DNA of 64,000 bases from Solirubrobacter pauli (GTDB lineage Bacteria > Actinomycetota > Thermoleophilia > Solirubrobacterales > Solirubrobacteraceae): the NCBI RefSeq assembly GCF_003633755.1, contig NZ_RBIL01000001.1:3643426-3707425 (forward strand), in the 5' to 3' direction. This document shows positions 1-64,000 of the stretch, one piece after another. How positions within the stretch are numbered: position 1 is the stretch's first letter; each line of letters opens with the position of its first letter. Made by a program: the position numbers and the translations under genes. The notes beneath the pieces are model-generated. The model saw only the letters and a list, made by a program, of their open reading frames with translations. It had not been told where the DNA came from and ran no database searches.

Positions 1-1
1 G

Positions 2-1738
<1,737 letters not shown>

Positions 1739-1795
1739 GCTCCGCGCGTGGCTTCTGGCACGGACGCCACTCGTCTCACCGAGAAGGAGCTGAAG

Positions 1796-3922
1796 ATGTC
1801 ACACCTCGTCCGCGCGTCTGCGCTCGGCGTGGTCGCTCTCGCGCTGGCCGTCCCGGGCAACGCCGCGGCTGCCAAGGCGAAGAAGCCGAAGCACACGGTG
1901 ACGGTCAACACCGTCGACGCGCTGCCCAAGACCACGCTCAAGAACCTCAGCCGCAAGTGCGGCAAGAGCACGTCGGCGAAGAAGATCCGCAAGCGCTCGA
2001 CGAGCCGCCCGACGAAGAACCGCGTCCGGATCGTGACCACGTACTGCTCCGGCGGGACGCGCACGGTCTTCTACATCAAGAAGGTCACGAAGGTCGTCAC
2101 CGTCCCCGCGCCGGTGCCCGCGCCGGTGCCGGTGCCCGCGCCGGCCAACAAGGGCTTCCGGCTCACGCTCCTGCACAACAACGACGGCGAGTCCAAGTAC
2201 GTGGTCGGCGACTCGGTCAACAACTACGGCGGCATCACGCGCTTCAAGACCGTGCTCGACCAGGTGCGCCAGGAGGCCGCCGACGAGCCGGTGCCGGGCA
2301 ACCTCGACAAGGGCACGCTGACGGTCAGCTCGGGCGACAACTTCCTCGCCGGCTTGAACCTGCGCGCGTCCTTCGAGCGCTTCGACGCCGGCGCGGGCCC
2401 GTTCTACGACTCGGAGGCGATCGGTGCGCTCGGGTACGACGCGGTCACGATCGGCAACCACGAGTACGACTTCGGGCCGGCGCGTCTGGCGCAGTTCGTC
2501 GCGTTCGAGACCAGCGGCGTGCCGTTCCTGACGGCCAACACGGACTTCACCGGCGAGCCGCTGCTGCAGGCGCTGCGCGCCAACGGCCGGATCGCCGACT
2601 CGACCGTCGTCGAGAAGGGCGGCCAGCGGATCGGCGTCATCGGCGTCTCGCCGCCGGAGACCCCGACGATCTCGTCCACGCGCAACGTCAAGTTCGCCGC
2701 CGACGTGGCCGGGCTCGTCAACGCCGAGGCCCAGCGGCTCACCACCGCGGGCGTCAACAAGATCGTGCTCTCCTCGCACCTGCAGAACACGGCCAACGAG
2801 CGCGCGGTGGTCAGCCAGCTCAGGAACGTCGACATCGTCATCTCCGGCGGCGCCGACGACCTGCTGGCCAACGCGAACGACCGGCTCGTGCCGGGCGCCG
2901 GCAACCCGGTCGGGCCGTACCCGCTCGTGAGCAAGGACGCCACCGGCGCCGACGTGCCGATCGTCACCACGCAGGGCGAGTACCGCTACCTCGGGCGCCT
3001 GACCGTGAACTTCGACAAGGATGGCAAGCTCGTCTCGACGGACGCCGCGAAGTCCGGTCCGATCCGCATCACGGCCGACCCGGCGCAGCCCGACTACGCG
3101 AAGGAGGACCCCGGCCTCAAGGCGCGCGTCACCGACCCGCTCGTGGCCTACAAGGCCGCCCTGGCGGCGAACGTGATCGGCCAGACCGAGGTGGCACTCG
3201 AGGGCGGCAACCCGAACCCGATCCGGATCCGGGAGGCCAACCTGGGCAACCTCGTGGCCGACGGCTTCCGCTTCGCCGCCAACCGCACGGCGGTCGCCGA
3301 CGGCCGCCCCGTGGCGGACATCGCGTTCTCCAACGGCGGCGGCATCCGCGCGTCGATCCCCGGGCCGGGCGACCTCAACGAGAAGCAGACGTTCGACGTG
3401 CTGCCGTTCGACAACGTCATGGTCACGGTGCCGAACGTGAGCGTCGCGCAGCTCAAGTCGCTGATGGAGTGGGGGGTCTCGCGCACGCCATCGGGCGACG
3501 GCAAGTTCCCGCAGATCTCGGGCTTCCGCATGAACGTCAGCACGAACGTCGCCTACACCGCCCAGCTGCAGTCGGGCACGACGGTCACCACGCCGGGCAC
3601 CCGTGTGCGTGACCTGTGGCTGACGAACGCGGACGGGACCGACGGCGAGCAGCTAATCGCCAACGGCGCGGTCGTCTCCAACCGCACGGTGAACATCGCG
3701 ACGACGAACTTCACCGCCAACAACGGGGACAGCTACCCGTTCACGGGCACGACGTTCCAGTTCGCGCACCGTCCGGGCCAGGAGGGCTTCTACCCCTACC
3801 AGGCGTCGCTGTACGACTTCATCACGACGCCCACCGCCCAGGGTGGCCTCGGCGGCGTGGTGACCGCCGCGCGCTACCCGATCGCGGGCAGCGGCCGGAT
3901 CGCCATCCGCTCTACGCCGTAG
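1796..3922 (+). CDS. Secreted 5'-nucleotidase / metallophosphoesterase (UshA-like)
   Basis: This probably dephosphorylates nucleotides or related phosphoesters outside the cytoplasm for phosphate and nucleoside scavenging. ATG 1796 is chosen because AAGGAG sits 6 nt upstream (1784-1789) and the protein then starts with a clean signal peptide ending near GNAAAA. An in-frame GTG at 1748 is the alternative. After a lysine-rich segment and a VPAP-type proline linker comes the metallophosphatase domain with LLHNNDGES, SSGDNF, IGNHEYDFG and a LSSHLQ element. The C-terminal 5'-nucleotidase domain has NLVADGFR, FSNGGGIRASIPG and LPFDNVMV. Length is 708 aa. The N-terminal basic, Cys-containing segment (about residues 30-90) is not part of the canonical family. 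The LSSHLQ element differs from the common LSHxG form. Confidence 0.9.
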   Translation: MSHLVRASALGVVALALAVPGNAAAAKAKKPKHTVTVNTVDALPKTTLKNLSRKCGKSTSAKKIRKRSTSRPTKNRVRIVTTYCSGGTRTVFYIKKVTKVVTVPAPVPAPVPVPAPANKGFRLTLLHNNDGESKYVVGDSVNNYGGITRFKTVLDQVRQEAADEPVPGNLDKGTLTVSSGDNFLAGLNLRASFERFDAGAGPFYDSEAIGALGYDAVTIGNHEYDFGPARLAQFVAFETSGVPFLTANTDFTGEPLLQALRANGRIADSTVVEKGGQRIGVIGVSPPETPTISSTRNVKFAADVAGLVNAEAQRLTTAGVNKIVLSSHLQNTANERAVVSQLRNVDIVISGGADDLLANANDRLVPGAGNPVGPYPLVSKDATGADVPIVTTQGEYRYLGRLTVNFDKDGKLVSTDAAKSGPIRITADPAQPDYAKEDPGLKARVTDPLVAYKAALAANVIGQTEVALEGGNPNPIRIREANLGNLVADGFRFAANRTAVADGRPVADIAFSNGGGIRASIPGPGDLNEKQTFDVLPFDNVMVTVPNVSVAQLKSLMEWGVSRTPSGDGKFPQISGFRMNVSTNVAYTAQLQSGTTVTTPGTRVRDLWLTNADGTDGEQLIANGAVVSNRTVNIATTNFTANNGDSYPFTGTTFQFAHRPGQEGFYPYQASLYDFITTPTAQGGLGGVVTAARYPIAGSGRIAIRSTP

Positions 3923-3948
3923 CTGAGACTTCGAGCGGGCGTCGCGCG

Positions 3949-3954
3949 TATGAT
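3949..3954 (+). promoter_or_regulatory. -10 box TATGAT of ppa
   Basis: TATGAT lies 8 nt before the GTG start at 3963 with no ribosome-binding site between, consistent with a leaderless pyrophosphatase transcript. Confidence 0.6.
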
Positions 3955-3962
3955 GGCGCGCG

Positions 3963-4466
3963 GTGCCCGACTCGTCGCTCGTCGCCGTCGTCGAGATCCC
4001 CAAGGGGTCGTCGAACAAGTACGAGTGGGACGAGGAGCTGGGAGCGATCAAGCTCGACCGGCTCCTGTTCTCCTCACTCGGCTACCCGACCGACTACGGC
4101 TTCTTCCGGGAGACCCTCGCCGGGGACGGCGACCCGCTGGACGCCATGATCGTCGTGTCCGAGCCGACGTTCCCCGGCTGCCTGATCGAGGTCAAGCCGG
4201 TCGCGCTGTTCCGGATGCGCGACGAGAACGCCGAGGACAACAAGATCCTCTGCGTCCCACACACGGACCCGAACTGGTCGCACATCGAGCGCCTCGACGA
4301 CCTGCCGATGACGCTCCGCGACGAGATCTCGCACTTCTTCTCGATCTACAAGACGCCCGAGTGGAAAGTCGTCCGGGTGGACGGCTGGTACCCCCGCGAG
4401 GACGCGCTCGAGTCGATCGAACGCGCCCGCAAGCGGTACGCCGACAAGCACGCTCAGGCGTCGTAG
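3963..4466 (+). CDS. ppa: Inorganic pyrophosphatase (family I)
   Basis: This cytoplasmic Mg2+-dependent enzyme hydrolyses pyrophosphate to phosphate, pulling biosynthetic reactions such as the acyl-CoA ligase reactions encoded nearby. The 167-residue length is normal for prokaryotic family I enzymes. The signature DGDPLDAMIV carries the metal-binding aspartates. YPTDYGFF precedes it and RVDGWY with a basic C-terminus follows. GTG 3963 is chosen because it gives the canonical N-terminus ahead of VVEIPKGSSNKYEW and sits 8 nt after TATGAT. The gene converges with dacB and the two coding ends overlap by 13 nt. Confidence 0.95.
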   Translation: MPDSSLVAVVEIPKGSSNKYEWDEELGAIKLDRLLFSSLGYPTDYGFFRETLAGDGDPLDAMIVVSEPTFPGCLIEVKPVALFRMRDENAEDNKILCVPHTDPNWSHIERLDDLPMTLRDEISHFFSIYKTPEWKVVRVDGWYPREDALESIERARKRYADKHAQAS

Positions 4467-5662
4467 CGCGCCAGGGCCGCGGTCATGCGGTCCTGCAGCG
4501 CGCGGGCGCTCGCCGGCCACACGCGGTTCATCATGAACGCGAACGCCACGCGCTCGCCGCCGGTGGTCGTGCAGTAGCCCGCCAGCGCGGAGACGTCGCG
4601 CAGCGTGCCGGTCTTGGCGTGGCAGTTGTCCTGCGCCGCCGTGCCGCGCATGCGGCTGGAGACGGTGCCGTTGCGACCGATCACGGCCAGCGACGCGTCG
4701 AACGCCTCCGCGTGCTCGGACTGCGCCATGCCGGACAGCAGCTGCACGACCTCGCGCGGGGACGTGCGGTTCTGGCGCGAGAGGCCCGAGCCGTCGTCGA
4801 TCTTCGGGCGGATGCCGAACTGCCCGAGCGTCTGCGCCATGACCTTGCCGCCCGCCGCGGTGGAGCCCTCGCCGCCGAACTGCGCGCCGATGCCCTTGAT
4901 CAGCATCTCGGCGATGAAGTTGTCCGACGGCTGGTTCATCTGGCGCGTGATCGTCGCGATGCTCGGCGAGACGTGCTCGTTGAAGGGCGTCATGCCCTCG
5001 GTGGCCAGCCCGGAGCGGGCGGCGCCCTTGATCTTCACGCCGCGGCGCTCGAGCGCCTTCTCGAAGGCGTCGGCGGCGAAGCGCGCGGGGCTCGTCTGCC
5101 AATAGGGCCGCGACTGGCCGGTGCGGCCGTGGTTGAAGGCCAACGCGGAGAGCGGGCCGACGTCGCTCGACGTCTGGAAGCGCGAGGACGGCGGGCCGCG
5201 GAAGGCGTCGAACGCCGACTCGTCACCCACCACGCGGCCCGTGATCTGCTTGAGGCCGCCGTCGGCGAGCGTCTTGGCGAGGTCGGCGGCCGCGGTGGTG
5301 CCGAAGGTGGGGTCGCCGCCGCCGCGCAGCACGACGTTGCCGATGATCGTGCCCGTCTCGTCCGGGAGGGCGTTGGCGAGCACGGACGTGGTGAGCGTCG
5401 CGTCAGGGCCGTAGAGCAGCATCGCCGTCGCGGACGTGTAGAGCTTCTCGACCGAGGCGGGCATGCGCTTGGCGTCGGGCTTGCTCGCGTAGAGCTCCTG
5501 GCCGGTCCCGAGGTCGACCACGTAGGCGCCGCTGTACGCGCCGGCGCGCGCCATCTCGCGCGCCAGGGCGCGCTTGGTCTCGGCGAGCGTCGCGGCCTGG
5601 GCGGGCGCGGCGAGGATCGCAACGATGAGGGCGAGGAGAACGGTCAGGCGGGCCATGGGCAT
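4454..5662 (-). CDS. dacB: D-alanyl-D-alanine carboxypeptidase/endopeptidase (PBP4, peptidase S13)
   Basis: This exported enzyme trims or cleaves peptidoglycan cross-links. From ATG 5662 the protein is 402 aa; an ATG at 5656 is equally possible. It starts with a signal peptide (MARLTVLLALIVAILAAPAQA). The active-site SxxK is S70-V-E-K73, followed by an SDN motif and KTG in the C-terminal third, so the serine acyl-enzyme machinery is complete. It is somewhat shorter than E. coli PBP4 (about 477 aa), suggesting a reduced insert domain. A minus-strand TAGGCT (5672-5667) lies just upstream, head to head with the patatin promoter in a 55-nt gap. The coding end overlaps ppa. Confidence 0.92.
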   Translation of the reverse strand: MPMARLTVLLALIVAILAAPAQAATLAETKRALAREMARAGAYSGAYVVDLGTGQELYASKPDAKRMPASVEKLYTSATAMLLYGPDATLTTSVLANALPDETGTIIGNVVLRGGGDPTFGTTAAADLAKTLADGGLKQITGRVVGDESAFDAFRGPPSSRFQTSSDVGPLSALAFNHGRTGQSRPYWQTSPARFAADAFEKALERRGVKIKGAARSGLATEGMTPFNEHVSPSIATITRQMNQPSDNFIAEMLIKGIGAQFGGEGSTAAGGKVMAQTLGQFGIRPKIDDGSGLSRQNRTSPREVVQLLSGMAQSEHAEAFDASLAVIGRNGTVSSRMRGTAAQDNCHAKTGTLRDVSALAGYCTTTGGERVAFAFMMNRVWPASARALQDRMTAALARYDA

Positions 5663-5704
5663 CTCGAGCCTACGAAACCCCGACGGCTCCGCAAAGTCGC
5701 GGCC

Positions 5705-5710
5705 TAAGCT
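5705..5710 (+). promoter_or_regulatory. -10 box TAAGCT of the patatin gene
   Basis: TAAGCT lies 7 nt before GTG 5718, with no Shine-Dalgarno sequence between. It faces a minus-strand TAGGCT (5672-5667) serving dacB. Confidence 0.55.
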
Positions 5711-5717
5711 TTGCAGC

Positions 5718-6959
5718 GTGAGCAACGTGGTGGAGATGAACGCTCCGGCGCGGCGCAAGCGCCGGTCCTCGCGCACCGCGCTCGTCCTCGGCGGGGGCGG
5801 CTTCACCGGCGGCGTGTACCAGATCGGTGCCCTGCGGGCTCTGGACCTGCTGTCGTCGAACCGCTCGGTCAACCAGTTCGACATCTACGTCGGCACCAGC
5901 GCGGGCGCGCTGATCGCGTCGCTCGCGGCCAACGGCGTCTCGCCGGAGCAGATGATGCGCACGGTCAACGACCAGGTGCCGTACTCACTGCCGCCGATCC
6001 AGCGCGAGATGCTGCTGCGGTTCAACAAGTCCGAGTTCGCGCTGCGGGCGCTCAAGCTCCCGCTGCACGCGGTCAGCATGGCGCGCAACGTCGCGTCCTC
6101 GCTCGGGTCGCTGAGCGCCGTAGACCTCGTGCTCGCGCTCGGCGACGCCCTGCCGTCCGGCGTCTACACCGGCGAGGGCGTCGAGGAGTACCTGCGTGAG
6201 GCGCTCGCGGCGGAGGGCCGCACGGACGACTTCCGCCGGCTCGAGCGCGAGCTCTACCTCGCGGCGACCGACCTGGACACGTGCGAGCGGATCGTGCTCG
6301 GCGCCGAGGGCTGGGACGACATCCCGATCTCCGCGGCCGTGCGCGCCAGCACCGCGCTGCCGATGATCTACGCGCCCTACCGGGTGCGCGACCGCGAGCT
6401 GGTGGACGGCGGGATCGTCTCGACCACCAATCTCGACATCGCCGTCGAGGCGGGCGCGAAGTTCATCGTCGTCGTCAACCCGCTCGTGCCGTTCGTCAAC
6501 GACTTCTCGAAGACGATCCCGACGCTGTTCGGCACCCGCGCGCGCCGCGTCAGCGACATGGGGTTCCCGAAGATCGGCTACCAGGCGTTCAAGCTCCTCG
6601 CCTACCAGCGGTTGCACGAGATGGCCTCGCATTGGAAGGAGCGCTATCCGGGCGTCGACATCGTCCTGATCGAGCCGGACGCCGACGACGAGCTGATGTT
6701 CCAGACGAACATCCTCAACTTCGCCTCGCGCGTGGACGTCGCCCGCCACGGCTTCGAGTCGGTCACGCTCAAGCTCGCGCAGGACTACGACGACCTGCGC
6801 GAGGTCTGCCGCCGCCACGGCATCGAGATCTCGGCCACCCGCGTGCGCAAGGTCGTCCGCCACTTCTCCGCCGAGCGCGAGAAGACCCGCGCCTGGCGGC
6901 GGATCCTCGAGCAGACCACCGGCGCCCTGCTCCGCCAGAGCGCGGATCAGGGGTCGTAG
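5718..6959 (+). CDS. Patatin-like phospholipase
   Basis: This predicted lipid acyl hydrolase uses a Ser-Asp dyad. The oxyanion-hole motif LGGGGFTGG is followed by the nucleophile elbow VGTSAG (Ser about residue 61) and the catalytic Asp in LVDGG (about residue 230). The remaining 413-residue protein has no signal peptide, so it is probably cytoplasmic or peripheral at the membrane. GTG 5718 is preferred from the promoter spacing; ATG 5736 is an alternative. It converges on an acyl-CoA synthetase with a 13-nt overlap. Released fatty acids could be activated by that neighbour, which is inference. Confidence 0.88.
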   Translation: MSNVVEMNAPARRKRRSSRTALVLGGGGFTGGVYQIGALRALDLLSSNRSVNQFDIYVGTSAGALIASLAANGVSPEQMMRTVNDQVPYSLPPIQREMLLRFNKSEFALRALKLPLHAVSMARNVASSLGSLSAVDLVLALGDALPSGVYTGEGVEEYLREALAAEGRTDDFRRLERELYLAATDLDTCERIVLGAEGWDDIPISAAVRASTALPMIYAPYRVRDRELVDGGIVSTTNLDIAVEAGAKFIVVVNPLVPFVNDFSKTIPTLFGTRARRVSDMGFPKIGYQAFKLLAYQRLHEMASHWKERYPGVDIVLIEPDADDELMFQTNILNFASRVDVARHGFESVTLKLAQDYDDLREVCRRHGIEISATRVRKVVRHFSAEREKTRAWRRILEQTTGALLRQSADQGS

Positions 6960-8722
6960 AGCCGCTCGAACTCGTCCGCGTACAGGTCGTTGATGACCGT
7001 GCGCTTGACCTTCAGCGTCGGCGTGAGCTCGCCGGTCTCCTGCGACAGGTCGTGGTCGAGCAGGAAGAACTTCTTGATCCGCTCGGCTTGGGCGTAGTTG
7101 GCGTTGACCCGGTCCAGCTCGCCCTGGATCAGCTCGATGACCTGCGGGTGCCGCGAGAGCGTGACGACGTCCTCGGGCAGCCCGTGCTCGCGCGCGAAGT
7201 GGACGATCTCGTCGGGGTCGAGCGTGAGCAGCGCGACCGGGTACGGCCGGCGGTCCGCGTGCATCACCGCCTGGGAGATCCAGCGGGAGCGTTTGAGGTC
7301 GTTCTCGACGTTGGCGGGCGCGAGGTTCTTGCCGCCCGCGGTGATCATGATGTCCTTCTTGCGGCCGGTGATCGAGAGGTAGCCGTCCTCGTCGAGCGAG
7401 CCGAGGTCGCCGGTGTGCAACCAGCCGTCCTCGCTGACCGCGCCGAAGGCCGTGGTGTCGCCGCTGCCGTAGTACCCGCCGAAGACGTGCGGGCCGCGCA
7501 CGAGCACCTCGCCGTCGTCGGCGATGCGCAGCTCCGAGCCGGCGAGGGCACGGCCGACCGTGCCGAGCTTGTGGTCCGTGAGCGTGGAGACGGTCGTCAC
7601 CGTCGAGGTCTCGGTCATGCCGTAGCCCTCGAGCACGGGCACCCCGCAGGCGTAGAAGAACTCCAGGACCTCACGGGCGATCGGGGCCGCGCCGGTGGTC
7701 GCCTGCTTCAGGCGCCCCCCGAACAGGTTGCGGACGTTGACGTAGAGCTCGGCGTCCGCTCGGTCGAACGCCGCCTGCAGCGGCTCCGGGACCTCCTGGC
7801 CGGCCGCCCGCATCCGTCGCACCTGCAGGCCCAGCTGCGTGGCGGCGGCGATCCGGTCCGACTCCATCGACGACGTCACGCGCGCGTAGACCTTCTCGAA
7901 GATCCGCGGGACGCTCGGCAGGAAGACGGGCCGGGTCGCCATCAGGTCCGGGATGATCTGGTCCGGATCGCCGCTCCAGTAGATCAGCGGGGCGCCGACG
8001 TCCACGCACAGCAGCTGGATGAGCAGCGCGTAGGAGTGGGCGAGCGGCAGGAAGAGGTAGACGGGCTCATCCACCTGGATGACGTCGTCCGCCGCCTCGC
8101 ACATGCGCGTGACGGTCCGGTAATTGCCGTGGCTGAGCACGCAGCCCTTGGGCGGCCCGGTCGTGCCCGAGGTGTAGATGATCGTGTAGGGATCCTCAGG
8201 CGTCACGGCGGCGACGCGCTCGGCCACCTCGCCGGCGTCGCGCGCCCGGCCGCGCGCTCGCAGCTCGTCCAGCGGCAGCGCGCCCTCGGCGGGCTCGATG
8301 GCGATGATCGCCTCCAGCTGCGGCAGCTGGTCGCGGACGGCGACGAGCTTCGCCACCTGGGCGGCGTCCTCGGCGATCGCGAAGCGCGACTGGGAGTCGC
8401 CGGCCACCCACGCGCACTCCTCAGGGGAGTTGGTCGGGTAGATCGGCACGACGACACCGCCGGCGGACGTGATGCCGAAGTCGGCGAGCGTCCACTCGAC
8501 GCGGGTGGTGCACAGGAGCGCGACGCGCTCTCCGGGTCGGAGCCCGAGGTCGATCAGGCCGCGAGCGATCTCCGAGACGGTCTCGGACAGCTCGGCGTAG
8601 CTGAGGTCGACCCACTCGCCGTCACGTTTGAAGCGGGCCGCCGGCTGCTCTCCATAGCGCTCGGCGGCCAGGCCCACGATGTCGGCGATCGTCCGTGAGT
8701 CGGTTCCGGTTCCGGTACCCAC
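6947..8722 (-). CDS. Long-chain fatty-acid-CoA ligase (FadD/AMP-binding family)
   Basis: This ATP-dependent enzyme activates fatty acids to acyl-CoA via an acyl-adenylate. It has 591 aa starting at GTG 8722. The AMP/P-loop motif YTSGTTGPPKG is near residue 190. The second core motif VPVLEGYGMTE follows, then the conserved TGDLG region, and GRKKDIMITAGGKNLAP forms the hinge into the small domain. The truncated-lid architecture and sequence resemble FadD15-type long-chain ligases. It lies between the patatin gene, which it overlaps at the 3' end, and a small HTH-like gene transcribed in the same direction. Substrate chain length cannot be read from sequence. Confidence 0.92.
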   Translation of the reverse strand: MGTGTGTDSRTIADIVGLAAERYGEQPAARFKRDGEWVDLSYAELSETVSEIARGLIDLGLRPGERVALLCTTRVEWTLADFGITSAGGVVVPIYPTNSPEECAWVAGDSQSRFAIAEDAAQVAKLVAVRDQLPQLEAIIAIEPAEGALPLDELRARGRARDAGEVAERVAAVTPEDPYTIIYTSGTTGPPKGCVLSHGNYRTVTRMCEAADDVIQVDEPVYLFLPLAHSYALLIQLLCVDVGAPLIYWSGDPDQIIPDLMATRPVFLPSVPRIFEKVYARVTSSMESDRIAAATQLGLQVRRMRAAGQEVPEPLQAAFDRADAELYVNVRNLFGGRLKQATTGAAPIAREVLEFFYACGVPVLEGYGMTETSTVTTVSTLTDHKLGTVGRALAGSELRIADDGEVLVRGPHVFGGYYGSGDTTAFGAVSEDGWLHTGDLGSLDEDGYLSITGRKKDIMITAGGKNLAPANVENDLKRSRWISQAVMHADRRPYPVALLTLDPDEIVHFAREHGLPEDVVTLSRHPQVIELIQGELDRVNANYAQAERIKKFFLLDHDLSQETGELTPTLKVKRTVINDLYADEFERLYDP

Positions 8723-8743
8723 GGACGTCGTGTCGCTACGCGG

Positions 8744-8917
8744 TTAGGCGGTAGCTACCTGCCTGACCCCTGACTCTTCCATGGTGGCCAAGAAGAGGGT
8801 TTTGTCGATCCTTCCCTGGAAGATCGGCACGCCCAGTTCCATGCACTTCTCGATCACGTCGCGCCGTTCCATGCCGGCTTCGCGAGCGAGCTCCGTGGGC
8901 GTGAGATGGATTGCCAT
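8744..8917 (-). CDS. Small helix-turn-helix-like protein (57 aa)
   Basis: A 57-residue protein beginning at ATG 8917, supported by an AGGAGG ribosome-binding site 9-10 nt upstream on the minus strand. The sequence LTPTELAREAGMERRDVIEKCMELGVPI reads as two short helices with a turn. It resembles the IF-2 N-terminal/excisionase type of small helical nucleic-acid-binding fold. The rest, IFQGRIDKTLFLATMEESG, could be a beta-hairpin. It is one of the few genes here with a strong Shine-Dalgarno sequence, implying a real leader. Function is unknown; a DNA- or RNA-binding adaptor is a guess. Confidence 0.7.
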   Translation of the reverse strand: MAIHLTPTELAREAGMERRDVIEKCMELGVPIFQGRIDKTLFLATMEESGVRQVATA

Positions 8918-9019
8918 CAGTACGAGTCCTCCTGGTGAGGTTTGCCACGTGTTGAGCCACCGTAGCGGCTTCACCGGACGACCACAACCGGCATCTGCTC
9001 AACGTGAACTTAAGACGAG

Positions 9020-9778
9020 CTACACCGGGTTGGAAAGGTCCACGAAAACGTGTTCCACCCCAAACCGGTCCGCCAAGAGGTCGCCGAGCGCGCGCACGCC
9101 GAAGATCTCGGTGGCGTAGTGACCGGCGGCCACAAAGGAAATTCCCAGCTCCTCCGCGTCTGCGGTGATGTGCTCGCGCGGCTCTCCGGTAAGAAATGCG
9201 TCGAGACCCAGCGCGGCCGCCTCGTGCAGCGTGTCAGCAGCAGAACCCGACACGATCCCAATGGTGGAGATCACCTGATCGCGCTGGCCGAGGAGGAGAG
9301 GCTCGCGGCCGGTCACCGTGGAGACACGTGCGGCCAGCTCGTCCGGCGTGATCGGCTCCGGGAAGCGTCCGCGGCTGCCGATCGGCCGGCCCTTGTAGCT
9401 GCCGAACGGCTCGCGGTCCACGCAGCCGAGCTGCTTCACGAGCAGTGCGTTGTTGCCCACCTCCGGGTGCGCGTCGAGCGGGAGGTGGTAGGCGGCGAGG
9501 TTGATGTCGTGCTTGAAGAGCGGCCGCAGGCGCTCGGCCAGCAGCGGCGTCAGGCCGGTGGGATGGAACTTCCAGAACAGGCCGTGGTGGACGAGGACCA
9601 GCTCGGCCCCCAGCTCGACCGCGCGCTCGTGCAGCTCCCGGCGCGCCGTCACCCCTGTCACGACCCGTGTGATCTCGGTGGCGCCCGGCACCTGGAGGCC
9701 GTTCGGTCCGAGGTCGTCGAAGTCCCCGGGACGCAAGAGCTCGTCGAGTGTGGACAAAATGTCGGTTATCTGCGCCAT
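9020..9778 (-). CDS. Nif3-like dinuclear metal centre protein (GTP cyclohydrolase 1 type 2 family)
   Basis: A member of the conserved NIF3/YbgI family, which forms hexameric rings with a two-metal site and whose physiological reaction is not settled. The 252-aa protein has the characteristic PNGLQV segment, the metal-binding VHHGLFW, the AAYHLPLDAH element, and the C-terminal AGHYATEIFG that completes the metal site. It starts at ATG 9778. The neighbouring sigma-fusion gene is divergently transcribed from the other side of a 114-nt gap. No GTP cyclohydrolase pathway genes are nearby, so that activity should not be assumed. Confidence 0.9.
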   Translation of the reverse strand: MAQITDILSTLDELLRPGDFDDLGPNGLQVPGATEITRVVTGVTARRELHERAVELGAELVLVHHGLFWKFHPTGLTPLLAERLRPLFKHDINLAAYHLPLDAHPEVGNNALLVKQLGCVDREPFGSYKGRPIGSRGRFPEPITPDELAARVSTVTGREPLLLGQRDQVISTIGIVSGSAADTLHEAAALGLDAFLTGEPREHITADAEELGISFVAAGHYATEIFGVRALGDLLADRFGVEHVFVDLSNPV

Positions 9779-9892
9779 CGGGTTTGCGGGGTTGGACTTC
9801 GGGCGATCAGGATCTGAGTCGTCCAGACCCCGGCTGTCAGGGGCCGGGTGGACGTGGTGAGTAGATCAGAGTCCGCGCAGGAGGACCTCCAG

Positions 9893-11701
9893 GTGGGTAG
9901 GGGAATGAGCGGCGCCGCCCAGGTGCCGGCTATCGAGGGTGCTGGAAGCCCCGCGGACGACGATCAGAAGCTGGTCGCGCGTGTGCGGCGCGGCGACGAT
10001 CGCGCCTTCGAGCTCCTCTACGAGCGCTACCACCGGCGGATCTACGCGTACGTGCTTGGGATGGTCAAGGACCACGGCCGTGCCGAGGACGTCACCCAGG
10101 AGGTGTTCCTCTCCGCGCTGCGGCGGATGCGGGAGACCGAGCAGCCGCTGGCGTTCAAGCCCTGGCTCTACCAGATCGCCAAGAACTCCTGCATCGACGC
10201 GTTCCGCCGCTCCAAGCGCGCGGAGGAGGTCTCCTACGACGCCGACGGCGGCCTCGCACCCGCCGACCACTCCAAGCTCGTCGCCTCCGGCGCGTCCCCC
10301 GACGCGGCCGTGGCCGCCAAGCAGGACCTGGACAGCCTCTGCGGCGCGTTCGGCGGCCTCTCCGAGACCCACCACGAGATCCTCGTCCTGCGTGAGCTCG
10401 AGGGCCTGAGCTACGCCGAGATCGGCCGCCGCATGGGCATGAGCCGGCCGGCGGTGGAGTCGACGCTGTTCCGCGCCCGCCGGCGGCTGAGCGAGGAGTA
10501 CGACGACATCGTCTCCGGTGCCCGCTGCCTGCGGATCCAGAGCATCATCGCGATGGCGGTGCAGTCGCGGCCGGGGGCGCGCGACACGCGCCGGCTCGCC
10601 CGCCACCTCTCGCACTGCCAGCCGTGCCGGCGTGAGGCGCTCGCCGCCGGGCTGGACCGCGAGCTGTTCGGCCGCCCGTCGGTGCGCGAGCGCGTGGCCA
10701 ACCGGATCGCGGGCATCCTGCCGTTCCCGATCTTCGCCAAGTTCCGGCGCGAGGCCGACACGGCCGCCGCGTCCGCGCCGCCGAGCGGCCGCGGTGCCGC
10801 GTTCATGCAGCAGCTGCCGTTGCTCTCCGACCACCTCCAGAGCGGCTGGGGCAAGGCGGCCGCGGGTGCGGCCGTGCTGGTCGCGAGCGTCGGTGCGGGC
10901 GTGGGCGTCCAGCGGGTGACGAGCGCGCCGAGCGAGTCGGCGGCGGTGGAGTCGCCGGCGCGCAGCGCGTCGGCCGCACCCGCCCGGACCGCGACGGCGA
11001 CCGCCACCAGCACGCCGACCGAGCGCGCCGACGCCGACGCCGCGGGTGGCGGCGCCGCGCCCAAGGCACGCAAGGGCGGCGACTCCGGCGGGGCCAAGCG
11101 GGTCACCGGGCGCGACGGTGACGTGGCCGGAGCGGCACCGCGCGCCGGCAAGGGTGGCTCGGGCAGTGGGGGCGGTGGGGGCGGCACCCAGCCGCCGACC
11201 GCGAACGCGCCCGGCACGCCGGTCGTGGCCGCCGGTTCGAATCCCGACGACACGTCCGAGCGCAAGACCGAGAAGCCCGCGACCTCCGAGCCCACGCCCA
11301 CGGCCAGGAAGAAGCCTTCCCAGCAGGTGAAGGAGGACGTCACCAAGGCCACCGAGCCCGTCCGCGAAGTGGTCAAGCAGACCACCGACGGCGTGCAGCA
11401 GACCGTCGAGAAGACGACGGACACCGTGCAGCAGACGACCAACCAGGTCACCGAGGGCGTCAACGACGTCACGCAGCAGACGACGCAGACCGTCGACGAC
11501 ACCGTGAAGACCGTCACCGGCCCCGGCCCGGTCGCCGACACGGTCGACAAGACCACCGACAAGGTCGACAAGATCGTCGACGGCACGACCAAGACGACGC
11601 AGAAGATCGTGGGTGGCGTGCTCTACACGATCGACGCCACGACCGGCCGCGTGATCAACACGGTGCAGCTCGTCGCGGGGGCTCCGAAGCCGAGTGGCTA
11701 G
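9893..11701 (+). CDS. ECF sigma factor fused to zinc-finger, membrane helix and extracytoplasmic tail
   Basis: This 602-aa protein would direct RNA polymerase to a stress regulon while tethered to the membrane. GTG 9893 is chosen because AGGAGG (9879-9884) lies 8 nt upstream; GTG 9848 and ATG 9905 are alternatives. Sigma region 2 covers about residues 35-105 (YERYHRRIYAYVLG, EDVTQEVFLSALRRM) and region 4 about 150-205 (LSYAEIGRRMGMSRPAVEST). An anti-sigma-like HxxxCxxC zinc motif follows (H238, C242, C245). One hydrophobic helix lies near 320-340, then a long Ala/Gly/Pro/Thr-rich segment and degenerate TTDxVQQT-type repeats. It therefore looks like sigma and membrane-bound anti-sigma in one chain. 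Related fusions are known among actinobacterial ECF groups. A second copy of this architecture is at 24537-25991. Confidence 0.88.
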   Translation: MGRGMSGAAQVPAIEGAGSPADDDQKLVARVRRGDDRAFELLYERYHRRIYAYVLGMVKDHGRAEDVTQEVFLSALRRMRETEQPLAFKPWLYQIAKNSCIDAFRRSKRAEEVSYDADGGLAPADHSKLVASGASPDAAVAAKQDLDSLCGAFGGLSETHHEILVLRELEGLSYAEIGRRMGMSRPAVESTLFRARRRLSEEYDDIVSGARCLRIQSIIAMAVQSRPGARDTRRLARHLSHCQPCRREALAAGLDRELFGRPSVRERVANRIAGILPFPIFAKFRREADTAAASAPPSGRGAAFMQQLPLLSDHLQSGWGKAAAGAAVLVASVGAGVGVQRVTSAPSESAAVESPARSASAAPARTATATATSTPTERADADAAGGGAAPKARKGGDSGGAKRVTGRDGDVAGAAPRAGKGGSGSGGGGGGTQPPTANAPGTPVVAAGSNPDDTSERKTEKPATSEPTPTARKKPSQQVKEDVTKATEPVREVVKQTTDGVQQTVEKTTDTVQQTTNQVTEGVNDVTQQTTQTVDDTVKTVTGPGPVADTVDKTTDKVDKIVDGTTKTTQKIVGGVLYTIDATTGRVINTVQLVAGAPKPSG

Positions 11702-11704
11702 ACT
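11699..11704 (+). promoter_or_regulatory. -10 box TAGACT for tRNA-Pro, using the sigma gene's stop codon
   Basis: TAGACT begins with the TAG stop of the sigma-fusion gene and lies 10 nt before the mature tRNA 5' end at 11715, a good position for a tRNA promoter. Confidence 0.55.
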
Positions 11705-11714
11705 GCTTCCCGTT

Positions 11715-11788
11715 CGGGGCGTGGCGCAGCCTGGTAGCGCGCACCGTTCGGGTCGGTGAGGTCCCGAGTTCAAATCTCGGCGCCCCGA
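11715..11788 (+). tRNA. tRNA-Pro (anticodon CGG)
   Basis: A complete 74-nt cloverleaf can be folded by eye. The acceptor stem CGGGGCG pairs with CGCCCCG, with discriminator A at 11788. The D arm is GCGC/GCGC with loop AGCCTGGTA. The anticodon stem CACCG/CGGTG holds loop TTCGGGT, anticodon CGG. The T arm is CCGAG-TTCAAAT-CTCGG. It decodes CCG, the dominant proline codon in such a GC-rich genome. The 3' CCA is not encoded. Confidence 0.97.
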
Positions 11789-11822
11789 TGGAAGACGGTC
11801 CTTTTGACCCGAGAAGGACTCA

Positions 11823-11850
11823 CGAAGGCCCCGCCCCGGCGGGGCCTTCG
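11823..11850. terminator. Strong hairpin between tRNA-Pro and uspA
   Basis: CGAAGGCCCCGCC at 11823-11835 is the exact reverse complement of 11838-11850, giving a stem of about 12 bp with a 4-nt loop. It separates the tRNA-Pro gene from the convergent uspA stop at 11857. There is no clear U tract on the plus strand (TCGTTCTC follows), so it may act in both directions as a GC-rich intrinsic terminator. Confidence 0.75.
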
Positions 11851-11856
11851 TCGTTC

Positions 11857-12360
11857 TCAGCCCGTGAGCGGGAAGACGTCCAGCGAGCTCGCCGGCGCGG
11901 GTGCGGGCGCGACCGCCGGCTCCTCGGACGCGGCGCGCGTGAGCAGCACCGGGATCGGGCTCGCGTGCAGGACCTTCTGGGACACGCAGCCGAGCAGCGA
12001 CTGGTGCAGTCGGCCGTGCCCGTGCGAGCCCATCACGATCAGGTCGAACGCGCCGGAGCGGGCGCGTTCGATCAGCGCCTTGGCCGCCGGGCCCTCGACG
12101 AGGAGCGTGGTGACGCTGATGTCCGCGGGCAGCGAGGCGGTCGCGTGGCGGAGCAGCTCGGTGTAGTGCTTGACGACCTCGTTGCGCGGCGGCGCGGCGC
12201 CCGTGGCCAGCAGGGCGGTCGCCGGGATCGGCGGGATCGCGGTCAACAGCGTGAGACGGGCGTGCTGATCGCGGGCCAGAGCGGACGCGTGCGCGAGGGC
12301 GGCGTCGCCGTCCGGCGAGCCATCGACCGCCACCAGGATGTTGCGGTAGACGCTGCTCAT
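11857..12360 (-). CDS. Universal stress protein (UspA family)
   Basis: A single-domain cytoplasmic Usp of 167 aa starting at ATG 12360, with GGAGAGG just upstream as ribosome-binding site. The opening ILVAVDGSPDGDAAL is the conserved first strand and loop. The ATP-binding G-rich pattern is visible in GSHGHGR followed by the downstream Gly and the IPVLL strand. ATP-binding Usps act as dormancy and stress sensors, which is family knowledge. A minus-strand TATAGT (12384-12379) could be its -10. The C-terminal 20 residues are Ala/Pro-rich and variable. The gene runs toward the tRNA-Pro terminator. Confidence 0.9.
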   Translation of the reverse strand: MSSVYRNILVAVDGSPDGDAALAHASALARDQHARLTLLTAIPPIPATALLATGAAPPRNEVVKHYTELLRHATASLPADISVTTLLVEGPAAKALIERARSGAFDLIVMGSHGHGRLHQSLLGCVSQKVLHASPIPVLLTRAASEEPAVAPAPAPASSLDVFPLTG

Positions 12361-12449
12361 AGAGCCTCTCCAGACGCGACTATAGGCCCAGCGTAGGCGA
12401 ACCGCGTGGGTACTTGACCCCAACTATGCGCCCGGTGAGGTTCGCCCAC

Positions 12450-12455
12450 TAGTCT
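12450..12455 (+). promoter_or_regulatory. -10 box TAGTCT of the Lrp/AsnC gene
   Basis: TAGTCT is 7 nt before ATG 12463 with no ribosome-binding site between, consistent with leaderless transcription. Confidence 0.6.
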
Positions 12456-12462
12456 GCCGCGC

Positions 12463-12933
12463 ATGATCGACGGGCTGGACTCCCGGCTGCTGCTGACGCT
12501 GCGGTCGAATCCGCGGATCGGGCTCGTGGAGGTCGCACGGCGCCTCGGGGTCGCGCGCGGCACCGTGCAAGCGCGCCTCGACAAGCTCGTGGCCCGCAAC
12601 GTGATCACCGGCTTCGGGCCCGAGTGCGAGCCCGCCGAGATGGGCTATCCCGTGCTGGCGTTCGTGGCGCTGGAGATCGTCCAGGGCCGGCTCGACGAGG
12701 CGATCGAAGGCCTCCGGCGCGTCCCGGAGGTGCTCGAGGCACACGGGGTGACCGGCAACAGCGACATCCTCTGCCGGGTCGTGGCGCGCGACAACACGCA
12801 TCTGCAGGACGTGATCAACGCGATGCTGCACACGGGTGCGGTCCAGCGCTCGACGAGCTCGATCTCGATGACGCGGCAGATCCCCTACCGCATCGACCCG
12901 CTGATCAGGGCCGCGGGCGCAGACGCGCCGTGA
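12463..12933 (+). CDS. Lrp/AsnC-family transcriptional regulator
   Basis: A feast/famine-type regulator of 156 aa. The N-terminal winged HTH reads LDSRLLLTLRSNPRIGLVEVARRLGV then ARGTVQARLDKLVARNVI. The C-terminal RAM/ligand-binding domain (about residues 65-140) has the VTGNSDILCRVVARD core. Such proteins usually bind amino acids or related metabolites and form octamers. The target is unknown. The convergent gene is a histidine kinase (29-nt overlap) and uspA is divergent, so autoregulation from the 102-nt gap is possible. Confidence 0.9.
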   Translation: MIDGLDSRLLLTLRSNPRIGLVEVARRLGVARGTVQARLDKLVARNVITGFGPECEPAEMGYPVLAFVALEIVQGRLDEAIEGLRRVPEVLEAHGVTGNSDILCRVVARDNTHLQDVINAMLHTGAVQRSTSSISMTRQIPYRIDPLIRAAGADAP

Positions 12934-14005
12934 GCGCGGTGCCCGCGCCGCGCGGGCTGTGGATCGCCAGCGTGCCGCCCAGCGCCTCCACGCGCGCCCG
13001 CAGGCCCTGAAGGCCCGTCCCGCGCGAGGGGCAGGCGCCGCCCGCCCCGTTGTCGGCGACGGCCACCAGCAGCTCGTCGTCGGACGCGGTGACCCGCACC
13101 CGCAGCTCGGTCGCCGCCGCGTGCTTGATCGCGTTCGTCAGCGCCTCCGAGACGAGGAACCACACGGTCGCCTCGATCACCGCCGACGGCCGCTCGTCCG
13201 GCAACGCCTCGATCCGCACCGGGAGCGGCGACTGCACCGCCAGCGCCGACAACGCCGGTCGCAGCCCGCGCTCGAGCCCGACCGGGTGCAGCCCCTGGGC
13301 CAGCTCGCGCAGCTCGCGCCCGGCGATGACGGCCTGCTCGCGCGCCGCGGACAGCCGTGCGACCGCCCGCCCCGGGTCCGCCTCCAGCTCACGCAGGGCG
13401 AGGTCCAGCGCCTGACCGAGCACGACGAGCCGCTGCTGCGCGCCGTCGTGCAGGTCCCGCCCGATCCGCCGGCGCTCCTCGTCGGCGGCGCGCAGGAGCG
13501 CCACCTCGTGGCGCCGGCGCTCGAGCTCCGCGCCGGCCCGCGCCGCGAAGATCCGCAGCGCCTGCAGCTCCGACGGCGCCGGGTCCAGCGGGGTGCGGGC
13601 GGAGATCACGCCGATGTGCCCGATCGCCTCGCCGCGCCCGTCGCGCAGCGCGACCGCGAGGTAGCCGTCGAGCGCGTAGCGCCGCAGGAACGCGTCCTCG
13701 GGGTAACGCAGCCGCGCACCGCGCGAGACGAGCAGCAGGTCGTGCGTGTACGCGTCCTCGCACGGCGTTCCCGCGAGCGTGAAGACCTGGCCCTCGCGCA
13801 GCTCGACACCCGGCTTGCCGAAGCTCGCGAGCGTGCACGCCTCGCCGTCGCCACAGCGCTCGGCGACGAACGCCATGTCGGCATCGAGCGCCCCGGCCAG
13901 CTCGGTCACGAGGCAGCGCAGGAACTCCTTGCCGACGGCGCCGGCCGTGCCGGTGGCGAGACGGGTGAGGAGGGAGCTCTCGACGGGGTGCGCGGCGATG
14001 CTCAA
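12905..14005 (-). CDS. GAF-domain sensor histidine kinase (NarL/HisKA_3 type)
   Basis: A 366-aa soluble two-component kinase starting with TTG 14005. An N-terminal GAF domain (about residues 20-160) precedes the dimerisation/phosphoacceptor helix with RDLHDGAQQR (His about residue 186). The HATPase domain has SEALTNAIKHA (N box), VADNGAGG (G1) and GTGLQGLRARVEALGG (G2). No transmembrane segment is seen, so it probably senses a cytoplasmic signal through GAF. No response regulator is adjacent, making it an orphan within this window. A TACCAT (minus, 14021-14016) lies 10 nt before the start. Confidence 0.9.
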   Translation of the reverse strand: MSIAAHPVESSLLTRLATGTAGAVGKEFLRCLVTELAGALDADMAFVAERCGDGEACTLASFGKPGVELREGQVFTLAGTPCEDAYTHDLLLVSRGARLRYPEDAFLRRYALDGYLAVALRDGRGEAIGHIGVISARTPLDPAPSELQALRIFAARAGAELERRRHEVALLRAADEERRRIGRDLHDGAQQRLVVLGQALDLALRELEADPGRAVARLSAAREQAVIAGRELRELAQGLHPVGLERGLRPALSALAVQSPLPVRIEALPDERPSAVIEATVWFLVSEALTNAIKHAAATELRVRVTASDDELLVAVADNGAGGACPSRGTGLQGLRARVEALGGTLAIHSPRGAGTALTARLRPRP

Positions 14006-14084
14006 GGCGACCGCGATGGTACGGGCGCGGACACGCCGTCAACAGTGGTGCAGCCTCACCGACGGGTACGGTTACCACCCCTTG

Positions 14085-14603
14085 TTGACGCTCACGCCCC
14101 CCTTCATCCGCAGCTACGACCACTTCGTCGGAACCGAGGGCCCGGTGCTCGTGCTCTTCGGCGACTACGAGGACCCCGCGTCCGGCGCCGCCCACCGCGG
14201 CGTCACCGCCCTGCGCGAGCGCTGGGACGGCTTCGTCTACGCCTGGCGGCACCTCCCGATGGCCGAGGAGCACCCGAACGCCAACGGCGCCGCGCTCGCG
14301 GCCGAGTGCGCCGGTGCGCAGGACTCGTTCTGGGCCTTCCACCACGTCCTGCTCGCGCGCCAGGAGGCGCTCTCGGTGCCGGATCTCCTGAACTACGCGG
14401 CGCAGATCGGCATCGACGTCGCGACGCTGATGGAGGACATGATGGACGAGCGCCACGCCGACCGGATCGTCGACAACATCCGGTCCGCGGTGGACTCCGG
14501 GGTGCGTCACGCACCCGCGGTCTTCATCGAGGGCGTGCGCTGGGAGGGCGGCACCGATCCGGACGCGCTGGAGGGCGCCCTGCGTGCAGCCCTGGCCGGG
14601 TGA
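14085..14603 (+). CDS. DsbA-like thioredoxin-fold protein lacking the CxxC motif
   Basis: A 172-aa thioredoxin-fold protein closest in pattern to the DsbA-like domains of actinobacteria, including those fused to NhaA antiporters. The core VLVLFGDYEDPASGAAH aligns with the usual FGDYxCPxC segment, but both active-site cysteines are absent. The helical insert (AAECAGAQDSFWAFHHVLL) and SGVRHAPAVFIEGVRWEGG, with the cis-Pro equivalent, are retained. It is therefore probably not a disulfide oxidoreductase. Start is uncertain: TTG 14082 or 14085, 9-12 nt after TACGGT (14067-14072). It overlaps the next gene by 20 nt. Confidence 0.72.
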   Translation: MTLTPPFIRSYDHFVGTEGPVLVLFGDYEDPASGAAHRGVTALRERWDGFVYAWRHLPMAEEHPNANGAALAAECAGAQDSFWAFHHVLLARQEALSVPDLLNYAAQIGIDVATLMEDMMDERHADRIVDNIRSAVDSGVRHAPAVFIEGVRWEGGTDPDALEGALRAALAG

Positions 14604-15795
14604 GGTCCTCGAGGAGCGTGCGGGTGAGATCGCGGTCGGCTTCGCCGCGCTGTTGACGCGGCAGGCCGCCTGGCGCCACCGCCGCGTGGAGACGATCGAC
14701 GTGCTCTCGCACGAGCAGGTGCGGCGCTCGGTGTCGGTCGACTTCACGGTCCCGCTCGAGCACCGCGGGGAGTTGGCGCTCGGCGACGGTCAGTGGGTCG
14801 TCCCGCTCGCCGTGCTCGACAAGCGCAAGCTCGTGCACTTCGACCTGCTCGGCGAGGACGGCTACGCGCTGCCGCTGATGCGGTCGGACGAGGTGCAGGT
14901 GATCGCGCGCGAGCTGCTGTACATGGTCCTGGACCTCGACCTGGACGGCGCCGAGCTGGACTTCGACGCCGGCGACCTGATCGAGCGGGTGCTCGCCGCG
15001 GGCCCCGAGGACGGTCCGGCCGTGCATCCGCGCGTGGCCCAGGTGGCCGACCGCGCGCCGGAGTTCGCCGCGCTCGCCACCACGCTGACGAGCGGCTTCC
15101 TGCTGTGCGCGGTGCTCTCGGACGTCAGCCGCCGGCGCGTGGTCAAGTTCGCCTACGACGAGCCGCTCGGCCGGCCGGACCGGTTCTCGCACTTCTACGG
15201 CACGCAGGGCTGCAGCGAGGCCGCGAGCTACCACGTCGAGCTCAGCGTCCCCGACGGCATGCGCGCCCGCAGCGCCGACATCGTCGACAACCGGACCGGC
15301 GCGCTGCTGTTGGAAGGCCCGCACGACTCCGACCGGCCCGGCCTGCACTACGTCGCCGGTGCCGAGGCGAGCGAGGAGCCGGGGCTGAGCGTCCGCTACG
15401 CCACCGAGCGCGGCGGCTTCCTCGTCCCGGCGATGCTCGTCTCCTGGGTGATCGCGGCGGAGCTCGGGTTCGCGGCGCTGTTCGCGGACCTGCACGGGAT
15501 CGCGACGACGGGCGGCCCGGCGGTCGCCGTGCTGCTGTCGATCTCGGCCGTGTTCTCGAGCCTCGTGCTGCGCGCGGGCGAGCATCCGCTGGTCCAGCTC
15601 GTGCTCGCGCCGTACCGGATGCTGCTGGGCACGGCGACGATCATGGCCGTGCTCGCGGGTGCCGTGCTCGCGTTCCGCGGTTCGCCCACGCTGCTGGACC
15701 TGACATGGGGCATCGGCGCCATTGTGGCCGTGGTCGTGGCAGGTATCCTGTCCATTGAGGTCGCCCGCGCGCCGGCGACCGCCAAACGCCCATGA
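14584..15795 (+). CDS. Hypothetical protein with four C-terminal membrane helices
   Basis: A 403-aa protein not recognised. Residues 1 to about 275 look soluble, with an acidic segment rich in LDLDLDGAELDFDAGD. Four hydrophobic helices follow, beginning at FLVPAMLVSWVIAAEL, AVLLSISAVFSSLVL, MLLGTATIMAVLAGAVL and WGIGAIVAVVVAGIL. The soluble part has strand-rich segments such as YHVELSVPDGMRARSADIVD that could form a beta-sandwich. GTG 14584 is used; it overlaps the preceding DsbA-like gene, and the end overlaps the next gene as ATGA, so the three are probably co-translated. Confidence 0.7.
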   Translation: MQPWPGEVLEERAGEIAVGFAALLTRQAAWRHRRVETIDVLSHEQVRRSVSVDFTVPLEHRGELALGDGQWVVPLAVLDKRKLVHFDLLGEDGYALPLMRSDEVQVIARELLYMVLDLDLDGAELDFDAGDLIERVLAAGPEDGPAVHPRVAQVADRAPEFAALATTLTSGFLLCAVLSDVSRRRVVKFAYDEPLGRPDRFSHFYGTQGCSEAASYHVELSVPDGMRARSADIVDNRTGALLLEGPHDSDRPGLHYVAGAEASEEPGLSVRYATERGGFLVPAMLVSWVIAAELGFAALFADLHGIATTGGPAVAVLLSISAVFSSLVLRAGEHPLVQLVLAPYRMLLGTATIMAVLAGAVLAFRGSPTLLDLTWGIGAIVAVVVAGILSIEVARAPATAKRP

Positions 15796-15974
15796 GCATC
15801 GCCGACTTCTTCCGCCGGGAGCCCAAGTCCCTCAAGGGGATCAAGGAACGCTCGGGCGTGGCGCAGGGGGCGGAGCTGGCGTTGCCCGCGCTCAAGCCGA
15901 TCACGGGCGAGCAGGCCCGCGCGGCGCTCAAGCGCTCACGTGCGCGTCGCGAAGAAGGCCGCGGCGCTGCGTAG
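15792..15974 (+). CDS. Hypothetical small basic protein (60 aa)
   Basis: A short gene starting with the ATGA overlap that ends the membrane-protein gene, so translational coupling is likely. The peptide MSIADFFRREPKSLKGIKER has an amphipathic basic N-terminus and the C-terminus is Arg-rich (RARREEGR). No domain is recognised. Its last 39 nt overlap the convergent membrane-protein gene. G/C third positions and the coupled start support coding, but length limits confidence. Confidence 0.5.
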   Translation: MSIADFFRREPKSLKGIKERSGVAQGAELALPALKPITGEQARAALKRSRARREEGRGAA

Positions 15975-16772
15975 CAGCCCGGCCACGCCCAACACGAGCA
16001 GCGCGATCATCAGCGCGTACCAGGCACCGCCGCCCGACACGTCGTCCGGGTGCAGCAGCGGCAGCGCGAGCACCAGCACGCTCCAGCAGGTGAGCGTCGC
16101 GTAGGGGATGAACGCCTCGTGCGGGCGCCGCAGGCCGATCGCGCAGCTGACGAGCATCGTCCCGAACAGCGCGTACCAGGCGGCGACGGCGCGGGCGAGC
16201 AGCGGCGTGAGCGCCCACGGCCAGTGGTCCCCGAGGCCGGGTGACACGTACAGCGCGGTCGAGCCGACCAGCAGCGCGACGCCGACGACCGCGCTGATCA
16301 CGCGCAGGACCTTCAGCCCGCAGTGCGCGTCCGGCTCGGCCGCCGCGTCGCGCCGCTGGCGCCAGACGAGGAACGGCACCGCGAACGGCACGCCGACGTA
16401 GACCGCCGTCCAGACCCACGTCAGCGGGTAGTCCCACTTGAAGCGGTCCGCGTGGATGAACGTGGCGAGCGCGAGCGTGCTGGCCAGCACCCAGAGCGCG
16501 ACCGGCAACGTCGAGAACGTCCGCCACTGCTTCGCGCGCCAGAGCACGAGGCCGGTCGCCAGCGTGCCCGCGAGGAAGCCGGCGCCGATGAACGCGGCGT
16601 TGACGGCGGGCTTGATCGACCAGGCGTAGTCCGTGTCGGCCAGGCCGGGGGCGAGGTACAGGAAGAGCCCGTTGGCGGCGGCGAGCCAGAACAGGATCCA
16701 GATGCCGGTGCGGGTCAGCGGTTGGACCGGCCCGGTGGCCGAGCCGGTGCGGGGGAGCTGCGTGGCGGTCAC
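15936..16772 (-). CDS. Hypothetical polytopic membrane protein
   Basis: An integral membrane protein of about 278 aa with roughly eight hydrophobic helices (for example GIWILFWLAAANGLFLYLA, FIGAGFLAGTLATGLVLW, ALLVGSTALYV, WYALMIALLVLGVAGLL). Short charged loops alternate with Trp/Tyr-rich helix ends. No transporter or enzyme motif is recognised. GTG 16772 (VTATQLP) is preferred; ATG 16790 adds six residues. It lies just upstream, on the same strand, of nothing obvious and downstream of the acyl-CoA ligase (gap 16773-16813 in the opposite order of transcription), so it may be read from the ligase promoter. Confidence 0.72.
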   Translation of the reverse strand: MTATQLPRTGSATGPVQPLTRTGIWILFWLAAANGLFLYLAPGLADTDYAWSIKPAVNAAFIGAGFLAGTLATGLVLWRAKQWRTFSTLPVALWVLASTLALATFIHADRFKWDYPLTWVWTAVYVGVPFAVPFLVWRQRRDAAAEPDAHCGLKVLRVISAVVGVALLVGSTALYVSPGLGDHWPWALTPLLARAVAAWYALFGTMLVSCAIGLRRPHEAFIPYATLTCWSVLVLALPLLHPDDVSGGGAWYALMIALLVLGVAGLLRSAAAFFATRT

Positions 16773-16813
16773 CCGCCGACATTCCCACACGCGGTCCGAC
16801 GCGGGAAGTGCGG

Positions 16814-18712
16814 CTAGCCGCCAGACACGCCGCGCTCCGCCGCCAACGCGACGAACGGGTCCAGCGCCGCGGGGTTCGCGAGCGAGTCGCGCGAGGCGGC
16901 CTGCTCGGGCGGCGTGCCCATCAGGATCCGCTTGACCGGCAGCTCGAGCACCTTGCCCGACAGCGTCCGCGGCACCTCCTTGACCGCGATCACGTCGCTC
17001 GGCACGTGCCGCGGCGAGCAGTCCTCACGGACGCGCTTCCGGATCGCCTTCACCACGTCGTCGGTCAGCGCCTCGCCCTCGCGCAGGACGACGAACAGCG
17101 GCATCCAGGCGTCCTCGCCCTCGACCGGCACGTCGACCACGAGCGCGTCCGTGACGGCCTCGACGGCCAGCACGGCGCGGTAGATCTCGGCCGTGCCCAT
17201 CCGGATGCCGCCGCGGTTGATGGTCGCGTCGGAGCGGCCGCTGATGATCGCGGTGCCGCGCTCGGTGATCTCGATCCAGTCGCCGTGGCGCCAGACGCCC
17301 GGGTAGGTGTCGAAGTAGGCCTCGCGGTACCGCGAGCCGTCGTCGTCGCCCCAGAAGTAGATCGGCATCGACGGCATCGGCTTGGTCAGCACGAGCTCGC
17401 CGACTTCGCCGACCAGCGGGTGGCCGTCGGGGTCCCAGGACTCCACCGCGGCGCCGAGCGAGCGCGCCTGCAGCTCGCCCTCGTAGACCGGCAGCTCGGG
17501 CACGCCGCCGACGAACGCCGTGCACAGGTCGGTGCCGCCGCTCGTCGAGAACAGCCAGGTGTCCTGCCCGACGTGCTCGTAGATCCAGCGGAAGCCCTCG
17601 GGGGAGAGCGGCGAGCCGGTCGAGCCGACGGCCTTCAGCGCGCTCAGGTCACGCCCGCGGGCGGGCTCGGTGCCGGCCTTCATGCACGCGCCGATGTAGC
17701 TGGCGGACGTGCCGAACGTCGTCATCTCCGTGCGCGCGGCGAAGTCCCACAGCGCGTCGAGCGACGGGTAGCCGGGCGAGCCGTCGTAGAGCAGGATCGT
17801 GGCCTCGGTCAGCAGCCCGGAGACGATGAAGTTCCACATCATCCAGCCGGTCGTGGTGAACCAGAACAGGCGGTCGCCGCGCTGCGCGTCCAGGTGCAGG
17901 TGCAGCACCTTCAGGTGCTCGAGCAGGATGCCGCCCTGGGACTGCACGATCGCCTTCGGCAGGCCGGTCGTGCCGGAGCTGTAGAGCACCCACAGCGGGT
18001 GGTCGAAGGGGACGCGCTCGAACGTGAGCGGCTCGTCCGTCGCGGGCCAGTCGTCCTCGCCGAGGATCAGGGTCTGCGCGCCCGGCATCGCGGCGGTGAT
18101 CTCGTTCAGCGCTTCGGTCCGGTCGAACTCGCGGCCGTTGTAGCGGTAGCGGCGCACGGCGATCAGCACGGTCGGCTCGATCTGGGCGAAGCGGTCGATC
18201 ACGCTGCGCGGCCCGAAGTCCGGAGAGCAGCTCGACCACACGGCGCCGAGGCTGGCCGTCGCGAGGAACGCGGCGACGGTCTCGGGGATGTTCGGCAGGT
18301 AGGCGGCGACGCGGTCGCCCTTGCCGACGCCGCGGGCGCGTAGGCCGGCCGCCGCGCGTCGCGTCATGGCCTCCAGCTCGCCCCAGGTGATCTGCGCGTC
18401 CTCGCGGTCCTCGCCGCCCGCGATGATCGCGAGCGCGTCGGGATCACGGTCCTGGAAGGCACGCTGCGCGTAGTTGACGAGCGCGCCCGGGAACCACTGC
18501 GCGCCGGGCATGTCGGCGCTCGCAAGCACGGTCTCGCCGCGCTCGCCCAGGCCGTAGCGGTCCCAGATCGAGCCCCAGAACGCCTCGGGCTGATCGACCG
18601 ACCAGCGCCACAGCTCCTCGTACGTGTCCAGGCCGCGTTCGCGGCGGTAGGCGCCGAGCTCGCAGCGCTGCAGGAGCGAGTCGGGCGGGGTCCACAAAAC
18701 CGGCGGCGTCAT
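16814..18712 (-). CDS. Acetoacetyl-CoA synthetase-like acyl-CoA ligase
   Basis: A 632-aa AMP-forming ligase expected to make acetoacetyl-CoA or a related short acyl-CoA from the free acid, ATP and CoA. It has the family N-terminal domain (EELWRWSVDQPEAFWGSIWD) found in acetyl- and acetoacetyl-CoA synthetases. The P-loop is LYSSGTTGLPKAIVQSQGG, and FWFTTTGWMMWN is characteristic of acetoacetyl-CoA synthetase. The acyl-pocket/hinge motifs GDWIEIT and SGRSDATINRGGIRMG follow. The C-terminal PRTLSGKVLELPVKR contains the catalytic Lys. ATG 18712 starts 9 nt after minus-strand AATGAT (18727-18722), head to head with the HipA-like gene in a 21-nt gap. Confidence 0.9.
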   Translation of the reverse strand: MTPPVLWTPPDSLLQRCELGAYRRERGLDTYEELWRWSVDQPEAFWGSIWDRYGLGERGETVLASADMPGAQWFPGALVNYAQRAFQDRDPDALAIIAGGEDREDAQITWGELEAMTRRAAAGLRARGVGKGDRVAAYLPNIPETVAAFLATASLGAVWSSCSPDFGPRSVIDRFAQIEPTVLIAVRRYRYNGREFDRTEALNEITAAMPGAQTLILGEDDWPATDEPLTFERVPFDHPLWVLYSSGTTGLPKAIVQSQGGILLEHLKVLHLHLDAQRGDRLFWFTTTGWMMWNFIVSGLLTEATILLYDGSPGYPSLDALWDFAARTEMTTFGTSASYIGACMKAGTEPARGRDLSALKAVGSTGSPLSPEGFRWIYEHVGQDTWLFSTSGGTDLCTAFVGGVPELPVYEGELQARSLGAAVESWDPDGHPLVGEVGELVLTKPMPSMPIYFWGDDDGSRYREAYFDTYPGVWRHGDWIEITERGTAIISGRSDATINRGGIRMGTAEIYRAVLAVEAVTDALVVDVPVEGEDAWMPLFVVLREGEALTDDVVKAIRKRVREDCSPRHVPSDVIAVKEVPRTLSGKVLELPVKRILMGTPPEQAASRDSLANPAALDPFVALAAERGVSGG

Positions 18713-18720
18713 CGGTTCGC

Positions 18721-18727
18721 CATCATT
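18721..18727. promoter_or_regulatory. Overlapping divergent -10 boxes
   Basis: Plus-strand CATCAT (18721-18726) is 7 nt before GTG 18734, and minus-strand AATGAT (18727-18722) is 9 nt before ATG 18712. The two start codons are only 21 nt apart, so both promoters share the same bases and must exclude each other. No ribosome-binding site fits on either side. Confidence 0.5.
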
Positions 18728-18733
18728 CCACGC

Positions 18734-19438
18734 GTGCTGCGTACGGTGACCGCCACGCGCTACGTCACCCCGCTGCGCGAGGGAGGCTCGCTGCCGGGCA
18801 TCGTCGAGGCCGACGACGACGGCCTGTACGTGCTCAAGTTCCGCGGCGCGGGGCAGGGACCGAAGGCGCTGGCCGCCGAGATCGTGGCGGGCGAGCTGGC
18901 GCGCGACCTGGGGCTGCCGGTGCCCGAGCTGGTGCTGATCGAGCTCGACCCGGCGCTCGGCGCCGCGGAGCCGGACCCGGAGATCCAGGAGCTGATCGCG
19001 GCCTCCGCGGGCATCAACCTCGGCGTCGACTTCCTCCCGGGCTCGCTGCCCTACAACCCGACCGAGCCGCCGGACGCCGACCTCGCCGCCGACGTCGTCT
19101 GGCTCGACGCGCTGATCACCAACGTCGACCGCACGCCGCGCAACCCGAACCTGCTGCGCTGGCACGGGAACCTGTGGCTGATCGACCACGGCGCGTCGCT
19201 GTACGCCTTCCACGGGCCGGACCCGCTCGCGCGCGCCAAGAACGCCTTCCCGCCGATCCGCGACCACGTGCTGCTGCCTGCGGCCTCGAGCATCGCGGCG
19301 GCCGACGAGCGGCTGGCGGGGAAGGCCGATCCGGCGCGCGCCGCCTCGCTCGTGCCGGAGGACTGGGCGAACGGCGACCTCTACGCCGAGTTCCTGCACG
19401 AGCGCTTGCAGGCGCCGCGGGTGTGGGCCGATGTCTGA
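18734..19438 (+). CDS. HipA-like kinase family protein
   Basis: A 234-aa protein of the compact HipA-like family. Features are GLYVLKFRGAGQGPKAL (nucleotide-binding lysine region), LGLPVPELVLIELD, a catalytic-loop-like DALITNVDRTPRNPNLL (D/N pair as in HipA/PI3K-like kinases) and LWLIDHGASLYAFH (metal-binding DHG in place of DFG). This is much shorter than true HipA toxins (about 440 aa) and no HipB antitoxin is present. It overlaps the DUF3037 gene by 8 nt, a pairing I recall from other bacteria. Substrate unknown. Confidence 0.78.
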   Translation: MLRTVTATRYVTPLREGGSLPGIVEADDDGLYVLKFRGAGQGPKALAAEIVAGELARDLGLPVPELVLIELDPALGAAEPDPEIQELIAASAGINLGVDFLPGSLPYNPTEPPDADLAADVVWLDALITNVDRTPRNPNLLRWHGNLWLIDHGASLYAFHGPDPLARAKNAFPPIRDHVLLPAASSIAAADERLAGKADPARAASLVPEDWANGDLYAEFLHERLQAPRVWADV

Positions 19439-19817
19439 GCGCAAGCCGTTCCAGTACGCGGCGCTGCGGATCATCCCGCGCGTCGAGCGCGGCGAGGCGG
19501 TCAACGCCGGCGTGGTGCTGTTCTGCCGGCCGCTGCGGTTCCTCGGCGCGAAGACGCAACTCGACGAAGGGCTGCTGCGCGCGCTGGCGCCGCAGTGCGA
19601 GCCGGGCGCGGTGGCGACGTTGCTGACGACGATGGAGCGGATCGCCGCGGGCGACGCGAGCGGCGGGCCGATCGCGGCGCTGCCGGCCTCCGAGCGGTTC
19701 CACTGGCTGGTCGCGCCGGCGAGCACGATCGTGCAGCCGGGGCCGGTCCACACCGGGCTGACGACCGATCCGGCGGGTGAGCTGGATCGGCTTTTCGTCC
19801 GGCTAGTGGAACGCTGA
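19431..19817 (+). CDS. DUF3037-type protein
   Basis: A 128-aa protein starting at ATG 19431 inside the end of the HipA-like gene (8-nt overlap), so the two are translationally coupled. The N-terminus FQYAALRIIPRVERGEAVNAGVVLFC is the hallmark of the DUF3037 family. The C-terminus has HWLVAPASTIVQPGPVHTG. Function unknown. Fixed linkage to a kinase-like partner suggests a target, adaptor or regulator of that kinase, which is inference. Confidence 0.78.
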   Translation: MSERKPFQYAALRIIPRVERGEAVNAGVVLFCRPLRFLGAKTQLDEGLLRALAPQCEPGAVATLLTTMERIAAGDASGGPIAALPASERFHWLVAPASTIVQPGPVHTGLTTDPAGELDRLFVRLVER

Positions 19818-19887
19818 GCGAATCACGGACGTAATACGGTCGATGTGTCATCTCGTCGGCCCTGCCGCCTAGACTCGACTGCGCCGG

Positions 19888-20412
19888 ATGCCCTACCTGA
19901 CGTGCTCCAGCTGCGGCCTTCCGACGTACATCGTCAGCGAAGGCGCTTGCCCCGCCTGTGGAACCGTGTTGCGCCGGACGTCGCCGCCCGTCGGCCCGCG
20001 TCCCGCCGAGACCGCCGCGGACGAGGCCGTGCGGGCCAAGCTCGCGATGGCGATGCGTGAGCTGGGCGCGGACACCGCGCTGCTCACCGAGGTGCGGGGC
20101 GGTCGCGAGCACATCCGCTGGCAGGAGGGCGCCGGCCAGTACCAGGGCCGCGCGGTGCCGCTCTCGGACACGATCTGCGACCGGCTGCTGAACGGACAGA
20201 TCGGGCCGATCGTGGCGGACGTGGAGGCCGAGCCCGCGCTGCGCGGCGTCCAGGCGGGGCCGGTGCGCGCCTACATCGGGGTGCCGTTCTCCACCGCGGA
20301 CGCGCGCGCCTACGTGCTCTGCTGCCTCGCGCACGAGGCGCGGCCCGACCTCGGCGACGCCGACGTGCGGTTCCTGCAAGGCCTGGTCGAGAGCCTGCGT
20401 CCCGTTCTGTGA
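19888..20412 (+). CDS. Zinc-ribbon plus GAF-domain protein
   Basis: A 174-aa protein. The N-terminal 35 residues form a rubredoxin-like zinc ribbon (CSSCG then CPACG). Residues about 50-170 form a GAF domain with ADTALLTEVRGGREHIRW, AYIGVPFSTADARAYVLCC and the final helix DVRFLQGLVESL. It has no output domain, so it may sense a ligand or redox state and act on a partner. A TAGACT (19870-19875) lies 12 nt before ATG 19888. Its stop overlaps the GTG of the sugar-dehydrogenase gene (GTGA), so they are co-translated. Confidence 0.78.
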   Translation: MPYLTCSSCGLPTYIVSEGACPACGTVLRRTSPPVGPRPAETAADEAVRAKLAMAMRELGADTALLTEVRGGREHIRWQEGAGQYQGRAVPLSDTICDRLLNGQIGPIVADVEAEPALRGVQAGPVRAYIGVPFSTADARAYVLCCLAHEARPDLGDADVRFLQGLVESLRPVL

Positions 20413-21545
20413 GGCGCCCCTTCGCGATCGTCGCGGCGCTGCTGGCGCTCGCCGGCTGCGGGGGCGAGGACGCGTCCGAGCGGCCGCAGGTGCCCGCGCC
20501 GTCCGGCATCCGGCTGCTGGAGGTCGGGTCGTTCGAGTCGCCCCTCTTCGTCACGGCGCCGCCCGAGGACCGTGAGCGGGTATTCGTCGTCGAGCAGGGC
20601 GGGACGATCCGGATCGTCGGCCAGGACGAGCCGTTCCTGGACATCTCGGACCGGCTCGAGGCGGGCGGTGAGCGCGGGCTGCTGGGCCTCGCGTTCGCGC
20701 CGGACTACGCGTCGTCGGGACTCTTCTACGTCTACTACACGGCCAAGGACGGGGCGAACACGCTGGCCGAGTACAAGCGTGCGTCGGACACCGCGGGCGA
20801 TCCCGGCTCCGAGCGCGTGCTGATCGCGCAGGAGGACTCCGAGCCCAACCACAACGGCGGCATGATCACCTTCGGGCCTGACGGGAAGCTCTACGTCGGC
20901 ATGGGCGACGGCGGCGGGGGCGGCGACCAGCACGGTCAGATCGGCAACGGCCAGTCGCTGGACACCATCCTCGGCAAGATCCTGCGGATCGACCCCGCGC
21001 CGGACGGTGACCGGCCGTACACGATCCCGGACGACAACCCGTTCGTCGGCCGGGACGGTGCGCGCGGCGAGATCTACGCGTACGGGTTGCGCAACCCGTG
21101 GCGGTTCTCGTTCGACCGGCAGACGGGCGATCTGACTATCGGTGACGTCGGTCAGAACGCCGTCGAGGAGATCGACTGGGTCCGCGCCGGCGAGGGCGCG
21201 GGCGCGAACTTCGGCTGGCGCGTGTTCGAGGGCTCGGATCGGTTCACCGAGGGCGAGGCGGCCGAGGACGCGATCGAGCCGGTGATCGATGCCCGTCACA
21301 GCGACGGCTACTGCTCGATCACGGGCGGCTACGTCGTGCGGTCGCCGGAGCTGAGCAGCTGGGCGGGCGACTACGTGTACGGCGACCTGTGCCTCGGGAC
21401 CCTGATGCGCGCGGAGCTGCCGGACGGCTCGCCGTCGGAGACCGGGCTCGAGGTGCAGCAGCTGTCCTCGTTCGGCGAGGACGCCCAGGGGCGGCTCTAC
21501 GCGACGTCGCTCAACGGGCCGGTCTACCGTCTCGTCGAGCAATGA
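20409..21545 (+). CDS. PQQ-dependent sugar dehydrogenase-like lipoprotein
   Basis: A predicted extracytoplasmic lipoprotein of 378 aa in the soluble glucose/sorbosone dehydrogenase (Gdh-B, aldose sugar dehydrogenase) family. The signal peptide ends in the lipobox LALAGC. The six-bladed propeller shows GERGLLGLAFAPDY, NHNGGMITFGPDGKLYVGMGDG, LGKILRIDP, AYGLRNPWRFSFD and IGDVGQNAVEEID, all conserved in the family. It would oxidise aldose sugars with PQQ; no PQQ biosynthesis genes are in the window. GTG 20409 overlaps the upstream stop, and its own stop overlaps the next ATG. Confidence 0.9.
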   Translation: MRRPFAIVAALLALAGCGGEDASERPQVPAPSGIRLLEVGSFESPLFVTAPPEDRERVFVVEQGGTIRIVGQDEPFLDISDRLEAGGERGLLGLAFAPDYASSGLFYVYYTAKDGANTLAEYKRASDTAGDPGSERVLIAQEDSEPNHNGGMITFGPDGKLYVGMGDGGGGGDQHGQIGNGQSLDTILGKILRIDPAPDGDRPYTIPDDNPFVGRDGARGEIYAYGLRNPWRFSFDRQTGDLTIGDVGQNAVEEIDWVRAGEGAGANFGWRVFEGSDRFTEGEAAEDAIEPVIDARHSDGYCSITGGYVVRSPELSSWAGDYVYGDLCLGTLMRAELPDGSPSETGLEVQQLSSFGEDAQGRLYATSLNGPVYRLVEQ

Positions 21546-22219
21546 TCACCCGCATCCGCGCCGACAACCCGAGCCCGCTCACGCTCTCAGGCACCAACAC
21601 CTACGTCGTCGACGGCTGGGTGGTCGACCCGGGCCCGCTGCTGGAGCCGCACCTGGCCGCGGTGACGGCCGCGGTCGGCGACGCGCCGGCCGGGATCGTG
21701 CTCACGCACTCGCACGCGGACCACTCCGAGGCGGCCGGCGAGCTCGCCGAGCGGCTGGGCGTCGCGGTCGTCGACGTGCGCGACGGCGACACGATCGGCC
21801 CGTTCACCGTGATGGCGCTGCCGGGCCACGCCGACGACCACGTGGTGTTCGTCGCGGGGGCGCACGCGTTCACCGGCGACGCGGTGCTCGGCGAGGGCAG
21901 CGTGTTCGTCAGCGGGCGGCTGATCGAGTACCTCGACGGGCTTCGCCGGCTGCGCGCGTTGGACCTGCGGCGCATCCACCCCGGCCATGGCGACGAGATC
22001 GACGACCCGGCCGCGAAGCTGGACGAGTACCTCGCACATCGGTTGGAGCGTGAGCGCAAGCTGCTCGCCGCGCTGGAGTCGGGCATCGCCGCGGACGACG
22101 AGGACGCGCTGCTCGACGCGGCGTGGACGGACGCGCCGGCCGCGGTCCGCCCGTTCGCCGCGATCACGCTGCGCGCACATCTGGCCAAATTGCAACAAGA
22201 GGGCAATCTGGGCGTGTAA
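21542..22219 (+). CDS. MBL-fold metallo-hydrolase
   Basis: A 225-aa metallo-beta-lactamase-fold hydrolase similar in layout to LACTB2/glyoxalase-II-like proteins. The metal site is THSHADHSE (HxHxDH), then LPGHADDH, FTGDAVLG and IHPGHGDEI. A C-terminal helical domain ends AHLAKLQQEGNLGV. Substrate unknown; small thioester or lactone hydrolysis is common in this branch. ATG 21542 overlaps the previous stop (ATGA), placing it third in the operon with the GAF and sugar dehydrogenase genes. Confidence 0.86.
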   Translation: MITRIRADNPSPLTLSGTNTYVVDGWVVDPGPLLEPHLAAVTAAVGDAPAGIVLTHSHADHSEAAGELAERLGVAVVDVRDGDTIGPFTVMALPGHADDHVVFVAGAHAFTGDAVLGEGSVFVSGRLIEYLDGLRRLRALDLRRIHPGHGDEIDDPAAKLDEYLAHRLERERKLLAALESGIAADDEDALLDAAWTDAPAAVRPFAAITLRAHLAKLQQEGNLGV

Positions 22220-22223
22220 TGAT
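22218..22223 (+). promoter_or_regulatory. -10 box AATGAT before the LppX-like gene
   Basis: AATGAT lies 6 nt before ATG 22230. It overlaps the TAA stop (22217-22219) of the MBL gene, so the operon end carries a new promoter. Confidence 0.45.
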
Positions 22224-22229
22224 CGCGCG

Positions 22230-22970
22230 ATGAGAATCCTGATTGGCGGCACGGTGGCCGCGGTATTGGCGGCGGTCGTCGTCGGGGTGTTCGCGTTCGG
22301 AGGCGAAGGCGTGTCGTTCGCCAACGCGACCGACCGGATGCAGGGCAAGAGCGTCCGCTCGAACATGACGATGACGATGTCCGTCCAGGGGACGGAGCTG
22401 GTGATGAAGGGCACGGCGCTCCAGAGCGCCGACCTCAAGCGCTACAAGATGGACCTGAAGGGGGACGTGGCGGGGACGGACGTCTCGCAGACGCTGGTCG
22501 TCGTCGGCAAGGAGTTCTGGATCGCGAGCCCGAGCTTCGACGCGGTGTTGCCCCAGGGCAAGCGCTGGGTGCACATCCAGGACGAGAACATGCCGGACTT
22601 CGGCTCGATGTCGTTCGAGGAGCTCCGCGTGTTCTGCGAGGCCGCGACCGACATCGAGGAGCGCGGCGAGGCCGAGGTCGACGGGGTCCGCGCGACCCAC
22701 TACGTCGGCAAGGTCGACCTGCAGGCCGCGGCGAAGAAGCTCGGCAAGGACACGAAGGCGTTCGGCGAGACCGGCACGGTGCCCCTGGAGCTCTGGCTCG
22801 ACGAGTCCGGCAACGCCCTGCGCATGAAGATGGACATGACCGTCGAAGGCTCGAAGGCGACCATCGTCATGGACGGCTTCGAGTACGACGTCGACACCAG
22901 CTCGATCAAGGCTCCGCCGAAGGGCGAAGTGGTCGCCGACTCCGAGGTCGGGATCTTCAGCTCGCGCTGA
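22230..22970 (+). CDS. LppX/LprG-like exported protein
   Basis: A 246-aa secreted or membrane-anchored protein. The N-terminus MRILIGGTVAAVLAAVVVGVF is a signal peptide or anchor without a lipobox Cys. The mature part is a single beta-rich domain with repeated short strands such as SNMTMTMSVQG, MDLKGDVAGTDVSQTLVVVG, LELWLDESGNALRMKMDM and ATIVMDGFEYDVDTSSIKAPP. This pattern and ending resemble the LppX_LprAFG family, which in mycobacteria carries lipids across the envelope. The assignment is by fold pattern only. Its end overlaps the convergent dehydrogenase gene by 14 nt. Confidence 0.68.
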   Translation: MRILIGGTVAAVLAAVVVGVFAFGGEGVSFANATDRMQGKSVRSNMTMTMSVQGTELVMKGTALQSADLKRYKMDLKGDVAGTDVSQTLVVVGKEFWIASPSFDAVLPQGKRWVHIQDENMPDFGSMSFEELRVFCEAATDIEERGEAEVDGVRATHYVGKVDLQAAAKKLGKDTKAFGETGTVPLELWLDESGNALRMKMDMTVEGSKATIVMDGFEYDVDTSSIKAPPKGEVVADSEVGIFSSR

Positions 22971-23964
22971 GCCGCTCGCGGCCCAGCTCGAGCGCCGCGC
23001 GCAGCGGCGTGGTGTGGCTCGCGGCCGCGCTGTCGAAGATCTGGCGCAGCGTGTCACCGACCGCGCGGACCTTCGTGTCGGCGCGGTCGGTCGAGTAGCC
23101 GTCGGGCTCGAGCTCGACGGCGATGTTGATCAGGCCGCCGGCGTTGCAGACGAAGTCCGGTGCCCAGAGGATCCCGCGCTCGGCGAGCGCGACGTCCAGC
23201 TCGTCCGAGGCGAGCTGGTTGTTCGCGGCGCCCGCGATCGCCTTGCACCGCAGGGCGGGCAGCGTGTCGTCGTTGAGCACGCCGCCGAGCGCGCACGGGG
23301 CGAGCACGTCGACCTCCGCGGTCATCGCGCTGTACGGGTCCGTCCACTGCGCTCCGAGGCGCTCGGCGAGCTCCCGCTTGCCCTGGTCGACGTCCGCGAC
23401 GATCAGCTCCGCGCCACCCGCGTGCAGGAGCTCCGCGAGGCGCGCGCCGACGTTGCCGAGCCCGATCACCGCGACCGTCCGCCCGCTCAGGTCGCTCGTA
23501 CCGAACGCGTACTCGCACGTCGTGCGCAGCGAGACCTCGCAGCCGAGCGCCGTCCACGGGCTCGGATCACCCGAGCCGGACGCCAGCCCGGTCACGTGCT
23601 TCGTCCGCGTGGCGATGATGTCCATCGCCTCCTCCGACGTGCCCACGTCCTCGGCCGTCAGATAGTCGCCGCCGAGCGACTCGACCGTGTCCCCGAAGTC
23701 CTGCAGCACCGCCTCCCGGCGCTCGGGCGTGAGCACCGCCTCGTCCGGCCGCAGCATGATCACGCCCTTGCCGCCGCCGAGCGGAAGCCCCGCCACCGCG
23801 GCCTTGAACGTCATCGCCCGGCTCAGCCGCAACACGTCCCGCATCGCCGCGCGCGAGTCGTCATACGTCCACATCCGGCACCCGCCCAACGCGGGCCCAC
23901 GCGCCGTGCTGTGCACGGCGACCATCGTGAACAGTCCACTCCGCCGGCCGCGGCGGACCAGCAA
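22957..23964 (-). CDS. Leucine/phenylalanine/valine dehydrogenase family enzyme
   Basis: This NAD-dependent enzyme deaminates a branched or aromatic amino acid to its 2-oxo acid. Seen: GPALGGCRMWTYDD, the catalytic-Lys motif GLPLGGGKGVIM, AEDVGTSEEAMD, the Rossmann VIGLGNVGARLAELL and APDFVCNAGGLINIAVE. The only ordinary start is TTG 23964, giving 335 aa. Family-like sequence (DYPEPLAHETLL) continues upstream with no ATG/GTG/TTG before an in-frame stop at 24030-24028. A minus-strand TAGGGT (24010-24005) lies exactly 7 nt before an in-frame ATC at 23997, so the true start may be ATC. Confidence 0.85.
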   Translation of the reverse strand: MLVRRGRRSGLFTMVAVHSTARGPALGGCRMWTYDDSRAAMRDVLRLSRAMTFKAAVAGLPLGGGKGVIMLRPDEAVLTPERREAVLQDFGDTVESLGGDYLTAEDVGTSEEAMDIIATRTKHVTGLASGSGDPSPWTALGCEVSLRTTCEYAFGTSDLSGRTVAVIGLGNVGARLAELLHAGGAELIVADVDQGKRELAERLGAQWTDPYSAMTAEVDVLAPCALGGVLNDDTLPALRCKAIAGAANNQLASDELDVALAERGILWAPDFVCNAGGLINIAVELEPDGYSTDRADTKVRAVGDTLRQIFDSAAASHTTPLRAALELGRERLSAS

Positions 23965-23997
23965 CGTCTCGTGTGCGAGGGGCTCGGGATAGTCGAT

Positions 23998-24536
23998 GCG
24001 GTCGACCCTAGCGAGGTTGCCTCGCCGTCACGGGCGCCGTGGCGCTCAGCATCGGACGATCGGGGGGTGCGTCGCGCGCGCTCTTGTGCGGGTGAGCGGC
24101 TGCGCCGGGTGCGCCCAGGCGCGGGCCCGTTCGCGCGTTCGCCGGCCGGCTCTGCCACGCGAACGTCGAGTTGTGTACCTATGCGGTCGTTTTCTCGACG
24201 TTCGCGTGGCACGGGCCACGCGAGTGTTCACTTTTCCACCTGTGCGGTGCGAAAGTGCACGCTCGGTGCGGCTGAGCCCGCGGGCGCGGGTTGGCCCCGC
24301 GCGGGGGCTCGCCGGCCCCAGCCGGCCTGACCAGCCCAGAGCGCGACGCCCGACGGTGTGCTTCCGAACGCGGCGACGAAGCCCGGCGCGTCGCGCGCTG
24401 AGCGCCACGGCGACGGCGCGGCGGGGCGATGGCGCGATGGCGCGGGCGGGGCGATGACGCGGCGCGGCGATGGCGCGCCGGCTGTGCGGCGGGCACGCCA
24501 CCTCTGCGCGGCCGAGGCCAGCCGCGCGGGACCTTC
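23998..24536. repeat. Gene-free, hairpin-rich region
   Basis: About 540 nt without a convincing gene. It holds two tandem hairpin units (24153-24211 and about 24214-24264), described separately. A GC hairpin has arms near 24274 (GAGCCC) and 24305 (GGGCTC), followed by GCCGGC-CCCA-GCCGGC. From about 24424 to 24477 there are imperfect copies of GGCGATGGCGC. Open frames here are arginine/proline-rich shadows without start signals. I see no tRNA or known riboswitch. Confidence 0.6.
24153..24264. repeat. Two tandem hairpin units with a conserved loop
   Basis: Unit 1: an 18-bp arm at 24153-24170 (TGCCACGCGAACGTCGAG) is perfectly complementary to 24194-24211, with a 23-nt loop. Unit 2: 24222-24234 pairs with 24252-24264 with two mismatches. 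The loops share ACCTRTGCGGT at 24177-24187 and 24238-24248, exactly 61 nt apart, and both units begin GCCACGCGA. Arms differ in sequence while pairing is kept, as in a structured RNA or a palindromic repeat family. Confidence 0.75.
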
Positions 24537-25991
24537 TCAGCCGCCGGTGGGCGGCGCGGTCGTGCCGCCGCTCGCCGGCGGTGCGACCGTCCCACCGTCG
24601 CTCGCGGGCGGCGCCGGCGTCTGGACCGCCGTGTCGGCCGGGGCGGGGGTCGCCGTGGCGGGCGGCGTCTCGACGGCCGGCGCGGGCGTCTGGGCCGGGG
24701 TCGGCGTCGCGACCGGGGAGGCGTCCGGGGCGCGGGCGCCGCCGGTCTCGACCTGCGGGTCGGCGGCCACGGCGGGCGCGTCGTCGGCCGGGGCGGCCTT
24801 GGAGTCCTCGGGCTTGGCGATCGTCGCGGAGAGGGTCTTGTCCTTCTCGGCCGTGGCGGCGGCGTCGCGCTTCTTCTCGCGCGCGGCTTCCGTGACGGTC
24901 GCGGTGACCGGCGCCGGGCTCGTCGTGATCGGCTGCGGGCGGCTCTTGGCGGCCACGACCACCGGCGCCTCGACGGCGGGCGGGGCGGAGGTCTTGTGGT
25001 GGGTGCTCGCCTTCTCGGTGGGCGCCGGCGCGGGCTTGTGGTCGACGATCTTGTGCTGGACCTCGACCGCGCCGCCCGTGGCGATCGCGGCGGTGCACAC
25101 GACCGCGGCGACCTTGCAGGCCGTGACGGTCGCGACGCCACCGCCGGCGGCCGCGCCACCCGCGGCGGCGCCGCCGGCCGAGCCGCCGACGCCGATCACC
25201 TTCGCGGCGAGCGCGAACGGGGCGAACCCGATCGGCGCGAGCGCGGCGAACGAGCGCTTCATCCCGCGCAGCGCGCCGCGGTACTCGCGGCACGAGTCGC
25301 ACGACTTCATGTGCTTGCGCGCGCGGCCGGACGCCTTCACGCCGCGGTCGTAGGAGCGCAGGAGGTCGGCCTGGATCTCGGCGCAGTCGGCGTCACGGGC
25401 CTCGGCGGCCTCGACGAGCCCGACGCGGGCACGGACGAGCAGCGACTTGACGGCGGGAACGGTGACGTCCAGCGCGGCCGCGAGGTCGGCGTACGTCATG
25501 CCGTCGATCTCGCGCATGAGCAGGGCGGACCGCTGCTGCTCGGGCAGGTTGGCGACGTCGACCACCAGCTGGCGCAGGTCGTCGCGGCGCTGGGCCTCCT
25601 CGACCGGGTCGTGCAAGGGCTTGCGCGAGACCTCGAAGACCTCGGCCGCAGGTGGGATCGGCCGGCGCAGGTGGTCGATGCAGCGGTTGTGCGCGACCCG
25701 GTAGAGCCACGCGCGCACGTTCATCTCGCGGTTGTCGTTGCGCAGGGCGCCGTACGCGCGGACGAAGACGTCCTGCAGCACGTCCTCGGCGTCCTGGCGC
25801 GAGCTCGCCGACAGCATCTGGCGGACATACGCGAACAGACGCTGGCGGTAGCGATCATGCAGGACGCGGAAGGCCTCGTCGTGACCACCGCGGAACAACG
25901 CGAGGAGCTGCTCATCAGAGCGCAACCGCAGCAGCGACCCACCGAGCGGCAGGCGCGATAAAGCTGGTGCGTGGACTGCTGAGGCTTCCAT
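24537..25991 (-). CDS. Second ECF sigma factor fused to zinc finger, membrane helix and proline-rich tail
   Basis: A 484-aa relative in design of the 9893-11701 protein. ATG 25991 is supported by AGGAG (26004-26000) 8 nt upstream. Sigma region 2 (YRQRLFAYVRQMLS, EDVLQDVFVRAYGAL) and region 4 (LPEQQRSALLMREIDGMTYADL, TVPAVKSLLVRAR) precede an HxxxCxxC motif (H227, C231, C234). One hydrophobic segment (about 286-309) is followed by about 175 extracytoplasmic residues rich in Pro, Ala and Thr. Upstream a minus-strand GGAAC (26052-26048) stands 17 nt from GTTACAGTC, resembling an ECF promoter and suggesting autoregulation; a TACAGT (26034-26029) could also serve the main sigma factor. Confidence 0.86.
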   Translation of the reverse strand: MEASAVHAPALSRLPLGGSLLRLRSDEQLLALFRGGHDEAFRVLHDRYRQRLFAYVRQMLSASSRQDAEDVLQDVFVRAYGALRNDNREMNVRAWLYRVAHNRCIDHLRRPIPPAAEVFEVSRKPLHDPVEEAQRRDDLRQLVVDVANLPEQQRSALLMREIDGMTYADLAAALDVTVPAVKSLLVRARVGLVEAAEARDADCAEIQADLLRSYDRGVKASGRARKHMKSCDSCREYRGALRGMKRSFAALAPIGFAPFALAAKVIGVGGSAGGAAAGGAAAGGGVATVTACKVAAVVCTAAIATGGAVEVQHKIVDHKPAPAPTEKASTHHKTSAPPAVEAPVVVAAKSRPQPITTSPAPVTATVTEAAREKKRDAAATAEKDKTLSATIAKPEDSKAAPADDAPAVAADPQVETGGARAPDASPVATPTPAQTPAPAVETPPATATPAPADTAVQTPAPPASDGGTVAPPASGGTTAPPTGG

Positions 25992-26082
25992 GGATAGGGC
26001 TCCTGACGCTGCCGTCCCAGCGACTGTAACTGTAGGGGTCGAAAGAAGTTCCGCCCTATAGGTGTGATCTCCACTCCCCCTT

Positions 26083-26493
26083 GTGACCGATTCTCTACGC
26101 ATTCGTGACGGACTTTCCTTGCCGATCTCGGAAATCGAGATCAGGGCTTCGCGTTCCTCCGGCCCGGGTGGTCAGCATGCGAACGTCACGGCGTCGCGGA
26201 TCGAAGCCGTCTTCGACGTGCACAAGTCGGACACTCTCGACCAGTTTCAGAAAGACCGCATAAGTGCCAAGCTCGGCCCGCGGGTGACCGCGGTCGCGCA
26301 GGACGCCCGCTCGCAGGCCCGCAACCGGGAGCTCGCGCTCGAGCGGCTCGCCCGCCGGCTCGAGCAGGCGCTGCACGTGCAGCGGCCGCGGACCAAGACC
26401 AAGCCGAGCGCGGGAGCGAAGCGCCGGCGGCTCGAGGACAAGAAGCGACGCTCCCAGACCAAGCAGAACCGGCGGCGCTACTCGGACGACTGA
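26083..26493 (+). CDS. arfB: Peptidyl-tRNA hydrolase ArfB / release-factor-like ribosome rescue protein
   Basis: A 136-aa protein that would free stalled ribosomes lacking a stop codon. The catalytic GGQ motif is at residues 29-31 within SSGPGGQHANVTASRIEAVFDV, read as two pieces around the GGQ. The codon-recognition domains of true release factors are absent. The C-terminal tail is strongly basic (KTKPSAGAKRRRLEDKKRR), as needed to enter the empty mRNA channel. GTG 26083 is used; no ribosome-binding site is evident. It is divergent from the sigma-fusion gene across 91 nt. Confidence 0.9.
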   Translation: MTDSLRIRDGLSLPISEIEIRASRSSGPGGQHANVTASRIEAVFDVHKSDTLDQFQKDRISAKLGPRVTAVAQDARSQARNRELALERLARRLEQALHVQRPRTKTKPSAGAKRRRLEDKKRRSQTKQNRRRYSDD

Positions 26494-26511
26494 CCCAACG
26501 TTGGGTAGAGC
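26494..26511 (+). promoter_or_regulatory. Palindrome CCCAACGTTGGG abutting a -10 box
   Basis: A perfect 12-bp palindrome at 26494-26505 starts immediately after the arfB stop and touches TAGAGC (26506-26511), which is 6 nt before ATG 26518. Such placement suits an operator controlling the F420-type oxidoreductase gene. Confidence 0.5.
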
Positions 26512-26517
26512 CCCCGG

Positions 26518-27483
26518 ATGGCTCGCTATTTCATCGGGGTCTCCCAGGAGGAGTTCCCGCCCGAAGCGCTGATCGAGCAGGCCGTCGCGGCCGAGCAGGC
26601 GGGGTTCGACGGGATCTCCTCGTCCGACCACCTGCAGCCCTGGTGGGAGCCGGGCGAGTCGGGGCACACGTGGCCCTGGCTGGGCGCCGCGGGCCAGGCG
26701 ACGTCGAAGCTGCCGATCGGCACGGGCGTCACCCCGACCGCCGCCCGCTACCACCCGGCGATGATCGCCCAGGCGTGGGTGACGCTCGAGCGCCTGTTCC
26801 CCGGCCGGCCGTTCCTGGGCATCGGCTCCGGCGAGGCGCTCAACGAGGTGCCCGTGGGGGACGACTGGCCGTCGCCGGGCGACCAGGTCGCACGGATGGA
26901 CGAGGCGCTCTCGATCATCGACCGCCTCTGGAAGGGCGAGACGATCACCGAGGAGGGCCGGTTCTACACCTGCAAGGACCTCAAGCTGCACACGCTCTCC
27001 GAGCGCCGGATCCCGATCTGGATCAGCGCCTTCGGCCCCAAGGCGGCGAAGGTCGCGGCCAAGTGGGGCGACGGCATCTGGACGCTGCCCGACCCGGAGA
27101 CGACGCCCGACCTGCTCAAGACCTGGCGTGACGCCGGCGGCGAGGGCGAGGTCGTCTTCCAGGCCCTGTTCTCCTGGGCCGAGAGCGACGACGCCGCCTT
27201 GGAGGCCGTCCGCAAGTGGAAGGGCGCGCAGCCGGAGGATCACTACAAGGACGACTGGCACCGGCCGCGCGCGATGTATCGGCACGGCGAGGAGGAGATG
27301 TCCGACGAGGAGTTCAAGGAGAACGCGATCATCTCCTCGGACCCGGCCGAGCACGTCAAGCGCATCAAGGAGCTCGAGGAGCTCGGCGCGACCGTGATCG
27401 TCCTCCAGAACAACTCGGGCGCCGACCCGATGAAGGCGATCGAGGTCTACGGGCGCGAGGTGCTGCCCAAGCTGCGCGCCTAG
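26518..27483 (+). CDS. LLM-class F420-dependent oxidoreductase
   Basis: A 321-aa TIM-barrel flavin/F420 oxidoreductase of the luciferase-like family, in the branch resembling F420-dependent glucose-6-phosphate dehydrogenase. Diagnostic segments are GFDGISSSDHLQPWWE, PIGTGVTPTAARYHPAMIAQ, LGIGSGEALNEVPVG, PIWISAFGPKAAKVAAKWGDGIW and the C-terminal LGATVIVLQNNSGADP. Deazaflavin dependence is inferred from family. Substrate unknown. The stop overlaps the convergent cupin gene by 4 nt. Confidence 0.87.
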   Translation: MARYFIGVSQEEFPPEALIEQAVAAEQAGFDGISSSDHLQPWWEPGESGHTWPWLGAAGQATSKLPIGTGVTPTAARYHPAMIAQAWVTLERLFPGRPFLGIGSGEALNEVPVGDDWPSPGDQVARMDEALSIIDRLWKGETITEEGRFYTCKDLKLHTLSERRIPIWISAFGPKAAKVAAKWGDGIWTLPDPETTPDLLKTWRDAGGEGEVVFQALFSWAESDDAALEAVRKWKGAQPEDHYKDDWHRPRAMYRHGEEEMSDEEFKENAIISSDPAEHVKRIKELEELGATVIVLQNNSGADPMKAIEVYGREVLPKLRA

Positions 27484-27809
27484 CGCGGCCAGTCCTCCCG
27501 GGCCGGCGCGAACACCTCGACGACGGTCGCGCCGTCCGGGCCGCTGCGCCCGCCGTGCTCCTCGTGCGCCGGGATCATCCAGATCTCGCCGGGCCCGACC
27601 TCCTTGTCGCCGTCGGCGGTGCTGAAGGTGAGGCTGCCGCGCGTGCACAGGCCCGCCTGCTCGTTGTGGTGGCTGTGCCGCGGCAGCTCGGCGTCCGGCT
27701 CGAGCTCGAAGACGCTGAACGTGAGCTGCTCGCCGTGCACGTGGCGGAAGCTGATGCCGGGGAACGCCTGCGTCGGCGTGAGCTGGTCGAGGCGGTGGAA
27801 GCTCGTCAT
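27480..27809 (-). CDS. Cupin-domain protein
   Basis: A single-domain cupin of 109 aa from ATG 27809 (TTG 27818 possible). The first cupin motif is visible in LPRHSHHNEQAGLCTRGSLTF and the second in PGEIWMIPAHEEHGG, with His/Glu/Gln positions suited to metal binding. Small stand-alone cupins may be isomerases, dioxygenases or sensors; none can be chosen from sequence. It precedes no obvious partner, but another small cupin follows upstream on the same strand (27829-28176), so the two may be co-transcribed. Confidence 0.8.
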   Translation of the reverse strand: MTSFHRLDQLTPTQAFPGISFRHVHGEQLTFSVFELEPDAELPRHSHHNEQAGLCTRGSLTFSTADGDKEVGPGEIWMIPAHEEHGGRSGPDGATVVEVFAPAREDWPR

Positions 27810-27828
27810 GGCCCTCAATGCTCGCGCG

Positions 27829-28176
27829 TCAGGCGGCCCACGGGAGCGGTCGCGTGCCTTGGGCGGTGGTCACCGTTCCGCCGCCGCGGCTCGCGACCAA
27901 GGCCCGCGCGTCCTCCACGGCGACGATCTGGCGCTCCTCGCCCGCCGCGACCACCACCGTCGCACCCGCGCCGTGCTCGACCTCGTTCACGGCGAGCGTC
28001 CCTTCGAGCACGACCCAGACCTGCTCGTGCTCGGCGCGGTGCAGCGGACCGGACTGGCCGGCGGTCATCTCGACCGTCCACACCGCCAGCTCCGACGCGC
28101 CCGTCGAGGGCGCGGCCAGCGTGTGCATGACGGCGTTCGGCGTCTCGTGCATCTGGTAAAGCTGCTTGTCGATCAT
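27829..28176 (-). CDS. Cupin-domain protein next to MarR
   Basis: A 115-aa cupin starting at ATG 28176. The core is GPLHRAEHEQVWVVLEGTL and [18 protein letters not shown]; the second motif lacks the usual His, so metal binding may be altered. It is divergent from a MarR-type regulator, 20 nt from that gene's TTG. A 16-bp repeat (28155-28170) lies inside its codons 3-8 and a second copy (28186-28201) in the gap, so this gene is the likely MarR target. Confidence 0.78.
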   Translation of the reverse strand: MIDKQLYQMHETPNAVMHTLAAPSTGASELAVWTVEMTAGQSGPLHRAEHEQVWVVLEGTLAVNEVEHGAGATVVVAAGEERQIVAVEDARALVASRGGGTVTTAQGTRPLPWAA

Positions 28177-28201
28177 GCGACGAAAGGTAAAGCAGCTTGT
28201 C
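28155..28201. promoter_or_regulatory. Paired operator-like repeats for MarR
   Basis: GGTAAAGCTGCTTGTC (28155-28170) and GGTAAAGCAGCTTGTC (28186-28201) are direct repeats differing at one central base, spaced 31 bp (about three helical turns). Each contains the 9-bp palindrome AAGCWGCTT. They flank the cupin start and overlap the MarR start, as expected for an autoregulated divergent operator. Confidence 0.65.
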
Positions 28202-28652
28202 TAATACGTCAAGCGTCCCCGGCTGGGTGGCGATCGAGGCGATCCTGCGCGCGGGGCGTGCGGCGATCGACGAGCTGCACCGACGGCTCGCCGAGCGCGG
28301 CCACCCGGACGTGCGGCCGGCGCACGGCTACGCGTTCCAGGCGATCGGCGCCGACGGCACGACCGCGAGCGCCCTCGGTGAGCGGCTGAACGTGACCAAG
28401 CAGGCCGCGGGCCAGATGGTCGACGAGCTCACGCGGCTGGGCTACGTGACGCGCGAGCCCGACCCCGCCGACGGCCGCCGCCGGCTCGTCCAGCTCACGC
28501 CCCGCGGCGTCGACTGCCTGCGCGCGTCCGCCGACGTGTTCGAGGAGATCGTCGCGGAGTGGCGCGCCCGCGGCGACGACGTGGACGCGGCCGTCGCCGC
28601 GCTCACCGGGCTCACCGACCTGTACGGCGGCGCCCTACGACCGATCTGGTAG
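28197..28652 (+). CDS. MarR-family transcriptional regulator
   Basis: A 151-aa winged-helix repressor. The HTH reads TTASALGERLNVTKQAAGQMVDELTRLGYV and the wing EPDPADGRRRLVQLTPRG, the classic MarR DPxDxR pattern. N- and C-terminal helices form the dimer interface. TTG 28197 is used; GTG 28227 is an alternative that would leave TAATAC (28202-28207) free to act as -10. Ligands are usually small aromatic or lipophilic compounds. It faces a cupin gene and overlaps the convergent amidohydrolase by 18 nt. Confidence 0.87.
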   Translation: MSNTSSVPGWVAIEAILRAGRAAIDELHRRLAERGHPDVRPAHGYAFQAIGADGTTASALGERLNVTKQAAGQMVDELTRLGYVTREPDPADGRRRLVQLTPRGVDCLRASADVFEEIVAEWRARGDDVDAAVAALTGLTDLYGGALRPIW

Positions 28653-29483
28653 GCCGAGCAGCTCGGCCGCGTTGCCGCGCAGCACCGCGTCGTGCGCCTC
28701 GGGCGGGAGCTCGAGCCGCTCCAGCTCGCCCAGGCACGCCTCCGGATCGAACATCGGGTAGTCGGTGCCGAAGCAGAACTGGCCACGCAGGCGGCGGGGG
28801 ATCTCGCGCTTGACCTCGTCCGGCAGGTAGCGGTACTTCCAGCCGCTGATGTCGAGGTAGACGTTGGACTTGTGCAGCGCCATGGCGACCGCCTCGAGGT
28901 GCCACGGCCAGCCGGCGTGGGCGAGCACGATCTTCATCGCGGGGTGCCGCGCGGCGATCCGGTCGAGCAGGATCGGCCGCGCGAGGTCGATCCGCAGGCC
29001 CTGCCCGCCCGGCTCGCCCGCGCCGAGCCCGCTGGTGCCCGCGTGCGTGAGCAGGATCAGCCCGAGCTCCGCGGCCGCATCGAAGAACGGCAGGAACCGG
29101 TCATCGCCGGGGTCGAACGCCTGCAGCGTCGGGTGGAGCTTGAGGCCGGGCAGCCCGAGCGCCGCCACTCGCTCGAGCCGCTCGAGCGCGTCGTCGCGGT
29201 TCGGGTCGACGGAACCGAAGCCCACGAACCGCCCACCCGACCGCTCACAGATCGATGCGATCTCGGCGTTGTCGAGCGTCTTGCCCTGCGCGTCCCAGCC
29301 GAGCAGCACGCCGACCAGGTCGAGCCGCTCGTAGAGCGCGATGAAGTCCTCGACCGTCGTCGTCTCCGGCCGCGAGCCGAAGTAGCGCTCGATCGAGTCG
29401 GCGTAGTGGCCGACGCACCCGCACACCCAGTCACCGGTCGGGAGGTGCACGTGCATGTCGACCCCGCGCATGCGGCGAACCAT
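28635..29483 (-). CDS. Amidohydrolase family 2 (metal-dependent hydrolase)
   Basis: A 282-aa TIM-barrel protein with the ACMSD/amidohydrolase-2 pattern. Seen are DMHVH near the N-terminus, GLKLHPTLQAFDP, ILLTHAGTSG, IVLAHAGWPW and FGTDYPMFDPE near the end, supplying the His/Asp metal ligands. Members are decarboxylases or hydrolases of aromatic or lactone substrates. ATG 29483 lies 5 nt after the ABC permease stop on the same strand, so it is the last gene of the 32842-28635 operon. That link suggests a substrate related to export, which is inference. Confidence 0.84.
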   Translation of the reverse strand: MVRRMRGVDMHVHLPTGDWVCGCVGHYADSIERYFGSRPETTTVEDFIALYERLDLVGVLLGWDAQGKTLDNAEIASICERSGGRFVGFGSVDPNRDDALERLERVAALGLPGLKLHPTLQAFDPGDDRFLPFFDAAAELGLILLTHAGTSGLGAGEPGGQGLRIDLARPILLDRIAARHPAMKIVLAHAGWPWHLEAVAMALHKSNVYLDISGWKYRYLPDEVKREIPRRLRGQFCFGTDYPMFDPEACLGELERLELPPEAHDAVLRGNAAELLGLPDRS

Positions 29484-29488
29484 ACGGA

Positions 29489-30670
29489 TCAGCCGCTGAG
29501 GGCGGTGCTGGGCGGGGTCCGCGCGGCGCGCACCGCGGGCCACAGCCCGGCGACCCCGCCGACGACGACGGTCGCTCCCGCCCCGAGCGCGACGACCGTG
29601 GGCGGGATCACGACCACCCAGCCGTTCACCGACGCGACCACGACCGTGACGGCGCCTCCGAGCCCCACGCCGGCCGCGCCGCCGAGCGCGGAGAGCACGA
29701 GCGCCTCGGCGAGGAACTGGCGGCGGATGTGCGCCCGGGTCGCGCCGATCGCCCGCCGCAGGCCGATCTCGCGCCGGCGCTCGATGACGGCGATGACCAT
29801 CGTGTTGGCGACGCCGATGCCGCCGACGAGCAGCGCGATCGACCCGAGCGCGAGCAGCAGGCCGGTGAACGCCGCGTCGGCCGCGTCGACGGCGGCGAGC
29901 GCGTCCGAGGGGCGCGAGACCGCGACGGCGCCCGGCCGCTGCGGCTGCACCGCCGGCGCGATGCGGTCGCGGACCGACCGCACGGAGGACGCGGTCGCGC
30001 GCTGGTAGAGGCGGGTCGGGGCGCCGGAGTGGCGCAGCTCGGCGCGCGCGAACGCGTCCCCGACGAGTGCGGCGACGTCGAGCTCGGGGGCGAGCGCAGC
30101 CGGGGCCAGGATGCCGACGACCGTGGTGAAGTGGCCGCCGAGCCACACCAGTCCGCCGGGCCGCGTCACGCCGAGGTGCTGCGCGGCGGTGGCGCCGAGC
30201 ACGGTCGCCGGGAGGGTCGCAGTGGCCGCGTTCAGCCAGCGCCCCGCGCGGACGTGCGCGCCGACGACGCGCGGCACGTCGAGGTCCGCCGCGGTGACGA
30301 CCAGTCCGCCGGTCTCGTCGGGGTCGACGGCCGGGCTGCGGTAGACGCGCACGTCCTCGAGGTCGGCGACGCCGGTCGCGGCGAGCACGCCGGGCAGCCG
30401 GCGGACGCGCGCGGCGGCATCGGGTGGCAACGCGGTCGGGCCGCCCGGCACCGGGTTGGTGGTCGCGGTCAGCAGGTTGGTCCCCAGCGAGGCGAGCCGG
30501 CGCTGCAGGCGCTCCTGGCTCGACGCCGAGATCCCGACGACGGCCACCATCGCGGCGACCCCGATCGCCACGCCGAGCGCCGACAGCACGGCGCGCGCCG
30601 GGCGGGTGCGCAGGCCGGAGGTGCCCAGCCGCAGCAGGTCGGCCGCGCGAAGGCGCGAGGGGGCGGTCAT
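29489..30670 (-). CDS. ABC transporter permease (MacB/FtsX type)
   Basis: A 393-aa type-VII ABC permease. One N-terminal membrane helix ([21 protein letters not shown]) is followed by an extracytoplasmic domain of about 220 residues. Three C-terminal helices follow ([41 protein letters not shown] and [22 protein letters not shown]). The coupling segment [20 protein letters not shown] is typical of MacB. Such systems drive mechanotransmission or efflux of peptides and drugs. It overlaps the ATPase gene by 4 nt (ATGA). Confidence 0.92.
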
Positions 30671-31344
30671 CGCGCGCTGTCCGCGACGACGCGGCCGTCG
30701 AGGATCGACACGCAGCGGGGGAAGCTCGCGGCCAGCGCCGTGTCGTGGGTGATGACGACGATCGTGGTGCCGTCGGCGTGCAGCTCGTGCAGGAGCGCGA
30801 CGACGCCCGCGCCCGAGATGGAGTCCAGGTTGCCGGTCGGCTCGTCGGCGAGCAGCAGCGGCGGGTCGCCGACCACGGCACGGGCGATCGCGACCCGCTG
30901 GCGCTCACCACCGGACAGCTGATGCGCTCGGTGCCCGGTGCGGTGCCCGAGCCCGACGCGCTCCAGCGCCGCGCGGGCGCGGTCGCGCCGGCGACGACGC
31001 GGCAGGCCGGTGTAGAGCAGCCCGTCGGCGACGACGTCGAGCGCGCGCACGCCCTCGCCGAGGTGGAACGACTGGAACACGAAGCCGATCCGGTGCGCCC
31101 GCAGCGCCGAGAGCGCCTTGTCGCTGAGGGCGCCCACGTCGACGCCGTCGACCAGCACGCGCCCGGCGGTCGGCCGGTCCAGCGTCCCCATCACGTTCAG
31201 CAGCGTCGACTTCCCCGAGCCACTCGGGCCGACGACGGCGACGAGCTCGCCCGCGCCGACGGCTAGATCGACCCCGGCGAGCGCCTGCACCGGCGGCGTC
31301 CCGTAGGTGCGTGCGACCCGGTCGAGCACGACGGCGCCGGTCAC
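30667..31344 (-). CDS. ABC transporter ATP-binding protein (MacB/LolD type)
   Basis: A 225-aa ATPase with Walker [11 protein letters not shown]-loop [11 protein letters not shown], signature [14 protein letters not shown], Walker [14 protein letters not shown] and the H-loop VVITHD. Sequence class matches the MacB/LolD/FtsE group that pairs with FtsX-like permeases, encoded next. GTG 31344 overlaps the adaptor stop and its stop overlaps the permease start, giving tight translational coupling along adaptor, ATPase and permease. Confidence 0.94.
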
Positions 31345-32384
31345 GAGGGCACCACGACCCGCACGCCCGGCGCGATCCCGCGCCCTGAGACCTCCACGCG
31401 ACCGGCGACGAACGCGCCGACGCGGACGGGGATGCGACGCGTCGTCGACCCGGCCGGCACCTCGACGCCGAACCGCTCCGGCCCGAGCGGGACGAGCGCG
31501 CCCACCGGCACGGTCAGGACGTCCTCGCGGGAACGGCTGCGGAAGCGCACCGTCACCGTCGCCTGCGCGAACGCCGCCGCCGCGCGCGGAACGCGCAGCC
31601 CGACCGTGACCGGCACGACGACGGACGTGCCGCTCTCCGAGCTGCGTTGCCGCGGCGCGCCGGCGGACGTCACGCGTCCGCGCGCCTCGCCGCCGGCCGG
31701 GAGCTCCACCGTGACGCGACGGCCGACGCGCGCCAGGCGCTGATCCTCCAGCGCCACGTCGACGCGCACGACCCGCCGCGTGGCAGACGTCGCGTACAGG
31801 GGCTGGCCCGGGGCGACCGCCGCGCCCAGCCTCGCTTCGCGGCGCGCCACGCGCACGCTCTCCGGCGCGAACCACACCGCCGAGCGGTCCAGGCGCCCGC
31901 TCGGCCAGACGCCGAGGGCCCGCTGCCACCGCTTGATGGCGGCCACGGTCCAGGCGGAGAAGTGCCGGTCGACGTCACCGCGGAAGTGGCCCAGCGCGGC
32001 GAGGTTGGTCTCCAGCTGGAGCACGTCCTGGCCGTCGGACATGCCCTTCGCGAACGTCCGGTAGGCGGGCTGCTCGCCGCGCAGCAGCACGGCCGGCCGG
32101 GCGTCGAGCGTGTACAGCAGGTCGCCGCGGCGGACGACGGCACCGGCCTTCGGCAGCCAGGTGACGACGCCCGCCGCTCCTGCGAGCACCGGGCCACGGG
32201 CCGGGTAGGCGAGCGTCCCGATCGCCTTGGTCTCGCTGACCACCCGCCCCGACGTGACGGCTGCGGTCGTCACCGTCACCGGTGCGGGCCGGGCGGAGTC
32301 GCCCTTCGGGACGAGCAGCACCGTGCCCGCGGCCGCGCCGAGCACCGCGACGACCAGCACGCCGACGATCAGCCGGCGAAGCAC
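31341..32384 (-). CDS. Efflux periplasmic-adaptor-like protein with peptidoglycan-binding domain
   Basis: A 347-aa membrane-anchored adaptor starting at GTG 32384, supported by AGGAGG (32400-32395) about 10 nt upstream. An N-terminal helix ([21 protein letters not shown]) is followed by HlyD-like hairpin segments ([37 protein letters not shown]). A PG_binding_1 domain ([30 protein letters not shown]) sits where other adaptors have a coiled coil, then beta-barrel parts. This domain order is common in Gram-positive MacAB-like exporters and would tether the pump to the wall. It overlaps the lipoprotein gene by 16 nt. Confidence 0.87.
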
Positions 32385-32842
32385 GCGTCGACGGCCTCCT
32401 GCGTCGCCTCCTCGGGGATGGTCAGCGCCTGCTCCGGCGTCGGGTCCTCGACGTCGTAGCCCTTCTCGCGCAGGCAGGCGGCCTGCTCGAGCTGGAGCTT
32501 GCGCGCGGCGGCCTCGTCCGCCGGCGACCGGGCGACGGTCGGCGGGTCCCCGAGCTCGCCCATGCACTTGGAGGCGTCGGCGTTGATCTCGGGCGAGGAC
32601 TCCTGGATGCCCTTGCCGGGCTCGGGGTCCTTGACGTCGTGGCCCTTCTCGCGCAGGCAGCGGGCGAGCTTGAGGTCATAGGCGTCGCGGGCGGACGCGA
32701 AGTCCTGCTCGCTCACCTGGTTGTCCTTGGCCGGCGGGGAAGCGCTCTCGGCGCTGCCGCAGGCCGGCAAGGACACGAGGCCCGCGGCGATCAGCGCGGC
32801 CAGCACGGCACGGCGACGGGCCTTCAGCGTGGATGCGGTCAT
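32369..32842 (-). CDS. Lipoprotein with duplicated cysteine motif, first gene of ABC operon
   Basis: A 157-aa lipoprotein: signal peptide RRAVLAALIAAGLVSLPAC with lipobox LPAC. The mature part contains two similar units: ARCLREKGHDVKDPEPGKG followed by SKCMGEL, and AACLREKGYDVEDPTPEQA followed by DACFAG. Each has two Cys about 25-30 residues apart, suggesting two disulfide-closed repeats. ATG 32842 is used. It overlaps the adaptor gene, so it probably works with the exporter, perhaps as a substrate-binding or sensor subunit. No known family was recognised with confidence. Confidence 0.78.
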   Translation of the reverse strand: MTASTLKARRRAVLAALIAAGLVSLPACGSAESASPPAKDNQVSEQDFASARDAYDLKLARCLREKGHDVKDPEPGKGIQESSPEINADASKCMGELGDPPTVARSPADEAAARKLQLEQAACLREKGYDVEDPTPEQALTIPEEATQEAVDACFAG

Positions 32843-32909
32843 GGCGCCCACACAACCGCCGCGGGCGTTGGAGCAGCGTTGCGCAACGAGCACACACGCA
32901 CGCAACCCC

Positions 32910-32956
32910 TTGCCGCATATCCTTGGCACTGGCATACTGATATTTCACATGCCAGT
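32910..32956 (+). promoter_or_regulatory. GntR promoter with overlapping inverted-repeat operator
   Basis: TTGCCG (32910-32915), 17 nt, then CATACT (32933-32938) forms a promoter 10 nt before ATG 32949. ACTGGCAT (32928-32935) and its exact reverse complement ATGCCAGT (32949-32956) form an inverted repeat with half-sites 21 bp apart. One half lies over the -10 region and the other over the start codon, so GntR binding would block its own cluster. Confidence 0.65.
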
Positions 32957-33599
32957 TCCTGAGAGACAAGCGGCGCTGGATCGCGACCTGCTGCGGGACC
33001 GGGCCTACGCGGCCATCCGCGACGCCATCGTCGACGGCACGCTGGCGCCGGGCGAGCGCCTCCGCGACCAGGAGCTGTGCACCTGGCTCGGGCTGAGCCG
33101 GACGCCGGTGCGGGAGGCCCTCAACCGGCTCGAGCAGGACGGCCTCGTCGAGACCGCGCCCCAGCGCTTCACCCGCGTGACCCCGCTGGACCGACGGGCG
33201 GCGCGGGACGCGTTCCCGGTGGTCGCGGCGCTCCACGCGCTCGCGACCGAGCTCGCCGTGCCGAAGCTGACCGAGGCCGACCGCGCTGCCCTGCGGGACG
33301 CGAACAACCGGTTCGCCGAGGCGCTGCGCGACGGCGACGTCGACGCCGCGCTCGAGGCCGACGACGCCTTCCACGGCGTGTTCGTCACCGCTGCCGCGAA
33401 CGCCGAGATCCCGCGCACGCTGGAGCGGTTGATGCCACGCATCCGGCGGCTGGAGCGCCTGCGCTTCGGCTCGCTGTCCGGCCGCGCGTCCGTCAAGCAG
33501 CACGCCGAGATCCTCCTCGCCGCACCCGAGGACGCGGCCGACCTCGTCAAGCAGAACTGGCTCTCGCTGGGAGCCCTCATCGACCGGAGCTTCGAATGA
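32949..33599 (+). CDS. GntR-family regulator (FadR/FCD type)
   Basis: A 216-aa regulator with N-terminal winged HTH: AYAAIRDAIVDGTLAPGERLRDQELCTWLGLSRTPVREAL (given here only to mark the region, residues about 18-57 read in pieces DGTLAPGERL and SRTPVREAL). The C-terminal all-helical FCD domain (about 90-210) has the metal/ligand-binding DDAFHGVF and KQHAEILLA elements with His ligands. FCD ligands are typically carboxylic acids. It starts 10 nt after CATACT and its stop overlaps the SHMT-like gene's ATG (ATGA), so it is co-expressed with the two enzymes it presumably controls. Confidence 0.88.
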   Translation: MPVPERQAALDRDLLRDRAYAAIRDAIVDGTLAPGERLRDQELCTWLGLSRTPVREALNRLEQDGLVETAPQRFTRVTPLDRRAARDAFPVVAALHALATELAVPKLTEADRAALRDANNRFAEALRDGDVDAALEADDAFHGVFVTAAANAEIPRTLERLMPRIRRLERLRFGSLSGRASVKQHAEILLAAPEDAADLVKQNWLSLGALIDRSFE

Positions 33600-34930
33600 C
33601 CGCCATCGCCCCGCCCGACATCCACGACGCCGAGACGCTCGGCGCCGCCCGTGCGCTGCTCGACGCGGCGGCCGACCCGGCGGCGATGCAGCGTGAGGTC
33701 CTGGCCGCGGTTTCGCGCAACGAGCGGTGGCGCGGCAACGAGTGCGTGAACCTGCTGGCGCCCGAAGCGCTCGTCTCCCCGACGGTCCGCAACCTCCTCA
33801 GCGCCGAGATCGGCCAGCGCGCCGCCGAGGGCCACATCGGCCCGGTCAACCGCTGGTTCGCGGGGACGAAGCACATCGACGAGGTCGAGGCGCTGTGCGT
33901 CGAGCTGCTCAAGCGGCTCTTCAAGAGCAACTACGCCGAGCACCGGCTCGTCGCGAGCATGATCGGCAACATGGCCGTGTACGCCGCGCTCACCGAGCCC
34001 GGCGACACCGTCATGACGATCCCGCAGCCCGTCGGCGGGCACAGCTCCAACCGCTACGACGGCCCCGCCGGGATCCGCGGCCTGAACATCCTCGACGTGC
34101 CCTACGACGCGCACGAGCTCGAGGTCGACCTCGACGCGTTCGCCGTCGCCGCCCGCGCCGCCAAGCCCAAGCTCGTCGCGCTCGGCGCCTCCATGACCCT
34201 GTTCCCGCTCCCGGTGGCCCAGATCAAGGAGATCGTGAGCGAGTGGGACGGCATCGTCTTCTTCGACGGCGCGCACCAGCTCGGGCTGATCGCCGGCGGC
34301 CAGTTCCAGGATCCGCTGCGCGAGGGCGCCGACATCATCACGGGCAGCGCCGGCAAGACGTTCAGCGGCCCGCAGTCGGGCGTCGCGGTCTGGAACGACC
34401 CGCAGCTGACGCAGCCGATCCTCGACGCCGTCTTCCCGGCGCTCGCCGCGACGCACCAGGTCAACCGCGTGGCCGCGCTCGCCGCCGCCGCGGCCGAGCT
34501 GCTGGCGTTCGGGCCGGAGTACATGGCCGCGATCGTCGCCAACGCGCAGACGCTCGCCCACGCGCTGCACACGCGCGGCGTGCCGGTGCTCGGCGCCCAC
34601 AAGGGCTACACGCGCACGCACCAGGTGATCGCCGACGTGCGTGAGTTCGGCGGCGGGCTGGAGGTTGCGCACCGCCTCGCTCGCGCGAACATCATCACCA
34701 ACAAGAACCTCCTGCCCGACAACACCCCGGAGGACTGGGACCGCCCGCACGGCCTGCGGATCGGCACCACCGAGGTCACCCGCCTCGGCATGGGCGAGCT
34801 GGAGATGCAGGCGATCGCCGACATGATCGCCGGCGTGCTCGTCGAGGACCGCGACCCCGAGCACGTCCAGCGTGAGGCGCTCGAACTGCGCGCCGGCTTC
34901 CAGACGGTCAAGTACTGCTTCAACGAATAG
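33596..34930 (+). CDS. SHMT-like PLP-dependent enzyme
   Basis: A 444-aa fold-type I PLP enzyme with serine hydroxymethyltransferase-like sequence. Visible are the N-terminal LLAPEALVSPTV (SENF-like), QPVGGHSSNRYDGPAG (GGH region), FFDGAHQLGLIAGGQFQDPL (Asp and His that hold PLP) and TGSAGKTFSGPQSG, where K254 should form the Schiff base. The residue before the Lys pair is Gly, where SHMT has His (THKT), so reaction specificity may differ: aldol cleavage of another beta-hydroxy or alpha-methyl amino acid is possible. It sits between a GntR regulator and an AceE-like ThDP enzyme. This is unlikely to be the housekeeping glyA. Confidence 0.8.
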   Translation: MTAIAPPDIHDAETLGAARALLDAAADPAAMQREVLAAVSRNERWRGNECVNLLAPEALVSPTVRNLLSAEIGQRAAEGHIGPVNRWFAGTKHIDEVEALCVELLKRLFKSNYAEHRLVASMIGNMAVYAALTEPGDTVMTIPQPVGGHSSNRYDGPAGIRGLNILDVPYDAHELEVDLDAFAVAARAAKPKLVALGASMTLFPLPVAQIKEIVSEWDGIVFFDGAHQLGLIAGGQFQDPLREGADIITGSAGKTFSGPQSGVAVWNDPQLTQPILDAVFPALAATHQVNRVAALAAAAAELLAFGPEYMAAIVANAQTLAHALHTRGVPVLGAHKGYTRTHQVIADVREFGGGLEVAHRLARANIITNKNLLPDNTPEDWDRPHGLRIGTTEVTRLGMGELEMQAIADMIAGVLVEDRDPEHVQREALELRAGFQTVKYCFNE

Positions 34931-34933
34931 GCT
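34928..34933 (+). promoter_or_regulatory. -10 box TAGGCT using the SHMT-like gene's stop
   Basis: TAGGCT starts with the TAG stop of the SHMT-like gene and is 7 nt before GTG 34941, so the AceE-like gene may also be transcribed alone as a leaderless message. Confidence 0.55.
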
Positions 34934-34940
34934 CCGGCGC

Positions 34941-37142
34941 GTGACGGAGGAGATCGATCTCGAAGCGCTCAAGCGGGTCGAGCAGCGGGTCCTGTGGTTG
35001 GCGACGAGCATCGTCCACCACGCGAACCGGGTGCGCCCCAACCGCTCCGGCGTGAAAGTCGGCGGCCACCAGGCGTCGAGCGCGTCGATGGTGTCGCTCA
35101 TGACCGCGCTGTACTTCGCGGTGCTCGAGAGCCCTGACCGGGTGAGCGTGAAGCCGCACGCGAGCCCGGTCCTGCACGCGATCAACCACCTCCTCGGCCG
35201 GCTCGACCGCCGCTACCTGACGACGTTGCGCCAGTACGGCGGGCTGCAGTCGTACCCGTCGCGCACGAAGGACCCGGACCCGGTCGACTACTCGACCGGC
35301 TCCGTCGGCCTCGGCGCCACCGCGCCGATCTGGGGCGCGCTCGCGCACCGCTACGTCGCCGGCCACTTCGACGTGCCGCGCGGCGGCCGCCAGATCGCGC
35401 TGATCGGCGACGCCGAGCTCGACGAGGGCGCCTGCTGGGAGGCGATCGCCGACCCGATGGTCTCCCGCCTCGGCGAGGTGATGTGGGTGGTCGACCTCAA
35501 CCGGCAGTCGCTGGACCGCGTCGTCCCGGACATCGCCGCCGGCCGCCTCGCCGCGATGTTCGAGGCCGCCGGCTGGCACACCGTGATGGTCAAGTACGGC
35601 CCGCGGCTCGCGCGGCGCCACGACCTGCGCGCCCGCATCGACGGGATGCCGAACGAGGAGTACCAGCGGCTGCTGCGCGCCGACGCGCCCGAGCTGCGCC
35701 GGCGCCTGGAGGTCGACACCGACGACCTCGGCGACGCCGACCTGCTCGCCACCTTCCGCGACCTCGGCGGCCACGACCTCGCGAGCCTGATCGACGGCTA
35801 CCGCCAGGCGGACGCGGTCGTCGACCGGCCGTCCGTCGTGTTCGCCTACACGATCAAGGGCTGGTCGCTGCCGACCGAGGGCCATCCCGCCAACCACTCG
35901 GCGCTGCTCAACCACGAGCAGTACCGCGAGCTCGCGACGAAGCTCGGCGAGGACGCCGACGACCCGTTCCGCGCGCTCGCGCCCGGCTCGCCCGAGGCCG
36001 AGCTGTGCCGTGCGACCGGCGCGCGGCTCAAGCGCGGCTCCACCCGCGCCGTGCCCGCCCCGAAGGTCCCGCAGGACCTGGGCCGCAAGCACACTGGCCG
36101 GGCGAGCACCCAGCAGGCCTTCGGGCGCTTCTTCGTCGACCTCACGCGCGAGGCGCCCGAGGTCGCCGACCGCGTGGTGACGGTGAGCCCGGACGTCGGC
36201 ACGTCGACCAACCTCGGCGGTTGGATCAACAAGGCCGGCATCTGGTCGGTCGGCGACCGGATCGACTGGTTCGCCGACGACACGGACACGCTCGTCCGCT
36301 GGCGCGAGCACGACCACGGCCGCCACATCGAGCTCGGCATCGCGGAGGTCAACCTCGTCGGCATGCTGGGCGAGCTCGGCGCGACGTGGTCCCGCGACGG
36401 CCAGCCGCTCCTGCCGGTCGGCACGATCTACGACCCGTTCGTCAGCCGCGCGCTGGAGCCGTGGTCGTTCGGGATCTACGCCGGCGGCCAGTCGATCCTC
36501 GTCGGCACCCCGTCGGGCGTCACGCTCGGCCCTGAGGGTGGTGCGCACCAGTCGGTGATCACGCCGTCGATCGGCATCGAGCAGCCGGGGTGCATCGCCT
36601 ACGAGCCCGCGTTCGGGCAGGACTTCGAGTGGTGCTTCCTGCACGCGCTCTCCCAGCTCGGCAAGCCGGGCGGGACCTCCGCGTACTTCCGGCTCTCGAC
36701 GCGGCCGATCGACCAATCGCTGCACACGGGAACGCGGGAGGAGGCGATCGCCGGCGGCTACCGGCTGAAGGCCCACGCGAACCCGCGGGTGAGCATCGCC
36801 GTGATGGGCGCGCTCGTCCCCGAGGCGCTCGAGGCCGCGGAGATCCTGGGCGACGCGGAGGTCGTCTGCATCACCTCCGCCGACCGGCTGTTCCGCTCGC
36901 ACCAGGCCCGCTCCGGCCTCGGCGACGGCAACCCGGACACGCTCACGAGCCTCTTCCGCCCGGGCGTCCCGATCGTCAGCCTGCTCGACGGGCACCCGCA
37001 CACGCTGAGCTTCCTCGGCTCGCCGATCACCTGCCTGGGCGTGCAGCGCTTCGGCCAGGCCGGTGACATCGTCGACCTCTACGAGCACCACGAGATCGAC
37101 GCCGAGTCAGTGGTTGGCGCGGCTCTCGACCTCATGAGCTAG
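34941..37142 (+). CDS. AceE/transketolase-like ThDP-dependent enzyme
   Basis: A 733-aa thiamine-diphosphate enzyme with the order of a homodimeric pyruvate dehydrogenase E1 (AceE). The ThDP/Mg motif is GDAELDEG (residues 156-163) with the downstream Asn in VVDLNRQSLD. The pyrimidine-binding half has RHIELGIAEVNLVGMLGELG with its Glu, and a TK C-terminal domain ends the protein. It is shorter than AceE (about 890 aa). No E2 or E3 gene is nearby, so it may act alone, for example on another 2-oxo acid or in C-C ligation. GTG 34941 follows TAGGCT by 7 nt. It overlaps the convergent GGDEF gene by 36 nt. Confidence 0.8.
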   Translation: MTEEIDLEALKRVEQRVLWLATSIVHHANRVRPNRSGVKVGGHQASSASMVSLMTALYFAVLESPDRVSVKPHASPVLHAINHLLGRLDRRYLTTLRQYGGLQSYPSRTKDPDPVDYSTGSVGLGATAPIWGALAHRYVAGHFDVPRGGRQIALIGDAELDEGACWEAIADPMVSRLGEVMWVVDLNRQSLDRVVPDIAAGRLAAMFEAAGWHTVMVKYGPRLARRHDLRARIDGMPNEEYQRLLRADAPELRRRLEVDTDDLGDADLLATFRDLGGHDLASLIDGYRQADAVVDRPSVVFAYTIKGWSLPTEGHPANHSALLNHEQYRELATKLGEDADDPFRALAPGSPEAELCRATGARLKRGSTRAVPAPKVPQDLGRKHTGRASTQQAFGRFFVDLTREAPEVADRVVTVSPDVGTSTNLGGWINKAGIWSVGDRIDWFADDTDTLVRWREHDHGRHIELGIAEVNLVGMLGELGATWSRDGQPLLPVGTIYDPFVSRALEPWSFGIYAGGQSILVGTPSGVTLGPEGGAHQSVITPSIGIEQPGCIAYEPAFGQDFEWCFLHALSQLGKPGGTSAYFRLSTRPIDQSLHTGTREEAIAGGYRLKAHANPRVSIAVMGALVPEALEAAEILGDAEVVCITSADRLFRSHQARSGLGDGNPDTLTSLFRPGVPIVSLLDGHPHTLSFLGSPITCLGVQRFGQAGDIVDLYEHHEIDAESVVGAALDLMS

Positions 37143-38399
37143 ACGCTTCTCGTCGTACATGCGCTGGTCGGCGAGCTCGACCAGCGCCTCGACCTCGGCG
37201 TCCGTGGTCATGGTCGCCACGCCGATGCTCGCGCCGAGCTGGTTCGGCCGGCCCTCGGCGGTCATCTCGCGGCCGACCTCGTGCACGGCCGCGCGCAGCT
37301 CCGCCGCGACGTGCGACGCCTCGTCCGGGTTCACGTGCAGGATCAGCGCCGCGAACTCGTCGCCGCCGATCCGGCCGAGCACGTCGCTGGAGCGCAGCCG
37401 CGCGCGCAGGGCGCGGTGGATGCGGGTGAGGGCCTCGTCGCCCGCCGCGTGGCCCCACTGGTCGTTGACCGCCTTGAAGCGGTCCAGGTCGATGACCGCG
37501 ATCGCCGCGGACTCGCCGTAGCGGCGCGCGCGGGCGGCCGCGTTCTCGGCCTGCGTGAGGAAGTGGCGGCGGTTGTAGGCGCCGGTCAGCGGGTCGCGGA
37601 TCGCGAGCTCGGTGAGGCGGCGGTCGTCCTCCTCGAGCCGCTTGACCGCCATCGCGACGACGAACGCGAGCCCGCCCACCGCGGTCAGCGTCATCACCCA
37701 GGCGGCGACGCTCCACTCCCACCACCCGGCCCGGGCGACGGCGGTGGCGAGCGCGCCGGAGACGATCGGGATGCCGAGGACGGCCGGCACGGTGCGGCGC
37801 GCGAAGCGGCCGCTGAGCGTGTCCGAGAAGAACTGGCCGCTCGGATGGGACCAGATGATCGCGAGCGAGATCAGCACCGTGCACAGCGCCGCCTGCCAGC
37901 TCATCTGGATGAAGCGCGAACCGCCATAGAAGTACGGCACGCCGAGGAGGAAGCCGATGACCGCGGCCGCGCCGATCGCGCCGGCGGCGAACGCCAGGCG
38001 TCGCGTGACCACCCAACCGCGGCCGTGGAGCGTGATCGCGGCGCCGATCAGGACGAGGGCGGTGGCCGTGAACACCGAGATCGCGGCGTCGGTGTCGAAG
38101 ACGGCGCGGTTGATCCAGCGGCCGCTGTCCAGCGCCGAGTCGAGCATCCCCGCGGCGCCCGTGAGCGCCGTGAGCAGCCCCGCGCCGACGGCCAGGCGGT
38201 GCCGCCGGGGGAGCGCGCCCGCGCCGATCGCCGCAGCGATGAAGCCGACGCACGTGACCGGCGACATCGGCGCCAGGTTGCGCGTGCGCACGTCGAGTCC
38301 CGCGAGCGTCGCGCCGAGCATGCTCGCCGCGATCAGGAGCACGCCGAGCGCCGCGATCCGCCTTGCGCGCTCAGCGCCTGACCAGTTGTCGTCCTTCAA
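37107..38399 (-). CDS. Membrane-anchored diguanylate cyclase (GGDEF)
   Basis: A 430-aa enzyme that should make cyclic di-GMP. About six to eight N-terminal hydrophobic helices (residues 15-265) form a membrane sensor of unknown type. The GGDEF domain follows, beginning [17 protein letters not shown], with the intact active site [10 protein letters not shown]. An inhibitory I-site RSSD lies five residues before it. TTG 38399 is chosen because AAGGA lies about 9 nt upstream and no other in-frame start fits. It converges on the AceE-like gene. Two more GGDEF proteins lie at 54.3 and 56.7 kb. Confidence 0.9.
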
Positions 38400-38466
38400 C
38401 GCAACATTTCCTTTGCAAACGGGATACCCCGCTGGCGGGAACGGCGAAGGTCGCTGGTGCGTGCGG

Positions 38467-39093
38467 TTACACGTCGTCTTCGTCGTCGAGGACGATCCGG
38501 GCGGCCTCGCCCTGACCCTCGACGCGCGGCTGCACCGGCCGGACCTCGCGGGCCGACGCCCACTCGACCAGCGCGTCGGCGCTCTTGAACCGAGCGATCC
38601 GCTCGAGGTTCTTGATCGTCGGGAAGACCATCAGCAGCTCGCCGGCCTCCGCTCCCTCGAGCGCGCGGCCCGGCTCGAACCAGCGGGCGTCGACGATCTC
38701 CTGGCCGTCGATCTCGATCTCGGCACCCTCGGGGGCGACCGCGATGAAGAAGTACGTGTCGAAGCGGATCGACACCTCGGGCGGCGTGATCCAGCGCGCG
38801 AACGGGACGAGCGCGGCGGGGTCGGGCAGCGTGATCCCGACCTCCTCGGACACCTCGCGCACGGCCGCCGCGCGGTGGGCGGCGTCGCCGGTGCCCTCGT
38901 GCGCATCGACCGCGCCCCCGGGGAAGACCCAGGCGCCGCCCATGAACCGCGCCTTGGGGGTGCGCTGCGCCATCAGGAGCTCGAGCCGGTCGGCGCCGCC
39001 GCGGACGACGATCACCGTCGCGGCCTGGCGCGGCTCGGTGGGAACGCCGCTCTCGTTGAGGATCGTGCCGGGCTCGGGACCGTGCTGCGCCAT
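38467..39093 (-). CDS. NUDIX hydrolase
   Basis: A 208-aa pyrophosphohydrolase. The Nudix region reads [19 protein letters not shown] followed by [11 protein letters not shown], a Nudix box in which the REVSEEVG helix is intact and the preceding loop is longer than canonical. The N-terminus [12 protein letters not shown] and the substrate loop [20 protein letters not shown] suggest the CoA- or ADP-ribose-like subgroup, not settled. The C-terminus is very acidic (DDEDDV). ATG 39093 is 6 nt from minus-strand TAGGCT and only 24 nt from the divergent rubredoxin start. Confidence 0.87.
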
Positions 39094-39099
39094 CCCGCC

Positions 39100-39109
39100 A
39101 GCCTAATAT
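39100..39109. promoter_or_regulatory. Overlapping divergent -10 boxes (NUDIX / rubredoxin)
   Basis: Minus-strand TAGGCT (39105-39100) lies 6 nt from ATG 39093, and plus-strand TAATAT (39104-39109) lies 8 nt from ATG 39118. The boxes overlap by 2 bp in a 24-nt gap with no room for leaders. Confidence 0.6.
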
Positions 39110-39117
39110 GCGCCCAC

Positions 39118-39297
39118 ATGAGCACGGACACGGACCGGCAGTGGATCTGCGAATCCTGCGGCTTCATCTACGACCCGGAGGAAGGCGATCCCGACGGCGG
39201 GATCGACGAGGGCACCGCCTTCGAGGACATCCCGAAGGACTGGTATTGCCCTGTCTGCGGTGCCAGGAAAGCGGACTTCTCCCCGTTCGAAGGCTAG
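39118..39297 (+). CDS. Rubredoxin
   Basis: A 59-aa single-iron electron carrier. The four Fe ligands are C11 and C14 (CESCG) and C44 and C47 (CPVCG), in the conserved frame [14 protein letters not shown] and [10 protein letters not shown]. Rubredoxins pass electrons to alkane hydroxylases or peroxide-reducing enzymes; no such partner is adjacent. ATG 39118 is leaderless-like after TAATAT. Its TAG stop forms the first bases of the promoter box for the next gene. Confidence 0.96.
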
Positions 39298-39300
39298 TTT
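39295..39300 (+). promoter_or_regulatory. -10 box TAGTTT using the rubredoxin stop
   Basis: TAGTTT starts with the rubredoxin TAG stop and lies 7 nt before GTG 39308. Confidence 0.5.
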
Positions 39301-39307
39301 CTATTCC

Positions 39308-40840
39308 GTGACAGCCCTCGAGTCCCGGGGCGCTGAGCGGCGCCTCCGGCTTCCGCTCGAGGCGCTCGTCTTCGCCGTCGGCCTCTCGACCTTGGGGGCC
39401 GAGATCGCGGCGACGCGCCTGTTGGCGCCGTTCTTCGGGACCTCGACGGTCATCTGGGCGAACACGATCGCGGTGGTGCTGCTGGCGCTCTCGGCGGGCT
39501 ACAAGCTCGGCGGGACGCTGGCCGACCGGCGGCCGTCGCCGTACGCGCTGTGCGTGTGCGTGCTGGTCGGCTCCGCGCTGCTGGCGGTCGTGCCGTTCAT
39601 CGCGCACCCGTTCCTGTCGTTGAGCGTCGACGCGTTCGACACCGTCTCGGTCGGCGCGTTCGCGGCCTCGCTGTTCGGCACGCTCGTGCTGGTGGCGGTG
39701 CCGCTGCTGCTGCTCGGCACGGTGTCCCCGTGGGCGACGCGGATCAAGCTCGACTCGGTCGACGAGGCGGGGTCGGTCTCCGGCCGGCTGTACGCGATCT
39801 CGACGGTCGGCTCGCTGATCGGCGTGTTCTTCGTCGCGCTGTGGTCGATCGAGGCGATCGGCTCCCAGCGCACGTTCCTCGTGCTTGCGCTGCTGCCCGC
39901 GCTCGTCGCGGCGGTGTCGATCTTCGACCCGCGCGCGCTGGTCGTCCCGGTCGTGCTCGGCGCGGCGCTGCTGATCCCGCCCGGCACGACGAAGCCGCCG
40001 GAGGACGGCGACCGCGTGCTGTACGAGCGCGAGACGCCCTACCAGTACGCGCGGGTGATCGAGCAGGAGGACGGCGACCGGCTGCTCGAGCTCAACGAGG
40101 GCCAGGCGATCCACTCGCTGTGGCGCCGGGACACGGTGCTGACCGGCGGCTACTGGGACGGCTTCCTGACGATGCCGTTCGCGACCGGCTCGGGCCGCCC
40201 GCCGGCGCGGATCGCGGCGCTCGGCACCGCGGCCGGGACGGTGCCGCGGGCGTACGCGCAGTACTACCCGGAGACCGTGATCGACGCGGTCGACATCGAC
40301 CCCGAGCTGTTCAAGATCGGGCACCGCTACTTCGGCCTGCAGGCGCGCCCGCAGCTGCGCGAGCACACGCAGGACGCGCGGCCGTTCCTGCGCCAGAACG
40401 AGGGTCCCTACGACGCGATCTTCGTCGACGCCTACCGGCAGCCGTACATCCCCTTCTACCTGACGACGAAGGAGTTCTTCGAGCTCGTGCGCTCGCGGCT
40501 CGCACCGGGCGGATCGGTGATCGTCAACATCGGCCATCCGAACGACTCGCCGGCCCTCGAGGAGGCGATGAGCGCGACGATGGGCGCGGTGTTCAAGCAC
40601 GTCGTGCGCGACCCGATCCGGTCGCAGAACTCGCTCGTGATGGCTTCGGACACGCCGCTGACGGCGGGAGGGATCGCCAACGCGCCCGTGTCCTCGGACC
40701 TGCAGACGCTGGCGCAGGACAGCGCGGCGCGCCTCGAAGGCCCGCTGCGCGGCGGCACCGTCTTCACCGACGACCGGGCGCCGGTCGAGTGGCTCATCGA
40801 CGCGTCGATCGTGTCCTACGCGGCGGAGGAGAACCGATGA
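39308..40840 (+). CDS. Membrane-fused spermidine-synthase-like protein
   Basis: A 510-aa protein with an N-terminal membrane domain of six to seven helices (about residues 10-225, for example ANTIAVVLLALSAGYKLGG, VAVPLLLLGTVSPWATRI). A cytosolic Rossmann domain of the spermidine synthase/SAM-methyltransferase type follows. In it, AALGTAAGTVPRAYAQYYP replaces the nucleotide loop, then IDAVDIDPELFKIGHRYFG, and YDAIFVDAYRQPYIPFYL supplies the catalytic-type Asp. Such fused proteins are widespread and uncharacterised; polyamine synthesis is not proven. GTG 39308 follows TAGTTT. Its stop overlaps the next gene, a paralogue of the membrane half. Confidence 0.84.
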   Translation: MTALESRGAERRLRLPLEALVFAVGLSTLGAEIAATRLLAPFFGTSTVIWANTIAVVLLALSAGYKLGGTLADRRPSPYALCVCVLVGSALLAVVPFIAHPFLSLSVDAFDTVSVGAFAASLFGTLVLVAVPLLLLGTVSPWATRIKLDSVDEAGSVSGRLYAISTVGSLIGVFFVALWSIEAIGSQRTFLVLALLPALVAAVSIFDPRALVVPVVLGAALLIPPGTTKPPEDGDRVLYERETPYQYARVIEQEDGDRLLELNEGQAIHSLWRRDTVLTGGYWDGFLTMPFATGSGRPPARIAALGTAAGTVPRAYAQYYPETVIDAVDIDPELFKIGHRYFGLQARPQLREHTQDARPFLRQNEGPYDAIFVDAYRQPYIPFYLTTKEFFELVRSRLAPGGSVIVNIGHPNDSPALEEAMSATMGAVFKHVVRDPIRSQNSLVMASDTPLTAGGIANAPVSSDLQTLAQDSAARLEGPLRGGTVFTDDRAPVEWLIDASIVSYAAEENR

Positions 40841-41454
40841 GCGCCGCCACGGTCACCCCGGCGGCGTCGCGCTGGGGCTTCGTCGAGATCGTCAAGTTCG
40901 TCTCGGGCGTGACGACGCTCGCGGCCGAGCTCGCCGCGGCGCGGCTGATCGCGCCCGCGTTCGGAGCGTCGACGGTCGTCTGGGCCAATACCATTGCCAT
41001 CGCCTTGGCAGCCCTGGCGATCGGCTACTGGCTCGGCGGCCGCTTGGCGGACCGCCACCCGCACGAGCGCGCGATGGCGCGTGGCGGGCTCGCGGGCGCG
41101 CTGATGGTCGCGCTGATCCCGCTGGTCGCGCTCCCGCTGTTGGGGGCGACCGAGGACTCGCTGGGCGAGTTCGGCGGTTCCTTCCTGGTGCAGCTGGTGC
41201 TGGTCGCGCCGCCGCTGGTCGTGCTCGGCGCGCTGACGCCGTGGGCGATCCGGCTGCGCGTGAGCTCGGTGGCGGGCGCCGGCGACGCGACCGGACGGCT
41301 CTACGCGCTGTCGACCGCCGGCGGGCTCGTCGGCAACTTCGCCGCCGCGCTTGCTTTGATCCCGCTCGTGGGCACCACCTGGACGTTCATCATCGCCGCG
41401 GGCCTGCTCGCCGGCGTCTGCCTTCCGAGAGCATGGTCCTCCAAGCCTGCCTGA
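40837..41454 (+). CDS. Membrane-only paralogue of the spermidine-synthase-like N-terminal domain
   Basis: A 205-aa membrane protein overlapping the preceding gene as ATGA. It repeats that protein's membrane half: VSGVTTLAAELAAARLIAP matches VGLSTLGAEIAATRLLAP, ANTIAIALAALAIGYWLGG matches ANTIAVVLLALSAGYKLGG, and the LYALSTAGGLVGNF segment matches LYAISTVGSLIGVF. The transferase domain is missing and the protein ends after the last helix. The pair may form a heteromeric membrane unit. The end overlaps the BKACE gene by 22 nt. Confidence 0.8.
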   Translation: MSAATVTPAASRWGFVEIVKFVSGVTTLAAELAAARLIAPAFGASTVVWANTIAIALAALAIGYWLGGRLADRHPHERAMARGGLAGALMVALIPLVALPLLGATEDSLGEFGGSFLVQLVLVAPPLVVLGALTPWAIRLRVSSVAGAGDATGRLYALSTAGGLVGNFAAALALIPLVGTTWTFIIAAGLLAGVCLPRAWSSKPA

Positions 41455-42128
41455 ACGGCGATCGCGAGTCCGGCGTCCCGCGCACTCCGGAGGAGCTGGG
41501 CGCCGAGGCCGTCGCGTGCGTCGCCGCCGGCGCGGTCTCGATCCACGCGCACCCGCGTGACCCCGACGGCCATGAGACCCTCGAGGCCGATCACATCCTC
41601 GCCGCCGTCCGCGCGCTCCGCCCGTGCGGCGTCGAGCTCTCCCTCTCGACGGGGCTGTGGATCACCAGCGGTGACGTGGACGCGCGGCTCCGCGCCGTCT
41701 CCGGCTGGACCGAGCGGCCGGACCTCGTGTCGCTGAACCTCAGCGAAGAGGGCTGGCGCGAGCTGGCCGACGTGCTGATCGGCCACGGCATCGGCATCGA
41801 GGCCGGCGTCTGGACCGCCGCCGACGCCGAGCACCTGCTCTCCACCGGCGTCCAGGTGCGGCGCGTGCTGGTCGAGCCCCGCTCCGAGAACGCCGACGAG
41901 GCGATCGCGGTCGCCGACGAGATCGACGCGGTCCTGGACGCCGCCGGCTCCACCGTCCCGCGCCTGCACCACGGCGTCGGCCCGGCCACCTGGGCCGTGA
42001 TGGACGCCGCCGTCCCTCGCGGCCACGACATCCGCATCGGCCTCGAAGACGTCACGACCCTCCCCGACGGACGGCCCGCGCCCGACAACGCGGCGCTCGT
42101 CGTCGAAGCGGTCCTGCGCTACGGCTGA
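41433..42128 (+). CDS. BKACE-family (DUF849) protein, short form
   Basis: A 231-aa TIM-barrel protein of the beta-keto acid cleavage enzyme family, which condenses a beta-keto acid with acetyl-CoA to yield a new CoA ester and acetoacetate. The first metal motif SIHAHPRD and the C-terminal IGLEDV are present, as is VPRLHHGVGPATWAV. It is about 50 residues shorter than the full-length relative at 57932-58786, so parts of the CoA site may be missing. It starts inside the end of the membrane-protein gene and overlaps the convergent small gene by 10 nt. Confidence 0.8.
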   Translation: MVLQACLNGDRESGVPRTPEELGAEAVACVAAGAVSIHAHPRDPDGHETLEADHILAAVRALRPCGVELSLSTGLWITSGDVDARLRAVSGWTERPDLVSLNLSEEGWRELADVLIGHGIGIEAGVWTAADAEHLLSTGVQVRRVLVEPRSENADEAIAVADEIDAVLDAAGSTVPRLHHGVGPATWAVMDAAVPRGHDIRIGLEDVTTLPDGRPAPDNAALVVEAVLRYG

Positions 42129-42322
42129 CCCGGCCGCCGCCCGCCGATCGTGCGGACCCGGTGGTACCGGTCGTGCAGGAAGATCCGGCTGCCCTGCCCC
42201 TGCGTCGCGGCCTGCCGGCGCGCCGCCTGCTCGGCCTCGCTGAGGGTTGCGAACCACGCGGGCCCGAGGACCCAACCCCCGGTGCTGGCGTGGGGGTGGA
42301 CGTGGAGCTCTTGAACGGCCAT
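42119..42322 (-). CDS. Small DUF2188-like protein (67 aa)
   Basis: A short protein with the pattern ELHVHPHASTGGWVLGPAWFATLSEAEQAARRQAATQG then SRIFLHDRYHRVRTIGG, cited in pieces: HVHPHASTGGW, EAEQAARRQAA, IFLHDRYHRVR. Small beta-alpha-beta proteins of this kind (DUF2188-like) carry a W after an exposed turn and a helix of alternating Ala/Arg. ATG 42322 is used; ATG 42331 adds three residues. It overlaps the convergent BKACE gene by 10 nt. Function unknown. Confidence 0.6.
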   Translation of the reverse strand: MAVQELHVHPHASTGGWVLGPAWFATLSEAEQAARRQAATQGQGSRIFLHDRYHRVRTIGGRRPGQP

Positions 42323-42331
42323 GCGCGCCAT

Positions 42332-42404
42332 TCAAGCCCGGGCGCGGCGGGTTTACGTTGGCCGCGCGGCCGAGATTCGCGGGCGCGGGGTGGACCGGGT
42401 GGCT
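42332..42404. other. Gene-free flank of the repeat element
   Basis: GC-rich sequence between the DUF2188-like start and the inverted-repeat element. I see no gene or clear promoter in it. With 42405-42725 it makes about 390 nt without a gene. Confidence 0.5.
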
Positions 42405-42713
42405 AGAGGGGGCGCGCGGGTGTTGGTTGGGCGCCGTTGCGAACTCGAAGCGAACGGCGAACACCAGCACCGATAGGGGTGGGGTGCCACCCGCGTGGAG
42501 CGCAGCGCAAGGGGTGCCGTCGGAACCTTGCGCCAGGGGCAAGTTTGCGACGGCACCTCCGTCCTTCAGCGGGGGTGCGGTCGGAAACCGTCGGTATGCG
42601 CACGTTTGCGACCTCACCCCTGCCGCGCGGCAGGCTCACCACCCCATCGGTGGCGGTGTTTGCCGTTCGTTCCGAATTCGCAACGGCGCCCAGCCCAAAA
42701 CCGCGCGCCCTCT
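42405..42713. repeat. MITE-like composite inverted-repeat element
   Basis: The left arm 42405-42482 and the reverse complement of 42639-42713 align over about 78 columns with about 65 identities, including uninterrupted TGGGCGCCGTTGCGAA and CGAACGGC blocks. Between them lie two tandem 47-nt hairpin units, 42511-42557 and 42572-42618, period 61. The stem of the first is GGTGCCGTCG with CGACGGCACC; the second is GGGGTGCGGTCG with CGACCTCACCCC (one mismatch). No transposase frame is present. It looks like a non-autonomous mobile or structured repeat. Confidence 0.78.
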
Positions 42714-42725
42714 CCAACCGCGCCG

Positions 42726-43931
42726 CTACGCGGCCAGCTGCGCCGCGGCGACCGGCACGCCGAAGCCCGGCCGGAACCCGGCCCGCAGAGCGGCTCGTCC
42801 CATCACCGTCGCCGCCTCGCGCAACTCCTCGCGAGTGTGCGAGGCCATCACCGACAAGCGCACCCGCGCCGTGCCGTCCGGCACGGCCGGCGGGCGGACG
42901 GCCTCGGCGAAGACGCCCAGCTCAAGGGCGTAGTCGACCATCCGCGCGGCGCGCTCGGCGTCGCCGACCACGAGCGGGACCACGTGGGCCGCGGCGCCGG
43001 AGACGTCGAAGCCCTCGCGGGCCAGGGCGTCGCGGAGGGTCTCGGCGTTGGCGCGGAGCTTCGCCACCCGGCGCGGTTGCTCTTCGAGGAGGTCCAGTGC
43101 CGCCATGGCGGCCGCCGCGGCGACCGGGGGCAGCGCTGTCGAGTGGAGCAACGTGCGCGCCGAGTGGACGAGGAAGCGGGCGGTGACGTGGTCGCAGGCC
43201 ACGAAGCCGCCGTAGGAGCCGAGGGCCTTGCCGAGCGTGCCGGTGATCACGTCGACGTCACCCACGAGCCCGGCCTCGGCGACCGCGCCCCGGCCGTCCT
43301 CGCCCAGCGCGCCGAGGGCGTGGGCCTCGTCGACGAGGACGCGGACGTCGTAGCGGCGAGCGAGGGCGACGATCTCGTGGAGCGGGGCGACGTCGCCGTC
43401 CATGCCGAACATGCCGTCGGTGGCGATCAGGGTCGCGCGGCCGTCGCACTGGCGCAGCGTCCAGGCGAGGTGGTCGGCGTCGGCGTGGCGGTAGGGCATC
43501 ACCTCGGCGCCGGATAGGCGGCAGCCGTCGACGATCGAGGAGTGGGCGAGCTCGTCGTGCAGGACGACCTCACCGCGGCGGGCGAGCGCCGGGATGACGC
43601 CCAGGTTCGCCATCGCCCCCGAGCCGAAGAGCAAGGAGGTGCGCTGGCCGGTGAAGGTGGCGAGCCGCTCCTCGAGGCGCTTGTGCAGGGTCATGGTGCC
43701 GCACGAGACGCGGGCCGCGCCCGCGCCGACGCCCCAGCGCATCGCCGCGTCCGCGGCTGCCTGGCGGACCTTGGGGTGGTCGGCCAACCCGAGCGCGTTG
43801 CCCGAGCACAGCAACAGCACCGGCCGCCCGTCGAGCACCACGCGCGGCCCCTGCGGGCCGGAGACCATCCGCATGCGCTGGTGCAGGCCGAGCTGGTTGA
43901 GCTCGTCCAGGCGGTCCTCGAGATCCAGCAT
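42726..43931 (-). CDS. 8-amino-7-oxononanoate synthase / glycine C-acetyltransferase family
   Basis: A 401-aa alpha-oxoamine synthase that condenses an acyl-CoA with an amino acid using PLP. Seen: LLCSGNALGLADHP, VGAGAARVSCGTMTLHKRLE, LFGSGAMANLGVIPAL, DEAHALGALGEDGRG, and the Schiff-base motif TGTLGKALGSYGGF. Either BioF (biotin synthesis from pimeloyl thioester and alanine) or KBL is possible. The neighbouring biotin-carrier gene makes BioF attractive, but bioA, bioB and bioD are absent. ATG 43931 has a GAGG ribosome-binding site 7-8 nt upstream. Confidence 0.85.
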   Translation of the reverse strand: MLDLEDRLDELNQLGLHQRMRMVSGPQGPRVVLDGRPVLLLCSGNALGLADHPKVRQAAADAAMRWGVGAGAARVSCGTMTLHKRLEERLATFTGQRTSLLFGSGAMANLGVIPALARRGEVVLHDELAHSSIVDGCRLSGAEVMPYRHADADHLAWTLRQCDGRATLIATDGMFGMDGDVAPLHEIVALARRYDVRVLVDEAHALGALGEDGRGAVAEAGLVGDVDVITGTLGKALGSYGGFVACDHVTARFLVHSARTLLHSTALPPVAAAAAMAALDLLEEQPRRVAKLRANAETLRDALAREGFDVSGAAAHVVPLVVGDAERAARMVDYALELGVFAEAVRPPAVPDGTARVRLSVMASHTREELREAATVMGRAALRAGFRPGFGVPVAAAQLAA

Positions 43932-43986
43932 CCACGATCCTCAGTTGAGTGACGTTGCGCGGAAGCTACGGGGCGGCTCGGACGAC

Positions 43987-44739
43987 TTATCGAGCCGACC
44001 AGCGCGGTGCGCGTTTCTCTACAAAAGCGCGTACGCCCTCGGCGAAGTCGTCGGAGGCGAACGCGGCGTTCCGCAGCGCCTCCAGCTCGGCGTCGAGCGC
44101 GGGGTCGAGCGGCGGGACCAAGGCTTGGAGCACGCGCTTGTTGCCGCGTTGAGCCAACGGCGCCAGCTCCGCGATCGAGCGCGCCAACTCGACCGAGCGG
44201 GCCTCGACAGCGTCAGTCACCTCGTTCACCAGCCCCCAGGCCAGGGCCTCATCCGCGCCGACAGGACGTGCCGTGAAGAACAGCTCGCGCGTCCTGGCGC
44301 TGCCGATCGCGTCGACGAAGCGCCGCAGGCCCGTGTGCGAGTAGACGACGCCGAGCCGCGCCGGCGGCATCCCGAGCTTCGCGGCCGGCGCGCACACGCG
44401 CAGATCACAGGCGAGCGCCAGCTCGAGCCCGCCACCGAACGCGTGGCCACCCATCGCCGCGACCACCGGCATCGCCAGCGCGTCGACGGCCGCCATCGCG
44501 GCTTCGAACGGGTGGATCAAGACGTCGGCAAGCCGCTCCGGCGTGAGGTTGCCGATGTCGTACCCCGCCGAGAACGCGCCGCCCGCACCGGTCAACACGA
44601 CGCAGCGCGCGTCCAGCCCGGGCAGCTCGCGCGCCAGCCCTTCGAGGATGTCCGCGTCCAGCGCGTTGCGCTTGGCCGCGTTGTCGATGGTGACCCGCGC
44701 GACGCCGTCGACCGGCCAGTCGACGGCGACCGAGCCCAT
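43987..44739 (-). CDS. Enoyl-CoA hydratase/isomerase
   Basis: A 250-aa crotonase-fold enzyme. RNALDADILEGL marks the CoA-binding start. The oxyanion-hole segments are AFSAGYDIGNL and MGGHAFGGGLELALACDLR, followed by the catalytic region PPARLGVVYSHTGLRRFVDAIG. One of the two glutamates of true hydratases is not obvious at the second position (GVVYSH), so hydratase or isomerase activity is open. ATG 44739 directly abuts the stop of the upstream biotin-carrier gene, so both belong to one transcript. Confidence 0.87.
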   Translation of the reverse strand: MGSVAVDWPVDGVARVTIDNAAKRNALDADILEGLARELPGLDARCVVLTGAGGAFSAGYDIGNLTPERLADVLIHPFEAAMAAVDALAMPVVAAMGGHAFGGGLELALACDLRVCAPAAKLGMPPARLGVVYSHTGLRRFVDAIGSARTRELFFTARPVGADEALAWGLVNEVTDAVEARSVELARSIAELAPLAQRGNKRVLQALVPPLDPALDAELEALRNAAFASDDFAEGVRAFVEKRAPRWSAR

Positions 44740-44952
44740 CTAGGTGAGCTCCACCAGCGGGTCGCCCTCCTGCACGGCCTGCCCCTCCTCGACCAGGATC
44801 CGCGCCACGACGCCCGGATCCTCGGCCTCGACGGGCATCTCCATCTTCATCGACTCGAGGATCGCGACCACGTCGCCCTCGTCCACGGAGTCGCCGACGG
44901 CGACCTCGATCTTCCACACCGTGCCGGTGATGTGCGCTTCGATCTGCGTCAC
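44740..44952 (-). CDS. Stand-alone biotin carboxyl carrier-type protein
   Basis: A 70-aa biotin/lipoyl-attachment domain. The ESMKMEM motif gives the modified lysine as K36, and the symmetric fold is seen in GTVWKIEVAVGDSVDEGDVV and GVVARILVEEGQAVQEGDP. The MKM context indicates biotin. As a single domain it would shuttle CO2 between a carboxylase and a carboxyltransferase such as the 55212-56735 product, which is inference. GTG 44952 lies 7 nt after minus-strand TATCGT (44965-44960). Confidence 0.9.
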   Translation of the reverse strand: MTQIEAHITGTVWKIEVAVGDSVDEGDVVAILESMKMEMPVEAEDPGVVARILVEEGQAVQEGDPLVELT

Positions 44953-44959
44953 AGGCCGC

Positions 44960-44965
44960 ACGATA
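44960..44965 (-). promoter_or_regulatory. -10 box TATCGT of the biotin-carrier gene
   Basis: Minus-strand TATCGT lies 7 nt before GTG 44952 with no ribosome-binding site. Confidence 0.55.
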
Positions 44966-45105
44966 TAGACACCGTGTCGATCGTGATCGCGGCGATTACG
45001 TACGCGCGGTCGATTGGGAGATACGGCGCCTCCCGCCACTATTCATCTCGCTGCTCGTCGCGATCTCTCCTCCCGCGGCGACCGGCGAACCGGCGAAGGA
45101 AGTGG

Positions 45106-45136
45106 TGGGTGGGGATTCCTGGACGATCCCCACCCA
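45106..45136. repeat. Hairpin upstream of the acyltransferase promoter
   Basis: TGGGTGGGGAT (45106-45116) is the exact reverse complement of 45126-45136 with a 9-nt loop. It lies 15 nt before CATACT (45151-45156), so it covers the -35 zone of the acyltransferase gene or terminates upstream transcription. Confidence 0.55.
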
Positions 45137-45150
45137 TCACGACCGGCCGC

Positions 45151-45156
45151 CATACT
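45151..45156 (+). promoter_or_regulatory. -10 box CATACT of the acyltransferase gene
   Basis: CATACT lies 6 nt before ATG 45163, again too close for a ribosome-binding site. Confidence 0.55.
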
Positions 45157-45162
45157 CTGCGC

Positions 45163-45894
45163 ATGAGCCAGTCGGACCTCGTCGAGCTCAAGGAGCAGCA
45201 GTACAAGGACCCGCGGGCGAAAGCGGACTTCGACCGTTTCCACGAGCGCACGCGTACGCGCGAGCCCGACTTCATCTACGAGGTCGTCCGGATCCTGATG
45301 AGCCTGATCGGGTGGATCTTCTTCCGGGTCAGCAACACCCACCCGGAGCGCGTGCCCGCCGTCGGCCCCGTGATCCTCGCACCGAACCACTTCTCGTTCC
45401 TGGATCACTTCTTCCTGGGCGTGGCGCTGCGCCGCAAGGTCCACTTCATGGCCAAGTCGCAGCTCTTCAAGCCGCCGATGTCGTTCGTCTACACGCACGG
45501 CGGCGTCTTCCCGGTCCGCCGCGGCTTCGCCGACGAGGAGGCGTTCACCACCGCCACGACGGTCCTCGGTCGCGGTGACGTGATGGCCATGTACGCCGAG
45601 GGCGGCCGCTCGCGCACCGGCGAGCCGGCGAAGAAGGCCAAGCGCGGCATCGGCCGCCTCGCGCTCCTGTCCGGCGCGCCGATCGTCCCCGTGGCGATCA
45701 TCGGCTCCAGCCACGTGCGCAACTGGAAGCGCGGCCAGTTCCCGAAGGTCCGCGTCTACTACGGCGAGCCGTTCGCCTACGAACGCGTCGAGGCGCCGAC
45801 GCGCGACCAGGAGCAGGCCGCCGCCGACGCCATCTTCGCGGAGGTCCGCGCGCTCTACGACGCGGCGACCAGGACCGGCTCGGCGCCCTCCTGA
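45163..45894 (+). CDS. 1-acyl-sn-glycerol-3-phosphate acyltransferase-like (PlsC family)
   Basis: A 243-aa membrane-associated acyltransferase for phospholipid or glycolipid synthesis. The HxxxxD motif is NHFSFLDH, followed by FMAKSQLF, FPVRRG and the substrate-binding EGGRSRTG, all conserved in the PlsC family. A hydrophobic segment near residues 40-60 (VVRILMSLIGWIFFRV) would anchor it. A MarR/TetR-controlled pump converges on it, overlapping by 40 nt. Donor could be acyl-CoA or acyl-ACP. Confidence 0.9.
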   Translation: MSQSDLVELKEQQYKDPRAKADFDRFHERTRTREPDFIYEVVRILMSLIGWIFFRVSNTHPERVPAVGPVILAPNHFSFLDHFFLGVALRRKVHFMAKSQLFKPPMSFVYTHGGVFPVRRGFADEEAFTTATTVLGRGDVMAMYAEGGRSRTGEPAKKAKRGIGRLALLSGAPIVPVAIIGSSHVRNWKRGQFPKVRVYYGEPFAYERVEAPTRDQEQAAADAIFAEVRALYDAATRTGSAPS

Positions 45895-47270
45895 GTCGCC
45901 GCCGCCGGACGCGGCTTCCCCGGCACGAGCAGCGCCAGCAGCGCACCCACCGCCAGCACCGCCGCGCCGACCCACGCCGCGCTCGTCATGCCGTCGACGA
46001 ACGCCTGCGGGGAGGCGTAGGAGCCGCTGGACGCGAACACCGACGCGAGCACGGCCACGCCCAGCGCGCCGCCGACCTCGCGGATCGCGTTGGTCGCGCC
46101 GCTCGCCTGCCCGGCCTCCTGCGGCCGGACGGCGGCCAGCACCGCGTTGGCCGTCGGCGCGAACACGAGCGCCATGCCCGTGCCGGCGAGGATGAACGGC
46201 GGCACCAGCGAGGAGTAGGCCACGTCGGGCGTGGAGACCGACGCGATCCAGCCGATGGCGACCGCCTGCAGCGCGAGCCCGGCGAACATCAGCGGGCGCG
46301 AGCCGATCCGGTCGCTGAGGATGCCCGCGATCGGCGCGACGAGCATCGGCATCGCGGTCCACGGCAGCGTCCGCAGCCCGGCCTCGAGCGGCGAGAGGCC
46401 CTGCACGACCTGGAAGAACTGCGCGAGCAGGAAGATCGAGCCGAAGACGCCGAAGTACATCGCCAGCGACACGCCGTTGGAGGCGGCGAAGGCGCGCGAG
46501 CGGAAGAAGCGCATCGGCAGCATCGGGGCCGGCGCGCGCAGCTCCCACGCGACGAACGCGATCAGCCCGACCACGCCGGTGATGATCGAGCCGAGCACGG
46601 TGGCCGACGTCCAGCCGAGCGCCTCGGCGCGGACGATGCCGAACACCACGCCCAGCAGGCCGACGCCGGCGAGGCCGAGCCCCGGCAGGTCGAGCCGGTC
46701 GGCGGGGCCGAACGACTCGCTCAGGCGCGTGCGGGCGAGCGGCAGCAGCGCGAGGCCGATCGGCACGTTGATCCAGAAGATCCAGTGCCAGGAGATGCCG
46801 TCGACGACCGCGCCGCCGATCAACGGGCCGAGCGCGACGCCGAGGCCGGAGATGCCCGACCACAGGCCGATCACGAGACCGCGCTTGCCGGGCGGGAACG
46901 CCTCGGACAGCAGCGTGAGCGTGAGCGGGGTCACGATCGCGGCGCCGGCGCCCTGCAGCGCGCGGGCGGCGATCAACGCGCCGGTCGACGGCGCCAGCGC
47001 GGCGAGCGCTGAAGCGACGGTGAAGATGCCGAGGCCGACCAGGAACATCCGCCGGCGCCCGAAGCGGTCGCCGAGCGCGGCGCCCGTCATCAGCAGCACG
47101 GCGAAGGACAGCGTGTAGGCGTTGACCGTCCACTGCAGGTCCTCGAGGCCACCCCCGAGGTCCGTGCGGATCGACGGCAGCGCGGTCGTGACGACGAGGT
47201 TGTCGAGCACGACCATGAAGAGGGCGATCGAGACGATCGCGAAGGTCCAGCCAGAACGAGAACGCGACAT
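45855..47270 (-). CDS. MFS drug efflux transporter (DHA2/EmrB-QacA type)
   Basis: A 471-aa proton-driven efflux pump with about 14 hydrophobic helices. The DHA2 signatures are FMVVLDNLVVTTALPSI in helix 1, GDRFGRRRMFLVG in the 2-3 loop, and RALQGAGAAIVTPLTLTLL with SGISGLGVALGPLIGG for motif C. ATG 47270 lies directly next to a 24-bp palindrome (47271-47294) fitting a TetR operator. No TetR gene is adjacent, so control is probably from elsewhere. The last 40 nt overlap the acyltransferase gene. Confidence 0.92.
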   Translation of the reverse strand: MSRSRSGWTFAIVSIALFMVVLDNLVVTTALPSIRTDLGGGLEDLQWTVNAYTLSFAVLLMTGAALGDRFGRRRMFLVGLGIFTVASALAALAPSTGALIAARALQGAGAAIVTPLTLTLLSEAFPPGKRGLVIGLWSGISGLGVALGPLIGGAVVDGISWHWIFWINVPIGLALLPLARTRLSESFGPADRLDLPGLGLAGVGLLGVVFGIVRAEALGWTSATVLGSIITGVVGLIAFVAWELRAPAPMLPMRFFRSRAFAASNGVSLAMYFGVFGSIFLLAQFFQVVQGLSPLEAGLRTLPWTAMPMLVAPIAGILSDRIGSRPLMFAGLALQAVAIGWIASVSTPDVAYSSLVPPFILAGTGMALVFAPTANAVLAAVRPQEAGQASGATNAIREVGGALGVAVLASVFASSGSYASPQAFVDGMTSAAWVGAAVLAVGALLALLVPGKPRPAAATQEGAEPVLVAAS

Positions 47271-47341
47271 GGAAGTAAGTGTTCACTCACTTCCATGTCG
47301 GCGCAAGGGCGCGAACGCGCCAAGTTAGTGGTCGCTTACTT
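47271..47341. promoter_or_regulatory. Two TetR-type operator-like palindromes
   Basis: O1 AAGTAAGTGTTCACTCACTT (47273-47292, within a 24-bp palindrome) and O2 AAGTTAGTGGTCGCTTACTT (47322-47341) share the consensus AAGTNAGTG-NN-CRCTNACTT, centres 49 bp apart. O1 touches the MFS start codon. Spacing and sequence suit a TetR-family repressor of the pump. Confidence 0.7.
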
Positions 47342-47364
47342 AAACGACCTGGACGTTCAAGTGG
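47336..47364. repeat. Imperfect 29-bp palindrome upstream of the MFS gene
   Basis: Centred on T47350, the sequence ACTTAAACGACC-T-GGACGTTCAAGT pairs at 10 of 12 arm positions. It shares TAAACGWCC-W-GGACGTTCAAGT with the element at 62449-62477, including 12 identical right-arm bases. It overlaps O2 and contains the cupin gene's TGA stop. Confidence 0.6.
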
Positions 47365-47740
47365 GCTGGTCGGCCCAGGGGACCTCGACGGAGTCCTCGG
47401 TCGGCGAGTCGCGCGCGACGACGTACTCGGCCGGCTCGGTGGCCGACGTGTTCGTGACCGTGTGGGTCTCGCGCGGCGGCACGTAGAGCATGTCGCCGGC
47501 CTCGACGAGGAGCGACTCCTGCAGCTGGTCGCCGAACCGGATCTCGACCGACCCGGAGAGCATGTAGAGCGCGCTCTCGCAGTTGTCGTGGTAGTGCGGG
47601 CGGCCCTGCGCGCCGGCGGGCACGCGGAAGATGCCCATGTACAGGTTGTGCGCGCCCGTGGTGGCCTGCGAGATCTCCGCGCCGCCGACGACGCCGCGCG
47701 GGACGTCGCGCTCCTCGCCCGAGGGCTTGACCAGCTTCAT
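47357..47740 (-). CDS. Cupin-domain protein
   Basis: A 127-aa single-domain cupin with well-kept metal motifs: GRPHYHDNCESALYMLSGSVE (cited as PHYHDNCESALYMLSG) supplies two His and a Glu, and VPPRETHTVTNTS the third His. ATG 47740 overlaps the SDR stop (ATGA), so it is co-translated with the dehydrogenase. It may act on the same substrate or bind a product. The reaction is unknown. The end reaches the imperfect palindrome upstream of the MFS gene. Confidence 0.85.
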   Translation of the reverse strand: MKLVKPSGEERDVPRGVVGGAEISQATTGAHNLYMGIFRVPAGAQGRPHYHDNCESALYMLSGSVEIRFGDQLQESLLVEAGDMLYVPPRETHTVTNTSATEPAEYVVARDSPTEDSVEVPWADQPT

Positions 47741-48564
47741 GACGTCATCCCCGTGAACTGGCCGCCGGTGAGGTTGAGCACCTGGCCGTGGACGAAGTTC
47801 GACCACGGCGAGCAGAGGAAGAACACGCCGCCGGCGGCCTCCTCCGGCGTGCCCGGGCGGCCGATCGGGATCAGGGCCGGCGCCATCGAGCGCATCTGCT
47901 CGGGGATGCCGAGCTGCACCGTCTGGCCGTCGATCTCCATCGTGTTCTCGGAGTCCTTGGACGCCGTCAGGCGCGTCTCGATCCAGCCGAACGCGACCGC
48001 GTTGACGTTGATCTTGAACTGGCCCCACTCCTTGGCCAGCGTCTTCGTCAGGCCGACCACCGCCGACTTGCCCGCCGAGTAGTTCGCCTGGCCGGCGTTG
48101 CCCATCGTGCCGCTGATCGAGGACACGTTGACGATCTTGCGGAACACCTCGACGCCCTGCTCGCGCTCGGCCTTGGCGGGCTCGCGCAGATGCGGCGCCG
48201 CGGCGCGGATGACGCGGAACGGGACGATCGTGTGGATGTCGAGCATGCGCTGGAACGCGTCGTCGGACATCTTGTGGATCGGCGCGTCGATCGTGTAGCC
48301 GGCGTTATTGACGATGATGTCGATCTTGTCGAAGGCGTCGATCGCCGTCTTGACCAGCTCGTCGGCGGCGCCGTCCTTGGTCAGGTCACCGCCGTAGACC
48401 GCCGTCTCGCCCTCGATCTCCGACGCCGCCTGCTCGGCGAGGTCGGTGTCGAGGTCGTTGATGATCAGCTTGGCGCCGTGCTCGGAGAGCAGCTCGGCCG
48501 TCGCCCGGCCGATGCCGCGCGCCGACCCGGTCACGATCGCCACTTTGTCGTCCAGGACTCCCAT
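47737..48564 (-). CDS. Short-chain dehydrogenase/reductase (FabG-like)
   Basis: A 275-aa NAD(P)-dependent oxidoreductase. The cofactor motif is VTGSARGIGRA, then NNAGYT, the catalytic Ser in NVSSISG, and YSAGK with Tyr and Lys, followed by INVNAVAFGWIETRL. The acidic residue in INDLDTD after strand 2 suggests NAD preference. It resembles SDRs acting on 3-hydroxyacyl-CoA. ATG 48564 lies 8 nt after minus-strand TATCGT (48578-48573). Its stop overlaps the cupin gene. Confidence 0.9.
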   Translation of the reverse strand: MGVLDDKVAIVTGSARGIGRATAELLSEHGAKLIINDLDTDLAEQAASEIEGETAVYGGDLTKDGAADELVKTAIDAFDKIDIIVNNAGYTIDAPIHKMSDDAFQRMLDIHTIVPFRVIRAAAPHLREPAKAEREQGVEVFRKIVNVSSISGTMGNAGQANYSAGKSAVVGLTKTLAKEWGQFKINVNAVAFGWIETRLTASKDSENTMEIDGQTVQLGIPEQMRSMAPALIPIGRPGTPEEAAGGVFFLCSPWSNFVHGQVLNLTGGQFTGMTS

Positions 48565-48572
48565 GGACCCGG

Positions 48573-48578
48573 ACGATA
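48573..48578 (-). promoter_or_regulatory. -10 box TATCGT of the SDR gene
   Basis: Minus-strand TATCGT is 8 nt before ATG 48564, immediately after the terminator hairpin of the upstream peptidase gene. Confidence 0.55.
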
Positions 48579-48580
48579 AC

Positions 48581-48607
48581 GGGGGTCCGCGAATTACGCG
48601 GACCCCC
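48581..48607 (-). terminator. Terminator of the M14 carboxypeptidase gene
   Basis: GGGGGTCCGCG (48581-48591) pairs perfectly with CGCGGACCCCC (48597-48607) around loop AATTA. It lies 10 nt past the peptidase stop (minus strand) and just before the SDR promoter, so it insulates the two. A U tract is missing (GTTATCG follows). Confidence 0.8.
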
Positions 48608-48617
48608 GACTATCGGA

Positions 48618-51497
48618 TTACGGCTGAGTCGTGCTGAGCGTGAAGGTCAGCGTCTTCGAGTACGAGCCGGTGCGCAGCGGATCGGTCTTCTTGATCAGCT
48701 GCTTGAAGGTCACGTCGACCTTCTCGTTCGACACGGGACCGGTCCAGGCGGACTTGGCCAGCTCGACGCGCAGCGGCTCCGCGAGCGAGAACGCGCCGTT
48801 CGTCAGGCGGCCCGGCTCGGACACCGTCAGCGTCGCGTCACCCGCCGTGGAGATCACGGTCGCGTCGGTCTTGGTCGCGTACTCCCGGTCGACGCCCGGC
48901 GTGAACGCGCCGAACGTCGCCGGCGCGCCGAGCGTCAGCGCCAGCGTGGCCGGGACGGTGCCGCCGGCGGTGCCCGTCGTCGACGTGTACGGGTCCACGC
49001 CGAGGTGCTTCATCGCCTCGAACACGAGCGACTTGCGCTTGGCCCGGTCGGCCACGTTCTCCAGGCCGAAGCCCCACAGCAGCGTGTCGTCGGTGGAGAC
49101 GCCCGCGAAGGTCGTCGCACCGGAGATCGCGTGCGTGCCCTTCGAGGAGGCGAACCACGGGAACAGCGACGGCGACAGCGTCGTCGACGTCGGCGTGAAG
49201 CCCGGGAGGTACGCCTGCCCGGTGAGCGAGAACGCCGCCGAGAACGGCGAGACGCCCGTGATCGTGCGCGCGCCGACCGTCGCCTCGGTGGTGGCCACGT
49301 TCGCGCGCGAGCTGCCCGCGCCCATCCAGTAGGTCAGGAAGTCGTTGGACACCTGCACGCAGTTCTCCAGCTGGCCGGTCGCGTTGCCCGTGTTCGAGCA
49401 CTGCGGCGCCGCCGGGACGCGCCCGAGCGGGTTGTAGGAGTACTGCGACCACGCGCCCTGAAGCGCGCGCTGGCCGGCGACGAGCACCTTGCCGCCCTCG
49501 TTCAGGTAGTCGCGGACCGCGATGATCTGGTCGTCGAAGACCTTCGAGACGCCGGTGGTCTGGCCGGGGTCGCGCACGTAGTCGTCGACGCCCGTGTACC
49601 AGATGACGGCCTTGTAGTGGCCGAGCACGCCGTGGAGGTCCGCGAGGTTGCGGCCCTGCGCGTCGAAGTCGTAGACGTCGGCGGGGATGCCCGCGTCGCC
49701 CAGCGCCTCGAGGTAGGTGGACAGGTAGCTCGGGCCCGTGCCGGGCGCCGCGTTCGGCGAGGTGCCGCTGTAGTCCTCGGCGGCGAGCACCAGCACCTGG
49801 CTGCCGCGGCCGAGCGGCGACGCGGTGAACGTGAACGCGTCCGCGCTCTTGCCGCCCGCCTCGAACCACACCTTGACCTTGTCGCCGGCCTTGAAGCCGG
49901 AGACGGACCCGCGCATGCGGTGGTAGTAGACGCCGGACTCGCCGTAGCGCTCGCCGCCGTCGAACTCCGTCGTCGGGCCGCTGGAGACGGCGCCGTCGTT
50001 GATCTGCCACTTCACGGTCACGGCTCCGAGCGCGCGCCGCGCGTTGACCTCGACGGTCTGCGGGTTGCCGTAGGAGGTCGTGAACGGGGCCGGGACGAAG
50101 TCCGGGATCTTCGCGCCGATGTGCGAGGACGGCTGGTCCGGGGTCGGCGCCGACTTCGCGAGGTCGAGCATGAACGGCAGGTTCTTGGCGAACACGGCCT
50201 GCACGTCGGCCTCGCGGTCCTGGAAGATGAACCCGCTCGGGTTCGAGCTGCCCGGGGCCTTGGTGCCGCCGACCGCACCGCCGGAGCCGCCGTCGAGCTC
50301 GACCGTGTAGCCCAGGACGTTCTCCTGCAGGTACATCGTGTCGGTGATCTCGCCGTTGGTGGTGTAGAGCTCGCCGCCGACGTCGGGGTCGTAGCCCGCG
50401 ACGGCCGGAACGCGGTCGGTGCCGGCGAGCGACTCCATCAGCGGGTTGTCGCCGCCGTAGGTCTCCACCTGCCAGCCGACCGGGTACAGCACCAGCTGCG
50501 CGTACGAGTGGTAGTCGATGTAGAACTCCGGCTTGATCCGCGTCATCAGCTCGTGGAACGACTTGACCTCGGGCTCGGACTCGGGCGTCGGGCCGCGGTA
50601 GGTGTCGCTCGACGGCGTGTTGGACGCGCCCTCGTTGTCGTAGCGCCACTTCTCGGAGAAGTTGCGGTTGGTGTCGATGCCGTCGCCGCTCTGGATCGTG
50701 CCGTTGCCGTTGGTGTCGCGCAGGTTCTTGCGCCACAGGCGGGTGGACGAGCTCTGGAACGTGTAGTCGTAGCCGTCCGGGTTCAGCACCGGGATGAACC
50801 ACGTCTCCGTGGACGCGAGCACGGCGGGGATGCCGGAGGCGTCGTCGGTCGCGTGCTCGAGGAAGTACTGGAAGCCGCGGCGCACGACCTCGGCCGAGAT
50901 CCACTCGCGCGCGTGCTGGGCGCCGTGGAACATCACGCCCGGCTTGCCGCCGTCGGCGATCGTGTTGGCGTTGGCCGTGACCTTGTAGGCGACCAGGTCC
51001 AGGCCGTTCAGCGACTGCCCGTAGACGACGCGCTTGACCAGCGTCGGGTTGGCGGCCGCGAGCGTGTCGTAGAACGTCTTCAGGTTCACCGGCTGGCCGG
51101 CCGCGTCGACCGCACCCGAGCACGTCGTCTGGCAGGCCGCGGGCTTGAGCGCGTACGGGCGGAAGACGTCGTAGCCCCACGTCGGGTCGGCGAGCGGGAT
51201 GCCCGCCGCGACCGCGGCCGCCGTGGCCGTCTGCTCCTTGCCCACCGGGGCGATGTCGTAGCCCTTGGCCTCGAGCACGTCCGCCTGCGCGGGTGTCGCG
51301 ACGATGCCGGTCCGTCCGGGCGCGTCCGCGCCCTCGGTCACGTCATAGCCCTCGGCCCCGAGCTGCTTGAGCTGGGCGTCCGTGCCGGTGACGATGTATT
51401 GGTTCAACGGTTCCGCGCGGTCGGCAGCCAGCGACGGCTGCGCGACACCGAGCGAAACCAGGGCGCCGACCATGGCGCCGAGGTAGACCCTCCGCAT
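48618..51497 (-). CDS. Secreted zinc carboxypeptidase (peptidase M14)
   Basis: A large exported metallopeptidase of 959 aa. The signal peptide MRRVYLGAMVGALVSLGVAQPSLA (in part) ends near AADRAEP. A propeptide-like region precedes the M14 domain. Zinc ligands are H195 and E198 in HAREW and H330 in DYHSY; the catalytic Glu is E400 in YTVELDG. The substrate-binding TNRNF region is present. Beyond about residue 470 lies a long C-terminal part with beta-sandwich-like segments and a ThuA/GATase-like stretch (LVLAAEDYSG, YKAVIWYTGVDDYVRD, GGKVLVAGQRALQG). It probably digests extracellular peptides. An AGGTAG lies about 9 nt before ATG 51497. Confidence 0.92.
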   Translation of the reverse strand: MRRVYLGAMVGALVSLGVAQPSLAADRAEPLNQYIVTGTDAQLKQLGAEGYDVTEGADAPGRTGIVATPAQADVLEAKGYDIAPVGKEQTATAAAVAAGIPLADPTWGYDVFRPYALKPAACQTTCSGAVDAAGQPVNLKTFYDTLAAANPTLVKRVVYGQSLNGLDLVAYKVTANANTIADGGKPGVMFHGAQHAREWISAEVVRRGFQYFLEHATDDASGIPAVLASTETWFIPVLNPDGYDYTFQSSSTRLWRKNLRDTNGNGTIQSGDGIDTNRNFSEKWRYDNEGASNTPSSDTYRGPTPESEPEVKSFHELMTRIKPEFYIDYHSYAQLVLYPVGWQVETYGGDNPLMESLAGTDRVPAVAGYDPDVGGELYTTNGEITDTMYLQENVLGYTVELDGGSGGAVGGTKAPGSSNPSGFIFQDREADVQAVFAKNLPFMLDLAKSAPTPDQPSSHIGAKIPDFVPAPFTTSYGNPQTVEVNARRALGAVTVKWQINDGAVSSGPTTEFDGGERYGESGVYYHRMRGSVSGFKAGDKVKVWFEAGGKSADAFTFTASPLGRGSQVLVLAAEDYSGTSPNAAPGTGPSYLSTYLEALGDAGIPADVYDFDAQGRNLADLHGVLGHYKAVIWYTGVDDYVRDPGQTTGVSKVFDDQIIAVRDYLNEGGKVLVAGQRALQGAWSQYSYNPLGRVPAAPQCSNTGNATGQLENCVQVSNDFLTYWMGAGSSRANVATTEATVGARTITGVSPFSAAFSLTGQAYLPGFTPTSTTLSPSLFPWFASSKGTHAISGATTFAGVSTDDTLLWGFGLENVADRAKRKSLVFEAMKHLGVDPYTSTTGTAGGTVPATLALTLGAPATFGAFTPGVDREYATKTDATVISTAGDATLTVSEPGRLTNGAFSLAEPLRVELAKSAWTGPVSNEKVDVTFKQLIKKTDPLRTGSYSKTLTFTLSTTQP

Positions 51498-51525
51498 CGC
51501 CCGACGCTACCTGAAGCTCAAGCGC

Positions 51526-52710
51526 TTATAAACCGTACGAACGGCCAATCACGTCGAGCATGATCTCGTCCGTGCCGGCGCCGATCCGGTTCAGGCGCAG
51601 GTCACGCCACGCCCGCTCGATCTGGTACTCCCGCATGTAGCCGGCGCCGCCGAAGATCTGCAGGCACTCGTCGGCGACCTCGTTGCACATCTGCGCGGAG
51701 TCGAGCTTGGCCATCGAGATCTCGCGCACCGGGTACTCGCCGTTGGCGAAGCGCCAGGCGGTGGAGTAGACGAGCTGGCGGGAGCGCTCGATCTTGGTCG
51801 CCATCGCGGCGAACTTGTGGCGGATCACCTGGAAGTGGCCGATCTCGCGGCCGAACGCCTTGCGCTCCATCGCGTACGCGAGCGTGCGGTCGAACGCGCG
51901 CTGGGCGCCCGCGACGCAGCCCGCGGCGCCGATCAGCCGCTCGCCCTGGAGCTCCCACATGATGTGGTAGAAGCCCTTGCCGACCTGGCCGAGCACCGCG
52001 GTGTCGGGCACGCGCACGTCGTTGAAGGCCAGCAGCGCGGTGTCGCTCGCGTGCATCCCGAGCTTCTCGAGCTTCTTCTCGCGGATCACGCCCTCGGCGT
52101 CCATGTCGACGATGAAGAGCGTGAAGCCGTCGTAGCCCGCGTCCGGGTCGGTCTTGGTCACGAGCACGATGAAGTCGGCGCGCGACCCGTTCGTGATGTA
52201 GGTCTTCGAGCCGTTGATCACCCACTCGTCGCCGTCGCGGACGGCCCGCGTGCGGATGCCCTTCACGTCCGAGCCGGCATCTGGCTCGGTGATGCCCAGG
52301 CAGGCGATCTTCTCGCCGCGGATGGCCGGTGCGAGGTAGTCCCGCTTCTGCTGCTCGGTGCCGAACTGGAGGATCGGCGGCGTGGCCATGTCGGTGTGCA
52401 CCGCGATGCCCATCGCGAACCCGCCGGAGCCCGAGTGCGACAGCTCCTCGGCGAGCACGAGGTTGCAGAAGTAGTCTCCGCCCTGACCGCCGTGCTCCTC
52501 CGGCATCGACAGGCCGAGGAAGCCCAGCTCCCCCATCCGGGGGAACACCGAGTCCGGGAAGGTGGTCTCCTCCCATTCCTCGGCGTGCGGTGCGATCTCC
52601 TTCACCACGAAGGCGTGGATCGACTCGCGGAGCGCCTCGTGCTCCTCGGTGAAGATGAAGTGCCGCCGTGGCGCGGCGTGATCGGGCTTCAGAACATCGG
52701 TCGCGGCCAT
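51526..52710 (-). CDS. Acyl-CoA dehydrogenase
   Basis: A 394-aa FAD enzyme that introduces the 2,3-double bond into acyl-CoA. Family segments are LGLSMPEEHGGQGGDYF, LGITEPDAGSDVKGIRT, WVINGSKTYITNGSRAD, FGREIGHFQVIRHKFA, QIFGGAGYMREYQIER and RIGAGTDEIM, the last with the Glu of the GxGTDEI motif. Electron acceptor would be ETF. It is divergent from an enoyl-CoA hydratase that could use its product, with promoters packed in 39 nt: minus TAAGGT (52723-52718) is 7 nt from ATG 52710. Confidence 0.94.
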   Translation of the reverse strand: MAATDVLKPDHAAPRRHFIFTEEHEALRESIHAFVVKEIAPHAEEWEETTFPDSVFPRMGELGFLGLSMPEEHGGQGGDYFCNLVLAEELSHSGSGGFAMGIAVHTDMATPPILQFGTEQQKRDYLAPAIRGEKIACLGITEPDAGSDVKGIRTRAVRDGDEWVINGSKTYITNGSRADFIVLVTKTDPDAGYDGFTLFIVDMDAEGVIREKKLEKLGMHASDTALLAFNDVRVPDTAVLGQVGKGFYHIMWELQGERLIGAAGCVAGAQRAFDRTLAYAMERKAFGREIGHFQVIRHKFAAMATKIERSRQLVYSTAWRFANGEYPVREISMAKLDSAQMCNEVADECLQIFGGAGYMREYQIERAWRDLRLNRIGAGTDEIMLDVIGRSYGL

Positions 52711-52717
52711 TGACTGG

Positions 52718-52723
52718 ACCTTA
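52718..52723 (-). promoter_or_regulatory. -10 box TAAGGT of the acyl-CoA dehydrogenase gene
   Basis: Minus-strand TAAGGT lies 7 nt before ATG 52710. Only 11 bp separate it from the divergent TAGGCT. Confidence 0.6.
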
Positions 52724-52734
52724 CGCCTTGCGGA

Positions 52735-52740
52735 TAGGCT
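52735..52740 (+). promoter_or_regulatory. -10 box TAGGCT of the enoyl-CoA hydratase operon
   Basis: TAGGCT lies 9 nt before ATG 52750 and would drive the seven-gene run to 59541. Confidence 0.55.
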
Positions 52741-52749
52741 CGACAGCCG

Positions 52750-53532
52750 ATGGGTTTCACCACTCTGCGATACGACGTCCAGGATCACGTCGCGACCATC
52801 GCCATGGACCGCCCGGAGGCGCGCAACGCGCTCTCGGACGAGCTGCTCGACGACCTCTTGGGCGCGTTCGCGCGCGCCCGCGCCGACGACGACGTGCACG
52901 TGGTCGTGCTCACGTCCACGCACGAGAAGGTCTTCTCCGCCGGCGGGGACCTGAAGGGCTTCACGGCCGGGGTCCCGCTCGTGCACAAGCACTTCGCGAG
53001 CGAGCGCTTCGTGGCGCTGTTCCAGGCCATCGGCGGGCTCGGCAAGCCGACGCTGTGCGCGGCCAACGGCCACGTCCTGGCCGGCGCGCTCGGCGTCGCG
53101 CTCGCGTGCGACCTGATCATCGCCTCCGAGTCCGCGCGCTTCGGGACGCCCGAGATCAACGTCGGGGTGTTCCCGTTCATGATCATGGCGCTCATCTACC
53201 GCAACGTCGGCCGCAAGAAGACGAACGAGCTGCTGCTCCTGGGCGAGCAGATCTCCGCCGCCGAGGCCGAGCGGATCGGCATCGTCAACCGGGTCGTGCC
53301 CGACGCCGAGTTCGACGCCGCCGTCGCCGACTGGGCCGGCCGGCTCGCCGCCAAGTCGCCGCTGCTGATGCGGATGGGCAAGGCGGCCATGTACCGCCAG
53401 CAGGACATGGCGTTCGCCGACGCGCTCGAGTACCTGCACGCCCAGCTCAGCCTCGCCTTCTCGACCGACGACATCAAGGAGGGCGTGACGGCCTTCATGG
53501 ACAAGCGGGAGCCCCTGTGGACCGGCCGCTGA
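52750..53532 (+). CDS. Enoyl-CoA hydratase/isomerase
   Basis: A 260-aa crotonase-fold protein, first gene of the 52.75-59.5 kb run. Visible are RPEARNALSDELL, the oxyanion-hole segments VFSAGGDLKGFTAG and ANGHVLAGALGVALACDLI, and FGTPEINVGVFPFMIMALIYRN (two pieces). The Glu in TPEINVG is at the position of a catalytic glutamate. The C-terminal trimerisation helix ends KEGVTAFMDKREP. It probably hydrates or isomerises the enoyl-CoA made by the divergent dehydrogenase. It overlaps the arginase-family gene by 16 nt. Confidence 0.9.
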   Translation: MGFTTLRYDVQDHVATIAMDRPEARNALSDELLDDLLGAFARARADDDVHVVVLTSTHEKVFSAGGDLKGFTAGVPLVHKHFASERFVALFQAIGGLGKPTLCAANGHVLAGALGVALACDLIIASESARFGTPEINVGVFPFMIMALIYRNVGRKKTNELLLLGEQISAAEAERIGIVNRVVPDAEFDAAVADWAGRLAAKSPLLMRMGKAAMYRQQDMAFADALEYLHAQLSLAFSTDDIKEGVTAFMDKREPLWTGR

Positions 53533-54290
53533 GCGTCACCGCGCTGCGCTGCCGCACATCCGACCGGACGCCCGGCGGCTCGCGCGGGGCCGAGGCGCTC
53601 GCGCTCGCCCTGGACCCCGAGGCCCGCCTGGTCGGGTCATTCGGCGAACCACGGATTGCCAACTGGGACGCGGACCTGAGAGATTCGCACGGCTGCCTGC
53701 TCGAAGCCGGAGGCCAGGTGGACGACATGCTCACCGCCGGCCACTTCCCCGTGCTCACCTCCTCCGACTGCTCGATCTGCATGACGACCTTCCAGGCCGT
53801 GACCCGGCACGAGCCGGACGTGCGGGTGCTGTGGCTGGACGCGCACGGCGACTACAACACGCCGGACACGACGCCGTCCGGGTTCCTCGGCGGCATGTGC
53901 CTGGCCGCCTCGTGCGGCGTCTGGGACGCGGGCTTCGAGCCGTCGATCGAGCCGGCGCGCGTGCTCATGTGCGGCGTGCGGGACCTCGACGCGGGCGAGC
54001 GCGTGCTCATGGACACGACCGGCGCCAAGAACGTGCGCCCCTCGGAGGTGGCCAACCGCCTGCGCGGCCACAAGGTCTACGTCCACCTGGACCTGGACGT
54101 GCTGGACCCCGACGTGCTGCCGTCGCAGTTCGCGGTGCCCGGCGGCATGAGCGACACCGGCCTGCGCACGCTGCTCACCGAGGTCAGCCGCGACTGCGAG
54201 GTCGTCGGGCTCGAGGTGACGGCGTTCGAGTACCCGGAGCCGGCGAACGTCGAACTGGTCGAGTCGATCGTCAGGACGATCCTGCCTTGA
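53517..54290 (+). CDS. Arginase/agmatinase/formiminoglutamase-family hydrolase
   Basis: A 257-aa ureohydrolase-fold protein; GTG 53517 lies within the end of the hydratase gene. Metal-binding segments are LDAHGDYNTP (DAHxD), VHLDLDVLDPDV (DxD), and GLEVTAFEYP near the end. The usual GGDHS is replaced by SSDCSI, so Cys stands where the first Mn-binding His is normally found. Metal content or activity may therefore be atypical, and true arginase activity should not be assumed. Its stop overlaps the TTG of the next gene. Confidence 0.82.
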   Translation: MDRPLSVTALRCRTSDRTPGGSRGAEALALALDPEARLVGSFGEPRIANWDADLRDSHGCLLEAGGQVDDMLTAGHFPVLTSSDCSICMTTFQAVTRHEPDVRVLWLDAHGDYNTPDTTPSGFLGGMCLAASCGVWDAGFEPSIEPARVLMCGVRDLDAGERVLMDTTGAKNVRPSEVANRLRGHKVYVHLDLDVLDPDVLPSQFAVPGGMSDTGLRTLLTEVSRDCEVVGLEVTAFEYPEPANVELVESIVRTILP

Positions 54291-55240
54291 CCGGCGTCGG
54301 CGATCCCCGCCGGCTCGCGGCGCTGGCCGAGACGGGCCTGCTCGACGGCAACGGCGAGGCGGCGCTGCACCGCGTGACCCGGCTCGTCGCCGAGGTGCTG
54401 CACGTCCCGGTGGCGCTGTTCACGGTGATCACCGAGGACCGCCAGGTGTTCAAGAGCTCGGTCGGACTCGGGCGGGTGCGCGAGACGCCGCTCTCGCACT
54501 CGTTCTGCAGGCACGTCGTGGAGTCGGGCGCTCCGCTCGAGGTGGTCGACGCGCGCTCGCACCCGAAGGTCGCGGGCAACCCCGCGATCGAGGCCTTCGG
54601 CGTCGTCTCCTACCTCGGCATGCCGCTCGTGACGTCCGACGGCGAGCGGATCGGCGCCCTGTGCGCCGTCGACCACGAGCCGCGCCAGTGGACCGGTCGC
54701 GACCACGGCGTGCTCGAGGACCTCGCCGGCGCCGCGATGGCCGAGGTCGAGCTGCGGCGCGCGAACCGCGCGGTGGCGGCGGCCGCGGCCGAGCTGCACT
54801 TCGTGGCGACGCACGACACGCTCACCCGCCTCGGCAACCGCCGCGCGCTGCTCGACGACCTCGAGCAGCTGCTCGACGACGGCCGCGCGGCGACGTTCGC
54901 GCTCTTCGACCTGCACGGCATGCGCGGCTACAACGACGCGCACGGCCACGTCGCCGGGGACGCGCTCCTGGCCCGCCTCGGCGCGCGCCTGGAGAGCCTG
55001 CTCGTCGGGCACGGGCACGTGTACCGGCTCGGCGGCGTGCAGCTGTGCGCGCTGCTCGACGCGGGGAACGCCGAGGTCGTCGCCGCCGCCTGCACCGCCG
55101 TACGGGATCGCACGAGCGGCGTCAGCTGCCGGGGCGTGACCGTCGACCTCCCGCGAGAAGGATCGAGCGTCGCCGCGGTGCTGCGCCTCGCCGACGCGAG
55201 GTTGGCAGGTTATGGGCATGTTGCGACCGCTGGCCGCTGA
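54287..55240 (+). CDS. GAF plus degenerate GGDEF protein
   Basis: A 317-aa signalling protein starting with TTG 54287 in a TTGA overlap. An N-terminal GAF domain (about residues 20-165) shows FTVITEDRQVFKSSVGLG, LSHSFCRHVV and FGVVSYLGMPLVTSDGERI. The GGDEF-like domain begins THDTLTRLGNRRALL, but the active-site motif reads YRLGGVQLCALL in place of GGDEF, so it should not make c-di-GMP. It may bind nucleotides or act as a dimerisation partner of the intact PAS-GGDEF protein two genes on. It overlaps the carboxyltransferase gene by 29 nt. Confidence 0.82.
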   Translation: MTGVGDPRRLAALAETGLLDGNGEAALHRVTRLVAEVLHVPVALFTVITEDRQVFKSSVGLGRVRETPLSHSFCRHVVESGAPLEVVDARSHPKVAGNPAIEAFGVVSYLGMPLVTSDGERIGALCAVDHEPRQWTGRDHGVLEDLAGAAMAEVELRRANRAVAAAAAELHFVATHDTLTRLGNRRALLDDLEQLLDDGRAATFALFDLHGMRGYNDAHGHVAGDALLARLGARLESLLVGHGHVYRLGGVQLCALLDAGNAEVVAAACTAVRDRTSGVSCRGVTVDLPREGSSVAAVLRLADARLAGYGHVATAGR

Positions 55241-56735
55241 CCTCGAGGAACGTCGCGCCGCCGCCCGGCTGGGTGGGGGCGAGGAGAAGATCGCCCGCCA
55301 GCACCAGGCCGGCAAGCTGACCGCGCGCGAGCGGGTCGCGCTGCTCACCGACGACTTCACCGAGCTCGGCATCCACGCCCGCCCGCACTTCTCCCAGCGC
55401 GCGATGGATGGCAAGGACGCGCCCGCGGACGGCGTGATCACCGGCTGGGGGCACGTGGACGGACGGCCGGTCGCGATCGTCGCCTACGACTTCACGGTGA
55501 TGGCCGGCGCGATGGGGATGACCGGTGAGATCAAGGTCGCGCGCGTCCGTGAGCTCGCGCTGACCAAGCGGATCCCGATCGTGTGGCTGCTGGACTCGGC
55601 GGGAGCGCGGATCCAGGAAGCGGTCGGCGCGCAGTTCGCGCAGACGGGCGCGCTGTTCCGCGAGCAGTCGGTGATGAGCGGCGTCGTGCCGCAGGTCGCG
55701 GCGGTCATGGGCCCGTGCGCGGCGGGAACCGCCTACATCCCGGGGCTGGCCGACTTCGTGCCGATGGTGTCCGGCCGCGGCTCGATGGCGCTCGCCGGGC
55801 CGCATCTCGTGCGCGCCGCGATCGGCGAGGACGTCACGCCCGAAGCGCTCGGCGGGGCGCGCGTGCACTGCCGCAAGTCCGGCGTCGGGGACCTCGAGGT
55901 GGCCGACGACGAGGAGTGCATCGCCCGCATCAAGGAGTACCTGTCGTACTTCCCGGCGAGCTGCGAGGAGGCGCCGCCGCGGCTGGAGGCCTCGGACCCG
56001 GTCGACCGGATGGACGAGGCGCTGCTCGACGTGCTGCCCGAGTCCAACCGCAAGCCGTACGACATGTACGACGTGATCCGGCTGATCGTCGACGACGGAC
56101 GCTGGCTGGACCTCAAGCCCAAGTGGGCGAAGACGATCATCACCTGCCTGGCGCGGATGGGCGGCCGGCCGGTCGGCATCGTCGCGTCGCAACCGCGCCA
56201 CCTCGGCGGCATCCTCGACAACGACTCGGCGGACAAGGCCGCGCACTTCGTCCAGCTGTGCGACGCGTTCGGGATCCCGCTCGTGTTCCTGGTCGACGTG
56301 CCCGGGTTCATGGTCGGCACGAAGGTCGAGCAGGCGGGCATCATCCGGCACGGCGCCAAGATGCTGCACGCCGTGGCGTCCGCCACGGTGCCCAAGATCA
56401 CGGTCGTGCTGCGCAAGGCCTACGGCGCCGGCTACTACGTGATGAACGGTCGCGCCTACGAGCCCGACCTGATCGTCGCGTGGCCGTCGGCGGAGATCTC
56501 CGTCATGGGCGCCGAGGGCGCGGCGGAGATCCTGTTCCGCGACGCTCCGAACAAGGCCGACATGGTCGAGGGCTACCGCAAGATGATCGACGTCTACCTC
56601 GCCGCGGGCAACGGCATGATCGACGACGTGATCGATCCGCGCGAGACGCGCCCGACGATCATCAAGGCGCTTGGGCTCGCAGAAGGCAAGAAATTGGAGC
56701 GTCCATACCGCAAGCGGGGTGTGATCCCCGTTTGA
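55212..56735 (+). CDS. Acyl-CoA carboxylase beta subunit (carboxyltransferase)
   Basis: A 507-aa carboxyltransferase of the propionyl/acetyl/methylcrotonyl-CoA carboxylase family, moving CO2 from biotin to an acyl-CoA. N-terminal half: KLTARERVALLTDDFTE, GHVDGRPVAIVAYDFTVMAG (pieces), LLDSAGARIQEAVG. C-terminal half: GIVASQPRHLGGILDNDSADK, FLVDVPGFMVGTKVEQAGI, AYGAGYYVMNGRAYEPD and AEISVMGAEGAAEI. The oxyanion glycines are in place. Start is ATG 55212 or 55218. No biotin carboxylase is in the window; a stand-alone biotin carrier is at 44740-44952. Confidence 0.93.
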   Translation: MGMLRPLAADLEERRAAARLGGGEEKIARQHQAGKLTARERVALLTDDFTELGIHARPHFSQRAMDGKDAPADGVITGWGHVDGRPVAIVAYDFTVMAGAMGMTGEIKVARVRELALTKRIPIVWLLDSAGARIQEAVGAQFAQTGALFREQSVMSGVVPQVAAVMGPCAAGTAYIPGLADFVPMVSGRGSMALAGPHLVRAAIGEDVTPEALGGARVHCRKSGVGDLEVADDEECIARIKEYLSYFPASCEEAPPRLEASDPVDRMDEALLDVLPESNRKPYDMYDVIRLIVDDGRWLDLKPKWAKTIITCLARMGGRPVGIVASQPRHLGGILDNDSADKAAHFVQLCDAFGIPLVFLVDVPGFMVGTKVEQAGIIRHGAKMLHAVASATVPKITVVLRKAYGAGYYVMNGRAYEPDLIVAWPSAEISVMGAEGAAEILFRDAPNKADMVEGYRKMIDVYLAAGNGMIDDVIDPRETRPTIIKALGLAEGKKLERPYRKRGVIPV

Positions 56736-56748
56736 GCGGGTAAAGCAG

Positions 56749-57921
56749 GTGCGGGTGCCCGATCGACATGTGCTTGACGAAGTCCCCGTCGCCCTCCAGA
56801 TGTGGGAGCTGAGCGGGGGCGAGCTGACGCGCACCTGGGCGAGCGAGGAGGCGCGCCGGCGGGCCGACCTCCCCTGCGACCGCGCCCAGCTGGCGGCGGC
56901 GTGCCAGGCGCAGGCGCCCGCCGTGCTCGAGTGGCCGGGCGAGGCCGACACGTGGTGGCGCGTCCAGATCACGCCGCTCGGGGGCACGTCGGTGCTCGCG
57001 GCGTTCATGGACATCACCGCGCATCGCGCGCACCTGCGCTCGCTGCGGGCCTCCGAGCACCTGAACGGCGAGATCCTCTCCCGCCTGCAGGAGGGCGTGG
57101 TGGTCGTCGACATGGACGCGCGCGTGGTCGTGGTCAACGACGCCGCCGCGGCGCTGTTCGGCGTCGCCGTGCAGGACATCGCCGACCGGCCGGTGAGCGG
57201 CATCCCGGTCGACCTGCTCGACGACCACGGGCACCTGCTCAGCGACGAGCAGCAGCCGCTCACGCGGGCCCTGCTCGGCGAGGAGGTCTCCGATCAAGTG
57301 GTCCGCTTCGTGCGTCGCGACGGCTCCCTGCTGTGGGTCGAGATCCACGCCAACCCGTTGCGCGACGAGCACGGTGAGCAGTACGGCGCGGTCGCCTCCT
57401 ACGACGACGTGACGGCCCGTGTGGAGCAGGACCGGCGCACCCGCCACGAGGCCGACCACGACGCGCTGACCGGGCTGGCGAACCGGCGCGCGCTGGAGCG
57501 CACGCTGGAGGCAGCGCTGGGGCGGGCGGCGGCGCGCTCGCGTGCGGTCGGCGTGGTCATGCTCGACCTCGACGGCTTCAAGGCCATCAACGACACGCGC
57601 GGGCACGCGGCCGGCGACTCGGCCCTGCGCGAGGTCGCGGCCCGGCTGCGTCGCTGCGTCCGTGAGCGCGACCTCGTGGCGCGGCTCGGCGGCGACGAGT
57701 TCGTGGTCGTGCTGACGGACCTGGACCGGGTCGACGCGGTCGCGGACTCGGTGGAGCGCGTGCGCGAGGCGCTGACGCCGTCGTTCGACGACATGGAGCT
57801 GCGCGCGGCGATCGGCGTCGCGCTGTACCCGTCCGACGGCGGCACCGCCGACGATCTGCTCGCGCACGCCGACCGCGCGATGTACGTCGACAAGGGCGCG
57901 CGCAACGGCTCGTTGCGGTAG
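56749..57921 (+). CDS. PAS-domain diguanylate cyclase
   Basis: A 390-aa soluble c-di-GMP synthase. Two PAS-like regions are seen: a weak one at about 5-95 and a clear one at about 105-225 (LQEGVVVVDMDARVVVVND, FVRRDGSLLWVEIHANPL). The GGDEF domain starts DHDALTGLANRRALE and has the intact RLGGDEFVVVL with an I-site RERD five residues before. GTG 56749 is used, but TAAAGC (56741-56746) sits 8 nt before GTG 56755, which may be the true start. It lies between acyl-CoA carboxylase and BKACE genes. Confidence 0.9.
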   Translation: MRVPDRHVLDEVPVALQMWELSGGELTRTWASEEARRRADLPCDRAQLAAACQAQAPAVLEWPGEADTWWRVQITPLGGTSVLAAFMDITAHRAHLRSLRASEHLNGEILSRLQEGVVVVDMDARVVVVNDAAAALFGVAVQDIADRPVSGIPVDLLDDHGHLLSDEQQPLTRALLGEEVSDQVVRFVRRDGSLLWVEIHANPLRDEHGEQYGAVASYDDVTARVEQDRRTRHEADHDALTGLANRRALERTLEAALGRAAARSRAVGVVMLDLDGFKAINDTRGHAAGDSALREVAARLRRCVRERDLVARLGGDEFVVVLTDLDRVDAVADSVERVREALTPSFDDMELRAAIGVALYPSDGGTADDLLAHADRAMYVDKGARNGSLR

Positions 57922-57924
57922 TCC
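57919..57924 (+). promoter_or_regulatory. -10 box TAGTCC using the PAS-GGDEF stop
   Basis: TAGTCC begins with the TAG stop of the preceding gene and is 7 nt before GTG 57932. Confidence 0.45.
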
Positions 57925-57931
57925 TTTCGTC

Positions 57932-58786
57932 GTGGACGACCCCGTGATCCTGACGTGCGCCGTCTCCGGCGCGCTCGCCTCGCGCGACCAGTGCCCGGCG
58001 ATCCCGTACACGCCCGCCGAGTACGCCGCCGAGGCGCGGCGGATCGTCGACGAGGGCGGCGTGATGATCCACATCCACGCGCGGCGGCCCGACGGCACGC
58101 CGTCGCACGCGGTGGAGGACTTCCGCGCGATCACCGAGGCGATCGTCGCGGAGGTCGGGCGCGACCTGATCATCAACTACTCGACGGGCGCGCTCGGCGT
58201 GCCGATCGAGACGCGCCAGGCCTACCTGCGCGAGCTGCGGCCGGACGTCGGCGCCCTGAACATGGGGTCGATGAACTACGCGAAGTACTCCGCGCGCCGG
58301 AAGGACTTCGTCTTCAAGGCGGTGTTCGAGAACTCGTTCGACAGCATCGGCGCGCTCCTGGGCACGATGGTCGAGCACGGCATCCGGCCCGAGCACGAGT
58401 GCTTCGACTCCGGGCACGTGGCCTCGCTCGACCCGCTGCTGGACATGGGCGTGCTGAAGCCGCCCCTGCAGGTGTCGTTCGTGATGGGCGTGACCGGCGG
58501 CATCCGCCCGACGGCGCGCAACGTCGCCCACATGGCCGAGCAGGTGCCCGACGTGCCGCACCAGTGGGGCGTGATCGGCATCTCCCGCGGGCAGTGGGGG
58601 CTGCTCGCGGCGGCGCTCTCCCTGGGCGGCAACATCCGCGTCGGGCTGGAGGACAACTTCTACCTGCCCGAGGGCGAGATGGCGCGTTCCAACGGCGACC
58701 TCGTCGCGCGGGGCGCGCGGATGGCGGTCGACGCCGGCCGGCGCCTGGCGACCGTGCACGAGGCGCGGGAGTTGCTCGGGCTGTGA
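57932..58786 (+). CDS. Beta-keto acid cleavage enzyme (BKACE, DUF849)
   Basis: A 284-aa full-length member of the family that includes 3-keto-5-aminohexanoate cleavage enzyme; the reaction uses acetyl-CoA and a beta-keto acid and releases acetoacetate plus a CoA ester. Metal and substrate motifs: MIHIHARRPDG, NYSTGALG, ALNMGSMNYAKYS, ECFDSGHVASL, SFVMGVTGGIRPT and RVGLEDNFYLPEG with the catalytic-site Glu. It overlaps the thioesterase gene as GTGA. Acetoacetate so formed could be re-activated by the ligase at 16814-18712, which is inference. Confidence 0.9.
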   Translation: MDDPVILTCAVSGALASRDQCPAIPYTPAEYAAEARRIVDEGGVMIHIHARRPDGTPSHAVEDFRAITEAIVAEVGRDLIINYSTGALGVPIETRQAYLRELRPDVGALNMGSMNYAKYSARRKDFVFKAVFENSFDSIGALLGTMVEHGIRPEHECFDSGHVASLDPLLDMGVLKPPLQVSFVMGVTGGIRPTARNVAHMAEQVPDVPHQWGVIGISRGQWGLLAAALSLGGNIRVGLEDNFYLPEGEMARSNGDLVARGARMAVDAGRRLATVHEARELLGL

Positions 58787-59541
58787 GCTTCTACGTGGAG
58801 CTCGGCGAGGGGCGCTTCCGCGCGACCGAGCGGACCTCCGGACCGTGGGACCCCGCGCACCAGCACGCCGGGCCGCCGTCGGCGCTGCTGCTGCGCGCGT
58901 TCGAAGGGATGCCGTCGGACCTGGTGATCGCGCGCATGACCGTCGAGATCCTCGGGCCGGTGCCGATCGGGGAGATGCTCGTGACGACGGCGGTGGAGCG
59001 GCAGGGCCGATCGGTCGAGCTGCTGTCCGGCGAGCTGGCCGCGGACGGGCGCGCCGTCATGCGGGCACGGGCGTGGCGGGTACGCGCGTCGCCGGTGGAA
59101 CATAAAGGGCCTGGCCCTTTATGTTCGCTGCCGGACGCGGAGGACGTCCCGCCGCCCGCGCTCGGCGAGGCGTACGGCTACGCGCACGCCGTCGAATGGC
59201 GCTGGGCGCGCGGCGGCTGGACCGACCGTGGGCCGGCGACCGTGTGGACGCGGATGAAGGTCCCGCTGGTGGACGGCGAGGAGCCGTCGCCGCGGCAGCG
59301 CGTCGTCGTGGTCGCGGACTCCGGCAACGGCGCGTCGAACGTGCTCGACTGGGACCGCTACCTGTTCGTCAACACCGAGCTGACCGTGCACTTCGTGCGC
59401 GAGCCGGTCGGCGAGTGGGTGCTGCTGGACGCCGCGACGGAGATCGCGGAGGGCGGCGCGGGCCTGGCCGCGTCGGTGCTCAGCGACCGGTCGGGACCGG
59501 TTGCGCGCGGCGCACAGGCGCTGTTCGTCGCGCCACGATGA
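58783..59541 (+). CDS. Acyl-CoA thioesterase-like (double hotdog) protein carrying an in-frame palindrome
   Basis: A 252-aa TesB-like thioesterase family protein. The first hotdog begins FYVELGEGRFRATERTSGPW and AGPPSALLLRAFEG; the second has NGASNVLDWDRYLFVNTELTVHF (in pieces NVLDWDRYLFVN and LTVHFVREP). It would hydrolyse acyl-CoA. Codons 106-115 (EHKGPGPLCS) come from a perfect 29-bp palindrome at 59098-59126 and use AT-ending codons, including AAA, TTA and TGT, unlike the rest of the gene. It looks like a small in-frame insertion between the two hotdog domains. The gene overlaps the convergent P450 gene by 62 nt. Confidence 0.82.
   Translation: MSFYVELGEGRFRATERTSGPWDPAHQHAGPPSALLLRAFEGMPSDLVIARMTVEILGPVPIGEMLVTTAVERQGRSVELLSGELAADGRAVMRARAWRVRASPVEHKGPGPLCSLPDAEDVPPPALGEAYGYAHAVEWRWARGGWTDRGPATVWTRMKVPLVDGEEPSPRQRVVVVADSGNGASNVLDWDRYLFVNTELTVHFVREPVGEWVLLDAATEIAEGGAGLAASVLSDRSGPVARGAQALFVAPR
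59098..59126. repeat. Perfect 29-bp palindromic element inside a coding sequence
   Basis: Arm GAACATAAAGGGCC (59098-59111), centre T, then its exact reverse complement (59113-59126). It begins on a codon boundary, is AT-rich against its surroundings, and shares GAACATAAA and the CC-W-GG centre with the element at 62449-62477. Confidence 0.85.
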
Positions 59542-60775
59542 CGCGGCCGTCGGCCCGGGGCGCGAGCGTGATCGAGCGGTGCTTGGTGCCTTCGGAGCGG
59601 GGCGTCACGGGCCGCAGGTCGACGACGGCGTCCGCGATCGCGCGCAGCACCCAGCGCATCTCGAACAGCGCGAAGCTCGCGCCGAGGCAGCGCCGCACGC
59701 CGCCGCCGAACGGGATCCACGTGTAGGTCCCGGCCGGCTGCTCGAGGAAGCGCTCCGGGCGGAAGGCGAGCGGGTCGGGGTAGATGTCCTCGCGCGTGTG
59801 CACCAGGTGGATGGAGGGCACGACCGCGACGCCCGCGGGCACGGTGTAGCCGCCGATCTCGTACGGCGCCTTGAGCATGCGGATCACGCCCGGGATGACC
59901 GGGCGCAGGCGCAGCGTCTCCTTGCAGACCGCGTCCAGGTAGTCGTCCTCGCCCTCACGCAGACGCGCCCACGCCGCCGGGTGGCGCGCGAGCCGCTCGA
60001 GCGCCCAGGCGAGCGCGGTCGCGGTCGTCTCGTGGCCGGCGGCGAGCAGCGTGACCAGCTCGTCGATCAGCGTCACGTCGTCCATGTCCGTGCCCGCCAT
60101 CAGCAGCGAGAGGATGTCGTCCTTGGACGCGAGCTCGGGGTCGGCGCGGCGGGCGGCGATCAGCTCCGCGAGCAACCTGTCGACCTCGGCGCGCACGCGG
60201 CCGTAGACGTAGGCGTTCGCGCGCGTGCCGCCGAGCACGGACAGCACGAGGGAGCTCGGCCGGCCGACGAACTCCAGCAGCGCGTTGACCGCGTCGCGCA
60301 GGCGCTCGTCACGGCTGCCGAAGATCGCGCGCATGATGATCTCGAGCGTCAGCGCCTGCGTGCGCAGGCGGGTCGGGAGCGGCTGCCCCGTCGGCCACGA
60401 CGCGACCTCCTCGGCGGCGATCGCGCGGATCATGTCCCCGTACGCCTGCATCCGCTCGCCGTGGAACGGCGGCAGCATCAGCTTGCGTTGCTGCAGGTGC
60501 TCGGAGCCGTCGAGCAGCAGCACGCTGCGCGGGCCCAGGAGCGGCTTGAGGATCGCGTTGCCCTCGCCCGCGTGGAGCACGTCCGGGTCGCCGGTGAAGA
60601 CCTGCTTGACGTGGTCGGGGTCGCCGAGCAGGACCCACGGCGCGTGCCGCTCGACGTGCAGCGTGATCACGTCCCCGTAGCGGGCGCGCAGCCGGCGCGA
60701 GTACGGGCCGGGGCGCGAGAGCCAGCCCATCGTCTGCAGGAGGTGTGGACCTGACGGGCCGGGCGGAAGGCTCAT
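59480..60775 (-). CDS. Cytochrome P450
   Basis: A 431-aa haem monooxygenase. The haem-ligand motif is FGGGVRRCLG with Cys363. The I-helix oxygen-activation motif is AAGHETTATAL, the K-helix ExxR is ETLRLRP, and the PERF element is FRPERFL. The N-terminus PPGPSGPHLLQTMGWL is proline-rich without a clear membrane anchor, as in soluble bacterial P450s. It resembles CYP102/CYP132-like fatty-acid or terpene hydroxylases only in general terms; substrate unknown. ATG 60775 overlaps the Usp stop by 4 nt, making it third in a transporter-Usp-P450 operon. No ferredoxin is adjacent. Confidence 0.93.
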   Translation of the reverse strand: MSLPPGPSGPHLLQTMGWLSRPGPYSRRLRARYGDVITLHVERHAPWVLLGDPDHVKQVFTGDPDVLHAGEGNAILKPLLGPRSVLLLDGSEHLQQRKLMLPPFHGERMQAYGDMIRAIAAEEVASWPTGQPLPTRLRTQALTLEIIMRAIFGSRDERLRDAVNALLEFVGRPSSLVLSVLGGTRANAYVYGRVRAEVDRLLAELIAARRADPELASKDDILSLLMAGTDMDDVTLIDELVTLLAAGHETTATALAWALERLARHPAAWARLREGEDDYLDAVCKETLRLRPVIPGVIRMLKAPYEIGGYTVPAGVAVVPSIHLVHTREDIYPDPLAFRPERFLEQPAGTYTWIPFGGGVRRCLGASFALFEMRWVLRAIADAVVDLRPVTPRSEGTKHRSITLAPRADGRVIVARRTAPVRRAQPVPTGR

Positions 60776-61260
60776 AGTGGCTTCGGTTTCGGCTTCGGCT
60801 TGGGCTTTGAGTGCGGCGGCTTCGGCTTGGGCTTGGGAGGCGGCTCGCTCGGGTCGGGCGCGCCCTCCGGCCAGGTCATGATCACCGTGCAGGGCGCGTG
60901 ATCGATCACCCAGCGCTGATCATGCCCGATCGAGTGCGGGCCGCTGTGACGTCCGTCACGCGCGAGGACCAGGACGTCGTGCTCGGTGGCCAGCTCGTAG
61001 ACGATCGTCTCGGCGACGCCACTCTCGGCGCGCTTGTCGGCCTCGCGGCCGAGCCGCTCCTCGGCGTCCTCGAGCAGCGCCTCCGCGGCCTCGCCCGCGA
61101 GCGCGTGCATGCGCTCCATCACCTCGCTGTGGCGGTGCCCGCGGCCGGGCAGGTCGACCGTGTCGACGTGCACGAGCGTGACGTGGCTCGTGCGCAGCGT
61201 CTTGACCGCGTCGATCGCGGCCTCCCACCCGCCTTCGGTGATCCAGGCGAGGACTCTCAC
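60772..61260 (-). CDS. Universal stress protein-like with Pro-Lys tail
   Basis: A 162-aa protein of Usp-like fold starting at GTG 61260. The strands VRVLAWITEGGW, VTLVHVDTVD and DVLVLARDGRHSG lead to a C-terminal strand APCTVIMTWPEG. The typical ATP-binding GxxGxG is replaced by DGRHSGPHSIGHDQRW, so nucleotide binding is uncertain. The last 30 residues are a proline/lysine repeat (PPKPKPKPP and KPKPKPKPL), which may bind acidic surfaces or the envelope. It overlaps both neighbours by 4 nt, so it is translated with the transporter and the P450. Confidence 0.78.
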   Translation of the reverse strand: MRVLAWITEGGWEAAIDAVKTLRTSHVTLVHVDTVDLPGRGHRHSEVMERMHALAGEAAEALLEDAEERLGREADKRAESGVAETIVYELATEHDVLVLARDGRHSGPHSIGHDQRWVIDHAPCTVIMTWPEGAPDPSEPPPKPKPKPPHSKPKPKPKPKPL

Positions 61261-62435
61261 GTCACCAGCCACAGGGCGACGGTAGCGCCGATCAGGATCG
61301 GCGGCACCGACAGCGCGCCGAGCACGTGGAACTCGCGGTGGCTGACGTCCTCGCCGCGCTCGCGCAGGACGCGCCGCCAGATCAGCGTGGCGAGGCTGCC
61401 CGTGTAGGTGAGGTTCGGCCCGGCGTTGACGCCGATCAGCACGGCCAGCACGGTGGCGGGTCCGGCCGCGGCCGCCGCGGGGAGCAGGACGAGCAGGGCC
61501 GGGACGTTGTTGAGGACGTTGGCCAGCGCCGCCGCGAGGAAGGTCGCGCCGAGCAGCGCCAGCAGCCCCGTGCCCTGCGGCAGGACGTCGGCGACGACGT
61601 CCGCGAGCCCGGCGTCCGCCAGCGCGCGCACGATCAGGCTCAGCCCGAGCACGAAGGCGATCAGCGGGAGGTCCATGGCCTTCAGGCGTGGACCCATGAG
61701 GAGTGCGCCGGCGGCGGCGGGCCAGGCGGCGTCGAGGCCGAGCGGGCCGGCGGCGAGGAAGCCGGCCAGCGTCAGCGCGAGGATGACGAGCGGGCGCCGC
61801 GGGATCGGCGGCAGGTCGGTGCGCGGGGTGCGGCCGGGCGTCTCGAGCGCGGTCCGGAACACGCGCCGCAGGACGAGCCACTCGATCGCGACCGCGACCG
61901 CGGTCGGCAGCGCCATCTTGGCCGCGAAGCCCGCGAACGACAGGTCCGTCGCCTTGAACGCGAGCAGGTTCGTCAGGTTGGAGATGGGGAGGAGCAGGCT
62001 GGCCGAGTTGGCCAGGTGCGACGTCGCGTAGACGTGCGGTCGGCCGGGCATCCGCGCCTTCGCGGCGGCGGCGAACGCGGCGGGCGTGAGCAGCACGACG
62101 GTCGCGTCCAGCCCGAGCACCGCGGTGACGGCGACCGCGGCCGCGAACACGTACGCGAGCAGCCGTGGCCCCGACCCGCGCGCCCGCACGGCCATCCGCG
62201 CCGCGAGCGCGTCGAACAGACCGGCCCGCTCACACCCGTCCCCGAGCACGAGCAACGAGGCCAGCACGGCGAGCGTGGGTGCGAGCGACTCGGCCTCGTC
62301 CAGCGCGTCGCGGGGCTCGAGCACGCCGATCGCGAGCAGCAGCGCCGCGCCGGCGAGCGCCACCAGCGCCTCGGGCGCCCGCCGCGCGATCGCGGCGGCG
62401 ATCGCCGCGACGAGCGCCGCGGCAGCGACGATCAC
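61257..62435 (-). CDS. ArsB/NhaD-type anion transporter (SLC13-like)
   Basis: A 392-aa membrane transporter with about 10-11 helices. The ion-transporter-superfamily signature is HLANSASLLLPISNLTNLLAF, with a second half-motif LANVLNNVPALLVLLPAA and VNAGPNLTYTGSLATLIW. This resembles arsenite permease ArsB and related proteins, but no arsR or arsC lies nearby, so the substrate could be another anion or organic acid. GTG 62435 is used. A 29-bp imperfect palindrome (62449-62477) lies 13 nt upstream. It heads the operon with Usp and P450. Confidence 0.86.
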   Translation of the reverse strand: MIVAAAALVAAIAAAIARRAPEALVALAGAALLLAIGVLEPRDALDEAESLAPTLAVLASLLVLGDGCERAGLFDALAARMAVRARGSGPRLLAYVFAAAVAVTAVLGLDATVVLLTPAAFAAAAKARMPGRPHVYATSHLANSASLLLPISNLTNLLAFKATDLSFAGFAAKMALPTAVAVAIEWLVLRRVFRTALETPGRTPRTDLPPIPRRPLVILALTLAGFLAAGPLGLDAAWPAAAGALLMGPRLKAMDLPLIAFVLGLSLIVRALADAGLADVVADVLPQGTGLLALLGATFLAAALANVLNNVPALLVLLPAAAAAGPATVLAVLIGVNAGPNLTYTGSLATLIWRRVLRERGEDVSHREFHVLGALSVPPILIGATVALWLVT

Positions 62436-62448
62436 GTGTGCACCGCAC

Positions 62449-62477
62449 GAACATAAACGTCCAGGACGTTCAAGTTC
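62449..62477. repeat. 29-bp palindromic element upstream of the anion transporter
   Basis: Arm GAACATAAACGTCC, centre A, right arm GGACGTTCAAGTTC; 12 of 14 positions pair. It has the same length, first nine bases and CC-W-GG centre as the 59098 element, and shares its right arm with 47336-47364. It lies between the DUF2804 stop and the transporter start on the minus strand. Confidence 0.75.
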
Positions 62478-62478
62478 G

Positions 62479-63117
62479 TCACCAGAGCGCCTCGTGGCGC
62501 TCCATCACGCCGTGGCCCGAGGCGAGCTCGCCCGCGACCGGCAGCGAGCCCGTGAACGTGCCGAACGGCTGCTCGTAGTCGGAGGCGAGGACGAGGTAGT
62601 TCTCCTTCTTGGCCCGGGTGACGCTCGCCGTGAAGCGCAGGTCGCCGACGCCGCACAGGCCGTCGAACGGCTGCGGGCCGACCTCGTGCGGGACGCCGTC
62701 GAGCCAGACGGTGCGCTCGGACGGCGTGCCGTCGTGCAGGCCGTCGACGAGGTTCCAGACGACCGGCGCGCCGTCGGTGGTGACGCCCGCGCCCGCCGAC
62801 CACATCCACGCGGTGCGGCGCGCATGGCGGCCGTGGGACTCGTCGAGCAGGCCGGGCAGGTCGATCGTCTTCCCGAGCACGGTCCCGCGCACGCGCAGCG
62901 GCGTCTTGCGGGTGAAGGCCGGGCCGGTGGTGACCTCGATCGGCGTGCCCCGCTCCAGCGCCAGCGTGAACGGCGCGCGCGTGCCCTCGTGCAGCTGCGT
63001 GCCGTCCCAGACCGCCCACCACGAGCGGCGGATCACGCCGACGCGGGCGTGTGCGACGCACAGCATCACGTCCGGTCCGAACGCGCCCACCCAGTGCCAG
63101 GACTTCCGTAGCGGCAT
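62479..63117 (-). CDS. DUF2804-like protein
   Basis: A protein of 212 aa from ATG 63117 (GTG 63126 adds three residues). It is rich in Trp and beta-strand patterns: HWVGAFGPDVMLCVAHARVG, RRSWWAVWDG, TAWMWSAGAGVTTDG, VVWNLVDGLHD and the C-terminal FGTFTGSLPVAGELASGHGVMERHEALW (as FGTFTGSLP and GHGVMERHEALW). That ending is typical of DUF2804, whose function is unknown; a lipocalin/hydroxysteroid-like beta-barrel is likely. A minus-strand TATCGT (63132-63127) lies 9 nt before ATG 63117. It is divergent from the nitrilase gene. Confidence 0.78.
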   Translation of the reverse strand: MPLRKSWHWVGAFGPDVMLCVAHARVGVIRRSWWAVWDGTQLHEGTRAPFTLALERGTPIEVTTGPAFTRKTPLRVRGTVLGKTIDLPGLLDESHGRHARRTAWMWSAGAGVTTDGAPVVWNLVDGLHDGTPSERTVWLDGVPHEVGPQPFDGLCGVGDLRFTASVTRAKKENYLVLASDYEQPFGTFTGSLPVAGELASGHGVMERHEALW

Positions 63118-63126
63118 GCCGTTCAC

Positions 63127-63136
63127 ACGATATGCT
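63127..63136. promoter_or_regulatory. Overlapping divergent -10 boxes (DUF2804 / nitrilase)
   Basis: Minus-strand TATCGT (63132-63127) serves DUF2804 and plus-strand TATGCT (63131-63136) serves the nitrilase gene through a leader of about 38 nt. The boxes overlap by 2 bp, the same geometry as at 39100-39109. Confidence 0.5.
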
Positions 63137-63146
63137 CAGCCGCCGG

Positions 63147-63164
63147 ATTGACCCGCTGGTCAAT
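63147..63164 (+). promoter_or_regulatory. Palindrome in the nitrilase leader
   Basis: ATTGACC-CGCT-GGTCAAT lies in the transcribed leader, directly before the AAGGAG ribosome-binding site (63166-63171). It could be an operator of the TTGACC/GGTCAA type or a leader hairpin. Confidence 0.5.
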
Positions 63165-63178
63165 GAAGGAGACCCCTC

Positions 63179-64000
63179 GTGTTCGCCGCCGCCGTTCAGC
63201 TGCAGTCCACCCCTGATCGCGATCGCAACCTCGAGGCCGCCGACCGCCTGACGCGGGCGGCCGCGAAGGCCGGTGCCGAGCTGGTCGTGCTCCCGGAGAA
63301 GTGGCCCGCGCTGGGCACGCCGGAGCAGACGATCGCCGCCGCCGAGCCGCTCGACGGAACCGTCGCGCAGTGGGCGAAGGGCATCGCGCGCGAGCTCGGC
63401 ATCGACCTCGTCGCCGGCTCGTTCACCGAGCAGGGCGAGGACCGCCACAGCAACACGTCGCTGCACGTGTCCCCCGACGGCGAGGTCCGCGCGACCTACC
63501 GCAAGATCCACATGTTCGACGTGGAGGTCGGCGGGCGCGTCTACAAGGAGTCCGCGCACGAGGCGCCCGGCGAGGAGATCGTCGTCTCGGAGACCAGCGG
63601 TGGCACCGGCCTCGGCCTGTCCATCTGCTACGACGTCCGCTTCCCCGAGCTCTACCGGATCCTCGCGGTCCGGGGCGCGGAGATCATCGCCGTCCCGGCC
63701 GCGTTCACGTTCGCGACGACGCGCGACCACTGGGAGATCCTGCTGCGCGCCCGCGCGATCGAGGGGCAGGCGTTCGTCGTCGCCGCCAACCAGGTCGGCG
63801 AGCACGCGCCCGGCATCCGCTCCGGCGGGCGCTCGATGATCGTCGACCCGTGGGGCGTGGTGCTCGCGACCGCGCCGGACACGGAGACGTTCGTGGTCGC
63901 CGAGCTCGACCTCGAGCGTCAGACGGAGATCCGTCGCACGCTGCCGTCGCTGGCCAACCGGCGGCCGTCCGCGTACGCGTGGCCGGACCAGGTCACCGCG
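63179..64000 (+). CDS. Carbon-nitrogen hydrolase (nitrilase/Nit2-like amidase), 3' end outside window
   Basis: A cytoplasmic amidase of the nitrilase superfamily, 274 residues visible with no stop before the window ends. The catalytic triad is complete: E40 in LPEKW, K109 in YRKIHMFD and C150 in SICYDVRFPELY. HMFD plus CYDVRFPELYR resembles omega-amidase and deaminated-glutathione amidase (Nit1/Nit2), so repair of a deaminated metabolite or omega-amide hydrolysis is likely. GTG 63179 is firmly supported by AAGGAG (63166-63171) 7 nt upstream, one of the clearest Shine-Dalgarno sites in the window. Confidence 0.92.
   Translation, partial: MFAAAVQLQSTPDRDRNLEAADRLTRAAAKAGAELVVLPEKWPALGTPEQTIAAAEPLDGTVAQWAKGIARELGIDLVAGSFTEQGEDRHSNTSLHVSPDGEVRATYRKIHMFDVEVGGRVYKESAHEAPGEEIVVSETSGGTGLGLSICYDVRFPELYRILAVRGAEIIAVPAAFTFATTRDHWEILLRARAIEGQAFVVAANQVGEHAPGIRSGGRSMIVDPWGVVLATAPDTETFVVAELDLERQTEIRRTLPSLANRRPSAYAWPDQVTA

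What the first reader, a model, noticed from the sequence alone, without database searches (positions are those of the whole stretch)
9893..11701. Sigma factor covalently joined to a zinc-finger/transmembrane anti-sigma-like module
Region 2, region 4, HxxxCxxC, one membrane helix and a long extracytoplasmic tail in one chain imply a membrane-tethered sigma factor, perhaps released by proteolysis. The tail has degenerate TTDxVQQT repeats like LEA or apolipoprotein helices, possibly a surface or envelope sensor.
Basis: partly seen in the sequence, partly recalled or inferred. Interest (0 to 1): 0.6.

Follow-up and report, generated by a model that had tools for sequence, protein, structure and literature searches.

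The report
Sigma factor fused to membrane anti-sigma
This soil-actinobacterium gene makes one protein that joins a gene-switching sigma factor to its own zinc-containing brake, a probable membrane anchor and a helical outer tail; such fusions are already known, but this genome has many of them and this tail is unusual.

Summary
Window 9893-11701 is one 602-codon frame in a Solirubrobacter-like genome. It encodes ECF sigma regions 2 and 4, a class-I-type zinc anti-sigma domain, one marginally hydrophobic probable membrane helix, a disordered linker and an amphipathic 11-residue-repeat tail. It is not a frameshift: other assemblies carry it, in a 21-row, all-fused clade (support 99*, quick tree). 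The genome has at least seven further fusions of this kind, one in this window. Profiles tie the zinc segment to anti-sigma factors. AlphaFold folds it well locally; the compact sigma arrangement is only weak support. Best reading: a sigma factor inhibited in cis, tethered to the membrane, released by proteolysis. That is proposed in print for ECF48/52/53 and was shown for IutY. Membrane location, cleavage and regulon are inferred, not shown. The unusual part is the tail: amphipathic periodicity is significant in 8 of 16 orthologues and 0 of 17 paralogues. Verdict: a real, lineage-specific variant of a known kind.

The parts
9880..9884 (+). probable ribosome-binding site GGAGG before the GTG start
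   Evidence: sequence; kept upstream of the start in L031 and L032
9893..11701 (+). CDS of the fused sigma/anti-sigma protein, 602 aa
   Evidence: open frame; start and frame kept in orthologues
10016..10219 (+). sigma-70 region 2
   Evidence: Pfam PF04542 E 1e-17; AlphaFold helices in blocks mostly over 90 pLDDT
10355..10489 (+). sigma-70 region 4
   Evidence: Pfam PF08281 E 3.7e-13
10520..10645 (+). anti-sigma-like three-helix zinc domain; ligand codons C 10526, H 10604, C 10616, C 10625
   Evidence: AlphaFold helices 210-224, 229-239, 243-251, blocks of mean pLDDT 90-96 up to residue 250
10682..10765 (+). conserved IAxLLPxPxF segment, candidate helix 4 (the sigma-contacting helix of class I anti-sigma domains)
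   Evidence: invariant P277 in 12 rows, that Pro nearly invariant (90% or more) in 33 rows; helices with block pLDDT about 56-80; role inferred from position
10856..10912 (+). probable single membrane helix AAAGAAVLVASVGAGVGVQ after W-G-K
   Evidence: hydropathy 1.66; a hydrophobic segment in 16 of 16 and W-x-K at its start in 14 of 16 complete orthogroup members, not L126 and L135 (read by eye)
10919..11287 (+). low-complexity Ala/Gly/Ser/Thr/Pro linker, predicted disordered
   Evidence: composition; pLDDT mostly under 50
11297..11581 (+). amphipathic tail with degenerate 11-residue repeats
   Evidence: period 3.6, 0 of 2000 shuffles; lag 11 z 4.8; long helix 488-541 predicted, block pLDDT 76-83 from 491
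11594..11668 (+). small three-strand C-terminal element (LYTIDATTGRVINTVQLV)
   Evidence: AlphaFold strands 568-573, 576-581, 587-592; similar sequence in L031 and L117

Best explanation
A one-protein transmembrane signalling switch. The N-terminal ECF sigma factor is held inactive by the zinc anti-sigma domain that follows region 4 in the same chain. The chain then crosses the membrane once (N-terminus in), spans the wall with a disordered linker and exposes an amphipathic helical tail. A change at the envelope acting on the tail would allow a first cut outside, then an intramembrane cut and cytoplasmic clean-up, freeing sigma for RNA polymerase. Shown by sequence: single chain, sigma regions, anti-sigma-type zinc motif and profile kinship, conserved hydrophobic segment, amphipathic tail. 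Inferred: membrane insertion, inhibition in cis, proteolytic release, envelope sensing.
For: Sigma r2/r4. Anti-sigma profiles: 28 of 33 segments match NCBIfam NF052368 and 13 of 33 RsrA; zf-HC2 20 of 33; a PDB profile search ranks RsiW (E 0.012) and ChrR (E 0.2) first and second. Four zinc ligands kept. AlphaFold: anti-sigma helices well folded locally; in the sigma+ASD model (pTM 0.57) the two-domain superposition is 6.5 A on CnrH:CnrY and 7.0 A on SigW:RsiW, against 18.5-24.2 A on RNAP-bound sigmaE, SigE, SigH and SigL. No anti-sigma gene among the neighbours examined: NIF3 (divergent) and tRNA-Pro adjoin it and are kept in orthologues. Topology: a fused paralogue in the same genome ends in a bacterial SH3_3 domain (E 1.2e-7), and similar 11-residue Thr/Val repeats occur in a protein that by eye has a signal peptide and a C-terminal hydrophobic anchor. 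The genome has three M50 (site-2-type) protease matches, which does not discriminate since 14 of 14 control genomes have them. Published precedent: ECF48/52/53 and IutY.
Against: The hydrophobic segment is marginal (1.66; 4 of 16 orthologues under 1.6) and AlphaFold gives it low confidence. The window's own zinc segment scores below Pfam's cut-off (E 0.035 and 0.05) and the PDB profile E-values are weak. AlphaFold's compact arrangement has no sigma-only control; a sigma factor listed without a partner, SigG1, superposes nearly as well (7.8 A, 127 residues), and other anti-sigma-bound ECFs fit less well (1or7 9.7 A, AlgU 10.5 A, BldN 12.7 A, SigK 13.0 A). No protease, signal or regulon was identified.
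Confidence: 0.6

Rival explanations
1. Inhibited in cis but switched by a conformational change without cutting: the zinc site or the tail changes state and the tethered sigma binds polymerase at the membrane, as in soluble fused ECFs such as CorE or ECF41.
For: A review describes C-terminal extensions that act by conformational change. The zinc ligand set is kept and zinc anti-sigma factors can be redox sensors (passages).
Against: The conserved hydrophobic segment and long exported-type tail would be unnecessary; fused zinc-plus-TM groups are expected to work by proteolysis.
Confidence: 0.19
2. A soluble fusion: the Ala/Gly/Val segment is not a membrane helix and the tail is a cytoplasmic disordered or scaffold region.
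For: Hydropathy is near the limit and pLDDT there is low.
Against: The hydrophobic segment is kept in the orthogroup. Seven own-genome fused paralogues have a post-finger stretch of 1.67 to 2.07, though in L002 and L004 the best stretch is the one just behind the finger, so only five speak for the later helix. One paralogue has an SH3_3 tail; similar repeats occur in an exported-looking protein.
Confidence: 0.13
3. The anti-sigma module has lost inhibition; the protein is a constitutively active, membrane-placed sigma or a wall-binding protein with a vestigial sigma part.
For: Nothing here shows inhibition directly.
Against: Zinc ligands and the LPxPxF segment are kept in the orthogroup, and sigma r2/r4 are well conserved.
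Confidence: 0.06
4. Artefact: two genes joined by a frameshift or misassembly.
For: None found.
Against: Same single frame in other assemblies and coding-like codon-position GC in sigma, middle and tail parts.
Confidence: 0.01

Closest known systems
ECF52 sigma factors (SCO4117, Streptomyces coelicolor)
   Same: One chain with ECF sigma, zinc finger, membrane region and long low-complexity extracytoplasmic part; actinobacterial.
   Different: No carbohydrate-binding family reported by Pfam here; the tail is an amphipathic 11-residue repeat. No ECF52 protein was compared directly and group assignment could not be run.
ECF48 and ECF53 sigma factors
   Same: C-terminal fusion of zinc finger and one or two membrane helices, extensions up to 400 residues (review text).
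   Different: No member was compared directly; relation of the sigma parts is unknown here.
IutY of Pseudomonas putida (ECF243)
   Same: Sigma and membrane anti-sigma functions in one protein; the worked-out case of activation by Prc and RseP.
   Different: IutY belongs to iron cell-surface signalling; no iron or receptor family among the six neighbouring genes tested here.
Class I zinc anti-sigma domains (RsiW, ChrR, RsrA)
   Same: Helical zinc domain with HxxxCxxC, best profile relatives.
   Different: Here fused behind its sigma factor, with Cys rather than (by recall) His as first ligand.

Membership tests
ECF sigma factor | sigma-70 regions 2 and 4 close together, over curated cut-offs | tested here: met
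   PF04542 64.1 bits (cut-off 24), PF08281 49.3 bits (25.7)
Class I zinc anti-sigma domain | upstream ligand plus H-x3-C-x2-C | tested here: met
   C212, H238, C242, C245 kept in window, L031-L034 and paralogues
Class I zinc anti-sigma domain | match to curated anti-sigma or zf-HC2 profiles over cut-off | tested here: inconclusive
   Window segment below cut-offs (zf-HC2 14.2-14.6 of 22.2 bits; RsrA 14.4 of 62.5); as a set 28 of 33 match NF052368 and 20 of 33 zf-HC2 at E up to 1
Class I zinc anti-sigma domain | three-helix bundle plus separate helix 4 that contacts sigma | tested here: inconclusive
   Three helices and two later helices predicted; coordinates and contacts were not available; the domain was not folded or searched alone
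ECF48/ECF52/ECF53 (fused zinc-finger, membrane ECFs) | sigma, zinc finger and one or more membrane helices in one chain | tested here: met
   the membrane helix by hydropathy only, and marginal
ECF52 | C-terminal carbohydrate-binding domain after a proline-rich stretch | tested here: not met
   No carbohydrate-binding family among the 18 Pfam families at E up to 1; the linker is 10% Pro and the end is an amphipathic repeat
ECF48/ECF52/ECF53 | assignment by the ECF classification models | not testable with these tools
   ECF Hub models not available; the classification paper is not held
RIP-activated sigma/anti-sigma (IutY type) | site-1 and site-2 cleavage releases sigma | not testable with these tools
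   Needs experiment; M50 proteases are present but also in 14 of 14 controls
Apolipoprotein / LEA | homology to the family | tested here: not met
   PF01442 23.6 bits against a cut-off of 90, no LEA family listed; only the 11-residue amphipathic periodicity is shared

The most novel reading that the evidence does not exclude
The tail itself is the sensor: an exported, largely unfolded 11-residue-repeat chain that folds into an amphipathic helix on contact with exposed lipid or on drying, as LEA and apolipoprotein repeats do (recalled), and this folding exposes or shields the cut site. The protein would then be a single-component envelope-damage or desiccation sensor with a sigma factor as its output, a sensing principle I have not seen described for ECF sigma factors in the papers I read.
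Probability: 0.12. Interest if true: 0.75.

Novelty: new variant of a known kind. Interest (0 to 1): 0.45.

Why it matters
Fused sigma/anti-sigma proteins are simple one-gene transmembrane switches, yet by the 2022 review read here only IutY's proteolytic activation had been characterized by experiment. A genome that holds at least eight of them, with different outer tails on one common inner plan, is a natural comparison set for how sensing is swapped. The amphipathic-tail orthogroup, at a fixed chromosomal place, is a specific and testable case of a possible lipid- or dryness-responsive sensor.

Tried and rejected
Frameshift or misassembly: rejected by orthologues. One family locus, L132, has its finger out of frame in a draft genome; I counted it as uninformative, not as a loss of the fusion.

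Kinship to apolipoproteins, phasins and similar: rejected as low-complexity matches below cut-off.

A 5' stem-loop upstream of the start: z -1.24, 22 of 200 shuffles as good, and not clearly kept: dropped. Promoter and terminator consensus scan of 9700-11900: none found. Rfam on 9000-12500: the tRNA, and a sub-threshold istR match (24.2 of 45 bits) over and beyond the tRNA that I ignored.

Viral relatives: 2 weak sigma matches only. Plasmids: 719 records, all under 60% identity; the 8 listed are at 28-31% and 5 of them are annotated as sigma factors.

Fold search of the anti-sigma part: the rows of both models are filled by the sigma domains, so no anti-sigma fold match was obtained; its absence says nothing.

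Careful tree: not finished; the quick tree is reported, with 46 of 131 inner branches open and several long branches. It places the 'fused' label with 3 changes, so a single fusion origin is neither shown nor excluded.

One search scanned one strand only and gave a wrong picture of the own-genome paralogues; one search replaced it.

Literature searches on Thermoleophilia or Solirubrobacter sigma factors: searches gave no papers; one search gave 94, of which the 20 listed have 0 occurrences of 'solirubrobacter'. This library lacks most subscription papers, and the 2021 ECF re-classification is not held, so prior classification of this group is possible.

Odds: after re-reading I lowered the best explanation from 0.62 to 0.60 and raised two rivals by 0.01 each, because SigG1, listed without a partner, is about as compact.

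Full report
What is there. The window is G000:C1:3643426-3707425 of a 7.1 Mb genome in 4 contigs. The nearest named relative of the gene found is in Solirubrobacter phytolaccae (L031, 76% identity in the best segment); next come Candidatus Solirubrobacter pratensis (L032, 53%) and two MAGs, L033 (49%) and L034 (61% over a shorter part). S. phytolaccae belongs to Thermoleophilia, Solirubrobacterales. The gene 9893-11701 is one open frame of 602 codons. Its GTG start has GGAGG ahead of it, and the start is kept in L031 and L032.

Anatomy. Pfam finds sigma-70 regions 2 and 4. Directly after region 4 lies a helical zinc domain with ligands C212, H238, C242, C245 (numbering from the GTG). All four are invariant in 12 aligned fused proteins: the window, four orthologues and seven paralogues of the same genome. 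The seven paralogues had been picked for HxxxCxxC; the orthologues had been found by similarity alone. About 30 residues further on is a conserved IAxLLPxPxF segment in which one Pro, P277, is invariant in the same 12 rows. Then come a linker, a hydrophobic segment, a low-complexity linker and the repeat tail. The hydrophobic segment scores 1.28 to 2.05 in the 16 complete orthogroup members, 12 of them at 1.6 or more, and starts with W-x-K in 14 of 16 (motif read by eye).

The anti-sigma module. The window's own zinc segment is below Pfam's cut-off (14.6 of 22.2 bits). As a family the evidence is better. I cut out 34 zinc segments, all picked by the motif C...HxxxCxxC, so their four ligand columns are invariant by choice; left out before were L118 and L127 (repeats of L031 and L034), L120, L129 and L133 (cut by contig ends), L132 (broken frame) and L007 (shorter spacing). 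NCBIfam's anti-sigma family NF052368 matches 28 of 33 (best E 1.7e-6) and RsrA 13 of 33; Pfam zf-HC2 matches 20 of 33 (best 3.5e-7). A profile search of the PDB ranks RsiW first (E 0.012) and ChrR second (E 0.2, again at 0.29); the other rows, from E 0.24, are unrelated proteins. The literature describes class I anti-sigma domains as a three-helix bundle plus a helix 4 that holds most of the predicted contacts to sigma (passages of PMC7406223). I read the LPxPxF segment as the likely helix 4, by position only.

Structure models. AlphaFold on the whole protein (42 rows) gives block means over 90 for most of the sigma domains and for the zinc-domain helices, mostly under 50 for the linker, 46-47 around the hydrophobic segment, and a long tail helix (488-541) with block means of 76-83 from residue 491. 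A second model of sigma plus zinc domain (45 rows) has mean pLDDT 87.1 and pTM 0.57. Its two sigma domains superpose on anti-sigma-bound ECFs at 6.5 A (CnrH:CnrY, 139 residues), 7.0 A (SigW:RsiW, 136), 9.7 A (sigmaE:RseA, 163), 9.7 A (RpoE:NepR, 148), 10.5 A (AlgU:MucA, 163), 12.7 A (BldN:RsbN, 126) and 13.0 A (SigK:RskA, 147). On RNAP-bound ECFs they superpose at 18.5, 23.9 and 24.2 A (SigE of M. tuberculosis), 23.0 A (SigL), 23.2-23.8 A (SigH) and 23.3 A (sigmaE). SigL:RslA, SigE:ChrR and ShbA rows cover one domain only. This fits a closed state. But SigG1, listed without a partner, superposes at 7.8 A over 127 residues, and no sigma-only control was run, so the closed state need not be due to the zinc domain. 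It is weak support.

Not an artefact, and vertically inherited. In a draw of 41 genomes of the family, 32 have some match at E 1e-25 and 20 (own included) have a match at E 2.4e-48 or better. Of the 19 family loci L117-L135, 17 have the finger in frame with sigma (L131 with a longer loop, read by eye), L132 has it out of frame and L133 is cut by the contig end. L118 and L127 look like the same species as L031 and L034, so these are not all independent. In a draw of 119 genomes of the class (candidates scored capped at 22 a genome), 11 match at E 1e-40: nine in the same family, own included, and two in another family of the same order; both of the latter, L155 and L156, are fused too. Among the 76 other sigma loci fetched by similarity (L035-L110; the fetch kept the best 80 of 496), 0 carry HxxxCxxC or a stretch over 1.6 behind the sigma part. 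A quick tree of 134 sigma parts puts the window in a 21-row clade, support 99*, all fused. The upstream divergent NIF3 gene is kept in the four orthologues L031-L034, and the downstream tRNA-Pro(CGG) in the three whose contig reaches it.

A habit of this genome. Of the 37 matches to the protein in this genome, the 30 fetched loci were scanned: eight proteins, the window's included, have sigma, HxxxCxxC and a hydrophobic stretch of 1.66 or more in one frame, and one more (L016) has the stretch without the finger. In L002 and L004 the most hydrophobic stretch is the segment just behind the finger, not the later one. One of the eight, L009, lies in this window on the minus strand. One paralogue, L004, ends in a bacterial SH3_3 domain (E 1.2e-7). 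That places its tail outside the membrane, by what such domains usually do (general knowledge).

The tail. Residues 484-578 (numbering from 9848) show a hydropathy period of 3.6 (0 of 2000 shuffles as strong) and identity peaks at lag 11 (z 4.8), with weaker ones at 7, 22, 4 and 15. In the last 130 residues, the strongest 29-residue helical moment beats 300 shuffles at p under 0.005 in 8 of 16 complete orthogroup members. Dropped before that count: L120, L127, L129, L133, L134 and L034 (ended by a contig end), L118 (repeat) and L132 (broken). Three of the eight (window, L031, L117) are near relatives. The same test gives 0 of 17 paralogues (eight of this genome, L016 included, and nine of the family; L141 dropped, cut) and p 0.007 and 0.000 for the two order-level orthologues L155 and L156. 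For eight tails picked by eye the period is 3.53-3.75. So an amphipathic tail is a feature of this orthogroup, though half its members have other tails. A search of the genome with the tail found one other protein under E 0.01 with comparable repeats (E 3.1e-4; weaker matches at E 0.07 to 0.9 were not followed); by eye it starts with a signal-peptide-like stretch and ends with a hydrophobic anchor.

How it most likely works. I take it as a cis-inhibited, membrane-tethered sigma factor released by proteolysis. The review I read in part (section 3.5, part 1 of 2, and the figures and tables section of PMC8999054) says that ECF48, ECF52 and ECF53 are expected to be regulated by proteolysis and carry such zinc-finger and membrane fusions, and that IutY is the only one where this activation has been characterized by experiment. 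Passages of PMC5826349 describe ECF52's SCO4117; passages of PMC7593790 describe IutY. The own genome has three M50 matches, but so do all 14 control genomes. The weakest step in my chain is membrane insertion, where the hydrophobic segment is marginal; next is the trigger, on which there is no direct evidence.

Membership and novelty. The protein is built, and probably works, like the ECF48/52/53 kind. It lacks ECF52's carbohydrate-binding domain, and I could not run the ECF classification. I call it a new variant of a known kind: the inner plan is known, while I saw no description of the amphipathic repeat tail or of so many fusions in one genome in the listings of my searches or in the passages and sections I read. 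Those searches cover only open papers.

Noticed in passing
window 24540-26171, minus strand (L009): A second fused sigma / HxxxCxxC / hydrophobic-segment protein in the same window, with a Pro/Ala-rich tail and no significant amphipathic periodicity.
   Followed up: partly
window 11714-11789, + strand: tRNA-Pro(CGG) starts 12 bases after the sigma stop codon; the gap is 19, 34 and 258 bases in L031, L032 and L033. No terminator-like site found between them, so co-transcription is possible.
   Followed up: partly
L147 (G000:C1:2930196-2930570 region, minus): An exported-looking protein (by eye) with long 11-residue Thr/Val/Ala repeats and a C-terminal hydrophobic anchor.
   Followed up: partly
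L003 and L004 (own genome, C1): Two fused paralogues seem by eye to share a Cys-containing outer segment instead of a repeat tail; L004 adds an SH3_3 domain.
   Followed up: no
L016 (own genome, C1:1119949): A sigma factor fused to a strongly hydrophobic segment (2.49) but without the zinc finger: perhaps a member that lost its anti-sigma motif.
   Followed up: no
window 14584-15792, + strand: 403-aa open frame with hydrophobic stretches near its end (by eye), no Pfam match at E 0.001.
   Followed up: no

What the first reader, a model, noticed from the sequence alone, without database searches (positions are those of the whole stretch)
59098..59126. Perfect 29-bp AT-rich palindrome inserted in frame in a thioesterase gene
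Two exact 14-nt arms around a single T lie within codons 106-115, begin on a codon boundary and keep the frame open. The codons used (AAA, TTA, TGT, CAT, GAA) clash with the strict G/C third-position usage around them. The segment falls between the two hotdog domains, where an insertion would be tolerated. This recalls palindromic elements that invade open reading frames in Rickettsia, but here in an actinobacterium.
Basis: partly seen in the sequence, partly recalled or inferred. Interest (0 to 1): 0.72.

Follow-up and report, generated by a model that had tools for sequence, protein, structure and literature searches.

The report
Transposase-linked palindromes written into genes
A 29-letter palindrome inside an enzyme gene of a soil actinobacterium (Solirubrobacter) belongs to a family of tiny repeats, probably spread by a REP-type transposase, that keep landing in the same harmless spots of genes: protein linkers, where they add about ten amino acids in frame, and gene ends, where they supply the stop codon.

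Summary
In detail: an exact 14+1+14 palindrome at 59098-59126, in frame as codons 106-115 of an acyl-CoA thioesterase, in a coil between its two hotdog domains. It is not a one-off. The genome (a Solirubrobacter) has at least 32 relatives of it plus 22 of a sister subtype; reversed-pattern controls give 0. Three lie in the window. The genome's only Y1 (HUH) transposase, a REP-associated tyrosine transposase (RAYT), is flanked on both sides by the same palindrome. RAYTs of four further species are flanked by palindromes too, and the variant follows the RAYT clade. Ten of 32 copies examined lie inside ORFs, always in the one frame open from both sides (E-x-K-x-PG-x-L-x-S). Nine sites supply a TAA stop at gene ends. 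At orthologous sites other species are empty or carry another subtype at nearly the same position. So this is a RAYT/REP-type element in an actinobacterium; it works like Rickettsia RPEs but is not shown to be one. In-frame REPs and REP-supplied stops are already published. New are the host lineage, the untagged perfect palindrome, and repeated re-occupation of the same coding sites. Transposition is inferred, not shown.

The parts
59098..59126 (.). 29-bp perfect palindrome (RAYT-associated REP-like element), in frame in the thioesterase gene; encodes EHKGPGPLC(S)
58783..59541 (+). acyl-CoA thioesterase gene (two hotdog domains), host of the element at codons 106-115
   Evidence: Pfam 4HBT_3 and 4HBT_3C; model m9842c08fcb33, coil at 101-132
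62449..62477 (.). second family copy, GAACATAAACGTCCAGGACGTTCAAGTTC, in the gap just after the 3' end of the minus-strand gene 62479-63126 and before the minus-strand gene 61257-62435
   Evidence: 45.9 bits, E 2.9e-9
47338..47362 (.). third, decayed copy, overlapping the 3' end (TGA stop) of the minus-strand cupin-like gene 47357-48028
   Evidence: 25.3 bits, E 6.5e-4

Best explanation
The palindrome is a non-autonomous REP-like element mobilised, now or in the past, by a RAYT (Y1/HUH tyrosine transposase) that is itself bracketed by two such palindromes. Shown: a dispersed family with sharp ends, flanking of the genome's only RAYT, subtype following the RAYT clade, empty orthologous sites, in-frame copies in ten genes, and stop codons supplied at gene ends. 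Inferred: the transposase recognises the hairpin on single-stranded DNA and moves it, and copies survive only where harmless (protein linkers in the open frame, gene ends, intergenic gaps). The main subtype has exactly one stop-free frame and it reads the same from either strand, so either orientation writes the same peptide (ELKRPGRLS); the other two frames hold stops. In the thioesterase the element forms part of the linker between two hotdog domains and probably has no enzymatic role (inferred).
For: 32 copies in G000, 0 in the control; sister subtype 22 copies, control 0; unrelated flanks; covariation of the arms 0.218 against 0.102, 0 of 500 shuffles. The single Y1_Tnp gene of G000 has family matches on both sides, E 9.5e-5 and 1.5e-5, one running into its own 3' end; the same in S. 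phytolaccae, and variant palindromes around the other RAYTs. RAYT tree groups as the palindrome subtypes do. HUH and Y..NP motifs invariant; best fold match is 4er8, RAYT bound to a REP hairpin. Empty sites in the sister species. Ten intragenic copies all in frame 0. G002, with no Y1_Tnp, has 0 covariance-model hits and 1 pattern hit.
Against: No transposition was observed; the only near-identical genome pair is identical at all 8 loci compared. No conserved GTAG or CGTC tag beside the palindrome. The RAYT scores below NCBIfam's cut-off for REP_Tyr_transpos (66 against 80 bits). The thioesterase site shows replacement of a linker of similar length rather than clean insertion. The link between RAYT and copies rests on flanking and co-variation only; G002 is a single genome.
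Confidence: 0.85

Rival explanations
1. Shared occupation of the same coding linkers by different subtypes reflects one ancestral insertion overwritten in place (gene conversion or re-transposition into existing copies), rather than separate insertions into tolerated sites. The element is still RAYT-type; only its turnover differs.
For: Site L039 is filled in all five species; G001 and G003 share subtype and junctions there while G000, the sister of G003, has another subtype and other junctions. Six of ten G000 intragenic sites are also filled in G004, against about 0.0006 per site expected from density.
Against: At L028, L031 and L035 the sister G003 is empty while G000 and a more distant species are filled with different subtypes, which favours separate insertions. 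The density estimate ignores that few sites are tolerable.
Confidence: 0.35
2. The palindromes are bidirectional transcription terminators or mRNA-stabilising hairpins kept by selection at gene ends.
For: Strong hairpin, -15 to -24 kcal/mol, z about -6; many copies at convergent gene ends.
Against: No T-tract and no terminator-like site found; ten copies lie in the middle of ORFs; bracketing of the RAYT and species-specific subtypes are unexplained. A side-effect on transcripts remains possible.
Confidence: 0.06
3. The palindromes are binding sites of a DNA-binding regulator or chromosome-organising protein.
For: Symmetric, dispersed, with conserved outer half-sites.
Against: The cores change together on both arms into quite different sequences and lengths (29, 31, 33 bp) within one genus; most copies are not upstream of genes.
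Confidence: 0.04
4. Coincidence: codons of the linker happen to form a palindrome.
For: Linker residues are free to vary.
Against: Genome-wide copies with unrelated flanks and 0 controls.
Confidence: 0.005

Closest known systems
REP/RAYT system (REPtron; TnpAREP), PMC2817692, PMC3733652, PMC6006769
   Same: Y1/HUH transposase with Y..NP motif flanked by two palindromes; dispersed short palindromes; species-specific variants; copies near gene 3' ends supplying stop codons; some in frame inside ORFs
   Different: No GTAG/GTGG head; the arms meet with a 1-nt spacer in an almost perfect palindrome; host is an actinobacterium of the genus Solirubrobacter
TIRYT / TIRtron (PMC3733652), Y1 subclass 2.1 (PMC6006769)
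   Same: Y1 transposase genes flanked by inverted repeats without GTAG; published motif GGGGWSAS fits the GGGGTCAG of the sister subtype; some TIRs are self-complementary and dispersed
   Different: The main subtype here (CGTCCWGGACG) lacks GGGGWSAS; the protein subclass was not assigned; subclass 2.1 proteins are described as long with a C-terminal HTH, while these ORFs are about 190 residues
Rickettsia palindromic elements (RPE) and CGTC-tagged REPs (PMC3733652)
   Same: Palindromic repeats inserted in frame inside protein genes
   Different: No CGTC end tag; here a transposase is flanked by the element, while CGTC repeats have no associated transposase; unrelated host phylum

Membership tests
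REP/RAYT (canonical GTAG REPs) | Y1 transposase gene flanked by two copies of the palindrome | tested here: met
   L131:1397-1423 and 1987-2018 around the RAYT ORF; same in L133
REP/RAYT (canonical GTAG REPs) | HUH motif and Y..NP motif; fold of TnpAREP | tested here: met
   Invariant H61-I-H63 and Y120...N124-P125; best PDB fold match 4er8, E 7.2e-8
REP/RAYT (canonical GTAG REPs) | NCBIfam NF047646 REP-associated tyrosine transposase above cut-off | tested here: not met
   Only family hit, but 57-77 bits against a cut-off of 80
REP/RAYT (canonical GTAG REPs) | GTAG/GTGG tetranucleotide at the foot of the hairpin | tested here: not met
   5 of 64 flanks hold GTRG or CGTC in 8 nt, 6.0 expected
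REP/RAYT (canonical GTAG REPs) | Many dispersed copies per genome, species-specific | tested here: met
TIRYT / TIRtron | Flanking inverted repeats with GGGGWSAS | tested here: inconclusive
   GGGGTCAG present around G001 and G005 RAYTs, absent from the G000 and G003 ones
TIRYT / TIRtron | Protein subclass 2.1 with C-terminal HTH domain | not tested
   No reference set of the subclass was aligned; ORFs here are about 190 aa
Rickettsia RPE / CGTC REPs | In-frame copies inside several unrelated ORFs | tested here: met
   Ten G000 genes, with orthologues in other species
Rickettsia RPE / CGTC REPs | CGTC tag at one end | tested here: not met
   Ends are GAAC...GTTC; no CGTC enrichment in the flanks
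Intrinsic terminator | GC-rich hairpin followed by a T-tract | tested here: not met
   0 terminator-like sites in 58000-63500
Mobile element | Observed transposition or strain-level insertion polymorphism | tested here: inconclusive
   Species-level empty sites found; the near-identical pair G001/G006 is identical at the 8 loci compared

The most novel reading that the evidence does not exclude
RAYT palindromes target, or are rewritten at, fixed coding sites: orthologous protein linkers and stop codons act as landing pads whose element is exchanged in place for the subtype of the resident transposase, so that a transposase keeps rewriting short protein segments across a genus.
Probability: 0.3. 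Interest if true: 0.8.

Novelty: new variant of a known kind. Interest (0 to 1): 0.55.

Why it matters
It brings RAYT/REP biology into an actinobacterial lineage, with an untagged, almost perfectly symmetric element. It also gives a natural series of the same coding site (empty, filled, double, other subtype) in sister species. That makes open questions testable: how REPs move, whether they home into existing copies, and how palindromic elements create new protein segments. A palindrome with one stop-free frame that reads the same from both strands is a simple reason why such elements can survive inside genes.

Tried and rejected
Chance palindrome: rejected. Rfam family: no match. Intrinsic terminator: no T-tract, no terminator-like site nearby. 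Canonical GTAG or CGTC tag: not found. Strain-level polymorphism from G001 against G006: identical at every locus compared, so uninformative. Sequence search of the RAYT against the PDB gave nothing, but the fold search did. One Prevotellaceae contig also matched the loose pattern and was not followed. A clean empty site for the thioesterase was not obtained: species without the element have an unrelated linker of nearly the same length.

Full report
The palindrome GAACATAAAGGGCC-T-GGCCCTTTATGTTC occupies 59098-59126 with fully complementary 14-nt arms. It opens on codon 106 of a 252-residue gene starting with GTG at 58783, and the frame stays open. The gene is a two-domain acyl-CoA thioesterase: Pfam 4HBT_3 at 19-99 and 4HBT_3C at 123-249. 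An AlphaFold model (mean pLDDT 93) puts residues 101-132 mostly in a coil between the two hotdog domains, with the lowest confidence at 101-110.

It is one of many. In the genome of the window (G000, 7.1 Mb) a degenerate pattern finds 32 places against 0 for the reversed control. The flanks are unrelated, so the ends are sharp at 29 bp, with a bias to C...G just outside. The consensus is GAA[CG]NTAAA-xxx-CC-W-GG-xxx-TTTANSTTC. Bases 10-12 change on both arms together among subtypes, while bases 4 and 5 are looser; the covariation score is 0.218 against 0.102 for shuffles, with 0 of 500 reaching it. A sister subtype, TAAAGGGGTCWGACCCCTTTA, has another 22 places in G000. The window holds three copies: the given one, 62449-62477, and a decayed one at 47338-47362.

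Copy numbers differ sharply within the genus: the 29-bp pattern gives 28, 37 and 3 in G000, G003 and G004, and 0 in G001, G002, G005 and G006. The GGGGTC pattern gives 22, 21, 53, 122 and 17 in G000, G003, G004, G005 and G001, and 1 in G002. Nearly all other members of the family and order sampled have none, except two genomes with 28 and 6.

The agent is very probably a RAYT. G000 has a single Y1_Tnp gene. Palindrome matches lie on both sides of it: L131:1397-1423, and 1987-2018, which overlaps the gene's 3' end so that its last residues (VKRPGRLSWGA) are written by the element. RAYTs with a similar neighbouring ORF layout in S. phytolaccae, S. taibaiensis and G001 are bracketed by their own variants, and a second RAYT clade is bracketed by TAAAGAGGGACWGTCCCTCTTTA. 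The RAYT tree follows the palindrome subtypes: the G000+G003 pair 100/99, the AGAGGGAC clade 100/99, G001+G004 88/92. The HUH and Y...NP motifs are invariant. NCBIfam's REP-associated tyrosine transposase is the only family hit, below its cut-off, and the predicted fold (pLDDT 87) is nearest 4er8, a RAYT bound to a REP hairpin. The species without any Y1 transposase, G002, has no copies by covariance model and one by pattern.

Where the copies sit. Of 32 examined, ten lie inside ORFs with coding signal on both sides, always in frame 0. The genes, named here from sequence resemblance only, include a para-aminobenzoate synthase-like gene (L019), a carboxylase (L039), two paralogous regulators (L040, L041), a glycosyltransferase (L045) and the thioesterase. 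Translating the subtypes shows why: the 29-bp main form and the 31-bp form each have one stop-free frame, and it reads the same or nearly the same from either strand. The window copy, a rarer core, happens to have two. Nine more sites end a gene in the element: its TAA at positions 6-8 is the stop of one gene, or of both in some convergent pairs.

Comparison across species. In the thioesterase, the closest relative G003 (86% identical) carries a diverged copy at the same site (GAAGATAAAGCCCCAGGTCCTTTAACTTC), while G001, G004, G005 and G002 have an unrelated linker of about 9-10 codons. Among the nine other intragenic sites several are filled in other species by another subtype in frame: L039 in all five species; L019 in G003 and G004 with a decayed relic in G001; L020 in G004 by the subtype of the second RAYT clade. 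L021 holds two tandem copies 33 bp apart in G003 and is empty in three others; L045 is empty in G001 and G004. At gene ends, L031, L028 and L035 are filled in G000 and in one more distant species (G005 or G004) with different subtypes, but are empty in the sister G003. Site L035 gives the cleanest empty/filled comparison, with no visible target duplication. By copy density alone, finding G004 filled at six of ten G000 intragenic sites has a probability of about 1e-17; that ignores selection, which confines survivors to few places. Separate insertion into tolerated sites and in-place exchange both remain open; gene-end sites favour the first, L039 the second.

What is known. RAYTs flanked by REPs, species-specific REPs, REPs near gene 3' ends, REP-supplied TAG stops, in-frame REPs in ORFs (including Rickettsia RPE-4 and RPE-6), and REPs at about the same recB site in two Xanthomonas species are all published (PMC2817692, PMC3733652). 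Y1 genes flanked by TIRs with GGGGWSAS, some self-complementary and dispersed, are published as TIRtrons. PMC6006769 reports that high-GC Actinobacteridae carry only subclass 1.1 proteins, and describes in-frame REPs inside tnpAREP genes themselves. I found no paper on such elements in Solirubrobacter in the searched library, which is not the whole literature.

Judgement. The element is a RAYT-associated REP-like palindrome, a new variant of a known kind. It works like a Rickettsia palindromic element but meets neither the CGTC tag of those repeats nor the GTAG tag of canonical REPs. Shown: family, flanked transposase, agreement of subtype with transposase clade, empty sites, in-frame copies. 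Inferred: single-strand mobilisation by the RAYT, lack of enzymatic effect, and the balance between re-insertion and in-place exchange.

Noticed in passing
window 47265-47300: Near-perfect palindrome CGACATGGAAGTAAGTG/CACTCACTTCCATGTCG over the start of a transporter-like gene (ATG at 47270, minus strand); looks like an operator of a local regulator.
   Followed up: no
window 24153-24211: Exact 18-nt inverted repeat TGCCACGCGAACGTCGAG / CTCGACGTTCGCGTGGCA with a 23-nt loop.
   Followed up: no
L120 (S. phytolaccae, C91:27836-27897): Tandem pair of elements in a membrane-protein gene; a change in the second copy gives an in-frame TAA, so the gene may be broken there.
   Followed up: partly
L118, L213, L120 (S. 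phytolaccae): Tandem element pairs all spaced by 4 nt (33-bp period), which keeps the reading frame.
   Followed up: partly
G001 contigs C37, C85, C48: GGGGTC-type palindromes in pairs 66-77 bp apart, one partner with the variant TTAACGGGTCTGACCCCTTTA: a REPIN-like doublet.
   Followed up: no
G028 (same family, another genus): 28 copies of AAAAGGGGTCTGACCCCTTTT although most sampled relatives have none.
   Followed up: no
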